The notes beneath the pieces were generated by a model. The model was not told the DNA's origin. It saw only the letters and a list, made by a program, of their open reading frames with translations, and did no database searches. A DNA stretch of 38,478 nt from Bacteroidales bacterium (GTDB taxonomy: Bacteria; Bacteroidota; Bacteroidia; Bacteroidales; JAADJA01). Below are positions 1-38,478 of the stretch, piece after piece; positions within the stretch are counted from its first letter, which is position 1; every line of letters begins with the position of its first letter. A program made the translations under genes and the position numbers. The stretch is taken from assembly GCA_016933115.1 (NCBI GenBank), contig JAFGBL010000012.1, positions 1-38,478 on the forward strand, in the 5' to 3' direction.

Positions 1-716
1 GATTCAGGTTACATTTTATAACGAGGGATTGCGGTTTTTTCTGAACCTGTTTTTTTATCGGCCAGGATAAAAAAGCATGGTTCCTCATATAGTCAGCCGA
101 ATCCAACATTACGGAAAAATTGATCGAACTCACGAATGAATTGTACCCCTCCATCGAATCCCATTCGAAAAACAGTTATGCCGTTTCAGGTTCGTGCAAT
201 AAACGGCCTATCGAATAACTTAGCCTGCCTGGCGATTTTTCCATGCCTGAAAATAAATGAAAACCCTGTTTCAGCTTGTCGAAGTTTTTAACTTTCAGAT
301 ATATCCGTGATTTGAACATTTCCGCTATATATTGATTTATGATTGATTGATGTCAGTAACCGAATGTATTGAATTGGTTTTGCTCACACGTACCTTTCCG
401 AATTGGGTCTGCAACTTCCTGCTGGCAGTTTTAAAAGTCTTTCTGTTTTCATTGGCAATGATGTTTTGGTTAATGTGAGAACCGGTCAAATTGCCGGCCG
501 TCAGAACTTTATTAAAGTACCACTTGAATTGATGAATATAAAACAATTTCCGAAATAAAATTGGTTAAAGAATATATGCACACTTTTCGAATGCAGATAC
601 AAAATAATTTAGAATAACAATTGGCAGGTGTTAACGGATTGTTAAAAATACAGTTGAGACAAATGTGATGGTTGCTCTGGCGAGCCTGAATGCATTTGAC
701 GGATGGTGTGATTTTG
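1..716. other. Leading gap without a convincing gene
   Basis: No frame gives a protein with a start, ribosome-binding site and recognisable family. The longest suggestive stretch is plus-strand 373-558, about 61 open codons ending in TAA, which contains GSFKSLSVFIGNDVLVNV. It has no start codon and is preceded in frame by stops, so at best it is the decayed end of an older gene. The two minus-strand open frames in 337-739 have composition and content typical of chance ORFs. The hairpin at 717-768 could have ended a plus-strand transcript that once covered this area. Confidence 0.5.
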
Positions 717-768
717 AACCTAACAGGTATCGGCGCCACGGACCAGGCTTCTATCTGTCAGGTTTTTT
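717..768 (+). terminator. Terminator-like hairpin with T tract
   Basis: AACCTAACAG (717-726) pairs with CTGTCAGGTT (755-764) with 9 of 10 positions complementary. The loop is 28 bases and contains GGCGCC, and the right arm runs into six T residues. It could terminate plus-strand transcription entering from the left. The long loop weakens the call, and the CTGTCAGGTT arm also resembles dispersed intergenic hairpins of Bacteroidota. Confidence 0.4.
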
Positions 769-869
769 GCCCGACATTGTTTCAGACTTATTTTGCCTTC
801 ATTAAACCTTTTGCTTCTTATATTATCTAAATAAACAAATTCCAAGTAAATTTAACTAACTTCGTAAAC

Positions 870-3158
870 GTGAAACGATTGCCATTACTCCATGTCTTTT
901 GCCTTATCCTGATAAGGTCCGCTTTTAATCAGGATTTTTATGACATCAATTCCATTAACACCATTGAATTGACATTTCAACAGGTAAACTGGGATTACCT
1001 GCTCGACAGCCTTTACGATGCCGGGGAAGGCCGGTTGTTGGGAGCAGCATTTATTAATGGCCAGCAGTTCGACAGTGTGGGAGTGCGATACAAGGGCAAC
1101 AGCTCTTACCAGCCCAACCTGGTGAAAAAACCCCTCAACATCAAACTCGATTATGTTATCGATGACCAGGAACTCAACGGATACGGCACTCTGAAACTTT
1201 CAAACGGGTTTAAGGACCCGAGCCTGATCAGGGAAACACTGGGTTATGAGATCGCCCGAACCTATATGCCTGCCAGCCGGGCCAACTATGCAAAGGTGTT
1301 CATTAACGACACTTACCTTGGGCTCTATACCAGTGTTCAGGATGCGGACCGATTTTTCATGCAGACCCATTTTATGTGTGACGACAATACCCGGCTGAAA
1401 GGCGAGTTAAACGGCAATATGCAGGGCATCAATGGGGTTTGGAATTACCTGGGAAGTGACTCAAGCCTTTATTTCGACCGGTATACCCTGGAATCGGATT
1501 TTGGTTGGAAGGAACTGGTTCAATTTCTCGATACGGTGAATAATTATAATGATTACCTGAAGTCGGTGCTGAACGTCGATCGCCACCTGTGGATGTTGGC
1601 TTACGACAACCTGTTGGTAAACCTGGATGCACCTATCAACATGCCGCAGAACTTTTACCTGTTCAAGGACCTGACCGGTAGGTTCAATCCCATTATGTGG
1701 GATCTGAATGAGACTTTCGGCGGTTTTGTTAATGCAGGTAACGGCCCCCCGCTGAATACTCACCAGTTGCAGCATTTCGACCCCTTTTACCGGTCAAATG
1801 ATTCTGATTATCCCATTGTCAGCAAGGTACTGAATAACCCGGTGAATAAAAGGACCTATGTGGCCCACATGAAGACCATGCTGCAGGAGCTTTTCGAGAC
1901 AGGATGGTATGAACAAAGGGCGCTGGAGATCCAGCAGATCATCAATGAAGAGGTACAAAACGATCCGAATAAACTATACACTTACCAGCAATTCCTGGAT
2001 AATATTTACAACACGGTAGGAGGAGGCCCCCCACCGCAGGGCCCCGGCATCATCGGGATCGTAGAGTTGATGGATAGCCGGTCGGATTATCTGAGTTCAT
2101 TGCCTTTGTTCCAGTTAGATGCCCCGGAGATCAGCAATGTAAGCCATTTCCCGGAGATGGTTTCACCGGGTGATGAAGTTTGGATAAATGCCACGGTGAA
2201 TACTGCAAGTGTCATTCAACTGGGTATCCGTCCTGAGACCCATAACCGTTTTATCCGGATGAATATGTTCGATGATGGGAACCATAACGATGGCGGTACA
2301 GGAGATGGTATTTATGGTATTTCCTTACCGGCCGGACCATCTGATATGGCATATTATATATTTGCGGATAATGATGAAGCAGTGTCTTTCTCTCCGGACC
2401 GTGCAGAGTATGAATTTTATTCGGTACATGTTATCGCTGATGTGGTGATCAACGAATTCATGGCGGACAATGAAACTACGGTTATAGACCAGGACGGAGA
2501 ATATGACGACTGGATTGAATTTTATAATAACTCCGGTAATCCGATCCTGATCAACGGATGGTATTTGTCGGATAATCCCGATGACCCTGACAAGTGGGCC
2601 TTTCCTGATACCCTCATCACCCCGGGGCAATACCTTATCGTTTGGGCGGATGAAGATGGAAGCCAGGAAGGTTTGCATGCCAATTTCAAGCTTTCAGCCG
2701 ACGGGGAGGTTATCCTGCTTTTGGATGCCGGTTTGAACCTGATCGATGAAGCGGCTTTTGGCCCCCAGAAAACCGATACCACTACCGGGCGGTTTCCGAA
2801 TGGGACAGGCGATTTTATTGAGATGATTCCAACTTTTAGTTCTGAAAATATCAATGTACTCGTATCGGCCAAATTGGAATTGACGGCTAATGTAGGTAAA
2901 CCTGTTTTATCTCCGAATTTTCCCAATCCGTTTCAAAATAATACAGCAATTACATTTTATTTACCACAACGACAGTATATTTCGCTGGAAATATTCGATT
3001 TATACGGTCAAAAAAAGAGGGTTATATTTGAAGGGATATTGGAAGAAGGAGATCATAAATTCGGGTTGGACGGAAGTGATTACAAACCGGGAATTTATTT
3101 TGCATATTTAAAGACTGATCAAGGGGATCAGACGATAAAGCTGATGAAAATGGATTGA
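870..3158 (+). CDS. CotH-kinase-like secreted protein with lamin-tail domain and T9SS sorting tail
   Basis: The 762-residue product starts at GTG, the only start that keeps the short signal peptide (residues 1-20, cut near FNQ). Residues about 25-410 look like the CotH kinase fold known from spore-coat proteins: RYKGNSSY near 73, FINDTYLGLY near 144, and a catalytic-type MWDLNETFG at 276-284. CotH family members phosphorylate Ser/Thr of secreted proteins; activity here is inferred. Residues about 524-640 match a lamin-tail domain (VVINEFMAD, DDWIEFYN, LINGWYLSD). The last 80 residues (SPNFPNPFQNNTAITFYL to the end) are a type IX secretion type A sorting domain, so the protein should cross the outer membrane and be surface-anchored or released. 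The gene is monocistronic, with 185 bases before the next one. Family assignment is fairly sure; the substrate is unknown. Confidence 0.85.
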   Translation: MKRLPLLHVFCLILIRSAFNQDFYDINSINTIELTFQQVNWDYLLDSLYDAGEGRLLGAAFINGQQFDSVGVRYKGNSSYQPNLVKKPLNIKLDYVIDDQELNGYGTLKLSNGFKDPSLIRETLGYEIARTYMPASRANYAKVFINDTYLGLYTSVQDADRFFMQTHFMCDDNTRLKGELNGNMQGINGVWNYLGSDSSLYFDRYTLESDFGWKELVQFLDTVNNYNDYLKSVLNVDRHLWMLAYDNLLVNLDAPINMPQNFYLFKDLTGRFNPIMWDLNETFGGFVNAGNGPPLNTHQLQHFDPFYRSNDSDYPIVSKVLNNPVNKRTYVAHMKTMLQELFETGWYEQRALEIQQIINEEVQNDPNKLYTYQQFLDNIYNTVGGGPPPQGPGIIGIVELMDSRSDYLSSLPLFQLDAPEISNVSHFPEMVSPGDEVWINATVNTASVIQLGIRPETHNRFIRMNMFDDGNHNDGGTGDGIYGISLPAGPSDMAYYIFADNDEAVSFSPDRAEYEFYSVHVIADVVINEFMADNETTVIDQDGEYDDWIEFYNNSGNPILINGWYLSDNPDDPDKWAFPDTLITPGQYLIVWADEDGSQEGLHANFKLSADGEVILLLDAGLNLIDEAAFGPQKTDTTTGRFPNGTGDFIEMIPTFSSENINVLVSAKLELTANVGKPVLSPNFPNPFQNNTAITFYLPQRQYISLEIFDLYGQKKRVIFEGILEEGDHKFGLDGSDYKPGIYFAYLKTDQGDQTIKLMKMD

Positions 3159-3213
3159 TTATTACCAAATTGTAGATCCAGAATAAAAAAGTGGTTCTAA
3201 CCTGTCACAATAC

Positions 3214-3252
3214 CGAACACCGGTTGTATCAAAACAGGACAATTGGTGTCGA
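3214..3252 (+). promoter_or_regulatory. Paired upstream dyads, probable enhancer-binding-protein sites
   Basis: Two dyads of form RGAACA-N5-TGTnnC lie here: CGAACA-CCGGT-TGTATC at 3214-3230 and AGGACA-ATTGG-TGTCGA at 3236-3252. Their centres (3222 and 3244) are 22 bp apart, two helical turns, so both sit on one DNA face. They lie roughly 85-110 bp upstream of the start expected from the sigma-54 promoter at 3304-3318, the usual position for NtrC-family activator sites. A closely matching perfect dyad is found at 16426-16442. Confidence 0.55.
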
Positions 3253-3303
3253 ATAATATATTTTGAATATCAAAAGACCCGAAAAATCAATTGATTATAC
3301 TGT

Positions 3304-3318
3304 TGGCACACGGTTTGC
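3304..3318 (+). promoter_or_regulatory. Sigma-54 (RpoN) promoter, -24/-12 type
   Basis: TGGCAC (3304-3309), five bases, then TTGC (3315-3318) matches the sigma-54 consensus TGGCAC-N5-TTGC exactly. The invariant GG and GC are separated by ten bases. The expected transcription start is near 3330, about 14 bases before the ATG at 3344. Only the permease gene can be driven from it in this orientation. No rpoN or activator gene is in the window. Confidence 0.8.
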
Positions 3319-3343
3319 CTTGAGTTGATTTCAATTCGAGGGC

Positions 3344-5737
3344 ATGCTTTTTAATTATATCATCATTGCGATCCGCAATTTCAAGAGAAATCTTTCATTT
3401 ACAGTGATCAATGTGGCCGGACTATCGGTGGCCATGGCCATTACAGCGGTTTCATTGCTGTATATCATAAATGAATTTACTTTCGACCGGTTCCATGTTA
3501 AGAAGGACCGGATCTACCGGGTGATACTGAAGAGTGAATCGGCCAGCGAAGGTAGGACCACCTCATCCATTGCTACGGCCGGGATTGGGCCATCATTGCA
3601 AGCGGAAGTTCCTGAAGTAGAGGCTATGGTGAGGTTATCAAATCCAACTGGATGTTTTTTCAGTTTTGATGGGAAAAATTTTCCTGCCCGGAATATGATG
3701 TATGTAGATTCTTCATTTTTTGAGATGTTTTCATTCAAACTGGCTGAAGGTGATCCACAAAACATTTTGACCAGGCCCTTTTCTGCAGTGCTTACACGTT
3801 CGATGGCACGAAAGATTTTTATGGATGAGTACATAGCTGTCGGTCAAATTATTATGATGGACAACAAGGATAACTTACAGGTAACCGGGATTGTTGACGA
3901 TCCTCCATTACAGTCGCACCTGCAGTTTGATGCATTGGTTTCCTTTACCAGCCTTTACCAGGATCCACAGATGTACCTCGATTGGAACGGCGGCCACAAC
4001 TATTGTACATATATCCTCCTGCATGAAAATTCAGAGATACAACAAGTAGAGAAGAGGCTTCCGCCCATCCTGGAAAAGAGTATCAATTCACTGCTGCATG
4101 AATATGGAATAGAGTGGTCATTGATGTTTCAGCCGCTTCGCGAAGTGCATATGTTTTCCAACCTGGACGCAGACATTGAAACACAGGGCAACCTGAAATT
4201 TATTTTGGTACTTTTTACCATTACGATATTTGTTATGTTTATTGCCTGCATCAACTTCATCAACCTTTCAACGGCCGCAGCCCTGAGCCGGATGAAAGAG
4301 GTGGGCGTACGACGGGTGGTGGGTGCTACCCGCAGGCAGATCATCCGGCAATTTATGACTGAAACGGTTATTTTAAGTGTGATATCATTGGTACTTGCCT
4401 TTATAATTATTGAGATTGTTCAGGCATTTTTACCTTTATTAATAAATAATGATACTTTGGTTGAGCAAATCAGGGTTTATAATTCTTCCTTCCTGCAAAT
4501 TGTCGTTGTCATGATCTTTATTCTGGTTTTTACGGATGTAGTGGCAGGATCCTACCCGGCTTTATATATCTCAAAATTCAGGGCTGCAAAAATTCTGAAA
4601 GGACATTTGGCACTTTCAAAAAGCAAGCCGGTATTCCGAAGCGTCCTGATTGTATTTCAATTTGCAGTTTCTGCCGTTCTGATCCTTTGCACACTTGTCA
4701 TCATTTCACAAATAAATTACCTGTTGAAAAAGGATCTGGGTTTTGATTCGACGGGGAAACTGGTCATCCCGTTATCAAGCGAAAAATCGTCGGCAGCTTT
4801 TCAATCCTTAAAGACGGATTTCCTAACCGTTCCCGGAGTAGTAAAAGCCGGGGCCTCATCGGAGGTTCCCGGAGCCGGATTCACCATGAACGGTTATATA
4901 CCGGAAGGATTGGATGAACCGATTATGATACATGCATTGGATGTTGATTATGATTGGCTTGCAGCCATGGGTTTGAAAATTATGGCTGGAAGAAGTTTTT
5001 CAGAGCAATCGGGAACCGACAGTAACAATTATCTGATTAACCAAACCCTGGCCAAACAACTTGGCTGGACCGATCCGGTGGGAAAAATCATTAAGCGAAG
5101 CGGACGGCATACGGTAATTGGGATTGTGGAGGATTTTCACTATTCCTCTTTGCATAAGCAGGTGGAGCCATTGCTCATCACCTTACAGCCCTGGAGGGGA
5201 TATAATTATATTACGGTCAGTTATTCTGGTTCGGATTCAAAAGAATTGATCCGTCAGTTGGAAGCCAAATGGAAGGAAATTTCTCCCTACGAAGATTTCA
5301 ATTATTTTTTCCTGGATTCATATATAAGGGAGGCTTATAACGAAGAAACAGGATTTTCAAAAATACTGGCGGCTTGTGCAGGGTTTGCACTGTTTATTGC
5401 CGGAATGGGATTGTTCGGGCTGGCAGCTTTTATCACCCGGCAAAGGAGCAGGGAAATGGCCATCCGAAAGGTCTTTGGGGCCGGAATGAACCGGATTTTT
5501 ATACTGATGTCTACCGATTTTCTCAAATGGGTTTTGATTGCCTGTTTGATTGCCATCCCGGTTGCTTACCTGGTGATGGGCAAATGGCTACAATATTTCG
5601 TCTACCACGGGGGGTTGCAGTTATGGATATTCGTTGCCACAACTGTTTTTTGTCTTTCACTGGCCCTGTTCATTGTCCTTTTCCAAATCCTCAGGATTGG
5701 CCGGCTCAATCCCATTGATTTTATACGGTATGAATAA
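3344..5737 (+). CDS. MacB/FtsX-type ABC transporter permease (first copy)
   Basis: The 797-residue protein has the double MacB-type layout: an N-terminal membrane helix (about 18-42), a periplasmic MacB_PCD domain, three helices (about 285-405), a second single helix (about 430-455), a second periplasmic domain and three C-terminal helices. The cytoplasmic coupling sequences are clear: EVGVRRVVGATRRQIIRQF after the first block and SREMAIRKVFGAGMNRIF in the second. In this family the permease couples ATP hydrolysis by a partner ATPase to movement of a periplasmic or outer-membrane substrate (lipoproteins, peptides, envelope stress factors). No ATPase gene is adjacent, so the partner must be encoded elsewhere. 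The ATG at 3344 follows GAGGGC. A sigma-54 promoter and paired dyads just upstream imply activator-controlled expression. Substrate is unknown. Confidence 0.9.
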   Translation: MLFNYIIIAIRNFKRNLSFTVINVAGLSVAMAITAVSLLYIINEFTFDRFHVKKDRIYRVILKSESASEGRTTSSIATAGIGPSLQAEVPEVEAMVRLSNPTGCFFSFDGKNFPARNMMYVDSSFFEMFSFKLAEGDPQNILTRPFSAVLTRSMARKIFMDEYIAVGQIIMMDNKDNLQVTGIVDDPPLQSHLQFDALVSFTSLYQDPQMYLDWNGGHNYCTYILLHENSEIQQVEKRLPPILEKSINSLLHEYGIEWSLMFQPLREVHMFSNLDADIETQGNLKFILVLFTITIFVMFIACINFINLSTAAALSRMKEVGVRRVVGATRRQIIRQFMTETVILSVISLVLAFIIIEIVQAFLPLLINNDTLVEQIRVYNSSFLQIVVVMIFILVFTDVVAGSYPALYISKFRAAKILKGHLALSKSKPVFRSVLIVFQFAVSAVLILCTLVIISQINYLLKKDLGFDSTGKLVIPLSSEKSSAAFQSLKTDFLTVPGVVKAGASSEVPGAGFTMNGYIPEGLDEPIMIHALDVDYDWLAAMGLKIMAGRSFSEQSGTDSNNYLINQTLAKQLGWTDPVGKIIKRSGRHTVIGIVEDFHYSSLHKQVEPLLITLQPWRGYNYITVSYSGSDSKELIRQLEAKWKEISPYEDFNYFFLDSYIREAYNEETGFSKILAACAGFALFIAGMGLFGLAAFITRQRSREMAIRKVFGAGMNRIFILMSTDFLKWVLIACLIAIPVAYLVMGKWLQYFVYHGGLQLWIFVATTVFCLSLALFIVLFQILRIGRLNPIDFIRYE

Positions 5738-5760
5738 AAAATAGAATCTTACAATTTTTT

Positions 5761-5768
5761 TAATTTTG
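5761..5768 (+). promoter_or_regulatory. Probable -7 promoter box for the ATP-cone nuclease gene
   Basis: TAATTTTG matches the Bacteroidota -7 consensus TAnnTTTG and lies 27 bases before the ATG at 5796, in the short gap after the permease gene. No clear TTG-type -33 box is visible at the usual spacing, so this rests on one element. Confidence 0.45.
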
Positions 5769-5795
5769 AAAGATCATTCATAATCAAATTTTGGG

Positions 5796-6638
5796 ATGGA
5801 GGATAAAATAATACAAGTCAGGAAGCGGTCGGGAGAAAAAGTACCTTTCAATACCGACAAGCTGAAGCTGTCGCTTGAACGATCGGGAGCGGGAGACGCG
5901 GATATTCTGAAAATAGTGGAAGCTGTACAAAATAGATTGTTCGACGGCATATCCACCCACAAGGTATATCAACTGGCTTATTCCCTTCTCAGGAAGCGTT
6001 CCAATTCTGCTGCCGGTAAGTACCGGTTGAAAAAAGCCATTTTTGACCTGGGACCAACCGGTTATCCCTTCGAAAGATTTATCGGTGAGTTACTGAAATA
6101 CCAGGGTTATGAAGTAAAGGTGGGACAGATGGTAAAGGGTCATTGCGTTGACCATGAAGTGGATGTGGTTGCCGAAAAGGAGAATAAAAAATTTATGATT
6201 GAATGTAAATTTCATCAGGATCCGGGCAGGAAGAGTGATGTGAAGGTTTCGTTGTACATCCATTCCAGGTTTATGGATATTGAGCGTCAATGGAAAAAAC
6301 AAGCCGATGAAAAAACACATTTTCACCAGGGCTGGATCGTGACCAACACCCGGTTTACAGAAGATGCTGTCCGCTATGGGAAATGTGCAGGCCTTCAACT
6401 GATCTCTTGGGATTATCCAGAACAAGGAAGTTTGAAACAGCGTATCGATATATCCCGGTTGCACCCTGTAACAGCCCTGAGCAGCCTATCTAAAAATGAA
6501 AAGCAACAAATCCTTGATATGGATATTGTGTTGTGCCGAAACCTGAATGAGGGACATCTGCTAAAGGCAAGAATCCGGCAAAACAGGTTCAAAACAATTA
6601 TGCAGGAGGTGAAAGAACTGCTTGGTGATAAAGGATAA
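5796..6638 (+). CDS. ATP-cone domain fused to an Mrr-like PD-(D/E)XK nuclease
   Basis: The 280-residue soluble protein begins with an ATP-cone (about 5-85: VRKRSGEKVPFNTDKLKLSL, then SNSAAGKYRLKKAIFDLGPTG), the nucleotide-sensing module of ribonucleotide reductases and NrdR. Residues about 90-205 form a restriction-endonuclease-like fold of the Mrr type, with E94, then D123 in HEVDVV and E136-x-K138 in MIECKF as the expected metal-binding and catalytic residues. Residues about 223-275 (ALSSLSKNEKQQILD onward) look like a helical, possibly helix-hairpin-helix, DNA-binding tail. All catalytic residues are intact, so it should be an active, nucleotide-regulated nuclease; whether its role is repair, defence or dNTP-linked control cannot be read from sequence. 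No methyltransferase or specificity subunit is near. The ATG at 5796 overlaps a GGGATGGAGG sequence. Confidence 0.8.
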   Translation: MEDKIIQVRKRSGEKVPFNTDKLKLSLERSGAGDADILKIVEAVQNRLFDGISTHKVYQLAYSLLRKRSNSAAGKYRLKKAIFDLGPTGYPFERFIGELLKYQGYEVKVGQMVKGHCVDHEVDVVAEKENKKFMIECKFHQDPGRKSDVKVSLYIHSRFMDIERQWKKQADEKTHFHQGWIVTNTRFTEDAVRYGKCAGLQLISWDYPEQGSLKQRIDISRLHPVTALSSLSKNEKQQILDMDIVLCRNLNEGHLLKARIRQNRFKTIMQEVKELLGDKG

Positions 6639-6771
6639 TTGATCAACCGTATAAATTCCAGAGATCTTCTAACCTTTACATTTTTCCTAATCAATTCAAC
6701 CACTTCAATAAAGACGACAACCCCCACAGGGTGAACCTCAATTGTATTTGATTGTTTCATTTAAAAAAGTC

Positions 6772-7176
6772 ATGTCTTCGCCATTGATCTCTTTTTTTAT
6801 TATCCTGTCGATAATGGTTTTAGCCGGGATACTGAACTATCTGTTTTCCTTTTTACAATGGTACATGGCGATAAATTCGGGAATTAAAATTTCACTGAAC
6901 CAACTGTTGATCATGCGCCGCAAAGGAATGCCTGTAAATACCATCATGGATAATCTGATCAAAGCCAGGCATTTTGGGGTAGAGGTGGAGTTGGAACAAT
7001 TATATGAGCACCATAAGAAGGGCGGAGACATTTACAACCTGATCGACGGTTTGGTAAAAGCCAAAAAATATGGACTGGAAGTTACACTGGAGAGGGCTCA
7101 AAAAGCGGATCTCCAAAAAATAAAGATCAGCGATGCGGTTGAACAGATTGCCGAAGAGCGGGGGTTGAAACGTTAG
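6772..7176 (+). CDS. Short membrane protein matching only the N-terminal part of flotillin-like FloA
   Basis: I place the start at ATG 6772 (134 residues); an in-frame TTG at 6742 would add ten residues but gives a less typical start. Residues about 6-30 form one membrane helix (ISFFIILSIMVLAGILNYLF). The rest resembles the first ~110 residues of FloA (UPF0365): IKISLNQLLIMRRKGMPVNT, NLIKARHFGVEVELEQLYEHH, GGDIYNLIDGLVKAKKYGLE and LERAQKADL correspond to the FloA segments around RxxRRVxPxxIVNPLIKA and GGNVDRVVNALIAA. FloA is normally about 330 residues and carries an SPFH domain plus a coiled coil; both are absent here. The stop is followed after three bases by the convergent gene, so the short length is not explained by a nearby frameshift. 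The function is unknown. It may be co-transcribed with the nuclease gene 133 bases upstream. Confidence 0.65.
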   Translation: MSSPLISFFIILSIMVLAGILNYLFSFLQWYMAINSGIKISLNQLLIMRRKGMPVNTIMDNLIKARHFGVEVELEQLYEHHKKGGDIYNLIDGLVKAKKYGLEVTLERAQKADLQKIKISDAVEQIAEERGLKR

Positions 7177-7179
7177 CTT

Positions 7180-9165
7180 TTATTCTGGTAAAACGGTTTC
7201 ACGGTTCAAATTGACTCTCCATAAATCGTTTTTATCCTGGTTTCCGATATTCCCGTCCAAATTGTAATCTCCAGCGTGGTAACCCGACTTTCCGGCAAAT
7301 ATTGACCAAAAACCTGATTTATCCGATAGGTCAATCACATTATCAACATTTCCATCTCCGGCGGCCATTCCCCAGATTCCAGAAGCCAATTCTTTTTGCG
7401 CCAGCCCGGCACCATATGCCTGTCCGGCTCCTGTGGTAAAATTGAAACTGTAAGTATTCCCTGCAAGATTGAGCGGTGATGCTGACATGACGGGAAGGTG
7501 ATTGCGATGATAAACAACTGCAAATAACTGGTCTTCCGGACTGTAATGAATTGCCGGAATAGAGGATCCATCTGTGCTTACGATATGCCCGTTATCCAGT
7601 ATAAATCCCACCAGCCTTGCAACTTTTTTGTCAGGGGCAGCACTTGATGCATCAACGGCATCACGGATCTCAACCATTACCCAATCGACAATTTGCGGAT
7701 TGGAAATATCGGGAGTTTCTTTGCAACCTGTAAAAAACCAGGGAAGTTCCAGGTAAGGCTGATTTAGTGGTAAATAGTCAGGATTCAGATTTGTTGATAA
7801 GTTTGATCCGTTGAATGGCCCTTCAAGCATAACCGTAAGATCAAGATAAATTTTATTACCGGAAGGTGTCAGATTAATATTGGTGTTCCAGTCATCCGGT
7901 GCAAAATCGTCCCAGGCACTTTCTAGGGCATCGGCAATGTAGCCGTAGCCGGAAAGATTCAACGTCCAGATAATAAAATTTGTGGAAAACGAAGGATTGC
8001 CTTCATTCCCGTTGTAGTGGGCGATCAGGGTTTCGGTGAAAGCCGGTTCAACAAATTCGGCGGTTCCCTGGTCAATGTTGTAGGGTGGAGAAGTCAGGTA
8101 AAAAATAATTGATGCCGGAATTCCTGTCTCAAGCGATTCAAGTGCATACTCCTGGAACGTTTGTGAGCCGGTATCATAGTCGATATTTTCCACTTTTTTG
8201 CCGGTTATGCTTAATACTGTGTCGGTATCTAAAATACATATACGGTAAGGGCAGGGCCAGGTAACTGTCGATCCGGTTTCGATATCATAAATAATATTGC
8301 CCGAGGGGGAATTGATGCTCCGGATATCCTGCGCATGAAAATGGCCGGTAAAAACTACCTTAAGACCTAAATCCGCCAGTTCACTATAAATACTTTCCCA
8401 GTCGTCGATCACATATTCCCCAAAAATTACTTTCTGGTTGGTGAAATGTTCCACCAAATTATGGTGCTCCAGTGCAATGATGACTTTACCCATGGAACGA
8501 GCATCAATGATCCGGTCCTTTACCCATTGCAATACGGGAGGTTCAAAACCGCCGCTGGTCTGGGGATAATTCTGTATGTAGTTCGAATCGTAACGGCACA
8601 CATCCATCGACAGGATTTGCAGTCCCGGAATGGGTTCCGCTACATAGCTCAGAGATGCCGTGTCTTTTGCTATGGCCTGGCCATACCCAAAATTGTGGTA
8701 AATGGTTACAAAATCCTCCGGTGTTATGTTGGGAACCGGATATGTCATATCATTGTCATAAGCCAGGGCATGTGGATTGTTGATGTCGTGGTTTCCCGGA
8801 CATACAAAAACCTGTGCACCGGCATTTTCAAGTTCACTAAAATAACCTGCCATTTGCTGATGGCAGATCAGTTCCCCATCCTTGGTCAGATCCCCTGAAA
8901 TCAAAACAATATCGGGCTGTTCGGCAATCAATGAATCGATGAGTGATTCCATGATGGCATTACTTTCCTTCAATAGTTTCCGGTCGTAAGTAAGGTATTC
9001 CTCAAAGGCAGGCCCGTCGTTGATCAGCAGGGAAGGGTCGAAATAGTGGGGGTCGGAAAACACGCAGATCTTGATATTTTCTGTCCCGATTTGTGCGATT
9101 GATTGGACGGATATGCCGGCACTGACAATTACCAGGGCCAGAATAAAAAAAAGCTTTGATTTCAT
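7180..9165 (-). CDS. Secreted calcineurin-type metallophosphoesterase with C-terminal EF-hand-like repeat
   Basis: The start is set at ATG 9165 (661 residues) because residues 1-25 then form a clean signal peptide and a TAnnTTTG box lies just upstream; a longer frame to 9240 would bury the signal. The metallophosphoesterase motifs are in order: FSDPHYFDP (D38, H40), ISGDLTKDG, CPGNHDINN, ALEHHN and FTGHFHAQD, giving the full set of two-metal ligands. These enzymes hydrolyse phosphomonoesters or diesters in the periplasm or outside. After a beta-rich middle region, the last ~60 residues carry two Asp/Asn-rich repeats (GDGNVDNVIDLSDKSGFW and GDYNLDGNIGNQDKNDLW), a dockerin/EF-hand-like calcium-binding tail seen in Bacteroidota secreted proteins. 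There is no obvious T9SS sorting domain. The gene is convergent with the FloA-like gene, with three bases between the stops. Confidence 0.85.
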   Translation of the reverse strand: MKSKLFFILALVIVSAGISVQSIAQIGTENIKICVFSDPHYFDPSLLINDGPAFEEYLTYDRKLLKESNAIMESLIDSLIAEQPDIVLISGDLTKDGELICHQQMAGYFSELENAGAQVFVCPGNHDINNPHALAYDNDMTYPVPNITPEDFVTIYHNFGYGQAIAKDTASLSYVAEPIPGLQILSMDVCRYDSNYIQNYPQTSGGFEPPVLQWVKDRIIDARSMGKVIIALEHHNLVEHFTNQKVIFGEYVIDDWESIYSELADLGLKVVFTGHFHAQDIRSINSPSGNIIYDIETGSTVTWPCPYRICILDTDTVLSITGKKVENIDYDTGSQTFQEYALESLETGIPASIIFYLTSPPYNIDQGTAEFVEPAFTETLIAHYNGNEGNPSFSTNFIIWTLNLSGYGYIADALESAWDDFAPDDWNTNINLTPSGNKIYLDLTVMLEGPFNGSNLSTNLNPDYLPLNQPYLELPWFFTGCKETPDISNPQIVDWVMVEIRDAVDASSAAPDKKVARLVGFILDNGHIVSTDGSSIPAIHYSPEDQLFAVVYHRNHLPVMSASPLNLAGNTYSFNFTTGAGQAYGAGLAQKELASGIWGMAAGDGNVDNVIDLSDKSGFWSIFAGKSGYHAGDYNLDGNIGNQDKNDLWRVNLNRETVLPE

Positions 9166-9188
9166 AGACGTGGAAAATTTTGGAACAT

Positions 9189-9196
9189 CAAATGTA
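9189..9196 (-). promoter_or_regulatory. Probable -7 promoter box for the metallophosphoesterase gene
   Basis: On the minus strand this reads TACATTTG, a full match to TAnnTTTG, and ends 23 bases before the ATG at 9165. It lies inside the longer ORF version of the gene, which argues for the shorter start. A dyad GGAACA-TCAAA-TGTACA overlaps it (9182-9198) but may be chance. Confidence 0.5.
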
Positions 9197-9352
9197 CAAA
9201 AAATTGAAAGTGATAAAGGTAGAAATCTGATAAGATTCAACCTGTTAAATGATTGTTAATTCTTTCTGAATTTTATTTGCCAATTAACTACCCCAAAAAA
9301 TTTTTTAGTAAATAAAGATTTCTAATTTTAGCGCCCAAAATAACAGGTAGAT

Positions 9353-11464
9353 ATGAGAATTATTTTAATCATTCTTTTTGCAGGATTGTTGATCCTTTCG
9401 TGCAATACAAATCAAAAAAAGATGCATACTGATTCAAATCCATTTTATCAGGAATACGGAACACCTTTTGAAGTTCCGCCTTTCGAAAAAATTAAAACAG
9501 AACATTTCATGCCTGCTTTCATAGAGGGGATGAAGGAGCAGGAGGCAGAAATTGAAGCCATTACGAATAATGCAGAATTGCCTTCCTTTGAAAAAACCAT
9601 TGTAGCCATGGATCGGAGCGGTCAACTGCTCACAAGGGTTAGTAATGTGTTTTATAATCTGACATCCGCCAATACAAACGATTCCATTCAGGCCATCAGT
9701 AAGGAAATCGCTCCACTGTTGTCGGCCCACAAGGATAATATCAGCCTCAATGTAAAACTGTTCGAACGTGTAAAATCGGTTTATGAGCAGAAAGAGGCGC
9801 TTGACCTGGATGCCGAACAATCTATGCTGCTTGATAAAACCTATAAAAATTTTGTTAGGGGAGGAGCCAACCTGCCGGATGATAAAAAAGAAAGATTCCG
9901 GAAGATCAATGAGGAATTGTCAGTTTTAACGGTAGAATTTGATGATCATTTGCTTGCCGAAACCAATTCATTTCAGTTGGTTATTGATAATGAAGGAGAC
10001 CTGTCGGGCCTGCCGGAATTCGTAAGGGAAATGGGTGCTGAAGATGCCAAAACTGCCGGACTTGAAGGCAAATGGCTGTTCACCCTGCATAAGCCCAGCC
10101 TGATACCCTTTTTGCAGTACGCTGATAACAGGGAATTGCGTGAAAAGATTTTCAAAGGTTACATTAACCGGGGCAATAACAACAATGAATATGACAATAA
10201 AGAAATTGCCGCTAAGATCGCTATGCTCCGGGCAGAGCGGGCCAATCTGCTCGGTTATCCTACCCATGCTGATTATGTATTGGATGTAAACATGGCAAAA
10301 ACATCGGACCGGGTTTATAAATTGTTGGATCAGATTTGGGAAGCTGCGCTGCCGGTAGCCAAAAACGAGGCGGTTGAATTACAAAAGATCATCGACAGTG
10401 AAGATGGGAATTTCAAGCTGGAACCCTGGGACTGGTGGTATTATGCTGAAAAACAGCGAAAGGAAAAGTATGACCTGGATGATGAGTTGCTGAAGCCCTA
10501 TTTCGAACTGGAAAATGTCAGGAAAGGAATGTTTGAAGTAGCCACAAATCTTTATGGTTTATCCTTCGAAGAACGGTTTGACGTGCCCAAACCCCATCCG
10601 GATGCGCGAACATTTGAGGTTTTTGATACAGGCGGCACTCATCAGGCTGTCCTGATTTTGGACTTTTTCCCCCGGCCCAGCAAACAATCAGGCGCTTGGA
10701 TGAGTAGCTACAGAAAACAAAGTAAAGAGGATGACAGAAACATTTCTCCCATTATAACTATGGTAATGAATTTCTCGAAACCTACATCCGATAAACCGTC
10801 GCTGCTGACTTTTGAAGAAGTAAGCACCATGTTCCATGAATTTGGGCATGCATTGCATGGAATGCTTTCGGATTGTACTTATAAAATGCTTTCAGGAACT
10901 GCCGTACCGCGGGATTTTGTTGAACTGCCCTCACAGATCATGGAAAACTGGGCAGCCGAACCGGAGGTTCTGAAAAACTATGCGAAACATTACCAGACGG
11001 GAGAGCCGATTCCGTATGAACTTATCGAAAAGATGAATGCCAGCAAGCATTTCAACCAGGGATTTGCAACGGTCGAATTTACTGCAGCAGCATATCTGGA
11101 TATGGCCTGGCATACCATGGACGGTCCCGAATTGAAGAACGCTCTGGAATTTGAAAAGGAAGTTTTAGATCAAATCGGATTAATCCCGGAGATCGTAGTG
11201 CGTTATCGTTCGCCTTATTTTGCACATATTTTTGCAGGTGGCTATTCGGCTGGCTATTACAGCTATCAATGGGCAGAGGTACTTGATGCAGATGCCTTTG
11301 AAGCTTTCAAGGAAAACGGTTTATTCGATCAGAAAACTGCAAAAGCATTCAGGGAAAATATTCTGGAGAGAGGAGGGACGGAAGACCCCATGAAGCTATA
11401 TATTCAGTTCAGGGGCAAGGAGCCAAATCCGGATGCGATGCTGAAAAGAAAGGGGTTGATATGA
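9353..11464 (+). CDS. dcp: M3-family peptidyl-dipeptidase/oligopeptidase, lipoprotein (Dcp-like)
   Basis: The 703-residue protein is a full-length M3 metallopeptidase. It has a lipoprotein signal with the lipobox Cys in LLILSC (C17), so it is likely anchored on the periplasmic side of a membrane rather than cytoplasmic like E. coli Dcp. The zinc site HEFGHALHG is at 495-503, and the third ligand is expected in the FVELPSQIMENW helix near residue 524. The C-terminal YRSPYFAHIFAGGYSAGYYSY carries the substrate-binding Tyr/His pattern of the family. These enzymes remove dipeptides from peptide C-termini or cleave short peptides, fitting peptide scavenging. A weak -7-like TAATTTTA lies at 9323-9330. 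The gene stands alone between a divergent and a convergent neighbour. Family assignment is certain; Dcp versus close oligopeptidase relatives is less so. Confidence 0.93.
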   Translation: MRIILIILFAGLLILSCNTNQKKMHTDSNPFYQEYGTPFEVPPFEKIKTEHFMPAFIEGMKEQEAEIEAITNNAELPSFEKTIVAMDRSGQLLTRVSNVFYNLTSANTNDSIQAISKEIAPLLSAHKDNISLNVKLFERVKSVYEQKEALDLDAEQSMLLDKTYKNFVRGGANLPDDKKERFRKINEELSVLTVEFDDHLLAETNSFQLVIDNEGDLSGLPEFVREMGAEDAKTAGLEGKWLFTLHKPSLIPFLQYADNRELREKIFKGYINRGNNNNEYDNKEIAAKIAMLRAERANLLGYPTHADYVLDVNMAKTSDRVYKLLDQIWEAALPVAKNEAVELQKIIDSEDGNFKLEPWDWWYYAEKQRKEKYDLDDELLKPYFELENVRKGMFEVATNLYGLSFEERFDVPKPHPDARTFEVFDTGGTHQAVLILDFFPRPSKQSGAWMSSYRKQSKEDDRNISPIITMVMNFSKPTSDKPSLLTFEEVSTMFHEFGHALHGMLSDCTYKMLSGTAVPRDFVELPSQIMENWAAEPEVLKNYAKHYQTGEPIPYELIEKMNASKHFNQGFATVEFTAAAYLDMAWHTMDGPELKNALEFEKEVLDQIGLIPEIVVRYRSPYFAHIFAGGYSAGYYSYQWAEVLDADAFEAFKENGLFDQKTAKAFRENILERGGTEDPMKLYIQFRGKEPNPDAMLKRKGLI

Positions 11465-11506
11465 CCCGGAAACATTCCTGGATAACAAATCAAGGTTGAA
11501 TATTAA

Positions 11507-12439
11507 CTAATGTTCTATTATTTCAAAATATTTAAGTACCCTTAAAGCCCTCAGCGTATTCCACCTGCTGGGTTTTCCGGGTACTTCCATGTTGAAGTGT
11601 ACCTTGCCAGGGTGGTTGGCCTGTAATTTCCAGGTGCCGTTTTTATTCCGTTTTTTCAGGATCATATGCAGGGCATCCTGCATCCGTTCATCATATTCTG
11701 CACCGGCAAAATAATAATATTCAAGGGCACGCAGGATATCATATTTCCAGCGAAAAGGAAAGGGCAGGCTAAGCATCCGTTTGTCAATGATCTCACCGGT
11801 TTTATCCGACCTGAATATCCTGTGTTCCAGGATGAATTCCCGTGAAGTTTCTTCGGCTTCCAACAAATCACCCAATCGGTAATTGTAGTTGTTATTTTTA
11901 TATTCCAGTATTCCCTCCAGTACTGAAATGGTCGTATGCAGTGAACTGTGCCTGGCACCCTGTCGGTTGAAGCGGCAATTGAATCCTCCATCTATCATTC
12001 GCTGTGAAAGAATAAAATCAACTATGGATTTAAGTTTATCCGTATCTATTCCAAAATAACAGAAATAATTCAAAGCCATCCCGTTGATGCAGACATCGCT
12101 GTTTTTGACTGTTTTACCCGGATTAATCCCTCCATCTTCTCCTTTTTGGGTTTCAATGACCAGATTTAAAGTTTGTTTAATGGGAATACAATCTGATGAA
12201 ATGCCCAGATTTTTAAGATCGAGCAGGGTGTAGTGGGTAGAAATCCATTTGGGCTGATAAAAACCATCACCCCAATGACCATTAGTTTTCCTTAAGGAAA
12301 GGTATCGATTTCCCCAGCCTTCCTTTGCGATTCGTTTTCTCAGGTCATTTCGTTCTGTATACAGCAAATCGCGGTGAACCTGGTATTGGATGGCAATGTC
12401 TCCATCTAAAAGCCAATCGATGATTTCTGTGTAGTTCAA
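11507..12439 (-). CDS. Squalene-cyclase/prenyltransferase-fold (alpha/alpha toroid) protein
   Basis: The 310-residue soluble protein has no signal peptide. It carries repeats like those of terpenoid-cyclase alpha/alpha barrels: KTNGHWGDGFYQPKWISTHYTLLDLKNLG, KGEDGGINP, MIDGGFNCRF, and near the end NKNGTWKLQ. Proteins of this size are often labelled squalene-cyclase-like, but the catalytic DxDD of true cyclases is not visible, so enzymatic activity is doubtful. The only plausible start is TTG at 12439: the upstream in-frame codons reach a stop without ATG or GTG, and the first internal Met is far downstream. It lies 24 bases after the DUF169 gene and is probably in its operon. The role is unknown. 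Confidence 0.65.
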   Translation of the reverse strand: MNYTEIIDWLLDGDIAIQYQVHRDLLYTERNDLRKRIAKEGWGNRYLSLRKTNGHWGDGFYQPKWISTHYTLLDLKNLGISSDCIPIKQTLNLVIETQKGEDGGINPGKTVKNSDVCINGMALNYFCYFGIDTDKLKSIVDFILSQRMIDGGFNCRFNRQGARHSSLHTTISVLEGILEYKNNNYNYRLGDLLEAEETSREFILEHRIFRSDKTGEIIDKRMLSLPFPFRWKYDILRALEYYYFAGAEYDERMQDALHMILKKRNKNGTWKLQANHPGKVHFNMEVPGKPSRWNTLRALRVLKYFEIIEH

Positions 12440-12463
12440 TTCTATTAATATTTCAGAGTTTGA

Positions 12464-13204
12464 TCACTTTTCTTGTTTCTTAAGAAGGTCATTTTTTCTT
12501 GCTTTTTTCAAACCTTCGATAAAGGATTTGGAAAGGAAACTGTTTTCATCGAGCTGGCAAAGCTTTTCAAACATGGGTTTGGTGACGGTAAAAGCGAGGA
12601 TATCGGAAGGGAGGTATTTCCGCATGGCCATATCAGTTGCCCCGATCATGGCCTGGGGCACCTCAAGGTTTTTAAACAAGCTTACCAATTGCATACATCC
12701 TGAACCAAAAGGAGCGATAACAGGGGTTGGATCGTCCGGGGATTGAAAATACTGCGCTCCGATCATCAACATGCTGAGTTGATCAGGAGTCACAAAAAAT
12801 GTGATTGTCTTAAGGTATTCGTACTGGTCATTTTTCAATGGCCCGATGAGAACCCATGAATTTTGCTGGTGGTATGGTGAAATGAAATCCAACCATTGGT
12901 CCATCAACTCATGGGTTGCTTTCAAACCTTCGTCATCGGTAAGGAATCTTATAAATTCTTTACGACTTCTGGTTGCCACTCCACAAAGGTGGTTACCGGC
13001 ACCACCGCATCCGTGATTGTCTTTTGTGATCAGCAAGGTTTTACCCAGGAGCCATTGCTTATAAAAGGCAAAGACGCAGGCATGACCCGATTTATTTGGT
13101 TGAATAAGCGGTTCGAAGTCCTTTTTGGCAGGAGCATCATAAAATCCGATCAAAGGAGTTTTTATACCTGTTTTTTCCAATAGAAATGAAGGTAACGATT
13201 GCAT
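12464..13204 (-). CDS. DUF169 family protein
   Basis: The 246-residue protein matches the DUF169 (COG2043) pattern: a central Cys/Gly cluster GCGGAGNHLCG (about residues 64-75), then SPYHQQNSWVLIGPL, a region of hydrophobic strands with MLMIGAQYF, and IAPFGSGCMQLVSLF. Such proteins occur in anaerobes and often sit near metal or corrinoid genes, but no activity is established, and no such neighbour is present here. There is no signal peptide, so it is likely cytoplasmic. The start is ATG 13204 with a good -7 box just upstream. The squalene-cyclase-fold gene follows after 24 bases. Confidence 0.8.
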   Translation of the reverse strand: MQSLPSFLLEKTGIKTPLIGFYDAPAKKDFEPLIQPNKSGHACVFAFYKQWLLGKTLLITKDNHGCGGAGNHLCGVATRSRKEFIRFLTDDEGLKATHELMDQWLDFISPYHQQNSWVLIGPLKNDQYEYLKTITFFVTPDQLSMLMIGAQYFQSPDDPTPVIAPFGSGCMQLVSLFKNLEVPQAMIGATDMAMRKYLPSDILAFTVTKPMFEKLCQLDENSFLSKSFIEGLKKARKNDLLKKQEK

Positions 13205-13216
13205 GACTTTTTTTCA

Positions 13217-13224
13217 CAAAGATA
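13217..13224 (-). promoter_or_regulatory. Probable -7 promoter box for the DUF169 operon
   Basis: Minus-strand TATCTTTG matches TAnnTTTG exactly and ends 12 bases before the ATG at 13204, giving a very short leader. No clear -33 box was seen. Confidence 0.45.
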
Positions 13225-13264
13225 TCAAGCATTTGTTAGGTGTTGCGGGTATTTGAGATATATT

Positions 13265-15661
13265 TTACTCATAACGCAAAGCTTCCACCGGATTGGTAAC
13301 CGCGGCTTTAAATGACTGGTAACCGACAGCAATAAAAGCAATGGCCAGTTCAGCAAATGCAGCAATCAGGAATACCCACCAACTGATGGTGATGCGGTAT
13401 TCGAAATTTTGAAGCCACCTTTCCACAGCCAGCCAGGCGATGGGCCAGGCAATGATATTGGCAAGCAGTACCCATTTGGTGAATTCCTTTGAGAATGCCC
13501 AAACGATCTGATCCCGCGTGGCTCCGAAGGTTTTCCTCACCCCGATTTCCCTTGTTTTTTGTGAAGCCAGGAAAGAGGCCAACCCGAGTAAACCCAGGCA
13601 GGCAATGAAGATGGCGAGGATGGTGAAAATGATCATCAGGTCCTTGGTTTGTTTTTCATTTTGATAAAGCTTGTCATAATCCTTATCAAAAAACGAATAA
13701 CTGAAGGGCAGTTCGATATTAAAATCCTTCCATTTCTTTTCAAGGAAGTCAAGCACATTATTTTCGGAGCCGGGTTTTATCCTTACGGAAATGAAGCGTT
13801 CGTCCCATCCGAATGACCCACCCAGGTAAATAAAAGCCTGTGGCCGGATTTTTTCATGCATGGATTCATAATGAAAATCCTTCACCACTCCAATGACAGG
13901 AAATTTTCTGATGTTTTCTCCCCAGTTATTGATCTTTTTGCCTATGGGATTTTCCCAACCGATCAAATTTAATGCAGCTTCATTGATGATGATCGCAGAA
14001 GTATCGGTGGGGAAATCGCGAGAAAAAAACCTGCCCTGTGCCATTTCAAGTTTCATCACATCAGCATACTCTGGGTCGCAAGGCAGCAAATTCAGGGTAA
14101 ATCCGTCTTCCACCCCTTCAGCGCCAAACCCGATGTTATTTAATCGCATTCCGGGCATTCGATGGGCTCCGGCGACATGCAGGATATTGGCATTTTGCCG
14201 GATCTCCTTTTTGAATGTCTCGGATTTTTCATCCAGCAAATAAGCATTTTTGATCACCAGGATATTTTCCTTGTCAAATCCCAGGTTTTTATTTTGGATC
14301 ATTCTCAATTGCTGGTATACGGTGATAGTTCCGATAATGAGGATCATTGAAACCGCAAACTGGAAAATTACCAGGATATTCCTTACCGAAAATCCGCTGG
14401 TGCTTTTAATCAACCTGCCTTTCAACACCTTCACCGGTTGAAAGGCTGAGAGAACAAAAGCGGGATAGCTTCCTGAAAAAACACCGATAATGAAGGCCAG
14501 CAATATAAAAAGCGGTATGGTGAAGGGATCATCGAAATAATGCAGCACCAGGTTTCTCCCTGTGAAATTACGAAAAACCGGGAGGGCTGCCTCCACCATC
14601 ACCAGTCCGATGAGCACACTGATAATGGCGATAAAAATAGATTCTGAAATAAATTGGATCACCAGCCCTGATTTTGTTGCGCCTGAAACTTTTCTGATCC
14701 CGACTTCTTTGGCCCTGCGAAAACTTTTAGCGGTGCTCAGATTCATAAAATTTATGCAAGCCATCACCAGTATAAAAATTGCGATAACCCAGAAAATTCT
14801 GATATAGTTTTTATTCCCGTTGGGTTCAAATTCCCCGGAGATGTCTGATGTCAGATGAATTTGTGTGAGCGGTTGCAGGTAATATTCCCATTTATTCCCC
14901 TTGGCAAGTGCTTCATCATAACTCCTGCCTTCGAACAGGTATTTCCTTACAAAATCAGGGAATTTAGCTTCCAGATCAAGGTAGTTTGCCGTGGGATTCA
15001 AAAGCAGGTAGGTCCTGAAATTATTCCACCACCAGGAGGTTCCGTTATATAAACCATCAAAGGATGTTAAAGTAACCAAAATATCAAAATGAAAATGCGA
15101 CTGGGCCGGAACATCTTCTATCACTCCGGTCACTTTGAAATTGCTCGTGTCAAGTCTCATCACCTTATTGAGGGGGTTTTCCCCACCGAAATATTTTTCA
15201 GCCACGGATTTTGTAAGTACAACCGAATATGGATCTTTTAGCGCCAAATCTGCATCTCCTGCTAACATTTCAAATGAAAAAACTTCGAAAAAGGTTGAGT
15301 CGACAGCGAAAATGTGATCCTCATTGAAGATTTTATCCTGGTACCTGGTTTTTACCTCACTCCAGTCGGATATCCGGGTGATTTTCTCGATTTCGGGATA
15401 CTCATTGTACATAGCCCCTGGGAGGGGCGCCGGCGTATAGGTCTGATAAATCATGGTATTGCCGGCTACACCGTCAACTGCCATACGGTATATCCGGTCA
15501 TGATTATTGTGGTATTTATCGAACCCCAGTTCATAGGCCACAAACAAAACAATGAGAATGCTACAAGCCATGCCTATTGACAAGCCCATGATATTGATCA
15601 GGTAAAATCCTTTCTGTCGGCTGATGTTTCTCCAGGTTATTTTTAAGTAGTTCAGCAGCAT
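13265..15661 (-). CDS. MacB/FtsX-type ABC transporter permease (second copy)
   Basis: The 798-residue protein has the same two-half layout as the permease at 3344-5737: an N-terminal helix (NIMGLSIGMACSILIVLFVA), a MacB_PCD periplasmic domain, a three-helix block, then the second helix/domain/helix block. The coupling sequences are AKEVGIRKVSGATKSGLVIQF and TREIGVRKTFGATRDQIVWAF. The two copies are diverged paralogues, not a recent duplication. No ATP-binding subunit is adjacent. The gene begins 34 bases after the signal peptidase stop and may be read through with it. No sigma-54 box was found directly upstream, unlike the first copy. Substrate is unknown; envelope or outer-membrane export is typical for the family. 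Confidence 0.9.
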   Translation of the reverse strand: MLLNYLKITWRNISRQKGFYLINIMGLSIGMACSILIVLFVAYELGFDKYHNNHDRIYRMAVDGVAGNTMIYQTYTPAPLPGAMYNEYPEIEKITRISDWSEVKTRYQDKIFNEDHIFAVDSTFFEVFSFEMLAGDADLALKDPYSVVLTKSVAEKYFGGENPLNKVMRLDTSNFKVTGVIEDVPAQSHFHFDILVTLTSFDGLYNGTSWWWNNFRTYLLLNPTANYLDLEAKFPDFVRKYLFEGRSYDEALAKGNKWEYYLQPLTQIHLTSDISGEFEPNGNKNYIRIFWVIAIFILVMACINFMNLSTAKSFRRAKEVGIRKVSGATKSGLVIQFISESIFIAIISVLIGLVMVEAALPVFRNFTGRNLVLHYFDDPFTIPLFILLAFIIGVFSGSYPAFVLSAFQPVKVLKGRLIKSTSGFSVRNILVIFQFAVSMILIIGTITVYQQLRMIQNKNLGFDKENILVIKNAYLLDEKSETFKKEIRQNANILHVAGAHRMPGMRLNNIGFGAEGVEDGFTLNLLPCDPEYADVMKLEMAQGRFFSRDFPTDTSAIIINEAALNLIGWENPIGKKINNWGENIRKFPVIGVVKDFHYESMHEKIRPQAFIYLGGSFGWDERFISVRIKPGSENNVLDFLEKKWKDFNIELPFSYSFFDKDYDKLYQNEKQTKDLMIIFTILAIFIACLGLLGLASFLASQKTREIGVRKTFGATRDQIVWAFSKEFTKWVLLANIIAWPIAWLAVERWLQNFEYRITISWWVFLIAAFAELAIAFIAVGYQSFKAAVTNPVEALRYE

Positions 15662-15695
15662 TTAAAATTTTTTAAAGGATATATTTGGTTTTTAA

Positions 15696-16340
15696 TCAAA
15701 TCCTTGACAACGTGAAAACATATTTTCCGAAAATATTGTCTCTCTTTACCAGCCCATAAATACGCGAATCCAAACTGTTATCCCGGTTATCACCCAGTAC
15801 AAAATAATGATTCTGCCTAACAATGATTGGCCCGAAGTCTGATAAAAATCCACTTTTTTCAGAATAGGCTACGGTATGGTTGAGTCCCTGACCGGATTCC
15901 AGTGCATACAAATCTCCTGTCACCGTTTTGCCTTCTATATTAAAACTCTCTTTTTTAAGCACTTCGTATTTAAGCGATTTGTTGTTAATATAAATCTTGT
16001 TCCTGATGATCTGGATTGTATCGCCCGGAATTCCCATGATCCGTTTGAGCCAGTAGTCCTCATCACCATTCCTGGGAAGGCGGCACAATACCATATCGCC
16101 CCTTTCGGGTTTGCCCCAACTTAAAAGCCTGAAGCTGGTAAAAGGAATTGTAAGGTCGAAAGTAGAACGGTTAATGATCACTTTATCACCTGATAAAAAA
16201 GTTGGTGCATCGGAACCTCCCAAAACGAGGTAAGTTCGGAATGTGCCACCAAAAAAAAAGAATAGAAACAACACGACCAAAATAGTGATCAGGAACCTTT
16301 TACTCATCATAAACCGCTTTGACAGGAAGAATTTACTCAT
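15696..16340 (-). CDS. lepB: Signal peptidase I
   Basis: I choose ATG 16340 (214 residues) over an in-frame GTG at 16367, because it gives a short positively charged N-terminus before the single membrane helix (about 15-31, FLITILVVLFLFFFF). Type I signal peptidases cut signal peptides of exported proteins on the outer face of the inner membrane by a Ser/Lys dyad. The general-base Lys is K99 in YWLKRIMGIPGD, and box E is intact (LGDNRDNSLDSRIYG, 182-196). The nucleophile region reads LGGSDAPTFLSGD, with the likely nucleophile S43 followed by Asp-Ala instead of the common Met-x before Pro-Thr. The protein may be one of several paralogues with narrowed specificity. It precedes the MacB-like permease on the same strand. 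Confidence 0.88.
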   Translation of the reverse strand: MSKFFLSKRFMMSKRFLITILVVLFLFFFFGGTFRTYLVLGGSDAPTFLSGDKVIINRSTFDLTIPFTSFRLLSWGKPERGDMVLCRLPRNGDEDYWLKRIMGIPGDTIQIIRNKIYINNKSLKYEVLKKESFNIEGKTVTGDLYALESGQGLNHTVAYSEKSGFLSDFGPIIVRQNHYFVLGDNRDNSLDSRIYGLVKRDNIFGKYVFTLSRI

Positions 16341-16425
16341 TTTCTGTGCCGAAATTTTAAGATACACAAAATGAAAAGATTAATAATATTTTATTGTCAG
16401 AATTGAAATACATTTGTAATTGTGG

Positions 16426-16442
16426 CGAACAGTGCTTGTTCG
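16426..16442. promoter_or_regulatory. Perfect inverted repeat in divergent promoter region, possible activator site
   Basis: CGAACA-GTGCT-TGTTCG is a perfect dyad with six-base arms between the signal peptidase (start 16340, minus) and acetyltransferase (start 16515, plus) genes. It shares the form CGAACA-N5-TGT with the dyads at 3214-3252. No sigma-54 promoter is evident nearby, so its target gene is unclear. Confidence 0.45.
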
Positions 16443-16514
16443 TTTTTGGACAAAATAAATGACTGAAATTTGGAATGACTAAAATAACTAAAATTTAGAA
16501 AGGGCTGCAATTTT

Positions 16515-16931
16515 ATGGAAGGCTTGATTTATACGACTGAAATTCCTGACAAAGTCCTATTTTATAGTCTTTTTGAAACCACCGGCTGGAATGATCAATA
16601 CCAATTGAATGCAGATGAACTGATGATTGCCTTGAAGAACAGCTGGTACATGATCTCGGCATATGATGGTGACCGTTTGGTTGGTTTCGGTAGGATGATC
16701 TGCGATGGGGTGGTTCATGCCCTGATACTCGACCTCATTGTTCTTCCCGATTATCGAAATCAGGGTATTGGAGGACAAATCTTAGATAAGTTGGTTAAAA
16801 AATGCAGGCAACATCAAATTAGGGATATCCAGTTATTTTGTGCAAAAGGATATACGGGTTTTTATGAAAACCTTGGTTTTAAAAAAAGACCGGATGAGGC
16901 ACCGGGGATGGAGATCAAGCTATTTCTATAG
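16515..16931 (+). CDS. GNAT-family N-acetyltransferase
   Basis: The 138-residue soluble protein has a typical GNAT core: the strand/turn DGDRLVGFGRMICDG, then LILDLIVLPDYRNQGIGGQI (acetyl-CoA pyrophosphate loop in YRNQGIGGQI), followed by an amphipathic helix and IQLFCAKGYTGFYENLGF. These enzymes move an acetyl group from acetyl-CoA to an amine on a small molecule, peptide or protein; the substrate here is not predictable. The next gene starts 25 bases after the stop, so the two may be co-transcribed. The start is ATG 16515. Confidence 0.88.
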   Translation: MEGLIYTTEIPDKVLFYSLFETTGWNDQYQLNADELMIALKNSWYMISAYDGDRLVGFGRMICDGVVHALILDLIVLPDYRNQGIGGQILDKLVKKCRQHQIRDIQLFCAKGYTGFYENLGFKKRPDEAPGMEIKLFL

Positions 16932-16956
16932 AAATTCAATAGCGAATAATAATTAT

Positions 16957-17391
16957 ATGGAAACAATACATAGAATAAATCGAAGTAAAGATTATTTCAA
17001 TTCAGGATTTGGTTGTGCAGAGAGTGTTTTAAAATCTGTGGCTGAATACACAGGTGTTAAATCGGAGCTAATCCCACGGATAGCCACCGGATTTTGCGGA
17101 GGGATAGCCCATACCAACGGCATGTGCGGGGCAGTGACCGGAGCAGTAATGGCTTTGAACCTTGTATATGGAAGAAATCATGCAGGTGAGTCTAAAGAAA
17201 AAAATTATCAGGCCATTCAGTCTTTTTTAAATAATTTCCGGGAAAAGTTTGGCGACATCAGCTGTCCGGGTTTGACGGGTGTGGATTTAAGTACTGAAGC
17301 AGGTCATAATCTCTATTCAAAAAGAAACCTGCATTCCAAATGCACTGAATATGTGGAGGAGGCGACACGCTTGGTGCTGGAATTGATTTGA
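16957..17391 (+). CDS. C_GCAxxG_C_C family protein
   Basis: The start is set at ATG 16957 (144 residues); a longer frame from 16840 would overlap the acetyltransferase gene by 92 bases and adds a basic, unrelated-looking stretch. The family signature is present: GFGCAESVLKS, then FCGGIAHTNGMCGAVTGA, a Cys in SCPGLTGVDL, and a last Cys in HSKCTEYVEEA. The spaced Cys and Gly residues suggest metal or cofactor binding, and the family often sits near redox proteins, but no reaction is known. It is probably co-transcribed with the acetyltransferase. Confidence 0.85.
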   Translation: METIHRINRSKDYFNSGFGCAESVLKSVAEYTGVKSELIPRIATGFCGGIAHTNGMCGAVTGAVMALNLVYGRNHAGESKEKNYQAIQSFLNNFREKFGDISCPGLTGVDLSTEAGHNLYSKRNLHSKCTEYVEEATRLVLELI

Positions 17392-17419
17392 AAGAGTTCT
17401 TTGTTATACTAATGCTCAT

Positions 17420-17469
17420 CCGGATTTAAAATCCGGTTGTTATTTACTTCGGGATTTCAAATCCCGAAG
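17420..17469. repeat. Tandem pair of near-perfect palindromes
   Basis: CCGGATTTAAAATCCGG (17420-17436) and a 23-base palindrome from CTTCGGGATTT to AAATCCCGAAG (17447-17469) differ from perfect symmetry only at the centre. Both use the core CGGATTT/CGGGATTT. They fill most of the 163-base gap between two genes and look like a dispersed intergenic hairpin element; a role in transcript ends is possible, but there is no T tract. Confidence 0.6.
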
Positions 17470-17554
17470 AGCTACTGCACAGTCTCATAGGTGCTAAGTC
17501 TCACAAAGTGAAAACAATAAAAATTAAAATAGCATAACACAATAATATTAACTT

Positions 17555-17938
17555 ATGATTTTTACTTATATTTTAGCCTGGTTCGTATTAATGGTCATCG
17601 GTATTTTAAATGGGGTACTGAGAGTAGGAACTTATGGTAAGCTCATGCCCGAGATCAGGGCACACCAGGTTTCCTGTTTCACAGGAATACTATTTATCGG
17701 AGTAGCAGTGTATTTCATGGATGAATTCTGGCCAATGGAATCGGCAAATCAAGCATTGTTAATAGGAACCATTTGGTTTATTCTGACCATCATTTTTGAA
17801 TTCGGTTTCGGGCATTACATCATGAAACATTCCTGGGAAAAGCTATTTCATGATTACCGCATCGATAAAGGGCGATTATGGACGCTGGTTTTACTTTGGA
17901 TTTTTTTTGCACCGGTTTTAATTTACACTTACTTCTGA
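17555..17938 (+). CDS. Small four-helix membrane protein of unknown function
   Basis: The 127-residue product has four predicted membrane helices: about 2-22 (IFTYILAWFVLMVIGILNGVL), 38-56, 67-88 (ALLIGTIWFILTIIFEFGFGHY) and 106-126 (LWTLVLLWIFFAPVLIYTYF). A conserved-looking loop GTYGKLMPEIRAHQVSCFTG lies between helices 1 and 2, and the cytoplasmic-type loop HSWEKLFHDYRIDKGRLW between 3 and 4. I do not recognise a characterised family. It starts at ATG 17555 and lies 163 bases after the preceding gene, past the palindrome pair, so it is probably transcribed on its own. Confidence 0.75.
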   Translation: MIFTYILAWFVLMVIGILNGVLRVGTYGKLMPEIRAHQVSCFTGILFIGVAVYFMDEFWPMESANQALLIGTIWFILTIIFEFGFGHYIMKHSWEKLFHDYRIDKGRLWTLVLLWIFFAPVLIYTYF

Positions 17939-18116
17939 AATTATAGGACTGAGCCAGTTTAATTTGCCCTCCCGAATAACTATAAAAGCCTGATTTTTTT
18001 TCTGTATTCACTGAAATGACCAATACACTGGCTGAAGTGTCGTTTGTGATATCTCAAAATCAGTTGGTTTTCCTGATCTTTTTATTCCTTTGAAAAACCA
18101 AAAAACGATTTAGATC

Positions 18117-20489
18117 ATGAAAACTGCAACGAATGTAAACTTGATTCTATCAGGATTTATTTATTTTCTAATTCTGATTCAATTTCAGGCTTTTCCACAG
18201 CAAATCGCCCAAACCGTCAAAGGGCGTATTGTGGATTCCGATACTGAAATCCCACTTCCCGGTGCCACGGTTGTTATTCTGGATACCGATCCGATATTGG
18301 GTGCCAGTTCGGATATGGATGGGTATTATCGTATCGATAAAGTACCCCTCGGGCGATACGATATTAAAGTGAGTTATACAGGATTTGAACCGGCGATTAT
18401 TTCTGAGGTTATTGTTGGATCCGGTAAAGAGGTAGTGGTGAATGTCGGTTTGAAAGAATCATTGGTGCAGCTTGAGGAGGTTGTAATTAAGGCCGAAATC
18501 GATAAAAAGCAACCGATCAATTCAATGGCATTCATTAGTTCGCGACAGGTAAATATGGAAGAAGCCCGCAGATTTGCAGGAGCTTTTGATGATCCCGCAC
18601 GCCTGGTAACTTCCTATGCCGGAGTGGCTGCCGGAAATATGAACAGCAATGGCATCATCGTTCGCGGCAATGCACCAAAGGGCGTACTGTGGAAACTGGA
18701 AGGGGTGGAAATTGCCAACCCAAGCCACTTTGCTAACCTTACGACTTTTGGCGGAGGTGGTATCAGCGCCCTCAGCGCCCAGATGATCGATAACTCAGAT
18801 TTTTATACTGCCGCTTTTCCTGCCGAATTTGGCAATGCCCTTTCTGGTGTATTTGATTTGAAACTTAGGTCGGGAAACCGGGATAAAAGGGAGCATACCT
18901 TCCAGGCAGGAATTACCGGTCTCGATTTTTCTTCGGAAGGTCCTTATAAAAAAGGCAAACCGGCTACATATCTTTTCAATTACCGCTATTCAACATTTGG
19001 ACTTATCAAACCACTATTGCCGGATAATGCGGGATTAATTACCTACCAGGACTTTTCTTTTAAAACTGATTTCCCTACTAAAAAAGCCGGTGTCTTTTCG
19101 GTTTGGGGAATTGGTTCAATAGATCAATCCGGATCAGAAGTTGATAAAGAACCCAGTGAATGGGAATATGAAGAAGATAGATTGAATGATGACAGCCGCA
19201 CTTCGATGGGGGCTTTGGGTATGACGCATAAGCTGATAGTCGGTTTAAACACCATGATCAATTCATCGCTGGCAGTCTCCGGAAGTTTGTTGAGTTCGGA
19301 AGGAACAAAAATGGATACGGATAAGGTGTTGTATGATGATTATAATATTGAAAATTCTACGTTGAACTACAGTTTTTCGTCCTATATGAATCATAAATTC
19401 AGTGCCGGGCATACCAACAGAACAGGGATTGCTGTGAATTTTCTTAATTATAATATGCTCATCGAAGAAGCGCCTGAATTCAAGGATCCACTGCAAACCT
19501 ACACCGATGACAAAGGCAGCAGTGAATTACTCCAGTTTTATTCTCAATCGCGGTTCAACATTTCAGAATTGCTGACTTTGAATGCCGGTTTTCATATACA
19601 GTATTTTACTTTGAATGAGCATTACACGGTTGAACCCAGGCTCGGACTACGTTATAATTTTGCTCCGGGACAAAATTTAAGCTTTGGTTACGGATTACAC
19701 AGCAGGCTCGAAATGTTATTTATTTACCTAGGTCAGCAACAAACCGAATCAGGAATTATACGTCCGAACACCAACCTCGATTTTTCAAAAGCCCACCATT
19801 TTGTATTCGGCTACGACAGGGCCATCGGTGAAAACATGAACTTCAGGGCTGAAGCTTACTACCAGCATTTATTCAGTATTCCGGTAGAGCCGGGAACTTC
19901 ATTTTCCATGATCAACGTAGATAACGACTGGACGATCAATCAAACCCTAACCAATGACGGCACGGGCGACAATTATGGGCTGGACCTCACCCTGGAGCGA
20001 TTCATGAACAAGGGATATTATTTCGTTATAACAGCCTCTTTATTTAATTCAACCTATGTGGGTGGGGATGGTATTGAACGCGATTCGAGGTTCAATAAAA
20101 ATTATGTGTTCAATCTCCTGGGCGGGAAAGAATGGAAGGTAGGCAAAAATGAAAAGAACAACACCATTGGCATCAATGGAAAATTCAGCATCAATGGTGG
20201 TGACCGTCAAACACCGGTTGATGATGATGCGACCTATCAAATACAGGAAGTGGTTTATGATCCGACCCGCGCTTTTTCAGAGCAAAAGCCAGGTGTGTTT
20301 TACCTTCATTTCACTTTGAATTATCGAAAAAATAATCTCAATCATGCCAGTATTTGGAGCTTCCAAATCCTGAATGCATTGGGTGCTCCGGAATATTTTG
20401 GCTATCGGTACAATTACCTCGATGATTCCATTGACCGTGATGAGCAGACCATTGTGATTCCGAATATCAGTTACAAGATTGTATTTTAG
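18117..20489 (+). CDS. TonB-dependent outer-membrane receptor
   Basis: The 790-residue protein has a signal peptide (residues 1-28, ending FPQQ), a carboxypeptidase-regulatory-like domain (about 34-120: VKGRIVDSDTEIPLPGATV, DMDGYYRIDKVPLGRYDI), a plug domain (about 135-250, with GIIVRGNAPKGVLWKLEGV and ALSGVFDLKLRSGN) and a 22-strand type barrel ending in an aromatic residue (YKIVF). It should import or sense a nutrient across the outer membrane using TonB energy. It lacks a SusD partner, so it is not a SusC of a typical glycan locus. The ATG is at 18117; a -7-like TATTCCTTTG lies about 30 bases upstream. The ligand is unknown; the glycosidases that follow downstream make a carbohydrate or related compound possible, but the gap and an opposite-strand gene argue against one operon. 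Confidence 0.88.
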   Translation: MKTATNVNLILSGFIYFLILIQFQAFPQQIAQTVKGRIVDSDTEIPLPGATVVILDTDPILGASSDMDGYYRIDKVPLGRYDIKVSYTGFEPAIISEVIVGSGKEVVVNVGLKESLVQLEEVVIKAEIDKKQPINSMAFISSRQVNMEEARRFAGAFDDPARLVTSYAGVAAGNMNSNGIIVRGNAPKGVLWKLEGVEIANPSHFANLTTFGGGGISALSAQMIDNSDFYTAAFPAEFGNALSGVFDLKLRSGNRDKREHTFQAGITGLDFSSEGPYKKGKPATYLFNYRYSTFGLIKPLLPDNAGLITYQDFSFKTDFPTKKAGVFSVWGIGSIDQSGSEVDKEPSEWEYEEDRLNDDSRTSMGALGMTHKLIVGLNTMINSSLAVSGSLLSSEGTKMDTDKVLYDDYNIENSTLNYSFSSYMNHKFSAGHTNRTGIAVNFLNYNMLIEEAPEFKDPLQTYTDDKGSSELLQFYSQSRFNISELLTLNAGFHIQYFTLNEHYTVEPRLGLRYNFAPGQNLSFGYGLHSRLEMLFIYLGQQQTESGIIRPNTNLDFSKAHHFVFGYDRAIGENMNFRAEAYYQHLFSIPVEPGTSFSMINVDNDWTINQTLTNDGTGDNYGLDLTLERFMNKGYYFVITASLFNSTYVGGDGIERDSRFNKNYVFNLLGGKEWKVGKNEKNNTIGINGKFSINGGDRQTPVDDDATYQIQEVVYDPTRAFSEQKPGVFYLHFTLNYRKNNLNHASIWSFQILNALGAPEYFGYRYNYLDDSIDRDEQTIVIPNISYKIVF

Positions 20490-20546
20490 GATACCCCAGC
20501 ACTCCCCGAAAAAAGCAGGGTAACACAGCCAAACAGTCAGGCGGTG

Positions 20547-20954
20547 TCACTGGCAACAAACCTCATACGCCCGTTTTATCCACCTCTCCAACTGTCCATC
20601 CACCTCCTCTGGAGTTTCCAGCCTTACAAAATGGGCCCATTTCGATTTGGATGCCTGAACGGTTTTGTGGATGGGAAATCCCTCGATGGGTACATCCAGA
20701 ACAAATTCGATATCAAGGATGGACTTTTTAGGTTTTACAGCCAGGAAATGACTTTTAGCAGTAAACAAAATTGCGTTTTTCACAGAATTGATTTTGACAT
20801 TTTCAAAGCTTGTGGCTACCTCTTTCAGTACCTTGAAAGTATCAATAACATTTTGCTGCTTATTTATAAAATGAGATTCCATGTCAGTAACCACACAACT
20901 ATGATCCTGGTTGGTATTCCTGAATTCTCTTCCGCAATTGGGGCAAGTCCACAT
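20547..20954 (-). CDS. DUF5655 protein with N-terminal zinc ribbon
   Basis: The 135-residue soluble protein opens with a zinc-ribbon motif, CPNCGREF then DHSC (Cys4, Cys7, His18, Cys20 region). The rest matches the DUF5655 pattern: VKNAILFTAKSHFLAVKPKK, LDIEFVLDVPIEGFPIHKTV and SKWAHFVRLETPEEVDGQL. The fold is common in bacteria as a stand-alone domain, but its function is unknown; nucleic-acid or protein binding is only suggested by the zinc ribbon. The gene is divergent from the fucosidase gene, with 68 bases between the starts. A minus-strand TATTTTTG at 20959-20966 is close enough to the ATG to suggest a nearly leaderless transcript, or it is chance. Confidence 0.8.
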   Translation of the reverse strand: MWTCPNCGREFRNTNQDHSCVVTDMESHFINKQQNVIDTFKVLKEVATSFENVKINSVKNAILFTAKSHFLAVKPKKSILDIEFVLDVPIEGFPIHKTVQASKSKWAHFVRLETPEEVDGQLERWIKRAYEVCCQ

Positions 20955-20989
20955 TCAACAAAAATAGAAAGATTTTCAGCAATGTTATG

Positions 20990-20997
20990 TAGCTTTG
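20990..20997 (+). promoter_or_regulatory. Probable -7 promoter box for the first fucosidase gene
   Basis: TAGCTTTG matches TAnnTTTG exactly and ends 25 bases before the ATG at 21023 in the 68-base divergent gap. No clear -33 box was seen. Confidence 0.45.
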
Positions 20998-21022
20998 TCC
21001 TGTTACCGGTAAATCGCAATCC

Positions 21023-22516
21023 ATGAGAAGAGATATGCACCTTGCTTTTTCGAGCCTTATTTTTTTACTATTATTAATATTCCTCGCTGTTTCGTGTCAA
21101 AATCAGAAAGTGAAACCGCCGGCACCCTATGGCGCCACACCATCAAAAGCCCAACTTCATTGGCACCAATTGGAATATTATGGATTTCTACATTTCGGAT
21201 TGAATACATTTACCGGACAGGAATGGGGATATGGAAATGTTTCTCCTGAAGAATTCAATCCAACAAATTTCGATTCAGATCAGATTGTTGGTACAGCCAA
21301 AAAAGCTGGAATGAAAGGTCTGATCCTAACCTGCAAGCACCATGACGGTTTTTGCCTTTGGCCGTCAGAATACACTGATTATTCAGTGAAAAGCAGTCCC
21401 TGGAAGGATGGCAAAGGGGATGTAGTAAAAGAGATTTCAGAAGCTTGTGCAAAATACGGATTGAAATTCGGCGTATATCTTTCGCCCTGGGACAGGAATC
21501 ATCCGGATTACGGCAAACCCGCTTATATCGAATACTACAGGAATCAACTCAGGGAATTACTGACAAATTACGGTCCTATTTTCGAAGTGTGGTTCGATGG
21601 TGCCAACGGCGGAACCGGCTGGTATGGCGGAGCTGATGAAGAGCGGAAGATTGACCGGTCTATTTACTACGATTGGGATAATACCTGGAAGATCGTCCGT
21701 GAATTGCAACCAGATGCCGTTATTTTCAGTGATGTTGGACCCGATATCCGATGGGTCGGAAACGAAAACGGTTTTGCCGGTGATCCCTGCTGGGCAACCT
21801 ATACACCTCAAACCTCGGACAATAGTCAGCCTGCTCCCGGAAATGTAAATTATCAGCTTGGTCAGAACGGAACTCAAAACGGAAAGTTTTGGATGCCTGC
21901 CGAATGTGATGTGTCCATCCGTCCGGGCTGGTTTTATCATGCCGCCCAGGATTCACTGGTGAAATCACCGGAAGTTTTGTTGGATCTCTATTTTAAATCA
22001 GTCGGAAGAGGAGCTTCTTTTTTACTCAATATTCCGCCGAATAAACGGGGCCGGATAACACAAGATGATTCCCTCTCATTGATAGGGTTCAAAAAAATGA
22101 GGGATGAAATCTTTAAAACCAATCTGGCCGAAAAAGCAAAACTGACTGCTTCTAACATTCGTGGGGATTCCGATGAATTTTTACCAATAAACCTGATTGA
22201 TGGAAATTCGGAAACCTTTTGGACAACAAGTGATGTCATTCATACACCTGAACTAATAATGGATTTTGAAGAGGTTATTGTTTTTAATGTGATCAGCCTG
22301 CAGGAATACCTACCGCTTGGTCAACGGATCGAAAAATGGACGTTTGATATTTGGAAAGACGATCATTGGAAAGAGGTCACTGATGGTGTTTCCATAGGAA
22401 GTAAACGGCTTTGGAAAGGTGAATTACAATCGACCCATAAAATCAGGTTGAGAATAGTTGAATCACCGGTTTGCCCGACGATTAGTGAGTTTGGAGTATA
22501 TTTAGCTAAAGATTAA
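21023..22516 (+). CDS. GH29 alpha-L-fucosidase lipoprotein with C-terminal discoidin-like domain
   Basis: The 497-residue protein has a lipoprotein signal with lipobox LAVSC. The GH29 barrel covers about 40-365: YGFLHFGLNTFTGQEWG, LTCKHHDGFCLWPS, and VWFDGANGG, in which D192 is the expected nucleophile. The WFDGANG form suggests the more linkage-restricted GH29-B group (alpha-1,3/1,4-fucosides), which is an inference. Residues about 370-497 look like an F5/8 type C (CBM32-like) module: LIDGNSETFWTT, then LQEYLPLGQRIEKWTFDIW. It would release fucose from glycans at the cell surface or in the periplasm. It is followed 111 bases later by a GH3 gene and then a second GH29 gene, all on the same strand. 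Confidence 0.9.
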   Translation: MRRDMHLAFSSLIFLLLLIFLAVSCQNQKVKPPAPYGATPSKAQLHWHQLEYYGFLHFGLNTFTGQEWGYGNVSPEEFNPTNFDSDQIVGTAKKAGMKGLILTCKHHDGFCLWPSEYTDYSVKSSPWKDGKGDVVKEISEACAKYGLKFGVYLSPWDRNHPDYGKPAYIEYYRNQLRELLTNYGPIFEVWFDGANGGTGWYGGADEERKIDRSIYYDWDNTWKIVRELQPDAVIFSDVGPDIRWVGNENGFAGDPCWATYTPQTSDNSQPAPGNVNYQLGQNGTQNGKFWMPAECDVSIRPGWFYHAAQDSLVKSPEVLLDLYFKSVGRGASFLLNIPPNKRGRITQDDSLSLIGFKKMRDEIFKTNLAEKAKLTASNIRGDSDEFLPINLIDGNSETFWTTSDVIHTPELIMDFEEVIVFNVISLQEYLPLGQRIEKWTFDIWKDDHWKEVTDGVSIGSKRLWKGELQSTHKIRLRIVESPVCPTISEFGVYLAKD

Positions 22517-22533
22517 AATCTGTTAATGATTTC

Positions 22534-22580
22534 GACCTTTCAGGTTTACCTGCTTTATCCTCTTTTCGACCTGAAAGATC
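22534..22580. repeat. Inverted-repeat element between glycosidase genes
   Basis: GACCTTTCAGGT (22534-22545) and ACCTGAAAGATC (22569-22580) are complementary at 11 of 12 positions with a 23-base loop. There is no T tract after it, so it looks more like a dispersed intergenic hairpin than a simple terminator. It lies in the 111-base gap between the first GH29 and GH3 genes. Confidence 0.6.
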
Positions 22581-22627
22581 TGAATAAAAATTTCCTACCT
22601 TTATTTCCAATTTTACAGTTATAAAAT

Positions 22628-24784
22628 ATGAGAAGAATTTTACCCATTATCCTTTTGATCCTTATTTTCTCCTGCCAGGAAAAACAAAAACAGGAAACAA
22701 GCTACAATTATCCTTTTCAAAATCCGAAATTATTAATGGATGATCGGATTGATGATCTTATTTCCCGGCTCACTATTGAAGAAAAAACATCATTGATGTT
22801 ATACAACAGTGCGGCCATCGAAAGACTTGGCATTCCGCAATACAACTGGTGGAACGAATGTTTGCACGGAGTGGGAAGGGCAGGTAATGCCACCGTTTTT
22901 CCACAAGCTATAGGTATGGCGGCAACATTTGATGATGACCTTATTTTCAGAGTATCTTCGGCTATTTCGGATGAAGCCAGGGCCAAACATCACGCGGCTG
23001 TTCGTATGGGAAACCGTGAACAGTATGTCGGACTTTCCTTCTGGACACCCAATATCAATATTTTTCGTGATCCCCGCTGGGGCCGGGGGCAGGAGACTTA
23101 CGGGGAAGATCCCTATCTGACTTCCCGGATGGGAATTGCATTTGTGAAAGGATTACAGGGAGATGATCCGAAATACCTCAAGGCTTCGGCATGCGCCAAA
23201 CATTATGTAGTGCACAGCGGTCCCGAAAAAATCCGGCATCATTTCAATGCGGTTCCTTCCGAAAGGGATTTCAGGGAATCTTACCTCCCGGGCTTTGAGG
23301 CATTGGTTAAAGAAGGCCATGTTGAAGCCGTGATGTGTGCCTATAACCGGACTTACGACAAACCCTGCTGTGGCAGCGAATATTTATTGAATGATATTTT
23401 GAGGAAGGAATGGGATTTCAAAGGGCATATCGTTTCGGACTGCTGGGCGCTGGATGATTTCTGGCTCAGGCATAAAGTGGTGGATACGCAGGTTGAAGCG
23501 GCTGCCATGGCGGCCAAATCGGGTGTGAATTTGAATTGCGGGTACATTTATAAATATCTCCCGGAAGCGGTTGAAAAAGGGCTGATTACCGAAGCTACCA
23601 TTGATTCCATTCTCAGGCCATTGCTGAAAACCCGTTTTAAACTCGGGTTGTTTGATCCCAATGAACTGGTTTCTTTTTCAAATATCCCACCCGATATGAT
23701 AAACAACGAGGAAAATCAACAACTGGCTTATGAAGTTGCCAAAAAGTCGATCGTTCTGCTGAAAAATGAAAACCATATTTTGCCTTTGGATAAAAAATCC
23801 ACCAAAACCATTTTAGTTGCCGGCCCTACCGCCATGGATGTCAACTGCCTGGTGGGCAACTATACAGGATATTCAGGACATTTGACAACTATTTTGGAGG
23901 GGATGGTGGATCGTGCAGATCCGGGCGCTGTGGTGGAGTATAACCAGGGTGTTTTGTTTCACAATGATTCTTTGTTCCAGGGATTCTGGCAGGCAGGAAG
24001 AGCGGATGCAGTGGTTCTTTGCCTGGGCATCAATTCACTTTTCGAAGGAGAAGAGGGGGATGCGATGATGAATCCACATGGCGGTGACAGGGTTAATATC
24101 GGATTACCTCCAAACCAGGTTGAATATGTAAAACGCATCCGCGAAAAAATGAAGGAAAAACCCTTGATCGTTGTGATCACAGGAGGAAGTGCTATGGCCA
24201 TTCCGGAGATCGATTCCATAGCCGATGCGGTTTTGTTTGCCTGGTATCCGGGAGAAGCGGGTGGATTTGCTGTTGCCGATATTATTTTCGGAGATGTCAA
24301 TCCATCAGGACGGTTACCTGTGACCTTTTATAAATCGGTCAATGACCTGCCTGATTTTGAGGATTACAGCATGGAGAGACGTACCTATCGTTACTTTGAA
24401 GGAGAACCGCTTTATCCCTTTGGATTTGGATTGAGTTATTCCAGCTTTGAATATTCGGATGCCTCTGTTTCTAAAAACGGTGATAAAATTGAGCTTCAGA
24501 TCACGATTAAAAATTCAGTTGATTTTGATGGCGATGAGGTGGTTCAGGTGTATGCCCGAAAAGTCGAACCTCAATATTGGCGACCGGTTAAACAAATGAT
24601 CGGATTCAAACGGCTCTCATTGAAATCAGGCGAATCAAAATCTGTAACTATCACGGTTGATCCGAAACAATTACAATACTGGGATGTGGAAACGAAACAA
24701 TACCGGGTTGAGCCCGGTGAATATGAGTTGATGGTGGGAGGATCGTCTAATGATTTGCCATTAAATTTAAATATAATATTGTGA
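22628..24784 (+). CDS. GH3 glycosidase lipoprotein, beta-xylosidase/beta-glucosidase-like
   Basis: The 718-residue protein has a very short lipoprotein signal (lipobox LIFSC, Cys16). It has the three-part GH3 layout: N-terminal barrel with WWNECLHGVGRAG, RDPRWGRGQETYGEDP and KHYVVHSG, then nucleophile D271 in HIVSDCWALDDF; a C-terminal alpha/beta sandwich (VLLKNENHILPL, GEAGG, GRLPVTFY, YPFGFGLSY); and a fibronectin-III-like end (DEVVQVYARK to the C-terminus). The VSDCW and WNECLHG motifs place it in the xylosidase-like branch of GH3 rather than the NagZ branch; the true sugar (xylose, glucose or other) is not determined. A TACCTTTA box (22596-22603) lies 24 bases before the ATG, so it may have its own promoter besides read-through from the fucosidase gene. 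Confidence 0.92.
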   Translation: MRRILPIILLILIFSCQEKQKQETSYNYPFQNPKLLMDDRIDDLISRLTIEEKTSLMLYNSAAIERLGIPQYNWWNECLHGVGRAGNATVFPQAIGMAATFDDDLIFRVSSAISDEARAKHHAAVRMGNREQYVGLSFWTPNINIFRDPRWGRGQETYGEDPYLTSRMGIAFVKGLQGDDPKYLKASACAKHYVVHSGPEKIRHHFNAVPSERDFRESYLPGFEALVKEGHVEAVMCAYNRTYDKPCCGSEYLLNDILRKEWDFKGHIVSDCWALDDFWLRHKVVDTQVEAAAMAAKSGVNLNCGYIYKYLPEAVEKGLITEATIDSILRPLLKTRFKLGLFDPNELVSFSNIPPDMINNEENQQLAYEVAKKSIVLLKNENHILPLDKKSTKTILVAGPTAMDVNCLVGNYTGYSGHLTTILEGMVDRADPGAVVEYNQGVLFHNDSLFQGFWQAGRADAVVLCLGINSLFEGEEGDAMMNPHGGDRVNIGLPPNQVEYVKRIREKMKEKPLIVVITGGSAMAIPEIDSIADAVLFAWYPGEAGGFAVADIIFGDVNPSGRLPVTFYKSVNDLPDFEDYSMERRTYRYFEGEPLYPFGFGLSYSSFEYSDASVSKNGDKIELQITIKNSVDFDGDEVVQVYARKVEPQYWRPVKQMIGFKRLSLKSGESKSVTITVDPKQLQYWDVETKQYRVEPGEYELMVGGSSNDLPLNLNIIL

Positions 24785-24795
24785 TACCATATATG

Positions 24796-24826
24796 CACGA
24801 ATAAATCAGAAATTAGTGCATTCGTG
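24796..24826. repeat. Short hairpin element before the second fucosidase gene
   Basis: CACGAAT (24796-24802) and ATTCGTG (24820-24826) are perfectly complementary with a 17-base loop containing AATTAGTG. The AATTAGTG-ATTCGTGGCAAAA wording resembles a common Bacteroidota intergenic repeat. It fills the 61-base gap between the GH3 and second GH29 genes. Confidence 0.45.
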
Positions 24827-24845
24827 GCAAAATAAAAGTAAATAT

Positions 24846-26318
24846 ATGAGACTAACTATTTTATTTTTGTTGTTACTCATTGGGATTGTTCAATCATGGT
24901 CTCAGCATGAACCGCAAACTTACATCCCCGATCCTGATCCCCTTGTTCAGCAGAAACTCGAACAATGGCAGAACCTGAAATTCGGTTTGCTGATGCACTG
25001 GGGAACATACAGCCAATGGGGCATTGTGGAATCCTGGTCGATTTGCCCGGAAGATTATGGCTGGTGCGAGCGGAAAAAAGGCAATAGCCCTGAAAATTAT
25101 TTTGAATATGTGAAAGAATACGAGAATTTGAAATCTACCTTTAACCCAACTCGGTTTGATCCTGAAAGATGGGCCAAAGCAGCTGCCAACGCCGGGATGA
25201 AATACGTGATCTTCACCACCAAACACCACGACGGCTATTGTATGTTCGACACAAAATACACCGATTACAAAATCACCGATGTTGGTTGCCCTTTCCATTC
25301 AAATCCCAAAGCCAATGTCACCAAAGAGATTTTCGATGCCGTTCGTGCCGAAGGAATGTGGGTGGGTCCTTATTTCTCTAAACCCGACTGGCACAACAAC
25401 GATTACTGGTATCCATATTTTTCCCCTATGGACCGTAATGTGAATTACGATCCGGCTGTTTATCCCGAAAAATGGGAAAACTTTGTTCAATTCACGCAAA
25501 ACCAGATCATGGAGTTAATGACGGATTATGGGCCGGTTGATATACTCTGGCTCGACGGCGGCTGGGTTCGTAAACACACCAAAGAGGAGATCGATAATTA
25601 TTACCGGGATACTTCAAATTATTCAGCCTCCGGATTTATGAAAACCAAACTCATCAACCAGGATATCCACATGGATGAACTTGTTAAGAAAGCCCGTGAA
25701 AAGCAACCGGGACTCATCGTTGTTGACCGCGCAGTTCCCGGGAAAAACCAGAATTACCTGACACCTGAGAACCGGGTTCCTGAAGAAGCTTTGCCTTATC
25801 CCTGGGAATCGTGTATCATCGCCGGCGGAAGTTGGTCGTGGGTTCCGGATGCCACCTACATGAGCGGGCGGGAAGCCATTCATCTGCTGGTAGATATTGT
25901 CGCAAAAGGAGGAAATCTGCTTCTGAACATAGCACCAGGCCCCGAAGGGCAATGGCATGAAGAAGCCTATAAAATGCTGGAAGAAATCGGAGGCTGGATG
26001 AAGGTGAATAGTGAAGCAATTTACGATACACGGGCATTTTATCCTTTCAAGGAAGGCAGGGTCTGCTATACTAAAAGTAAAGCAGAATCCATTTATGCAA
26101 TTTATTTAGTTGAAGAAAATGAAGATGTATTTTCCGAAGAACTTGCCTTGCCGGGTCTTCATGATGAATCAATTAAAAATATTGAAATTCTTGGCTTTGG
26201 GGCCAAAATTAATTGGAAGGTCACCGATGAAAATCTGGTAATTCAAATACCTTTGGCATTAAGAAAAAAACTTGTTGAAAATTATGCAGTAACGTTTAAA
26301 ATTTCCCTGAATGAATAA
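24846..26318 (+). CDS. GH29 alpha-L-fucosidase (second copy)
   Basis: The start is taken at ATG 24846 (490 residues), which gives a clean type I signal peptide (MRLTILFLLLLIGIVQSWSQ); the longer frame from 24816 puts ten polar residues before it. The GH29 barrel is complete: LKFGLLMHWGTYSQWG, FTTKHHDGYCMFDTKYTDY, then WLDGGWV with D237 as the expected nucleophile, and NLLLNIAPGPEGQW near residue 360. A beta-sandwich domain follows (about 395-490). WLDGGW is typical of the broader GH29 group, unlike the WFDGANG of the first copy, so the two enzymes probably cut different fucose linkages. Unlike its neighbours it is not a lipoprotein and should be periplasmic. Related sugars other than fucose cannot be excluded. 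Confidence 0.88.
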   Translation: MRLTILFLLLLIGIVQSWSQHEPQTYIPDPDPLVQQKLEQWQNLKFGLLMHWGTYSQWGIVESWSICPEDYGWCERKKGNSPENYFEYVKEYENLKSTFNPTRFDPERWAKAAANAGMKYVIFTTKHHDGYCMFDTKYTDYKITDVGCPFHSNPKANVTKEIFDAVRAEGMWVGPYFSKPDWHNNDYWYPYFSPMDRNVNYDPAVYPEKWENFVQFTQNQIMELMTDYGPVDILWLDGGWVRKHTKEEIDNYYRDTSNYSASGFMKTKLINQDIHMDELVKKAREKQPGLIVVDRAVPGKNQNYLTPENRVPEEALPYPWESCIIAGGSWSWVPDATYMSGREAIHLLVDIVAKGGNLLLNIAPGPEGQWHEEAYKMLEEIGGWMKVNSEAIYDTRAFYPFKEGRVCYTKSKAESIYAIYLVEENEDVFSEELALPGLHDESIKNIEILGFGAKINWKVTDENLVIQIPLALRKKLVENYAVTFKISLNE

Positions 26319-26388
26319 TTCCCGTTCAAAGGTTATTTTTTCCGGTTCAGGATAAAAATTTTTACAGGAAGACTATTTCCTTTTTGTT

Positions 26389-26424
26389 TTGCAGCAGTTT
26401 ATTAATTATTGAACAAAGCTGCAA
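26389..26424 (+). other. Possible leader hairpin before the multi-domain cytochrome gene
   Basis: TTGCAGC (26389-26395) and GCTGCAA (26418-26424) are perfectly complementary with a 22-base loop, and the right arm ends six bases before the ATG at 26431. In an RNA it would place the ribosome-binding region next to or inside a stem. This could be chance. Confidence 0.25.
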
Positions 26425-26430
26425 TGAAAC

Positions 26431-28020
26431 ATGAATAAACTGCTTTTCAATTTCCTTTTCATTCTTTTTTCAGGAATCATATTGATTAGTTCATGTAAAC
26501 ACAAACCTGAAGAAATTGCCGGACCGAATAATCCGACCATTGAACCACCCATTGATACCCTGGTTTGTGATTCATCGGATGTAACTTACCAGGGCATTGT
26601 TTATCCAATCCTGGAGACGTATTGCATCAGTTGTCATAGTGGTCCAACTCCTTCGGGTGCCCTGGATTTTTCAGATTACAGGGATGTCGCTTTTGTTGCT
26701 CAGAGCGGGCAGTTGGCGGGAGCCATAAAGCATTTGGATGGCTTTGAACCGATGCCTCAGGACGGAAATAAATTATCCAATTGTGAGATTTCCCTCATCG
26801 AAAAGTGGATCAATGATACTACTTTCGTGATGCCACCGGATATAACTGACTGTGATACATCTTTTGTGACTTACCCCGAAACTATATATCCCATTTTACA
26901 GGCAAACTGTATTTCCTGTCATGGTCCCCCTCTTCCTGAAGCAGGTTTGGATTTCACTGATTACAGCGATGTGGCATATGTTGCTGAAAATGGGACTTTG
27001 CTTGGTGCCATAAAACATTTATCGGGTTTTGAACCCATGCCACAGAATGCTCCGCCATTGACCGATTGTGAAATAACCCTTATCGAAAAATGGATCAAAG
27101 ACACTATATTCATTATTCCTCCTGATACTACAATATGCGATTCATCGAATGTGACTTATCCCGGAACGGTATTTCCGATTTTGCAGCAAAATTGTATTAC
27201 CTGTCATAGCCAGCCCATCCCGGCGGGCGGACTCGATTTCAATGATTATGAAAATGTCGCATTTGTTGCACAGAGTGGACAATTGATGGGAGCAATCAGG
27301 CAATTGCCTCCCTACACTCCTATGCCAGAAAATGGACCTCCTTTAACCGATTGTGAAATTGGCCTCATCCAGAAATGGATCAATGATACTACTTTCAATA
27401 CCGGGAGCGGAGGAATTTCCTGTGATCCCGATACGATATATTTTCAGAATGATGTTCTTCCATTGCTTCAATCAAGTTGTGGCATTGCAGGATGCCACGA
27501 TCAGCAATCGGCTCAGGATGGAGTGGTACTCACCAGTTATTTATCGGTGATGCAAACTGCCGGTGTAGTACCGTTTGATCCACAAGAGAGTGAAATTTAT
27601 GAGGTAATCACCGAAAATGACCCTGACGACCGTATGCCTCCACCGCCTGCAGCTCCACTCAACAGTGATCAAATTCAAATAATATATAAATGGATCGCAC
27701 AGGGAGCCCTCAATAATTATTGTGATCAGGAAGATTGTGATTCGGTTAATGTCATATTTTCTGAAACCGTTTTTCCTATTATTCAAAACAAATGTTACGG
27801 TTGTCATAGCGGTTCCAATCCCAGCGGAGGCATCAGCCTGACCAATTATAACCAGGTGAAGGCTCAGGCAAGTATTCCTGTAGGTTCCCCGGGAAGTTTG
27901 TTGGGGGCAATAACCTGGGCAAACGGGAATACTCCGATGCCGCAAAACGGCAATCAGCTTTCAGAATGCAACATTGCCCAGATAAGGAATTGGATAGATG
28001 ACGGGATGCCTGACAATTAA
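26431..28020 (+). CDS. Five-domain c-type cytochrome lipoprotein
   Basis: The 529-residue protein has a lipoprotein signal (lipobox LISSC, Cys22). Five tandem c-type cytochrome domains of about 95-105 residues follow, with heme-binding motifs CISCH (65-69), CISCH (160-164), CITCH (255-259), CGIAGCH (350-356, a CX4CH variant) and CYGCH (455-459). Each ends in a PMP or RMP turn (such as FEPMPQDG), whose Met is the likely distal ligand, and a Cys plus IEKWI helix. The first three repeats are exactly 95 residues apart and very alike, pointing to internal duplication. It should be a membrane-anchored electron carrier, exported and matured by a cytochrome c biogenesis system not in this window. It is followed by a one-domain relative and a barrel protein, suggesting one module. 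Its partner and electron donor are unknown. Confidence 0.85.
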   Translation: MNKLLFNFLFILFSGIILISSCKHKPEEIAGPNNPTIEPPIDTLVCDSSDVTYQGIVYPILETYCISCHSGPTPSGALDFSDYRDVAFVAQSGQLAGAIKHLDGFEPMPQDGNKLSNCEISLIEKWINDTTFVMPPDITDCDTSFVTYPETIYPILQANCISCHGPPLPEAGLDFTDYSDVAYVAENGTLLGAIKHLSGFEPMPQNAPPLTDCEITLIEKWIKDTIFIIPPDTTICDSSNVTYPGTVFPILQQNCITCHSQPIPAGGLDFNDYENVAFVAQSGQLMGAIRQLPPYTPMPENGPPLTDCEIGLIQKWINDTTFNTGSGGISCDPDTIYFQNDVLPLLQSSCGIAGCHDQQSAQDGVVLTSYLSVMQTAGVVPFDPQESEIYEVITENDPDDRMPPPPAAPLNSDQIQIIYKWIAQGALNNYCDQEDCDSVNVIFSETVFPIIQNKCYGCHSGSNPSGGISLTNYNQVKAQASIPVGSPGSLLGAITWANGNTPMPQNGNQLSECNIAQIRNWIDDGMPDN

Positions 28021-28053
28021 TAGAGGGAGAAGCCGGATTTAAGTATTGCCTGC

Positions 28054-28083
28054 CTGGAAGCAAATCAATTTTAAGCTTTCCAG
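28054..28083 (+). other. Small hairpin between the two cytochrome genes
   Basis: CTGGAAGC (28054-28061) and GCTTTCCAG (28075-28083) pair with one bulged base and a 13-base loop, in the 180-base gap after the five-domain cytochrome gene. There is no T tract. It could reduce or process read-through, but the evidence is slight. Confidence 0.25.
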
Positions 28084-28200
28084 TGCTGAAGGACAAGGCA
28101 AAACAGATTTGGCAAGAATTTGTTTAATGTAGGAAAATCAGGTAAAAGTTGTGTTCCTGAAATAAAGAAATATCATTTAACAGTTGAAAAAAAATATTGA

Positions 28201-28578
28201 ATGAAAACAATAAGAATTATCAGATTATGGATATTTATTACCGGTTTTGCGGTTTTGCAATCTTGTTATTATGACTCGGAAGAGGAACTTTACCCATCAG
28301 AAAGCAATTGCGATTTAAGCAATGTAACCTATTCAGGTACGATTACAGCAATTCTGAGTCAGAATTGTTATTCCTGTCATTCCAGTAATTTTCCTCAAGG
28401 GAATGTTGTACTGGATAATTACGATGATTTGAAGGTGGTAATTGATAACGGGCGATTTTGGGGGGCTGTCAACCATGAAAGCGGCTTTACGCCCATGCCT
28501 CAAAATCTTCCCAAACTTCCTCAATGTGAACTAGATAAAATTAAAACCTGGTTGGATAACGGAGCTATGAATAATTAA
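28201..28578 (+). CDS. Single-domain c-type cytochrome lipoprotein
   Basis: The 125-residue protein has a lipoprotein signal (AVLQSC) and one domain clearly related to those of the preceding gene: a CDLSNVTYSGTITAILSQ lead-in, CYSCH as the heme motif, a middle LDNYDDLKVVIDNGRFWGAV, then GFTPMPQN with the likely Met ligand and LDKIKTWLDNGAMNN at the end. It probably arose from the same ancestor as the five-domain protein. It begins 180 bases after that gene and lies only 11 bases before the DUF5777 gene, so the last two are surely co-transcribed. It should be a small electron carrier anchored in a membrane facing the periplasm. Confidence 0.85.
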   Translation: MKTIRIIRLWIFITGFAVLQSCYYDSEEELYPSESNCDLSNVTYSGTITAILSQNCYSCHSSNFPQGNVVLDNYDDLKVVIDNGRFWGAVNHESGFTPMPQNLPKLPQCELDKIKTWLDNGAMNN

Positions 28579-28589
28579 ATAATGAACAA

Positions 28590-29492
28590 ATGAAAAAATT
28601 GACATTAATATTTTCGGTTTTTCTTGGTTTAAATTTTTCACTGCCTGCACAGGATGACCTCCTGGATTTATTAGGAAATGATGAACAACCGGTTGAATAT
28701 GCCTATGCTACGTTCAAAACATCAAGGATCGTCAATTCACATACGGTTGAACAGCCTGCTGAGGGAGTCCTGTTATTTCTGATCCAGCACCGGTTTGGTA
28801 GATTAAATACCGGAGCATATGAAATGTTTGGCCTCGATCAGGCGACCATCAGGTTGGGCCTGGAGTACGGAATAACAGGCCGGTTAAGTGTAGGTGTAGG
28901 GAGAAGTTCGTATGAAAAAACATTTGATGGGTTTGTAAAATATAAAATTCTGAGGCAAAGTACCGGAGCACGAAAAATGCCTGTAACCATGTCGTATTAC
29001 GGTAGTGTGAATTTAAACTCCCTCAAATGGGAAGATATGGGTGTGGAGGACCGTAAAAACTATTTTAGTTCGCGTGTGAGCTATACCCAGATGTTGCTTG
29101 TTGCAAGGAAAATCAACAGCAGCATCTCGCTGCAACTGATGCCGGCTTATACGCATAAAAACCTGGTTCCAACAACGGAAGATGCCAACGATATTTTTTC
29201 TATAGGTATTGGGGGTCGGGTTAAAATTACCCACAGGATGTCAATAAATGCAGAGTACTTTTATACCCCGGAAAACCAGATTTCATATGAATTTCAGCAA
29301 CCATTATCCATTGGGATCGATATCGAGACCGGCGGACATGTTTTCCAGTTGCATTTTTCCAACAGCCAGGCCTTTTTCGACCGTGGATATCTCACCGAAA
29401 CAACAGGTAAATGGAGTAAAGGTGATATTTACTTTGGCTTCAATATTTCAAGGGTATTTACCCTTAAAAAACCACCGGAGTTTAAAGAGTAA
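28590..29492 (+). CDS. DUF5777 family outer-membrane-barrel-like protein
   Basis: The 300-residue protein has a type I signal peptide (residues 1-20, cut near LPAQ) and alternating amphipathic strands typical of an outer-membrane beta-barrel: ATIRLGLEYGITGRLSVGVG, VTMSYYGSVNLNSLKWED, SISLQLMPAYTHK, MSINAEYFYTPEN and IYFGFNISRVFTL. The motif HTVEQPAEGVLLFLIQHRFG near the start fits the DUF5777 pattern. Its function is not established. Being 11 bases after a cytochrome gene suggests that the barrel and the heme lipoproteins work together, possibly as a conduit or docking site in the outer membrane. That role is inference. Confidence 0.75.
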   Translation: MKKLTLIFSVFLGLNFSLPAQDDLLDLLGNDEQPVEYAYATFKTSRIVNSHTVEQPAEGVLLFLIQHRFGRLNTGAYEMFGLDQATIRLGLEYGITGRLSVGVGRSSYEKTFDGFVKYKILRQSTGARKMPVTMSYYGSVNLNSLKWEDMGVEDRKNYFSSRVSYTQMLLVARKINSSISLQLMPAYTHKNLVPTTEDANDIFSIGIGGRVKITHRMSINAEYFYTPENQISYEFQQPLSIGIDIETGGHVFQLHFSNSQAFFDRGYLTETTGKWSKGDIYFGFNISRVFTLKKPPEFKE

Positions 29493-29534
29493 CAGTAATT
29501 TTTTCCCTTCCCTAATTTACTCATGTAAAGGTCT

Positions 29535-29698
29535 GTCCAAAAAGTCTGAAGGAACCGTCATTGCTGAGAACCGCATGGCGTTTAAGCTTTAGCGTTGGCA
29601 CAGGAACGACGAAGTAAACTGTTGATAAACAAAGCATGGAGATTACTTCTCCCGAGGAAAAAGCAGGATCGCAATAACCTAAAACCAATTTTTTTGAC
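29535..29698. repeat. Nested imperfect palindromic element (about 164 bp)
   Basis: Three pairs of arms are nested around one centre: GTCCAAAAAGT (29535-29545) with ATTTTTTTGAC (29688-29698), 9 of 11 complementary; GTCATTGC (29557-29564) with GCAATAAC (29671-29678), 7 of 8; and GAAGTAAACT (29611-29620) with AGATTACTTC (29640-29649), 9 of 10. It looks like a decayed MITE or large dispersed hairpin. It lies in the gap between the DUF5777 gene and the convergent minus-strand operon and has no ORF. Confidence 0.55.
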
Positions 29699-29954
29699 GC
29701 CTCGTTTTTTACAATGCTAAAAAGGGTTGCAACTTGACGACAGTTTAATTTAGTCCTGAATTCGGACCAGTACTTTCGTTAATGGGTAATCCTAAAAGAA
29801 GATTTAATATATTCAAATCAAATCTGATCAATATGGTGGATGGATCATCATTTTCCAGTTGATGGAAAGAAAGTTCATTAAATTTGGCATTTAAAATACC
29901 TTTTAAAATTATTTAAGGAATTGGTTTTGGGAGTTTATTAAAATTCGGAAGGCT
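29699..29954. other. Rest of the convergent intergenic gap
   Basis: These bases lie between the nested palindrome and the minus-strand terminator. I see only a 26-codon frame (MGNPKRRFNIFKSNLINMVD..., from about 29782) with no ribosome-binding site or recognisable family, and AT-rich sequence. I do not call a gene. Confidence 0.5.
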
Positions 29955-29995
29955 AAAAAAAGTGCCATAACGATCATTATCATTATGGCACTTTT
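29955..29995 (-). terminator. Rho-independent terminator of the OB-fold/YceI/DUF2892 operon
   Basis: A perfect 13-base stem (AAAAGTGCCATAA at 29958-29970 with TTATGGCACTTTT at 29983-29995) encloses a 12-base loop. Read on the minus strand, the right arm runs into seven T residues (29961-29955). It begins 28 bases after the stop of the 30024-30227 gene. Confidence 0.88.
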
Positions 29996-30023
29996 CAAAT
30001 TTTCCCAGCTCTCTCCGGAAAAC

Positions 30024-30227
30024 TTATTTTTTCTTTTTCGTACTCATACCCATGGGTACGTAAAGCGGGCAGAAACTTATCAAACTGGTCAGCAGAAAAA
30101 TGATTGCCAGTATCAATAAGATAATTCCCAAAACGCCTGATAGAACATTTGTAAAATACAATACTCCGATAACAATTGCCAGGATAAGTCTTATGATCCT
30201 GTCAGTTGATCCCATGTTTGTTTTCAT
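30024..30227 (-). CDS. DUF2892 (YgaP-like) small membrane protein
   Basis: I take the ATG at 30227 (67 residues: MKTNMGSTDRIIRLILA...); the longer frame to 30266 adds 13 residues that do not fit the family. The product has the DUF2892 pattern: an N-terminal NMGSTDRIIRLILAIVIGVL, two membrane helices (about 12-27 and 30-50, VLGIILLILAIIFLLTSLIS), then FCPLYVPMGMSTKKKK. The family is the membrane part found alone or fused to rhodanese domains (YgaP), with conserved Cys in the CPLY turn. The role is unclear; sulfur chemistry is suggested only by relatives. It is the last gene of the operon, 59 bases after the YceI gene. Confidence 0.85.
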   Translation of the reverse strand: MKTNMGSTDRIIRLILAIVIGVLYFTNVLSGVLGIILLILAIIFLLTSLISFCPLYVPMGMSTKKKK

Positions 30228-30286
30228 AATCTTGTTTTTATTTAAAATTAAACAACTAAAGTTCAATAGAGTTCAATGGGCGGTTA

Positions 30287-30838
30287 TCAACCCTTGTATT
30301 TTTCTAATTTGACTTCCACCGTTACCTCAATTTCTTCGGCAATATTGTTGATTACCGTTTTGGGGATCCTGATGTCGAAATCGGCCGGTTTCAGTATAAA
30401 TTTTGACACTCCGGTAACACGATCCCCCGCAACTTCAATAACTCCATTTTCCATAATGCTTTTTGTAACACCATGGATGGTGAGGTCACCCTCCACAGTT
30501 ACATTATATTTCCCATTTTGCGTAAACTTCACATCCTGAATATTGCTGATCTTACCGATGAAGGAAGCGCTCGGGAATTTATGTGATTCCACGTAATTTT
30601 CGTTAAAATGTTCCTGCATCAGTGCTTTTTCAAATGCAAACGATTTCATTAAGACCTTAAAGACAAAATCACCCGATTGTGAGTCCAGGGCAGAATTTAC
30701 CTGCCGGTTGTGGGCCTCAATGGTCTCAACAGGGGTTTCGGAGTAAAATTTAATATACCCGTTTTTTGTTATATATTTTTGAGCAAAAGCAGGGCTGACC
30801 AGAATCAATACCGCAATAACAATTAATATTCTATTCAT
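30287..30838 (-). CDS. YceI family protein
   Basis: The 183-residue protein has a signal peptide (residues 1-19, cut after AFA) and a lipocalin-like YceI barrel: ITKNGYIKFYSETPVETIEA, FKVLMKSFAFEKALMQEHF, ENYVESHKFPSASFIGKI, GDLTIHGVTKSI and FDIRIPKTVINNIAEEIEV. YceI proteins bind isoprenoid-type lipids in the periplasm and are often near electron-transport genes. The gene follows the OB-fold gene after 17 bases. It resembles the second YceI gene at 35095-35661, which is clearly a diverged paralogue. Confidence 0.9.
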   Translation of the reverse strand: MNRILIVIAVLILVSPAFAQKYITKNGYIKFYSETPVETIEAHNRQVNSALDSQSGDFVFKVLMKSFAFEKALMQEHFNENYVESHKFPSASFIGKISNIQDVKFTQNGKYNVTVEGDLTIHGVTKSIMENGVIEVAGDRVTGVSKFILKPADFDIRIPKTVINNIAEEIEVTVEVKLEKYKG

Positions 30839-30855
30839 AACAAGTTGTGTTTAGT

Positions 30856-31287
30856 TTATTCTATTAGTGAACAATATTCCATAATGATATCGGTATCATT
30901 AAAACCGGTGCAGAACCCTTTGATGGTTACTTCATTTCCGGCCAGATCCTGAATTTTCGACGCCTGACCTTCAAGCATTGAGCACCTGATACCCTCATCT
31001 CCAAACATGCCCTCTTCAATCGCAAATACGGCAATAGTCAGGGAGTCGGGAGTTTCAATTTTACTTAATGTTCCTGTTACCTGTAGTACTTTACCAGTGT
31101 ATTTTTCTGAAGCTTCATGCCTGGATATTTTATATGAATTATATACTTCCATTGCCGGAAGTATAAAATCAGGGGTGGCTTTTTCAAAATCTATGTGGGG
31201 TTTGTTATAGACAAATTTATATGCCAGGACAGCTCCAATAATTCCCAGAATTAAAATTGCCGTTGTTATTAATATCCACTTTTTCAT
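30856..31287 (-). CDS. Membrane-anchored OB-fold (tRNA_anti-like) protein
   Basis: The 143-residue protein has one N-terminal membrane helix (about 4-24, ILITTAILILGIIGAVLAY) and a periplasmic-facing domain with the OB-fold pattern of the tRNA_anti-like family: YTGKVLQVTGTLSKIE, LTIAVFAIEEGMFGDEGIRCSM and GNEVTIKGFCTGFNDTDIIM. A Cys pair (in IRCSM and GFCTG) is typical. The function is not known, and nucleic acid binding should not be assumed because the domain is outside the cytoplasm. It is the first gene of the operon with YceI and DUF2892. Confidence 0.8.
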   Translation of the reverse strand: MKKWILITTAILILGIIGAVLAYKFVYNKPHIDFEKATPDFILPAMEVYNSYKISRHEASEKYTGKVLQVTGTLSKIETPDSLTIAVFAIEEGMFGDEGIRCSMLEGQASKIQDLAGNEVTIKGFCTGFNDTDIIMEYCSLIE

Positions 31288-31391
31288 TGAATTAATTTTA
31301 TTTGCTACAAAGAAAAAATGAAATAACCCGAAAATAAAATTGAATCTTTTGAACAGGAATTATTTCCGGTTGAACCGGGAAAAAATAAATT

Positions 31392-32156
31392 TTACTCAGA
31401 TTGGCCTGCCAGCCATTTTTTAAAACTGCCCGAACGGTCGGTGGATGCAATCGTATCCTGTTCGCATGGTGGATGAAGGATGATCTTAACCCTCGATTTA
31501 CTATAAGTATACATTTCCCTGATTGACTTGTAGCTGATAATAAATTGCCGGTTAATCCGGTAAAATTTCAGCGGGTCGAGGATAGGCTCCAGGTTGTCAA
31601 GGCTTACATCGAGAGGATACTGTAGGTTTTCAAACGTTTTAAAGAATATATTTCCTTCTGATGTAAAAAAGTAAGCAATATCATCAACGTCAATGGCTTT
31701 GATCTTTTGGCCATAACGTACAACAAACCTTTTTTGGAAACTTTCTTTATTCAGGATTTTAGCCAGCTCGGTATAATCAAAATCGACTTGTCGTTTGCTT
31801 TTATGAAATTCGCTGTATTTGGCAAGTGCTTCAATCAGTTCCTCTTTTTTTACAGGTTTTAACAGGTAATCGATGCTGTTTACCCTAAAAGCCTGCAACG
31901 CATATTGATCGAATGCAGTTATAAAAATAACCGGTACCTTGATTTCAACTTCCTTGAAAATTTCAAAAGCCGAACCATCAGCTAATTGGATATCCTGAAA
32001 AACAAGGTCGGGGTTTGGATTCTTTTTATACCAATCAATACTGGAACTCACACTATCCAGCGTATTTAGAATTTCAATTTCAGGCTCGATCTCTGTGAGC
32101 AATTTTATTAACCTGTCGGCTGTTGCCTGTTCGTCTTCAATTATGAGTACTTTCAT
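31392..32156 (-). CDS. LytTR-type response regulator
   Basis: The 254-residue protein has an N-terminal receiver domain: the acidic pair in IIEDEQ, phosphoacceptor D55 in LVFQDIQLADG, T80 in FITAFD and K100 in LLKPVK. A LytTR DNA-binding domain follows (about 140-250: RFVVRYGQKIKAIDVDDIAYFFTSEGNI, YPLDVSLDNLEPILDPLKFYRINRQFII, YTYSKSRVKIILHPP). It should be phosphorylated by the kinase encoded immediately upstream (five bases between the stop and this ATG) and bind direct-repeat promoters. Targets cannot be read here, but the linked YceI operons are candidates. The start is ATG 32156. Confidence 0.93.
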   Translation of the reverse strand: MKVLIIEDEQATADRLIKLLTEIEPEIEILNTLDSVSSSIDWYKKNPNPDLVFQDIQLADGSAFEIFKEVEIKVPVIFITAFDQYALQAFRVNSIDYLLKPVKKEELIEALAKYSEFHKSKRQVDFDYTELAKILNKESFQKRFVVRYGQKIKAIDVDDIAYFFTSEGNIFFKTFENLQYPLDVSLDNLEPILDPLKFYRINRQFIISYKSIREMYTYSKSRVKIILHPPCEQDTIASTDRSGSFKKWLAGQSE

Positions 32157-32161
32157 GGTTT

Positions 32162-35095
32162 CTACATCAAAACAGGAAGTCCTACTTTAAATATTTTATC
32201 CGTTTTAATTACTTTAACTTCTTTTTCAGTGAGTAAATGGTAACGTTCTATAATGTTACGGATCCCGATTCCTGTTGATTTTACAACTTCTTTTTTTGCT
32301 TGCAGGTTGTTTTCGACGTAAAGGTACTTTATTTTTTCATCGAAATAAACATGAACCGACAACGGTTTATCTTTAGAAACTACATTGTGCTTAATCGCAT
32401 TTTCAAGCAGTAATTGCAGTGTCAGCGGTGGAATTTTAAGTTGATCGGAATTGTTTACTTCTTCAATATTCAGAATCAGGTTCTCATTGTACCTTTTTTG
32501 TTGCACTTTAAAATAATTCCGAACAATCAACAATTCTTCCGAAAGTGAAATCACATCCTTATCCTTATATTCAAGAACCGTCCTGAACAGGTTGGAGAGT
32601 TCTTCCACATACTCAATGGCAACATCCTTGTTCTGATCGATCAGTGCAATGAGGGTGCTGAAACTATTGAATAAAAAATGGGGATTGATCTGGCTCTTGA
32701 GGTTTTCAAACTGGAAAATTATTCGTTCCCTGAGGATTTCTTCTTTCTTTTTCAGCCTTTTTTCACGCCCTTTGATGAATGTAAAAATCAATAAACCAAT
32801 CAGAATGATGATGATTATCCAGAACCACCACAGCCACCAAAATGGTTGTTTAATTTCAAAGGAGTAGGATGCGGTATCGGAATTTTTAAAGTTTTCATAC
32901 AAACCGGTTTTTGCATGAAATGTGTATTTCCCGGGTTTAAGATTGGAATATATGACATTTTTATTTTTCGTCCTGATCCAATCCAGGTCGTGTCCTTCCA
33001 GCATGATGAGGTATTCCAGCTGTTCGGGGTACTGATACCACAGGCCGGTATAATTGAAAACCAGGTGGTTTTGATGGTACGAAAATTCTTGTATTTGCCG
33101 GTGATCGATTTTTTCAAAAAAAACCAAAACATCAATCAACCTGGGCTGAGGTCGTTTCCATTGTAAATGATTGGAGGGGCTATATTTCACAATTCCTTTT
33201 GCTGTTCCTATCCAAATGTTTCCTTGATGATCTGTTGTAATGGCGTTCAAATCGGGCTCAAGGTTAGTAAGCCCTGCATTTCCTTCATAGTGAATGATGT
33301 CAAGGGTTTCTGTATTTAAAACGTCAATTCCTTCATTGTAAACAATGACCAGCTCATGGTTATCATCGGCTAATATTCCTGAAAACGAAAGGTTTTTGTG
33401 TTCATCATCAGCAATAATTTTCTGAATAGTATTCCCGTCAAACCTGAATAAGCCTTCTTTGGCTGAGTTCATCCAAACATTCCCCGAATTATCCAATGCG
33501 ATCGAATAAATCACTTTTTGATTGAATGCCGAATCATCTGTCAAAGGCATAAATTTTCCCTTGTCGAAATAACAAACTCCGTTTCCATCGGTTGCAAGCC
33601 AAATGCGGTTCAAACTATCGGTTTGAAGGTGGTAAATATAACTGTTGATCAAGCCTTCATCACGCGAATAATTGGTAAATTCCGGAGTAAATTGGATGTT
33701 TTTAAGCCTTGAATCGAGTGCACATTTCGACACACCCCCAAGGGTGGCAAACCAAATATCATATTGTGTAGAATTAATAGAGAGGACATTGCTGTTGATC
33801 AAACCGTTTTCTTCCGAAATCATTGTTTGATCATCAATTTGCGGATCCAGTCTCAACAATCCGCGGCCAAAGGTTCCTGCCCAGATCATCCCGTATGGAT
33901 CAAGGTACAGGCTCATGATCTTGTGTAAATTGATATCGATTTCCGGTAGAAAAAGCCTGAGCTGATCTCCATTCGCAGGTTTGTTAATGGCAAACTTATG
34001 GATACCGATATCATTGGCAAACCATAAATTATTATCGTCATCACATACCATCGCATGAATATTGGAAATCGGGTAACCATCAAGTGTTGATAAAAACCTG
34101 ATTTTATTTCCAAACGACAGGTAAATATTTGATGCCGACATTAACCATACATTGCCTTCATCATCCTGAATCATTTTCTTGATGCGGTACGAGCCATTTT
34201 CAAAAGTTGTTTTCAGTGCCTGAAGGGTACTGTCATTCGTGTGGTATTCAATTAATCCTGCACCGTCTGTGGCCACCCAAACATTTTCATCCATGGGCAA
34301 AATTGCCTCCACCGATCCGTAGGTCCAACTATTTTCTTGATTTGGCAGATAAAATTCACCGGAATCAGGATTGTATCGACAAAACCCTTTGTCAAACATT
34401 CCGATCCAGATATTTCCGCTATCATCCAACTTTAGGCTTTTCACAATGAAATCAGGTAGTCCGGCCTCCACCGACAGATGCTTCGTCCCGATCTGACCAT
34501 TTGATATCCCGGAAATATTGATGCCGTTATCAGTGCCCGACCAAACATTACCCTGTTTGTCCAACATCAAACAATAAATAAAATCATCCGATAAACCTGA
34601 ATCCAAATTTAAATGGATTATTTCGTCGTTGCGGATGATGAATATTCCAGCGCCATAAGTTCCGGCCCAAATCGATTGATCTGTGCCTTCAACCATTGAT
34701 GTAATTTTATTTGCAGGACCGGCACTGTCCCATTCAGGCTCGTAAAATTTAAATCCGTCATATGAAATCAAATTCCCGTTTTCAAATCCGAACCAAAGGT
34801 TATCCTTTGAATCTTCAAAAATCAGGGTTGAGCTTTTGGTGGATAATTCAACTGGCAGATCAAGCTCAGTAAAATCAGAACCATCGAATCGAAAGATTCC
34901 TCTTTGCGTTCCTATCCAGATAAATCCTTTTTTATCCTGGAAAATGGTGTTGAACTGCCCCCTGTCAAAATCGTTTTCATCAGTAATTTTCCTGAAATAA
35001 GGCTCCTGGCCCGAAGCCGGGGAAAAAATTACCAATAAAAATATGGGCAAAAGCAATATTTTAGAAGTAAATATATCGAATGTGCAACAGGCCAT
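32162..35095 (-). CDS. Two-component sensor: beta-propeller/Y_Y_Y domain/LytS-like histidine kinase
   Basis: The 977-residue protein has a signal-like N-terminal helix, then many WIGTQRG-, WFGFENG- and WAGTYGAG-type two-component-regulator propeller repeats (about 25-640) forming a large periplasmic sensor. A Y_Y_Y domain follows (about 660-745, YLIMLEGHDLDWI, LKPGKYTFHAKTG), then one membrane helix (about 751-775, WWFWIIIIILIGLLIF), a LytS-like kinase domain (H806 in INPHFLFNS) and an ATP-binding domain (LLLENAIKHN, GIGIRNI). It probably senses a periplasmic ligand and phosphorylates the adjacent LytTR regulator. ATG 35095 overlaps the TGA stop of the YceI gene (TGATG), so translation is likely coupled; a TTG one codon earlier is less likely. 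The ligand is unknown. Confidence 0.93.
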   Translation of the reverse strand: MACCTFDIFTSKILLLPIFLLVIFSPASGQEPYFRKITDENDFDRGQFNTIFQDKKGFIWIGTQRGIFRFDGSDFTELDLPVELSTKSSTLIFEDSKDNLWFGFENGNLISYDGFKFYEPEWDSAGPANKITSMVEGTDQSIWAGTYGAGIFIIRNDEIIHLNLDSGLSDDFIYCLMLDKQGNVWSGTDNGINISGISNGQIGTKHLSVEAGLPDFIVKSLKLDDSGNIWIGMFDKGFCRYNPDSGEFYLPNQENSWTYGSVEAILPMDENVWVATDGAGLIEYHTNDSTLQALKTTFENGSYRIKKMIQDDEGNVWLMSASNIYLSFGNKIRFLSTLDGYPISNIHAMVCDDDNNLWFANDIGIHKFAINKPANGDQLRLFLPEIDINLHKIMSLYLDPYGMIWAGTFGRGLLRLDPQIDDQTMISEENGLINSNVLSINSTQYDIWFATLGGVSKCALDSRLKNIQFTPEFTNYSRDEGLINSYIYHLQTDSLNRIWLATDGNGVCYFDKGKFMPLTDDSAFNQKVIYSIALDNSGNVWMNSAKEGLFRFDGNTIQKIIADDEHKNLSFSGILADDNHELVIVYNEGIDVLNTETLDIIHYEGNAGLTNLEPDLNAITTDHQGNIWIGTAKGIVKYSPSNHLQWKRPQPRLIDVLVFFEKIDHRQIQEFSYHQNHLVFNYTGLWYQYPEQLEYLIMLEGHDLDWIRTKNKNVIYSNLKPGKYTFHAKTGLYENFKNSDTASYSFEIKQPFWWLWWFWIIIIILIGLLIFTFIKGREKRLKKKEEILRERIIFQFENLKSQINPHFLFNSFSTLIALIDQNKDVAIEYVEELSNLFRTVLEYKDKDVISLSEELLIVRNYFKVQQKRYNENLILNIEEVNNSDQLKIPPLTLQLLLENAIKHNVVSKDKPLSVHVYFDEKIKYLYVENNLQAKKEVVKSTGIGIRNIIERYHLLTEKEVKVIKTDKIFKVGLPVLM

Positions 35096-35661
35096 CAATT
35101 TTCTGTTTCAATTTTTTGAAAGTCAGCAGTCATAGAAACCTTGATTTCCTCAGCTATTTTTTGATAAACCAACTTAGGAATGCTAATATTATGGTCTTCC
35201 AGCATAACTGTAAAATCGGATGTGGCGGTAAATTCATTCTTTCCTATTTTAAGCATACAATTGATGATCCTCTCCTTTTTCACACCATGGATATTCAGTT
35301 CCCCTTTGGCTCTCACTTTAACTTCTCCTGGTTGGCTGAAGTCGACTTTTTCGATGATTTTTCCTGAAAATGCAGCCTTTGGGTACTTTTCGGTTTCCAT
35401 ATAATTTTCATAAAAATGTTCCTGCTGTAATGGAGAATTAAAACCTTCCAGTGTTTTGATGTCCATCTGAAATGCAAAATTCTGGTCGTCTGCATTGACA
35501 ATTCCTTTCAATTCATCCGACTCGGCAGTGATAAATTCAAGCGGCGCATCGGAAACAAATTTAACATGACCCGATTCGGTCCGATACAGGTTTTTAATCT
35601 GTTCCTGTCCCATTAAAAACATGGAATTAAATAATAGTAAGAAGAATATTGTATTTTTCAC
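35095..35661 (-). CDS. YceI family protein, first gene of the sensor operon
   Basis: The 188-residue protein has a signal peptide (residues 1-18, ending LMGQ) and a YceI barrel: RTESGHVKFVSDAPLEFITA, FAFQMDIKTLEGFNSPLQQEHF, ENYMETEKYPKAAFSGKI, GELNIHGVKKERI and ISIPKLVYQKIAEEIKVSM. It is expected to bind a lipid or isoprenoid-like ligand in the periplasm. Its stop shares bases with the start of the large sensor kinase, so the two are made together; this makes it a possible ligand-presenting partner of the sensor, which is inference. It is a paralogue of the YceI protein at 30287-30838. Confidence 0.9.
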   Translation of the reverse strand: MKNTIFFLLLFNSMFLMGQEQIKNLYRTESGHVKFVSDAPLEFITAESDELKGIVNADDQNFAFQMDIKTLEGFNSPLQQEHFYENYMETEKYPKAAFSGKIIEKVDFSQPGEVKVRAKGELNIHGVKKERIINCMLKIGKNEFTATSDFTVMLEDHNISIPKLVYQKIAEEIKVSMTADFQKIETEN

Positions 35662-35735
35662 ACCGGTTATTTAATGCATTAACAAAACTGTGCCCTGAAG
35701 GTTTAGATTTTTGCTAGTATATAAATTAAAAATGG

Positions 35736-35749
35736 ATATACCGGTATAT
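35736..35749. promoter_or_regulatory. Perfect 14-base palindrome upstream of the YceI-sensor operon
   Basis: ATATACCGGTATAT reads the same on both strands. It lies in the 97-base gap between the MORN-type gene stop (35759) and the YceI start (35661). It has no room for a hairpin loop except by opening its centre, so an operator is more likely than a terminator, although a TTTTT follows on the minus strand. Confidence 0.4.
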
Positions 35750-35758
35750 TTGTGAACC

Positions 35759-36181
35759 TTAATTATTATTGTAGTTTATTTCCTTGATCAGGATTCCATT
35801 TTTATCCCAGAAATTCCAGAGGCCTGTTCTTTTACCGTCAACGAGCAAACCCTCATAGTACTTTTGTCCGTTCTCATGGTACACCGTTTTCAATCCGTTT
35901 TCCACACCATCCTTATAAACGCCTTCACTCCAGATGGTACCATCCTGATACCAATATGACCATTTCCCAGTCCTTTCATTGTTTTGGTACGAACCTTCCA
36001 TTCTTTTATTTCCATTTTCGTAGTAAAGAATTTCCTTTACCATTTCCAGCTTGCTGTCGTCCTTGTAATATCTGACGGTTTTGGGTTTGCCATTGTCAAA
36101 GGATTCCTCGACAAATTCGACCGGTTTGGTTACGCAGGCCAGCAGGAATAGCAAGAGATACAGGTAAATAAGCTTTTTCAT
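35759..36181 (-). CDS. MORN-repeat-type lipoprotein
   Basis: The 140-residue protein has a lipoprotein signal (lipobox LLAC, Cys16) and MORN_2-type repeats of the YwqK kind: NGNKRMEGSYQNNERTGKWS, DGTIWSEGVYKDGVENGLKT, NGQKYYEGLLVDGKRTGLWN. Such proteins are common in Bacteroidota, often anchored at the cell surface, with no fixed activity. The ATG overlaps the TGA of dihydroorotase (ATGA at 36178-36181), so the pair is translationally coupled, though a functional link is not obvious. Confidence 0.85.
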   Translation of the reverse strand: MKKLIYLYLLLFLLACVTKPVEFVEESFDNGKPKTVRYYKDDSKLEMVKEILYYENGNKRMEGSYQNNERTGKWSYWYQDGTIWSEGVYKDGVENGLKTVYHENGQKYYEGLLVDGKRTGLWNFWDKNGILIKEINYNNN

Positions 36182-37545
36182 TTTGACTGTCTTTCGAATA
36201 ATAAACGTTTTCCCATTTCCGATTCGTCAAATTTGCCGTTTTGATAAACGAGGTTTCCGTTTACAAAGGTATGTGTTACGGCTGTTTGAAAGGTGTGACC
36301 CTCAAATGGCGACCACCCGCATTTATATAAGATGTTCTTTTTGGTGACTTTGGTCGCTTGATCAGGGTTGATCAAAACGAGGTCGGCCCAGTAACCTTCG
36401 CGGATGAACCCTCTTTTTTCAATTTCAAAACAAATGGCCGGTGCATGACACATTTTTTCCACCATCTTCTCCAATGTAATTTTACCTTCTTTGTATAAAT
36501 CGATCATAGCCGGCAACGCATGTTGCACCAACGGACCTCCCGAAGGCGCTTTAAAATAGGTATTTTTCTTTTCTTCCAGGGTATGGGGTGCATGGTCGGT
36601 GGCGATCACATCCAGCTTGTTGTTCAGCAAACCCTCCTGTAATTTTTCCTGGTCGTTTTTGGTTTTTATCGCCGGGTTCCATTTAATTTTAGTCTCGAGT
36701 TTATTGTAATCCGAACTATTGAACCAAAGATGGTGAACACATACTTCGGCGGTGACCCTTTTTTTCTTCAAGGGAATTGTATTGTCGAATAAATCAAGTT
36801 CCTTCGCCGTTGATAGGTGCAGGATATGCAGCCGGGTATTATAGAGCTTAGCCAATTTTACGGCCAGCTTCGAACTTTTATAACAAGCTTCATCACTTCG
36901 GATGAGCGGATGGGCTTCGATGGGGACTTTTTCGCCGTATTTCTCCCTGAAAATTTCACTGTTGGCCCTGATGGTATTTTCATCCTCGCAATGGGTAGCG
37001 ATAAGCATTTTCGATTTAGAAAAAATTTTGTTCAGCGTATCGATGTTATCCACCAGCATATTCCCGGTAGATGCTCCCATGAAAATTTTGATCCCGCAAA
37101 CATTGCGGGGATTGGTCTTCAATATCTCTTCGATGTTGTCATTTGACGCTCCCATATAAAAGGAATAATTGGCCAGCGATTTTTCCGAAGCGATACTGTA
37201 TTTTTCCTCCAGCAATTCCTGTGTAAGTGTGTTGGGAATGGTATTGGGCATCTCCATGAAGGATGTAATTCCTCCTGCAACGGCTGCCTTGCTTTCCGTG
37301 TAAATATCTGCTTTGTGTGTCAGGCCGGGTTCCCTGAAATGAACCTGGTCGTCAATTACTCCGGGGATCAGCCATTTCCCTGATGCGTCAATGGTGATCG
37401 TGTTTTTATCTGATTTAAGTTTCTCCTTCTCTTGGTCCTTTTTGACGATCCGTTCAATCATACCATCCCTGATCAATACGTTGGCATCGAAAATTTTACC
37501 TTCGTTGATCACCCTGGCATTTATGATATGATAGGTTTTGCCCAT
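36178..37545 (-). CDS. pyrC: Dihydroorotase
   Basis: The 455-residue soluble enzyme is of the amidohydrolase type and should interconvert carbamoyl-aspartate and dihydroorotate in pyrimidine synthesis. The motifs are GVIDDQVHFREPGLTHKADI, IKIFMGASTGNML with the Lys that is normally carboxylated, THCEDE, LHILHLSTAKE and ATDHAPH. The first metal-binding His of the usual DxHxH motif is Gln here (DDQVHF), while all the later ligands are intact; I think this variant is widespread in Bacteroidota, from memory. A related allantoinase-type activity is less likely. The gene is 57 bases after the glycosyltransferase gene and overlaps the MORN-type gene by four bases. Confidence 0.9.
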   Translation of the reverse strand: MGKTYHIINARVINEGKIFDANVLIRDGMIERIVKKDQEKEKLKSDKNTITIDASGKWLIPGVIDDQVHFREPGLTHKADIYTESKAAVAGGITSFMEMPNTIPNTLTQELLEEKYSIASEKSLANYSFYMGASNDNIEEILKTNPRNVCGIKIFMGASTGNMLVDNIDTLNKIFSKSKMLIATHCEDENTIRANSEIFREKYGEKVPIEAHPLIRSDEACYKSSKLAVKLAKLYNTRLHILHLSTAKELDLFDNTIPLKKKRVTAEVCVHHLWFNSSDYNKLETKIKWNPAIKTKNDQEKLQEGLLNNKLDVIATDHAPHTLEEKKNTYFKAPSGGPLVQHALPAMIDLYKEGKITLEKMVEKMCHAPAICFEIEKRGFIREGYWADLVLINPDQATKVTKKNILYKCGWSPFEGHTFQTAVTHTFVNGNLVYQNGKFDESEMGKRLLFERQSK

Positions 37546-37602
37546 GCAAGAAAATGAGAAATGTATTTAAAGATATGCTAAAGTAGTAAAAATACCCGAA
37601 AA

Positions 37603-38340
37603 TCAGGCAACCCGCTTGTATTTTTTAAACATGCTTCTCAACCTCAGGTCAATCACGCCAAATATGGCTTCCCTGAAAATACTCTTGTTCATTTTGGATT
37701 CACCTTCGGTACGATCGGTAAAAATGATGTCCACTTCCTTTAGTTTGAACCCGAGTTTCCAGGCGGTGAATTTCATTTCTATCTGGAAAGCATAGCCGGT
37801 GAACTTGATCTTGTCGAGTTCGATGGCCTTTAAAACTTCGGCACGGTAACATTTGAAACCGGCGGTAGTGTCCTGGATTTTCATCCGGGTAACGAACCGC
37901 ACGTACACCGATGCAAAATACGACATCAATATCCGGCCCATGGGCCAGTTCACCACGTTCACCCCTTTGATGTACCTGGAACCGATGGCCACATCGGCAC
38001 CTTCCACTGCACAGGCATTGTAGAGCCTGATGAGATCTTCGGGATTATGGCTAAAATCGGCATCCATTTCAAAAATATATCCATAGCCATTTTTCAGTGC
38101 CCATTTGAATCCGTGGATATAAGCCGTACCTAATCCCAGTTTCCCTTTTCTTTCTTCGATGAATAGTTGTCCGGAGAATTCTTTGATCAGGGTTTTAACG
38201 ATATCAGCGGTGCCATCAGGCGAATTGTCTTCAACGATCAGTATGTGGAAATCCTTTTCCAGTGAAAATACCTTTCGGATGATCTTTTCGATGTTTTCCT
38301 TTTCGTTATAAGTAGGAATAATAACTAAGCTGTCGCTCAC
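37603..38340 (-). CDS. Polyprenol-phosphate mannosyltransferase-like GT2 glycosyltransferase
   Basis: The 245-residue protein starts at GTG 38340. It has the dolichol-phosphate mannose synthase pattern: VIIPTYNEKENIEKII, ILIVEDNSPDGTADI, GKLGLGTAYIHGFKWAL, the metal-binding FEMDADFSHNPEDL, IGSRYIKG, DTTAGFKCYRAEVL and FTDRTEGESKMN. No C-terminal membrane helices are present, so it is the soluble, membrane-associated type. It probably loads a sugar from a nucleotide donor onto a polyprenyl phosphate for glycan or lipoprotein modification. A full -7 box lies just upstream. The dihydroorotase gene follows after 57 bases. Confidence 0.9.
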   Translation of the reverse strand: MSDSLVIIPTYNEKENIEKIIRKVFSLEKDFHILIVEDNSPDGTADIVKTLIKEFSGQLFIEERKGKLGLGTAYIHGFKWALKNGYGYIFEMDADFSHNPEDLIRLYNACAVEGADVAIGSRYIKGVNVVNWPMGRILMSYFASVYVRFVTRMKIQDTTAGFKCYRAEVLKAIELDKIKFTGYAFQIEMKFTAWKLGFKLKEVDIIFTDRTEGESKMNKSIFREAIFGVIDLRLRSMFKKYKRVA

Positions 38341-38357
38341 TTTCGATGAATTTTTTG

Positions 38358-38365
38358 CAAATATA
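38358..38365 (-). promoter_or_regulatory. Probable -7 promoter box for the glycosyltransferase gene
   Basis: Minus-strand TATATTTG matches TAnnTTTG exactly and ends 17 bases before the GTG start at 38340. The remaining bases to the window end show no other gene. Confidence 0.55.
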
Positions 38366-38478
38366 GAATTATTTAATATTTGAATAATTTTTAGAATGAT
38401 ACAGACCCAGTTTCAAAATGGATTAATTTTATCTGCCAGGGTTAAGCGATGAAGAACAATGTACTTCATAAATCAGCA

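Follow-up and report, generated by a model that had tools for sequence, protein, structure and literature searches.

A DUF5777 barrel gene with cytochrome c lipoproteins, YceI and OB-fold partners: a probable outer-membrane electron-handling gene set of Bacteroidota

Genes and proteins at the locus

The window, that is the whole stretch of DNA that was analysed, comprises 38,478 nucleotides from a Bacteroidales bacterium. Analysis of open reading frames (ORFs), Pfam matches and motifs revealed a five-domain c-type cytochrome lipoprotein (C5; 26431..28020, plus strand, 529 aa). It is followed on the same strand by a single-domain class-I cytochrome c lipoprotein (C1; 28201..28578, 125 aa), assigned from its ORF and an alignment with 56 relatives, and by a DUF5777 protein (PF19089; 28590..29492, 300 aa), which Pfam and AlphaFold2 point to as a beta-barrel, presumably of the outer membrane. 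The original prediction had named a five-domain heme lipoprotein with a single-domain relative and a DUF5777 barrel at these positions, and the ORFs and Pfam agree; the ORF coordinates also agree with the 11-base gap that it gave between C1 and the barrel-like gene. Two recurrent DUF5777 partners, absent from that prediction, occur on the minus strand: a YceI-family lipocalin with a putative N-terminal signal (30287..30838; PF04264, 2e-14) and a PF12869 (tRNA_anti-like) OB-fold protein with a putative N-terminal hydrophobic anchor (30856..31287; 3e-13). Since both are on the opposite strand, co-transcription with the cytochrome and DUF5777 genes is not implied. Signal sequences, lipobox cysteines and anchors in the window proteins were assigned by eye.

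C5 contains five heme sites, starting at residues 65, 160, 255, 350 and 455, in the order three CXXCH, one CX4CH and one CXXCH. Every site is followed after 42-51 residues by PMP or RMP, whose methionine is likely to be the distal heme ligand. C5 matched PSCyt1 (1.1e-23) and Cytochrome_CBB3 (2e-18) in Pfam, and a profile of the C1 family built without C5 matched all five of its domains (E 9.2e-13 to 2.6e-30). Eight C5 relatives from the same genus carry 3, 4 or 5 heme motifs.

C1 alone scored under the Pfam cut-offs. It shows CYYDxEExLYP after the lipid cysteine, a CXXCH and a distal Met-Pro, and it appears as a helical domain in co-fold prediction. Residues C22, C56, C59, H60, M99, P100 and W117 were invariant in the alignment with the 56 relatives (A4). 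Rows of A4 were chosen by a loose N-terminal-motif pattern and one heme motif, so the N-terminal conservation is partly circular; M99, P100 and W117 are outside the selection. With CXXCH, distal methionine and lipobox, C1 and C5 fit class-I c-type cytochrome lipoproteins, heme binding being predicted from the motifs. Among 234 members of the cytochrome family only three were found without a heme motif. An upstream count by CXXCH alone, for which 184 of the 191 loci surveyed below were long enough, came out too low because many family members carry CX4CH.

A lipobox was called by an in-house rule in 194 of the 234 cytochromes. In these, acidic residues occur after the lipid cysteine at fractions of 0.69 (+4), 0.43 (+6) and 0.49 (+7), against 0.16, 0.24 and 0.14 in other lipobox ORFs (n=191). 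This enrichment is reminiscent of the Bacteroidota surface signal, given in the accessible part of the source as K-(D/E)2 or Q-A-(D/E)2, or SDDDD/SDDFE, at +2 to +6 (PMC5080379). The acidic fraction at +5 in the cytochromes is only 0.04, which differs from the published pattern, and surface exposure of these lipoproteins would rest on a motif unlike that pattern.

The DUF5777 protein matched the complete PF19089 profile (1-247 of 247) at 6.2e-96, scoring 320.9 bits where 23.1 is the curated cut-off. AlphaFold2 predicted 12 strands with a pLDDT of 94.4 and a pTM of 0.86, i.e. with confidence a closed barrel of amphipathic strands of outer-membrane type, and the original prediction, which had named a non-barrel structure as counter-evidence, is borne out on this point. 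Hydropathy differs between the two faces of each strand by 1.1-4.5 Kyte-Doolittle units (by strand parity, without a shuffled control). Assigned by the same parity, and not from model coordinates, the inner face consists of polar and charged residues, with conserved positions R88, D113, K117 and R210. The nearest solved fold is NanC (2wjq; E 3.5e-7, TM-score 0.48 for the query and 0.67 for the target), which also has 12 strands. NanC/KdgM-type porins thus resemble DUF5777 in fold; they differ in giving no sequence match to it in the search of solved structures, and DUF5777 instead has recurrent redox neighbours. A search of solved structures with the single DUF5777 sequence gave no matches, and a profile search returned only a designed barrel (E 0.4) and no natural relative. 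MtrB was absent among the 50 best fold matches listed. A natural fusion of DUF5777 to a heme domain, which would have indicated contact between barrel and cytochrome, was also looked for, and CXXCH or CX4CH occurred in 0 of 191 DUF5777 ORFs.

Gene neighbourhood of DUF5777 in Bacteroidota

A total of 191 loci were used for the survey; they were told apart only by their last 200 residues, so that relatives within one genus were retained. They come from best-scoring matches, including the best 80 of at least 585, and from 80 further regions picked by hand, non-randomly and mostly one per genome, among the places listed in a genome search; the survey therefore covers strong, listed DUF5777 matches. 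Six of 221 sequences were dropped since the profile and ORF finder gave no DUF5777 ORF. Depending on length, 140 loci were used for gene orders, 121 for near/far comparison and 180 for the tree. ORFs were called as the longest frames, so that start positions may be off.

The cytochrome family was found in 162 of 191 loci and in 103 of the 121 long loci, the opposite of the outcome that the original prediction had named as evidence against itself, namely homologues mostly lacking cytochrome neighbours. Nearly all family members (228/234) lie within 3 kb of DUF5777, and 224 of these 228 are on its strand. Comparison of near and far genes in the long loci revealed cytochromes at 145/822 near and 1/861 far, YceI at 99/822 and 13/861, and the OB-fold protein at 48/822 and 1/861. 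Any small redox carrier, by profiles and motif rules, was found in 109 of these 121 loci. YceI was present in 145 of 191 loci and not found in 46, and PF12869 was present in 82 and not found in 109; these presence counts are lower bounds because some loci are short and the clustering was simple. The commonest gene orders (n=140) were C1-Y-D (27 loci) and C2-C1-O-Y-D (16 loci).

At genome level, 153 of 395 genomes sampled from Bacteroidota had a DUF5777 match. In a cross-table compiled by hand, both families occurred in 134 genomes, DUF5777 only in 19, the cytochrome only in 86 and neither in 156. Up to six candidates per genome were scored for DUF5777 and up to 11 for the cytochrome, so that misses are possible among the 19 of 153 DUF5777 genomes in which no cytochrome-profile match was found.

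The association of DUF5777 with cytochrome genes is real. That a chance neighbourhood, or a general clustering of lipoproteins, explains the gene set could be argued from YceI and the OB-fold protein being on the other strand in the window, but the recurring gene orders and the near/far control for the cytochromes in the 121 long loci speak against it as far as sequence evidence goes; this explanation was rejected as extremely improbable.

Replacement carriers and a second form of the locus

Analysis of the 29 loci without a cytochrome cluster revealed a Rieske-type protein in eight and a cupredoxin-like protein in one within 3.5 kb; neither was seen within that distance in the other 20, some of which are short. 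The motif rules behind the count of small redox carriers in the long loci were rough. Some Rieske picks rest on the motif alone (e.g. L097) and the rule missed L144, which is Pfam-confirmed, while the cupredoxin rule also picked one cytochrome (L142). Pfam confirmed a Rieske protein in both cases checked (L144 and L150), of which L150 carries a cytochrome as well. Two long loci have cupredoxin-like proteins, L152 (Pfam-confirmed, and with a cytochrome too) and L218 (motif only), the latter being the only one with a cupredoxin but no cytochrome. When the state, cytochrome or Rieske, was mapped onto a tree of 180 DUF5777 proteins, three changes were required. The cytochrome beside DUF5777 is thus occasionally replaced by other redox carriers, and the distal methionine, taken with the Rieske and cupredoxin-like substitutes, suggests high-potential carriers.

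Sequence patterns were used to define two clades, A (147 loci) and B (17 loci); the remaining 27 of the 191 loci fell in neither. Near 56 of the 147 clade A loci a CYYD-type motif follows the cysteine, and in none of the 147 is there a protein of at least six hemes within 3.5 kb. All 17 clade B loci have a member of the cytochrome family, and 10 have a protein of six or more hemes nearby. Alignment A6 left the distal methionine of the window cytochromes unaligned in several clade B lipoproteins.

A second DUF5777 copy in the genome of the window occurs in a run that encodes a 6-heme protein, a monoheme lipoprotein, DUF5777, a 7-heme protein, a four-TM protein and a 6-heme protein with four TM, and that includes a cytochrome-b-like protein. 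The 7-heme protein (L002) matches cytochrome c3/c7 families. The names cytochrome b (PF01292) and NapC/NirT were taken from a relative, L237, whose run also has a Crp-family regulator. With cytochrome b, NapC-type, multiheme and Crp-family genes, the clade B runs look respiratory. YceI lies within 3.5 kb in only one of the 17; the two forms are not sharply separated, because L247 has YceI and OB genes about 3.6-5 kb downstream in a longer stretch.

Possible function and comparison with known systems

The gene set of heme proteins, a barrel and two envelope proteins is probably a little-studied outer-membrane electron-handling device of many Bacteroidota. The name DUF5777 did not occur in the 5.39 million papers searched, and searches by name or by parts gave no recognisable description of the gene set in the portions of text available. 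With moderate confidence, we propose an outer-membrane redox module in which DUF5777 would be a 12-stranded scaffold that docks or gates small one-electron carriers. These would be monoheme lipoproteins of the class-I cytochrome c type, with a Rieske-type or cupredoxin-like protein instead in some species, and in the window a second lipoprotein would be lengthened to five heme domains. It is in the periplasm, we infer, that electrons arrive at the barrel. In the common form, that of the window, the likely periplasmic partner would be YceI, with the membrane-anchored OB-fold protein as a helper; in the form seen at the other copy, electrons would come from the cytochrome-b-like and multiheme set.

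Comparison with known systems revealed partial likenesses. MtrCAB, as described in the accessible text, consists of a porin of 26 strands into which a decaheme protein is inserted (PMC8406198, PMC7198977, PMC4245776). As in MtrCAB and Pcc, the barrel gene adjoins c-type cytochrome genes, and clade B adds multiheme proteins and cytochrome b. The 12 strands of DUF5777 differ from the large barrel around a periplasmic multiheme cytochrome, in line with the original prediction that the families are not Mtr-type, and the five-heme protein of the window is a lipoprotein made up of class-I domains. An MtrB-like sheath was ruled out on the predicted strand number, and the barrel seems too narrow for a cytochrome to fit inside. 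Co-folding of DUF5777 and the cytochrome (alignment A6; without an unrelated-pair control) gave a pTM of 0.69 and no confident placement of the cytochrome. The electron conduit originally predicted thus stands in part: an outer-membrane electron-transfer module is well supported by gene association and barrel prediction, but passage through the barrel is not, since it has fewer strands than Cyc2 (16) or MtrB and an inner face that is polar and charged by parity.

Cyc2 is a monoheme cytochrome fused to a 16-stranded porin, according to the part of the source that was available (PMC8406198), and shares with the window set one heme, a mid-sized outer-membrane barrel and no multiheme wire. A redox-coupled channel resembling a Cyc2 split into two proteins, in which a small substrate such as a metal ion enters the barrel and gives electrons to, or takes them from, the single heme at the opening, would accord with this plan, with the distal M99 in 56 of 56 A4 rows, with the Rieske and cupredoxin-like substitutes and with the conserved inner-face residues. 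We nevertheless consider it unlikely: the heme protein is a separate lipoprotein from its own gene, the predicted strand number is 12 instead of 16, DUF5777 in 153 of 395 genomes is wider than iron oxidation would suggest, and no Cyc2-named Pfam or NCBIfam match was obtained from libraries that may lack a Cyc2 model. The window set further differs from Cyc2 in that YceI and the OB-fold protein recur as partners, and AXPXFAR, which precedes CXXCH in Cyc2, is absent from the window C1 by reading. Similarly low is the probability that DUF5777 moves or holds small redox lipoproteins at the cell surface, outside electron flow. FapF, a polypeptide transporter barrel, is among its closest folds, and the acidic enrichment at +4, +6 and +7 and the CYYD-type motif in clade A agree with such a role, but YceI is left unexplained, the cytochrome family is present in 86 of 395 genomes that gave no DUF5777 match, and the odds were lowered for the partly circular N-terminal conservation in A4. 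Moreover, no dedicated barrel is known to be required for the many surface lipoproteins that Bacteroidota display. A role in envelope protection, with YceI-bound quinol and high-potential carriers repairing oxidised lipids or scavenging radicals at the outer membrane in the way proposed for BcnA-LcoA, likewise seems improbable. BcnA with the inner-membrane cytochrome b561 LcoA limits lipid peroxidation (PMC9113575), gene order there links a YceI lipocalin to a heme protein, and YceI is the commonest second partner of DUF5777; the accessible description of BcnA-LcoA, however, mentions neither an outer-membrane barrel nor a c-type lipoprotein, and the respiratory look of clade B, where YceI is rare, also counts against this role.

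A small-barrel, lipoprotein-based redox module, coupled to a YceI lipocalin in most loci, is our best reading and a new form of the porin-cytochrome idea. Bacteroidota are seen mostly as polymer degraders; if the module is true, they have their own family of devices for electron transfer in the envelope. The gene set names testable partners for DUF5777, and the occasional cytochrome-to-Rieske swap hints at what this uncharacterised family does. More tentatively, and in our estimate rather doubtfully, there may be a phylum-wide route that takes electrons across the outer membrane and needs no multiheme wire. Quinone-loaded periplasmic YceI would pass electrons to the 12-stranded barrel, whose two rims would hold single-heme, Rieske or cupredoxin carriers, multi-domain cytochrome lipoproteins would extend these at the surface, and one barrel family would serve two electron sources. 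An isoprenoid or quinone ligand of the window YceI would fit its likely partner role, by analogy with most solved YceI proteins, which bind an isoprenoid such as ubiquinone-8 (PMC9113575, as far as accessible). Searched as a single sequence against solved structures, the window YceI matched 3hpe only, at E 0.035.

Gene associations around DUF5777

The three genes of the original prediction, a five-domain heme lipoprotein (26431-28020, plus strand), a single-domain relative (28201-28578, plus strand) and DUF5777 (PF19089; 28590-29492, plus strand), were all confirmed at these positions. The long lipoprotein contains five class-I cytochrome c domains, whose heme sites begin at residues 65, 160, 255, 350 and 455, the fourth site being CX4CH; all five domains were recovered by a profile of the single-domain family built without this protein. 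The second gene encodes one class-I cytochrome c domain, and the DUF5777 match spans the whole length of the third protein (6.2e-96). Two genes lie downstream of DUF5777 on the minus strand, one for a YceI lipocalin (30287-30838; PF04264, 2e-14), the other for an OB-fold protein (30856-31287; PF12869, 3e-13).

With the window's own genome counted, 22 of the 41 genomes of the near-relative search carry DUF5777, as do at least 153 of 395 genomes sampled from the phylum, Bacteroidota; no match was found in 14 control genomes. A total of 221 sequences (loci plus the window) yielded 215 with a DUF5777 ORF, 191 of them distinct. As the original prediction led us to look for, cytochromes recur beside DUF5777: a single cluster of small cytochrome lipoproteins occurs in 162 of the 191 loci, and, of its 234 members, 228 are no more than 3 kb from DUF5777 (224 of these 228 share its strand). 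The 191 loci include 145 with YceI and 82 with the OB-fold protein. Near genes (≤3.5 kb) were compared with far genes (≥4.5 kb) in 121 loci of at least 13 kb, which are not independent; frequencies were 145/822 vs 1/861 for cytochromes (Fisher p 5e-47), 99/822 vs 13/861 for YceI (p 2e-19) and 48/822 vs 1/861 for the OB-fold protein (p 2e-14). Three of these 121 long loci contain none of the partners looked for. The association of DUF5777 with the cytochromes and their partners is real.

Analysis of gene order in 140 loci revealed cytochrome-YceI-DUF5777 as the commonest arrangement (27 loci), followed by two-motif cytochrome, monoheme cytochrome, OB-fold, YceI and DUF5777 (16 loci). DUF5777 occurs with YceI alone in 17 loci and with none of the three partners in three. 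The window locus is a rearranged and lengthened form of this common gene set. Among the 140 loci only the window has a five-motif cytochrome; eight additional same-genus loci (L228-L235) encode long lipoproteins with 5, 4, 4, 5, 4, 5, 4 and 3 heme motifs. Among candidates scored per genome, 19 of 153 genomes with DUF5777 contain no cytochrome-profile match and 86 of 395 genomes contain the cytochrome family and no DUF5777 match; hence neither is strictly dependent on the other. One genome of the latter kind encodes a 652-amino-acid frame with five cytochrome-profile matches (G252:C87:101024-102310), indicating that multi-domain cytochrome expansion is found outside the module too.

Other genes were also recorded in the window. 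A YgaP-like small transmembrane protein (PF11127; 30024-30266, minus strand) lies between DUF5777 and YceI. A LytTR response regulator and a Reg_prop histidine kinase (31392-35098, minus strand) adjoin the OB-fold gene. Clusters of response regulators are present in 37 of the 191 loci and clusters of histidine kinases in 17, for the most part not near DUF5777. Beyond the kinase is a second YceI-family gene (35095-35661, minus strand), and some relatives have similar far YceI genes about 6.5-7 kb from DUF5777. Just upstream, a GH3 glycosidase flanked by two alpha-L-fucosidase-family enzymes (21023-26318, plus strand) is probably a separate glycan locus.

A second form and loci without the cytochrome

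A second DUF5777 copy is present in the window's own genome (G000:C204, locus L240, 2959-8892). The run begins with a 6-heme protein with a lipobox-like cysteine, a monoheme lipoprotein and DUF5777, and continues with a 7-heme protein matching cytochrome c3/c7 families (locus L002), a four-TM protein and another 6-heme protein, this one with four TM segments. The four-TM protein has as its counterpart in the relative L237 a PF01292 cytochrome b; there the last 6-heme protein is of NapC/NirT type, and a Crp-family regulator lies alongside. From its protein families this gene set looks respiratory; no description of it was found in the literature. The partner of DUF5777 at L026 is an iron-sulphur protein, Tat-like and matching Fer4 families, and at L241, L246 and L247 such a protein is followed by a ten-TM protein that we take to resemble NrfD.

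The window's DUF5777 group (clade A, 147 loci) and that of the second copy (clade B, 17 loci) were set by simple sequence patterns, which leave 27 of 191 outside both, and several clade B loci are short. All 17 clade B loci contain the cytochrome; a protein of at least six hemes lies nearby in 10/17 vs 0/147 in clade A, and YceI lies within 3.5 kb in 1/17 vs 120/147. The split is not clean, since the clade B locus L247 has YceI and OB-fold genes about 3.6-5 kb downstream. That a single barrel family recurs next to electron-transfer genes of two different kinds is the strongest reason to count DUF5777 itself as part of electron transfer.

The cytochrome cluster is absent from 29 of the 191 loci. 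In eight of these a Rieske-type protein is encoded within 3.5 kb, in one (L218) a plastocyanin-like lipoprotein identified by motif; the other 20 have neither a Rieske nor a cupredoxin-like protein. PF00355 was confirmed in both Rieske proteins tested (L144 and L150, the latter also with a cytochrome). A FastTree tree built from 180 DUF5777 proteins (cytochrome 152, Rieske 8, both 2, neither 18) requires three changes of the cytochrome/Rieske state. Met-ligated cytochromes c, Rieske clusters and cupredoxins all transfer one electron at fairly high potential.

Predicted barrel and proposed working

An AlphaFold2 model of DUF5777 from a 124-sequence alignment (pLDDT 94.4, pTM 0.86) contains 12 strands. 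NanC, FapF and OmpG were among the nearest solved folds by Foldseek (TM about 0.4-0.5 by query), which is a generic likeness. By strand parity only, the two faces of each strand lie 1.1 to 4.5 hydropathy units apart (raw difference), and the less hydrophobic face, assigned in the same way, carries conserved R88, D113, K117, K174 and R210. The predicted 12 strands contrast with 16 modelled for Cyc2 and 26 in the MtrCAB porin (PMC8406198). A folded cytochrome domain should be too wide to pass into a barrel of this size. The proposed outer-membrane electron conduit is partly supported, in that the recurring cytochromes and the predicted barrel stand.

We consider it an even chance that the genes form an outer-membrane redox module, in which DUF5777 would be a scaffold at the outer membrane, one-electron carriers would dock on it and, in the common form, YceI would feed them from the periplasm. 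When DUF5777 and the adjacent monoheme lipoprotein, both of the same-genus locus L010, were co-folded (63 rows), both folds were obtained with a pTM of 0.69, so docking is not confident. In most solved YceI structures an isoprenoid is bound, for example ubiquinone-8 or an octaprenyl compound, and BcnA-LcoA couples a YceI lipocalin to cytochrome b561 (PMC9113575). The window YceI may carry menaquinone. Electrons may leave the cell or serve membrane repair or metal oxidation. That DUF5777 is instead an export partner of the lipoproteins seems improbable, and part of the conservation evidence for such a role is circular, which lowers its odds. An acidic run after the lipid cysteine suggests surface display but departs from published export signals. 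The name DUF5777 was found in no paper, and searching for the parts of the gene set together gave no recognisable description, preprints and most subscription-journal papers being outside the search. The redox module, as read from sequence, would be a new and widespread form of the barrel-plus-cytochrome idea.

A few carriers look surface-bound from their sequences. At L152 the cupredoxin, which neighbours a cytochrome, carries a sorting tail for type IX secretion (PF00127 and PF18962). A one-CXXCH protein of a same-genus relative (G010, L232:2013-2825), between the OB-fold and YceI genes, also has such a tail; its CXXCH is possibly due to chance, since no cytochrome family match was found for it. 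The distal methionine of the window cytochromes is unaligned in several clade B lipoproteins. Among 80 aligned PF12869 OB-fold proteins, an N-terminal anchor and three conserved cysteines were observed, two of them in a KGxCxG...C pattern; these cysteines could ligate heme or a metal, or pair in a disulphide.
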